Below are positions 1 to 6,787 of a stretch of 6,787 nt of DNA, one piece after another. Made by a program: the position numbers and the translations under genes. The stretch is from Clostridia bacterium. GTDB taxonomy: Bacteria > Bacillota_A > Clostridia > Oscillospirales > CAG-272. The notes under the pieces are model-generated. The model did no database searches and was not told where the DNA came from. It was given only the letters and a program-made list of their open reading frames with translations. Location of the stretch: the NCBI GenBank assembly GCA_017462125.1, contig JAFTRQ010000188.1:1-6787 (forward strand). Reading direction: 5' to 3'. The number at the start of each line of letters is the position of its first letter. Positions within the stretch are counted from its first letter, which is position 1.

Positions 1-119
1 CGCCGAGTGGTATTCGCTACGCGAGTTAATAGGCGAATAGAATATCACTGAAGCCATAGGCTTCAATATCACTTTTGCGTAGCAAAAATATCACTCTTTG
101 CGCAGCAAAGAATATCACT
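1..119. repeat. Hairpin array with AATATCACT units (left copy)
   Basis: The 9-mer AATATCACT occurs at 41-49, 65-73, 87-95 and 111-119. A near-copy of its reverse complement (GTGGTATT, one change from GTGATATT) is at 7-14. The sequence between units is always a perfect small palindrome: TCGC/TAC/GCGA at 14-24, TGAAGCC/ATA/GGCTTCA at 49-65, TTTTGC/GTA/GCAAAA at 73-87 and CTTTGC/GCA/GCAAAG at 96-110. Unit orientation flips across the linker GAGTTAATAGGCGAATAG (23-40). The array continues off the left edge. Positions 2-49 match 6730-6779 closely in the same orientation. No coding capacity is seen. This is a structured intergenic repeat; its mechanism is unknown to me. Confidence 0.85.
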
Positions 120-128
120 TATAGAAAG

Positions 129-188
129 CAGAAAAGAGAGAGCTTTACGGAATTTTGCTTCCGCATTACTCTCTCTTCTGTTTTTATT
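129..188 (+). terminator. Terminator-like stem-loop followed by T5
   Basis: CAGAA plus GAGAGAG (129-142, with a two-A bulge) pairs with CTCTCTCTTCTG (169-180), and TTTTTATT follows at 181-188. The loop contains a second small stem, CGGAA/TTCCG (148-163). This fits an intrinsic terminator for plus-strand transcription entering from the left edge. Read on the minus strand, the same stem is followed by CTTTCTAT, so it may also weakly end transcription of the small membrane-protein gene. Confidence 0.5.
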
Positions 189-304
189 GCCAGTTTCGCA
201 TTTGTAATACAAATGCCGTCGGGCTATGCCCATACCCTTATTCAAATTCTCCGACAAGGACAGCACCCATTAGGTGCATCGCTTTTTTATCGGATAAGTA
301 AAAC
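189..304. other. Non-coding stretch with several short stem-loops
   Basis: No gene is visible here. It carries GCATTTGT/AAT/ACAAATGC (198-216), GGGC/TAT/GCCC (221-231), and GCACC/CATTA/GGTGC (263-277) nested inside a distant TCCGA (250-254)/TCGGA (290-294) pairing. ATAAGT/AAA/ACTTAT (294-308) overlaps the stop codon of the next gene. TTTTTT at 283-288 follows the GCACC stem on the plus strand. Together with the 129-180 stem this makes a run of five hairpins next to the AATATCACT array, so it may belong to the same repeat-rich block. Confidence 0.5.
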
Positions 305-559
305 TTATTCAGCAGGAGTTTCTGCAGGAGCCTCTGCAGGAGCTTCGGGAGCCTTGGGTGCATACTCTTCGTCTTTGGAGCAAAGAAGGAAAATACCGCC
401 AAGAACGCTACAGAAGATCAGAACGCATACGCTGAAGCCTACAGAGGGCTTTTCAGTCTTCATCTTCTTGAGTGCAATTGCGCCGAAAATCAAAGGAAGG
501 ATGTACCAGAATCCAACGATCATACCAATAATAATAAATACCTTTGCTGCTGTTTTCAT
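305..559 (-). CDS. Small two-helix membrane protein, unknown function
   Basis: An 84-residue protein. Two hydrophobic segments (about residues 6-30 and 40-60) are joined by a short basic turn, KKMKTEKPS (31-39). A soluble tail (61-84) is rich in Ala, Pro and Glu, with repeats of the type APAE. There is no signal-peptidase site or catalytic motif. The helical hairpin with a short cationic loop resembles small uncharacterised Firmicutes membrane proteins, but I do not assign a family. The start is supported by AAAGGAGA (566-573) six bases upstream, and a good sigma-A promoter lies further up at 616-645. The tail is encoded by a 12-bp tandem repeat, so its length may vary between strains. The gene appears to be monocistronic. 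It is probably real because promoter, ribosome site and hydrophobic pattern all agree. Confidence 0.8.
   Translation of the reverse strand: MKTAAKVFIIIGMIVGFWYILPLIFGAIALKKMKTEKPSVGFSVCVLIFCSVLGGIFLLCSKDEEYAPKAPEAPAEAPAETPAE
309..344. repeat. 12-bp tandem repeat, three units
   Basis: Units TCAGCAGGAGTT (309-320), TCTGCAGGAGCC (321-332) and TCTGCAGGAGCT (333-344) lie in frame inside the small membrane-protein gene. They encode its Ala/Pro/Glu tail. Because the unit is a multiple of three, gain or loss of units would keep the reading frame. Confidence 0.75.
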
Positions 560-615
560 TTTGTTTCTCCTTTAATGTCTATTGTTCGAACGGGTGATAC
601 CGTTTCGTCACATTC

Positions 616-645
616 AGTATATCACAAATCTATACAGGTTGTCAA
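616..645 (-). promoter_or_regulatory. Sigma-A promoter of the small membrane-protein gene
   Basis: On the minus strand, TTGACA (640-645) and TATACT (616-621) are separated by 18 bases. The start of transcription should be near 609, giving a leader of about 50 bases. The leader holds a stem AACGG/CCGTT (589-593 with 600-604) before the ribosome site. Confidence 0.7.
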
Positions 646-665
646 GGTTTTTTACAAAATTACAA

Positions 666-735
666 TTTCTGCTAGGATTTTGGAATGGTTGGTGGGGAGT
701 GCAGAGGGGCGGAAGGGAAAACTTTTTTCAAAAAG
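666..735. repeat. 70-bp direct repeat, copy 1 (half of an inverted repeat)
   Basis: Aligns base for base with 808-877 at a fixed offset of 142, with five differences by my count. The segment runs from TTTCTGC through a G-rich tract (GTGGGGAGTGCAGAGGGG) to ACTTTTTTCAAAAAG. Copy 1 carries only one arm of the palindrome completed in copy 2. After position 735 the sequence switches to an unrelated small hairpin. Confidence 0.85.
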
Positions 736-807
736 GCACCTGCGGTGCGGCTCTATCTCGCGTGAGTCATCATTATAATACAGTTCTCCCCCGATGTTCC
801 TATTCCC
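736..807. other. Spacer between the two direct repeats
   Basis: Contains the stem-loop GCACC/TGC/GGTGC (736-748) directly after copy 1, where the second palindrome arm would be expected. An AT-rich patch with TATAAT (774-779) follows, but no acceptable -35 box lies at the proper distance on either strand. I see no gene in the 560-912 interval, which holds only the small gene's promoter and leader and these repeats. Confidence 0.4.
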
Positions 808-877
808 TTTCTGCCAGAGTTTTGGAAGGGTTGGTGGGGAGTGCAGAGGGGCGGAACGGAAAACTTTTTTCAAAAAG
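808..877. repeat. 70-bp direct repeat, copy 2
   Basis: Second copy of the 666-735 segment. Here it continues into the complementary arm and forms the long inverted repeat at 843-897. A shorter relative in inverted orientation, with the same GAGTTTT...GAAGG...ACTTTTTT pattern, lies upstream of tpiA around 1700-1765. Confidence 0.85.
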
Positions 878-897
878 TTTCCCTTCCGCCCCTCTGC
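843..897. repeat. Long inverted repeat downstream of tpiA
   Basis: GCAGAGGGGCGGAA (843-856) pairs perfectly with TTCCGCCCCTCTGC (884-897). After one mismatch and a bulged A, GG-AAACTTTTT pairs with AAAAAGTTT-CC, closing on a two-base loop (870-871). It begins 15 bases beyond the tpiA stop codon, so it probably marks and protects the 3' end of the pgk-tpiA transcript. No U-run follows the outer stem on either strand, so it is not a textbook intrinsic terminator. Confidence 0.75.
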
Positions 898-912
898 GTC
901 TATTCAAAAATC

Positions 913-1668
913 TTACTGTGCTGCGTCAACGATAGCGGAGAAAGCAGCGCTCTTGAGGGACGCGCCGCCGATAAGGCCGCCGTCAACGTTCTCCTTGGAA
1001 AGGAGCTCTGCTGCGTTCTTGTCGTTCATGGAGCCGCCGTACTGAACGGTAGTAGCCTCAGCAACCTCTGCGCCAAACATCTCAGCAACAGCTGCGCGAA
1101 CGTAGCCGTTACCCTCGTCTGCCTGATCAGCAGTGGCGGTAACACCCGTACCGATAGCCCAAACAGGCTCGTAAGCGATGATAACGTTCTTCATCTGCTC
1201 AGCGGTAACGTTTGTAAGAGCCATCTTGGTCTGGAACTTGAGGAGGGTCTCGGTGTAGCCAAGCTCTCTCTGCTCAAGAGTCTCACCAACGCAAACGATA
1301 GCCTTAAGACCTGCGTTCAAAGCCGCAAGGGTGCGGAGGTTAACGGTCTGGTCGGTCTCGCCGAAGTACTGTCTTCTCTCGGAGTGACCGATAACTACGT
1401 ACTCAACACCTGCCTCTACGAGCATCTCAGCGGAGATCTCGCCGGTGTAAGCGCCCGATGCCTTGAAGTGAACGTTCTCAGCACCGATCTTTATGTTGGA
1501 GCCTGCAGCTGCCTCAACTGCTGCGGGAATGTCGATTGCGGGTACGCAAAGAACGACGTCACAGTTGTCCTTGCCTGCAACCAGGGGCTTCATCTCCTCG
1601 ATCAGCGCCTTTGCACCGTTGGGAGTCATATTCATCTTCCAGTTTCCTGCAATTACGTATCTTCTCAT
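913..1668 (-). CDS. tpiA: Triosephosphate isomerase
   Basis: A 251-residue TIM-barrel enzyme that interconverts dihydroxyacetone phosphate and glyceraldehyde 3-phosphate in glycolysis and gluconeogenesis; cytoplasmic and normally a dimer. The length is standard. Catalytic residues are all visible: N9 and K11 in GNWKMN (8-13), H95 in GHSERR (94-99) and E167 in AYEPVWAIGTG (165-175). The phosphate-binding segments YGGS (210-213) and GGLIGGASL (230-238) are also present. In the loop-6 hinge, GTG is followed by V176 where many family members have lysine. The start at 1668 begins MRRYVIAGNWK, as expected, with AAAGGAAA (1677-1684) upstream. A longer in-frame start at 1746 would translate through a hairpin and adds residues foreign to the family. 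The gene lies downstream of pgk on the same strand with no convincing promoter between, so co-transcription is likely. Confidence 0.98.
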   Translation of the reverse strand: MRRYVIAGNWKMNMTPNGAKALIEEMKPLVAGKDNCDVVLCVPAIDIPAAVEAAAGSNIKIGAENVHFKASGAYTGEISAEMLVEAGVEYVVIGHSERRQYFGETDQTVNLRTLAALNAGLKAIVCVGETLEQRELGYTETLLKFQTKMALTNVTAEQMKNVIIAYEPVWAIGTGVTATADQADEGNGYVRAAVAEMFGAEVAEATTVQYGGSMNDKNAAELLSKENVDGGLIGGASLKSAAFSAIVDAAQ

Positions 1669-1699
1669 GATATTAATTTCCTTTATTAATGTATTTAAT

Positions 1700-1765
1700 G
1701 CGAGGGAAACTTTTTGGAAAAAAGCTTTCCCTCGCGCTCCCTTCAAAAACTCTAAAAGGTTTTTG
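1700..1765. repeat. Palindromic element in the tpiA leader
   Basis: GCGAGGGAAA (1700-1709) pairs with TTTCCCTCGC (1726-1735). Inside, CTTTTT pairs with AAAAAG around a three-base loop, with C1725 bulged. Next to it CAAAAAC (1744-1750) pairs with GTTTTTG (1759-1765). The core resembles the inverted repeat at 843-897, read in the opposite direction, so tpiA is bracketed by related elements. It ends about 31 bases upstream of the tpiA start and would lie in the leader of a pgk-tpiA transcript. Confidence 0.7.
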
Positions 1766-1803
1766 GGAAAAATCTAATTCGTAAATTAACAGAAGCCGCA
1801 GAG

Positions 1804-1901
1804 TTTTTATTCAAGACAAGGCGCACCGGAGAAAGCAAAGCGCAGGCGTAGTTTCCTACGTCAAGCTGCTTTCGAGGAGCAACGACGTATTGGATAAAAA
1901 A
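1804..1901. repeat. 98-bp imperfect palindrome between pgk and tpiA
   Basis: Outer arms 1804-1817 and 1887-1900 pair at 13 of 14 positions, counting one G-T wobble; the ends are TTTTTAT and ATAAAAA. An inner stem GAAAGCA (1831-1837)/TGCTTTC (1867-1873) encloses an apical stem GCGTAG/TTTC/CTACGT (1846-1861). No reading frame is evident. The architecture is that of a small non-autonomous palindromic element or structured intergenic RNA. It begins 20 bases beyond the pgk stop codon and may set the relative levels of the pgk and tpiA messages. Confidence 0.65.
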
Positions 1902-1920
1902 TCAAGGCTGACCTATTTTA

Positions 1921-3240
1921 TTATTTATCCTGAAGTGCCGCAATACCGGGAAGCTCCAGGCCCTCAAGGAACTCGAGGGACGCGCCGCCACCGGTGGAGA
2001 TGTGAGTAATTCTGTCAGCGAAGCCGAGAGTCTCACAAGCAGCCGCGGAGTCACCGCCACCAACGATAGAAATGCAATCGCTGTCAGCAAGTGCCTGTGC
2101 TACGGAAATTGTACCCTTTGCAAGAGTGGGGTTCTCAAATACGCCCATAGGACCGTTCCAAACAACGGTCTTCGCGGACTTAACAGCCTCAGCATAAAGA
2201 GCCATTGTCTTGGGACCGATATCTGCGCTCTCTCTGTCAGCAGGGATCTTGTCTGCGTCAACGATCACTGTCTCGATGGGAGCATCAATGGGGTTGGGGA
2301 ACTCTGCGATCGTGGTGCAGTCGATGGGGAGAAGAAGCTTAACACCGTTAGCTTCTGCCTTAGCCATCATTTCCTTACAATAGTCGATCTTCTCGCTGTC
2401 AAGGAGAGACTGACCTACGCCATAGCCCTTAGCTGCGAGGAAGGTATAGGACATACCGCCGCCGATGATAAGGGTGTCAACCTTGGAAAGAAGGTTGTTG
2501 ATAACGTTGAGCTTATCGGAAACCTTTGCGCCGCCGAGAATAGCAACGAAGGGTCTTTCAGGGTTAGCAAGAGCTTTACCCATAACGCCGATTTCCTTAC
2601 CGATGAGGTAACCGCAAACTGCGGGAAGGTATGCAGCAACGCCTGCGGTGGAAGCGTGTGCTCTGTGAGCAGTACCGAACGCGTCGTTAACGTAGAGGCC
2701 ATCCTCGCCACAAAGGTCAGCAAGTGCCTTTGCGAACTCGGGCTTGTTCTTCTCTTCGCCTGCGTCAAAACGAACGTTTTCAAGAAGAACGCAAGTGCCG
2801 TTCTCCATTGCGGCGATCTTTGCCTTAGCATCGTCGCCTACGATATCGGTAGCGAATGCTACCTTGCCGTCGAGATATTCGTTAAGTCTGTCAGCTACGA
2901 TCTTAAGAGAGAACTTCTTAACGTCCTTCTTTGCCTTCTCAAGATACTCTTCAGTAGCTGCTGCCTGCTCGCTTTCAGGAAGCTCGGCAACCTTCTTCAG
3001 CTCCTTCTTGGTGAGCTTGAAGCCGGGGGTGAATACGTTGTGGGGCTTACCCATGTGGGATGCAAGGATAACCTTTGCGCCCTTTTCCATAAGGTACTTG
3101 ATTGTGGGGAGTGCCTCAACGATTCTCTTGTCGGAGGTGATCACTCCATCCTTGGAGGGTACGTTGAAATCGCAACGAACGAAAACCTTTGTGCCCGCGT
3201 TGATAACAACGTCTTCGATAGACTTCTTGTTGTAGGTCAT
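1921..3240 (-). CDS. pgk: Phosphoglycerate kinase
   Basis: A 439-residue cytoplasmic enzyme that transfers phosphate from 1,3-bisphosphoglycerate to ADP, the first ATP-yielding step of glycolysis. Visible motifs: signature [10 protein letters not shown] (19-28) with substrate residues R22, D24 and N26; R39; SHMGKP (61-66); ENVRF (154-158); AHRAH (191-195); GGAKVSDK (236-243); WNGPMGVFE (361-369); GGGDSAAA (394-401); and STGGGASLE (415-423). Bacterial Pgk is usually near 390-400 residues. The excess is a Lys/Glu/Ala-rich insert at about residues 67-109, between SHMGKP and the KFSL strand of the N-domain. The start has AAAGGCGG (3249-3256) eight bases upstream, plus a promoter at 3299-3327. It is followed by tpiA on the same strand after 252 bases. 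gap, gpm and eno, common partners, are not adjacent here. Confidence 0.98.
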
Positions 3241-3298
3241 TGTAAAATCCGCCTTTCTTATTTTGATCGGCTTTACGCCAAATTTTTTACCATCTTAT

Positions 3299-3327
3299 AG
3301 TTTACCACAAATATCAAGATTTATCAA
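3299..3327 (-). promoter_or_regulatory. Sigma-A promoter of pgk
   Basis: On the minus strand, TTGATA (3322-3327) and TAAACT (3299-3304) are 17 bases apart. Transcription should begin near 3292, giving a leader of about 50 bases. The promoter sits inside an inverted repeat, TTACCAC (3302-3308) and GTGGTAA (3328-3334). TATCAAG is directly repeated at 3312-3318 and 3322-3328 with a 10-bp period. These may be operator half-sites; the regulator is unknown. Confidence 0.65.
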
Positions 3328-3367
3328 GTGGTAATAAGTAAAATTTTAACAATTTCGTATCTTTTTT

Positions 3368-4840
3368 TTACTGCATATTGACCGAAGCGCGCTCACCCGT
3401 CAGATTCTGCGCCTCAGCCTCGGCAAGCAAAGCGTTTCGCGCATCTCTTTGTCTGATCAGATGCTTGTAGGTCGCGACGCAACAAACAAGATGCGCCGTG
3501 GAGGTGATCAGCCAGGTCACCGGATATGCTATGTAAAGGTAGCTGATCTGTCCGGGGAAGATGCTGTTGCATATCACGATGATCCAAGCGATACGAAGGA
3601 CACATGAGCCGAGTATCGACACGACCATCGGAATGAGCGGCTTGCCCATACCCCTCATAAGACCGCTCAAGACCTCCATCACTCCGCACAGGAAATAGGT
3701 GGTACTGATAATCTCAAGTCTGAGAAGACCTGCCGAGAAGACCTGCTCCTCAAGGACGGGGTCCTTCTCGTTTATATAGATCGAAAGCAGTTGATCGCTG
3801 AACAGCAGACACGCTGCTCCGATGACCAATCCCGTGATGATAACCACGGTAACCGCGATAAAGCCGACCCTCTTAACTCTCTCTATCTTCTCCGCGCCCA
3901 CGTTCTGTCCCGCAAAGGTCATAGCCGTCTGATAGAGCGAGTTCATCGCAACGTAGATGAAGCCCTCGAGGTTTCCCGCCGCCGCGCTTCCCGCGATGAC
4001 TGCATCACCGTAGGAGTTGATGGTCGATTGGATCAGAACGTTGGAAATCGAGAAGACCACGCTCTGAATGCCCGCAGGCAGACCGTTTCGAACCACCGCT
4101 ACAATATCGTCCTTCTTCATTCTGACCTCACGAAGGTTGACCTTGCAGAGGCCGTCATAACGGCACATATAGACAAGTATCATAATCGCCGAAGCATACT
4201 GCGCTACAGTAGTCGCAATACCTACGCCAACGGCGCCCATGCCAAAGCAAAGCACCATAACAAGGTTAAGACCTACGTTGAGAAGTCCGGATATCGAAAG
4301 GAATATCAAGGGTCGCTTGGTATCTCCCGACGATCGCAAAGCCGCCGCCAAGAAGTTATACACCATCATCGCAGGCATACCTACGAAATATGCCTGCATA
4401 TAAGGAACCGCCTGTGCCAACGTCCTTGCGGTCTCCTCGCCGCTACCCATCATCAGCTTCAAGAGCGGCTCACACATCAGGAACCCGAAAACGCCAACAA
4501 AGATACCGCAGATCAAGCCGCCAAGGAGCGAGGTATGTACCACGTCCTTGACCTCCTTGTGCCGTCCCGCACCGATACCCTGCGCCACGCAGATACCCGT
4601 ACCGACGGAAAGGCCCATAAAGGCATTGACAAGCAGATTGATCAGCGGACCGCAGGAGCCGACCGCTCCCATCGCCACGCTACCCGCAGACGAAAACCTG
4701 CCCACAACGATCATATCCGACGCGTTGTACAAGACCTGTAAAAGTCCCGTTGCCATCAGCGGAAGTGCGTATTTCAGCATCTTTCCAAGCAGAGGCCCCT
4801 CGGTCATACTGTATTGTTTTTTTGTTTGGACCTTGGTCAT
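3368..4840 (-). CDS. MATE family multidrug/cation exporter
   Basis: A 490-residue integral membrane protein with about twelve hydrophobic helices in two six-helix halves, the size and layout of MATE transporters. These exchange Na+ or H+ for organic cations or metabolites. Family features seen include LLQVLYNASDMIVVGRF near residues 33-49, AQGIGAGRHKEV (86-97), ALRSSGDTKRP (167-177), NGLPAGIQS (252-260), GQNVGAEK (311-318) and GLMRGMGKPLIPM (393-405). A charged cytoplasmic tail follows the last helix from about residue 460. I chose the start at 4840 because TGGAGA (4846-4851) lies at the right distance. The in-frame ATG at 4903 coincides with the predicted transcription start of the 4908-4935 promoter and has no usable leader, so the 21 extra residues are unlikely. 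The substrate cannot be told from sequence. No clear terminator follows the stop, so readthrough into pgk is possible. Confidence 0.95.
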   Translation of the reverse strand: MTKVQTKKQYSMTEGPLLGKMLKYALPLMATGLLQVLYNASDMIVVGRFSSAGSVAMGAVGSCGPLINLLVNAFMGLSVGTGICVAQGIGAGRHKEVKDVVHTSLLGGLICGIFVGVFGFLMCEPLLKLMMGSGEETARTLAQAVPYMQAYFVGMPAMMVYNFLAAALRSSGDTKRPLIFLSISGLLNVGLNLVMVLCFGMGAVGVGIATTVAQYASAIMILVYMCRYDGLCKVNLREVRMKKDDIVAVVRNGLPAGIQSVVFSISNVLIQSTINSYGDAVIAGSAAAGNLEGFIYVAMNSLYQTAMTFAGQNVGAEKIERVKRVGFIAVTVVIITGLVIGAACLLFSDQLLSIYINEKDPVLEEQVFSAGLLRLEIISTTYFLCGVMEVLSGLMRGMGKPLIPMVVSILGSCVLRIAWIIVICNSIFPGQISYLYIAYPVTWLITSTAHLVCCVATYKHLIRQRDARNALLAEAEAQNLTGERASVNMQ

Positions 4841-4907
4841 TTTAATCTCCATTTCATAAAGCGCTGTCTTGCCAAATTGCGACAATGCCGCAAATCTACT
4901 CATTATA

Positions 4908-4935
4908 ATTATAAACCTTAATAGAAAAAAGTCAA
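4908..4935 (-). promoter_or_regulatory. Sigma-A promoter of the MATE gene
   Basis: On the minus strand, TTGACT (4930-4935) and TATAAT (4908-4913) are separated by 16 bases. Transcription should start near 4901, leaving a leader of about 60 bases before the ATG at 4840. A small palindrome TTATT/TCG/AATAA (4940-4952) lies just upstream of the -35 box and could be a regulator site. Confidence 0.7.
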
Positions 4936-4990
4936 GAGCTTATTTCGAATAAATCGCCGCAAATATGGATTTTTCTCGTCTTTTTTCTCG

Positions 4991-5019
4991 TTGACAAATC
5001 TTCCTTATTGTGTTATACT
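4991..5019 (+). promoter_or_regulatory. Sigma-A promoter of the DJ-1/CPBP operon
   Basis: TTGACA (4991-4996) and TATACT (5014-5019) are separated by 17 bases, a near-consensus promoter. The start of transcription should be near 5026. AAAGGAAG (5044-5051) then provides the ribosome site for the ATG at 5059. It is divergent from the MATE promoter, with the two -35 boxes 55 bases apart. Confidence 0.8.
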
Positions 5020-5058
5020 AAACGTACAGGCAAAAAACATCCGAAAGGAAGAAAATAA

Positions 5059-5601
5059 ATGATCTATATGTTTTTAGCAGACGGCTTTGAAGAGGTCGAA
5101 GCACTCTGCCCCCTTGATATTTTGCGCCGCGCAGGTCTGGAGGTCACCACCGTCGGAATCGGCAAGGATATGATCCGCGGAGCCCACGGAATCACCGTGC
5201 AGACCGACATCGTGGATATCCTGTATCGCGACAGCGACCCCGAAATGCTGATCCTTCCCGGCGGTATGCCCGGCTCTACCAACCTCGACGAGAGCAAGAC
5301 CGTTGACGCCGCGCTGAAGGCGGGTGCGAGAAAGGGCGCTTTCCTCTGCGCTATCTGCGCCGCTCCTTTGGTGCTTGGCAAGCGAGGATATCTGCAGGGC
5401 AAGAGTGCCGTCTGTTACCCCGGATTTGAAGAATATCTTATCGGCGCCACCGTCAGCGAGGACAGATCCGTTGTCCGTGACGGCAACGTCATCACCGCCA
5501 AGGGAATGGGCGTAGCGTTCGACTTCGGTCTCGAGCTTGTGCGCGCACTTAAGGACGACGAAACCGCTGAAAAAATCAAAGCCTCCGTTTTCGCCAAGTG
5601 A
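5059..5601 (+). CDS. DJ-1/PfpI (ThiJ-like) family protein
   Basis: A 180-residue cytoplasmic protein of the DJ-1/YajL branch of the glutamine-amidotransferase-like fold. The nucleophile elbow is AICAAP (98-103) with C100 the reactive cysteine. E14 in GFEEVEA (9-15) matches the glutamate that polarises this cysteine in DJ-1. LPGGMPGSTNL (66-76) forms the oxyanion-loop region, and TAKGMGVAFDFGLELV (146-161) matches the conserved C-terminal segment. The length is typical. Family members are linked to oxidative or electrophile stress and to protein or glyoxal repair, and are often mis-annotated as thiazole synthesis enzymes; the exact reaction here is not inferable. The gene has its own promoter and AAAGGAAG ribosome site, and ends one base before the next gene. 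Confidence 0.93.
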   Translation: MIYMFLADGFEEVEALCPLDILRRAGLEVTTVGIGKDMIRGAHGITVQTDIVDILYRDSDPEMLILPGGMPGSTNLDESKTVDAALKAGARKGAFLCAICAAPLVLGKRGYLQGKSAVCYPGFEEYLIGATVSEDRSVVRDGNVITAKGMGVAFDFGLELVRALKDDETAEKIKASVFAK

Positions 5602-5602
5602 T

Positions 5603-6610
5603 ATGTCAAAGAATATGAAAGCAATCGAAAAGAGCACGCCAAACGTGGCACATATTCCCCGCAAGGAGGGCTTTTTGCCCCTTTTGCTTGCGGCGGTAGC
5701 AATGTTGATCACTCTGATTGCCACGGTGATCGATAAATTTATCTACCCATTTGGCGGCGATATGCTCTCCCCTGCTCTGGGGCAGATCATCATATTGCTG
5801 ATCCCCACCTATCTCTGCATCCTGTTTCTCTCTCCCGAGAAAACGGCAGGTGAGCAGATCAAGGCGCTGGGCATCGGCAAGCTGCACGCGCAGTACGTCT
5901 TTTTCATGATCTTTGCGGCAATGTTCACCGTTACCACCTCGCTCCTTTTGAACATTCTGTTTTACGGTGTGGCATCCTCGGCAAAGGGCTTCACGCTTCT
6001 TGCGGCGTTCACCGCCGGCGTGGGCGAATACGCAGTCAATTACCCTTATCTGATCACGGTCTACGTGCTGATCCCTTCGATTTTAGAGGAGGCCGTCTTC
6101 CGCGGAGTGATCTTTGGCGAGCTGAAAAAGATCAGCCTGCCTGTGGCGATCGTCCTGTCCTCTCTGATCTCCGCGCTGTTCGCGTTCACGCTTGGCGGCC
6201 TGCCTGCGGCGATCTTTTGCGGCTTGACCTACTGCTTTGTGCGCATGACAACACGGTGCCTGCAGGCATCAATGATCGTCCATCTTGTCTATAATCTTTA
6301 CGCTCTGCTGTTGGGCACCAACGTCTCGGCATATTTTCTCTCCTCGCAAAACAATACGCTTCTGATCGTGATTATTCTGGCGGCTTGGCTTGTCAGCGCA
6401 TCGCTGTTCTTTACGGAGGCGGCACGGCTGTACAAGGAAAAGGCAGAAAAGGTCAGCGCGGGCGAGGAACAGCCCACCCTGCCCAAGACAAGCTTCAAAA
6501 AGCTTTGGTGCGATCTGCTGAGCGTCTTTACATTCAAACCTACCGCGGTGTGCGCGATCGCGTGCGCGGCGCTCTACGTCGCGATTATGATCGTATGCGC
6601 GTTGGGTTAA
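5603..6610 (+). CDS. CPBP family membrane protein (Rce1/Abi-like), possibly altered active site
   Basis: A 335-residue polytopic membrane protein. Hydrophobic segments lie near 24-45, 57-77, 96-122, 148-160, 178-213, 222-238, 251-270 and 313-333. Motif 1 of the CPBP (CAAX protease and bacteriocin-processing) family is clear as EEAVFR (162-167), and motif 3 as HLVYN (227-231). The histidine of motif 2 (FxxxH) is not found: the matching stretch around 189-200 reads ISALFAFTLGGL. A charged linker (271-312) and one extra C-terminal helix follow the core. The chosen ATG overlaps nothing but is one base after the DJ-1 stop (TGATATG) and has no good Shine-Dalgarno site, so translational coupling is likely; ATG at 5615 is an alternative. 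Its substrate is unknown, and it could be a protease or a non-catalytic relative. Confidence 0.88.
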   Translation: MSKNMKAIEKSTPNVAHIPRKEGFLPLLLAAVAMLITLIATVIDKFIYPFGGDMLSPALGQIIILLIPTYLCILFLSPEKTAGEQIKALGIGKLHAQYVFFMIFAAMFTVTTSLLLNILFYGVASSAKGFTLLAAFTAGVGEYAVNYPYLITVYVLIPSILEEAVFRGVIFGELKKISLPVAIVLSSLISALFAFTLGGLPAAIFCGLTYCFVRMTTRCLQASMIVHLVYNLYALLLGTNVSAYFLSSQNNTLLIVIILAAWLVSASLFFTEAARLYKEKAEKVSAGEEQPTLPKTSFKKLWCDLLSVFTFKPTAVCAIACAALYVAIMIVCALG

Positions 6611-6648
6611 AACGGCAAGAAAACAACATAAAAAATCTCCACGGGCAT

Positions 6649-6676
6649 GGCGTTGTGTCCCTAAGGACACAACGCC
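6649..6676. other. Perfect 12-bp stem-loop after the CPBP gene
   Basis: GGCGTTGTGTCC (6649-6660), loop CTAA, GGACACAACGCC (6665-6676). It lies 38 bases past the stop codon. No T-run follows on the plus strand, so it is not a standard intrinsic terminator, though it could stabilise the 3' end. On the minus strand a T6 tract (6630-6635) occurs after a gap of 13 bases. It ends five bases before the hairpin array. Confidence 0.65.
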
Positions 6677-6680
6677 AACT

Positions 6681-6787
6681 CTATTCGCCTGCGGCGAGTG
6701 ATATTGCTTCGCAGTGATATTCGGCTTGTGCCGAGTGATATTCGCTTCGCGAGTTTTGGGAGGCGAATAGAATATCACTTCAAGGCA
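6681..6787. repeat. Hairpin array with AGTGATATT/AATATCACT units (right copy)
   Basis: GTGATATT occurs at 6698-6705, 6714-6721 and 6735-6742, and its reverse complement AATATCAC at 6771-6778. The intervening segments are perfect palindromes: TCGCC/TGC/GGCGA (6685-6697), TGC/TTC/GCA (6705-6713), TCGGC/TTGT/GCCGA (6721-6734) and TCGC/TTC/GCGA (6742-6752). CTATTCGCC (6681-6689) is the exact reverse complement of GGCGAATAG (6762-6770), bounding a 90-bp unit. The array runs off the right edge. Confidence 0.85.

Follow-up and report, generated by a model that had tools for sequence, protein, structure and literature searches.

Inverted linker-and-hairpin arrays matching Gut-1 form part of a repeated, terminator-associated DNA unit of gut Clostridia

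Integron gene cassettes and group IIC introns are short single-gene units whose sites are folded single-stranded DNA or terminator-like hairpins. The motif Gut-1 (RF01706) was first presented, as far as the available part of its description goes, as a noncoding RNA candidate from environmental sequences only. TIRtrons, described in 2013 (PMC3733652, available in part), are RAYT-like genes between terminal inverted repeats. Among titles and opening lines of abstracts, a literature search for terminator-targeting mobile elements, and for RAYT genes together with terminators, returned nothing besides IS1272 (PMC5678879, available in part). Here we describe a repeat unit and compare it with these systems.

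The window, meaning the whole stretch of DNA analysed, is a contig of 6787 bases. Its ORFs include PGK and TPI, both identified by reading their translations, and others that encode a MatE transporter, a protein of DJ-1/PfpI type and one resembling CAAX proteases. The 9-mer AGTGATATT occurs in it in eight exact copies, four per end, and in four further copies with one mismatch; these 12 compare with 1.22 expected, a number that none of 200 shuffles attained. A first-pass annotation of this DNA had stated that eight segments beside AATATCACT/AGTGATATT units all pair with themselves while their stems differ, and perfect pairing was indeed found in all eight, as read from the sequence:

15–23: hairpin CGC-TAC-GCG
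50–64: hairpin GAAGCC-ATA-GGCTTC
74–86: hairpin TTTGC-GTA-GCAAA
96–110: hairpin CTTTGC-GCA-GCAAAG
6686–6696: hairpin CGCC-TGC-GGCG
6706–6712: hairpin GC-TTC-GC, of 2 bp only
6722–6733: hairpin CGGC-TTGT-GCCG
6743–6751: hairpin CGC-TTC-GCG

All five spacers with exact units on both sides are perfect hairpins (shuffle expectation, 0.06). The pattern in the window is genuine, and what carries it is a terminator-associated DNA unit that recurs. The annotation had placed it at positions 1–119, where there is indeed an array; this covers the element only in part, as the left unit reaches to about 288 and its mate starts at about 6630. The two units are made up as follows:

1–288, minus strand: left unit (element A), cut off by the contig start, from array to terminator half; laid out as in the fuller copies L159, L160 and L244
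120–37, minus strand: Gut-1 match, 45.6 bits, below the cut-off of 50
32–40, plus strand: GGCGAATAG, one half of a covarying stem whose partner would lie beyond the contig start
41–119, minus strand: four constant 9-mers (AGTGATATT on this strand) alternating with three perfect hairpins
130–180, plus strand: subterminal hairpin AGAAAAGAGAGAG...CTCTCTCTTCTG, then TTTTTATT, terminator-like; similar in L159, L160, L165 and L244
247–266, minus strand: GTGCTGTCCTTGTCGGAGAA, the hairpin motif of end B, type I; other array copies, and units with RAYT or cargo, finish in a similar motif
273–288, plus strand: GGTGCATCGCTTTTTT, presumably the right half of a split terminator, judged from the pattern in other copies; mate off the contig
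6630–6647, plus strand: AAAAAATCTCCACGGGCA, presumably the left half of a split terminator, likewise with its mate off the contig, 19 nt behind the stop (6610) of the upstream ORF
6649–6676, plus strand: terminal hairpin GGCGTTGTGTCC-CTAA-GGACACAACGCC
6681–6770, plus strand: domain closed by CTATTCGCC (6681–6689) and GGCGAATAG (6762–6770), 72 nt apart; inside, three AGTGATATT units and small hairpins
6676–6746, plus strand: Gut-1 match, 57.1 bits, E 1.2e-09
6630–6787, plus strand: right unit (element B), cut off by the contig end within its second arm (AATATCACT at 6771–6779)

No gene was recognised within these two array units. The contig probably breaks at both ends because both fall within such repeat units. 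Elsewhere in the window, the stretch between an 84-aa ORF and TPI contains a direct repeat of 70 nt (93%) as well as a long inverted one, GCAGAGGGGCGGAACGG..CCGCCCCTCTGC (666–735, 808–877 and 843–897); matches to miRNA families at 825–917, which sit on the long inverted repeat and stay below cut-off, were rejected.

To see the family as a whole, we scanned genome contigs for AGTGATATT N6-24 AGTGATATT, a pattern blind to the spacer, and obtained at least 118 stretches. By our reading of their titles, loci L001–L080 divide into 54 of Clostridia type, many of them from herbivore guts, and 26 others, with L081–L118 left out. Spacers of the Clostridia-type loci were perfect hairpins in 83 of 111 cases (1.5 expected) and imperfect in the remaining 28; at the other-titled loci, which we take for chance occurrences, 2 of 27 were perfect (0.07 expected). 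Spacer pairing is the rule, not an absolute. Both perfect other-title spacers stand in MAG contigs titled Akkermansia or Akkermansiaceae (L003, L021), through either binning error or transfer. The first-pass annotation had proposed a genome-wide REP/MITE-like family whose variation preserves pairing, and this is borne out: spacers pair far more often than shuffled sequence would, and copies extend well beyond this locus, the pattern being present in 27/27 genomes reached from 30 chosen loci (2–89 matches each; reversed control, 0), all of them picked because one of their loci held it. As in REPs and REPINs, the repeats are palindromic and lie outside genes in many dispersed copies. With no constant set in advance, an array finder detected 56 runs, counting both strands, in 640 kb made up of genomes G009 and G028 and the window, against 0 in one shuffle. 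Its constants were mainly GTGAAAT, GTGATAT, ATGATAT, GTGAAGT and their complements, with odd ones elsewhere, such as TCGTCGA in L084. Plasmids gave no array match, phages a single one of 98 nt in an unannotated record, and viral contigs six stretches with the three-unit pattern, which makes a phage or plasmid repeat unlikely. The CRISPR likeness drawn in the annotation did not hold up, as identical hairpin spacers turn up in different copies and genomes.

Contrary to the annotation, which knew no named element with this grammar, the Rfam covariance model of Gut-1 matches both arrays; the window scores above the gathering score of 50 at its right arm and belongs to the family on that count. In G009 (1.4 Mb) there are 51 Gut-1 matches, several of them in opposite-strand pairs about 20–45 nt apart (for example, C31:10339-10415 on the minus strand with 10232-10320 on the plus strand). 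In a class-level sample, Gut-1 was detected at E 1e-3 in 30 of 148 genomes and exceeded the cut-off in 18 of 148; one of 14 control genomes (E. coli) had matches, below the cut-off. What Gut-1 describes is a single arm of an inverted composite found repeatedly in gut Clostridia.

The full unit measures roughly 300–440 bp. Complete copies begin with an end hairpin and AACTCTATTCGCC, followed by a stretch in which small hairpins take turns with AGTGATATT-type units, and by GGCGAATAG. Beyond it, three hairpins are interspersed with AATATCACT units; next come a longer hairpin that has a T-tract and, last, the other end region. The closing segments CTATTCGCC and GGCGAATAG covary at a varying base: among 76 centres, 64 were paired (28 C-G, 18 A-T and 18 T-A) and 2 mismatched, the 10 centres with no recognised partner being tallied separately. 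Spacers in the printed copies are non-random, the hairpin closest to the centre often being GAAGCC..GGCTTC or GAAACC..GGTTTC and the outermost CTTTGC..GCAAAG, with the middle hairpin the most variable. Similar units of about 360–390 bp lie at unrelated loci of G018 (L149, L151, L152 and L157), and the same orthologous gene end in G009 (L397) and G028 (L413) is followed by array units with different constants. Array units in G022 (L198, L202, L205 and L206) attain about 1 kb in the printed stretches, with many more hairpins per arm, unit variants including AGCTAAATT, and, separating the arms, a tandem repeat whose period is about 110 nt. Another multi-copy repeat, of about 500 bp, was seen between conserved genes of G008 (L277:7049-7554 and other places).

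C(GNA)G and C(GNNA)G form very stable DNA mini-hairpins, RNA prefers GNRA tetraloops, and GNA loops occur in RNA too. Loop statistics were compiled for 161 distinct hairpins, all given as on the AATATCACT strand. Triloops (n = 81) were GNA in 40 cases and TNC in 3; tetraloops (n = 71) were GNNA in 45 and TNNC in none, with a pyrimidine at the third base in 26 (GNYA) and a purine in 19 (GNRA). In a separate count, C-G closed 75 of 85 triloops. Under DNA parameters the AATATCACT strand was predicted to be the more stable in 62 hairpins versus 6, a lean that weakened to 51 versus 18 under RNA parameters. The annotation had left folding as RNA or as single-stranded DNA side by side; the loop sequences favour single-stranded DNA, and RNA is still compatible with them.

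We then looked at what surrounds the unit. Five copies in G018 (L149–L152 and L157) each lie, by eye, within an inverted repeat of their own with A- or T-rich feet, for example AAACGGGCTGT..ACAGCCCGTTTTTTT. For a systematic count we used the 65 of 89 centres with full flanks, dropping the other 24, and excluded pairings between the unit's own conserved end cores (which removes L106 and L260). An outer stem of at least 10 nt stood at the expected place in 29/65 copies, versus 109/4160 (2.6%) mismatched pairings, and one of at least 12 nt in 14/65 versus 20/4160; with end-core pairings allowed, the count was 31/65 versus 168/4160. Some of the 29 qualifying stems are of low complexity (L035, L080 and L394), and 36 of the 65 copies have no qualifying stem of 10 nt. 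Among the 29, ORFs ending toward the unit within 150 nt numbered two at 16 copies, one at 11 and none at 2, with many stop codons 0–30 nt from the unit. In many copies the unit lies between the halves of an inverted repeat peculiar to its locus, which looks like a split intrinsic terminator. This flanking stem, like the inverted composite, the covarying CTATTCGCC/GGCGAATAG stem and the end hairpins, had been missed in the first reading.

Some copies adjoin an intact terminator-like hairpin beside a tRNA gene (L166, tRNA-Tyr; L168, tRNA-Arg). At L261:1481-1560 (G015), the loop of a terminator-like hairpin contains just a single end hairpin, perhaps the remnant of a deletion. L059 and L290, both of G015, have in common about 20 nt of a terminator half (CAAAAGGAGTACGAGCAATT, by eye), with different unit types and outer flanks. 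No strict empty site was found when L040 and L277, holding three G008 element sites, were compared with 25 congeners of G008, where homologous genes were present and adjacency across the sites was not conserved among the matches listed; nor did one appear between about 505 kb of G028 and 18 stretches of G009. Comparing locus flanks with one another gave 16 pairs matching on both flanks, all of them overlaps of the same place. L463 (a tRNA-Thr terminator with no array) and L391 (with an array) were rejected as a strict empty-site pair, since the other neighbour differs. No target-site duplication was recognised by eye at the printed junctions.

The ends of the unit are not confined to arrays. 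The end motif GTGATGTYCTTANCGGAGAA also begins units that hold no array, and the following two-ended units sit in split terminators (stem lengths given last):

L287/L298: GNAT acetyltransferase; 18 nt
L300/L303: kinase-like AAA_18 protein and DUF559; 13 nt
L376: another GNAT protein; 9 nt
L377: broken RAYT gene, type I ends; 13 nt
L322 (= L339): RAYT of 160 aa free of stops, type II ends; 11 nt
L346: RAYT, open frame of 173 codons, type II ends; 14 nt by eye

Beside the RAYT frame of L346 runs a second open frame of 243 codons, and at L256 the stem is of just 8 nt. Four of 11 end-motif places (L375, L378, L379 and L380) were set aside as chance, lying apparently within or directly beside ORFs. 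The second end type, TCTAAAGGWCAGTAA, occurs with up to two mismatches at 18 places, three of which (in L037 and L055) look like chance; it is common to array units (such as L402, L413, L457 and L016) and to the RAYT units L322 and L346. Array and RAYT units thereby have two end types in common. Pieces of RAYT follow such an end at L289, L290, L384 and L385, and RAYT genes or pieces between or behind ends recur in G005, G015, G036, G010 and G154. In L290 (G015:C20), the RAYT piece and end motif are followed by an integrase-core (rve) transposase ORF (PF13683, PF00665).

As to the identity of the RAYT protein, NF047646 was matched at 7.6e-19, below its curated cut-off, PF01797 above cut-off, and PDB 4er8, the TnpA-REP of E. 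coli, at 4.2e-05. Of 148 genomes, 30 have Gut-1 and 30 have RAYT, and 14 have both (6.1 expected; one-sided Fisher p = 2e-4, uncorrected for kinship); in the other 16 Gut-1 genomes, including the many-copy G009, G116 and G165, no RAYT match was found. Inverted repeats of at least 11 nt flanked 4 of 23 RAYT loci, versus 5.7% of mismatched pairings; L339 (= L322) is one of the four, and at L340 the repeat is a GTAG-REP-like pair. With an A-tract filter, which misses L339 (= L322) and L346, split terminators stood at 1/23 RAYT loci versus 14/506 control. That RAYT genes generally reside in split terminators was rejected on these counts, which show no general excess over control. Loci of IS200-type TnpA (strong PF01797 matches) had neither ends nor arrays in the stretches fetched. 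The GTAGGGG-type REP motif, the usual partner of RAYT, is present in L322, L377 and L376 and absent from L346, L287 and L300. Near RAYT genes of this genome class, GTAG-type REP palindromes were also seen at L340, L348, L351 and L365. A partner protein of RAYT/TnpA type, as suggested by the first-pass annotation, is plausible from the shared ends and partial co-occurrence, which fall short of proof.

On balance, we lean towards a non-autonomous REP/MITE-like mobile element of gut Clostridia that resides in intrinsic terminators and is probably moved by a RAYT-type HUH protein. Its order would be terminator half, end hairpin, subterminal hairpin, a repeated hairpin plus RTGAWAT-type linker, the mirrored repeat, end hairpin and other terminator half. 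Repeated along single-stranded DNA, linker and hairpin together may be what a protein recognises and binds in the array, much like GTAG and its hairpin in REPs; the AATATCACT strand would there form mini-hairpins whose loops are of C(GNA)G or C(GNNA)G type. The whole unit would probably be moved through such a single-stranded state by a RAYT-type HUH (TnpA-REP) protein and joined into the loop of a pre-existing terminator hairpin, an insertion that may be tolerated because the unit brings hairpins and a T-tract of its own. We name RAYT as the best candidate mobiliser, and as a candidate rather than a result, because its loci show no general excess of split terminators, its overlap with Gut-1 is partial and the GTAGGGG motifs are unevenly distributed.

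Among the alternatives, the one to be taken most seriously, unlikely as we judge it, keeps the mobile, terminator-targeting element and assigns it another recombinase, such as a DDE transposase that targets stem-loops, as proposed for IS1272, or the integrase-core transposase of L290, with RAYT just one among its cargo genes. IS1272 is reported (PMC5678879, available in part) to target inverted repeats whatever their sequence, replacing them; the rve ORF of L290 does lie behind an end motif and a RAYT piece, the co-occurrence of RAYT is partial, and gene-carrying units with no RAYT exist. Set against this, no DDE transposase was recognised among the printed ORFs of L287, L300, L376, L377, L322 and L346, the terminator stem is retained here instead of being replaced as by IS1272, and RAYT genes or pieces recur between or behind ends in five genomes. 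An improbable reading takes Gut-1 as catalogued, a structured non-coding RNA transcribed with many hairpins, whose numerous copies would be the members of an RNA gene family. Rfam's typing of RF01706 as sRNA, the window's match to it, the CTATTCGCC/GGCGAATAG covariation and the T-tract after the subterminal hairpin all agree with this; it is harder to square with a model that spans one arm only, so that the inverted second arm would put both strands of the motif into one transcript, with tetraloops split into 26 GNYA and 19 GNRA where RNA would prefer GNRA, or with other contents held in the same kind of frame.

Template switching produces perfect palindromes. Immobile composite bidirectional terminators, grown in place through hairpin duplication and palindrome-correcting template switching, would account for the position of units at gene 3′ ends, the block duplication seen in the G022 arrays and the failure to find an empty site. 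We consider this very improbable, since the similar units of about 360–390 bp at unrelated G018 loci and the foreign genes within the same frame suggest movement.

Starting from the RAYT-moved element, a broader and only tentative proposal, which we rate as possible more than probable, is that gut Clostridia harbour a large unrecognised class of mobile units in terminator loops, with a RAYT-moved frame of end hairpins and exchangeable contents: RAYT itself, integron-like single genes, or self-amplifying arrays of linkers and mini-hairpins, of which the Gut-1 ‘RNA’ is one arm. If true, a catalogued ‘noncoding RNA of uncultured gut bacteria’ would become a piece of a mobile DNA element, and terminators would be landing sites for mobile DNA, suggesting a route by which small genes could be shuffled between bacteria with host genes undisrupted. 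It would also make it possible to test whether RAYT proteins, which have long been suspected of mobilising REPs, are able to move cargo-bearing units.

Set beside known systems, the window has one counterpart in the Gut-1 RNA (RF01706), whose covariance model matches both of its arms, the difference being that the window presents an inverted multi-copy element often found in split terminators. With IS1272, as far as the available part of its description goes (PMC5678879), it has in common a target that is an inverted repeat of any sequence; IS1272 replaces the stem-loop, whereas here both stem halves stay and flank the unit. Neither the attC layout of integron cassettes nor the domains of group IIC introns were recognised here by eye. 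The likeness to REPs, BIMEs and REPINs lies in a short, invariant tag next to a hairpin, in arrays that run in both orientations, in the extragenic position and in the presence of RAYT in some genomes. The tag differs, however, being of RTGAWAT type (AGTGATATT, with relatives GTGAAAT, ATGATAT and GTGAAGT) in place of the GTAG tetranucleotide, which was not found beside the hairpins; stems vary while the tag stays constant, and the arrays form part of a larger unit that has ends of its own. TIRtrons and TIRYTs resemble the RAYT units L322, L346 and L377 (broken), in which the gene is enclosed by inverted ends that are self-complementary in part and whose motifs, recurrent like TIRtron ends, are found elsewhere with no gene; this holds for the RAYT units and not for those of the window. 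Residence in terminators, exchange for GNAT, DUF559 or kinase-like genes, and arrays of 9-mers and hairpins are not mentioned in the available part of the TIRtron description (PMC3733652). The window's units are short, with no recognised gene, and their end motifs resemble those of RAYT units; were the RAYT units mobile, this would be the relation of a MITE to its autonomous element. We place the element within the REP/TIRtron/MITE kind.
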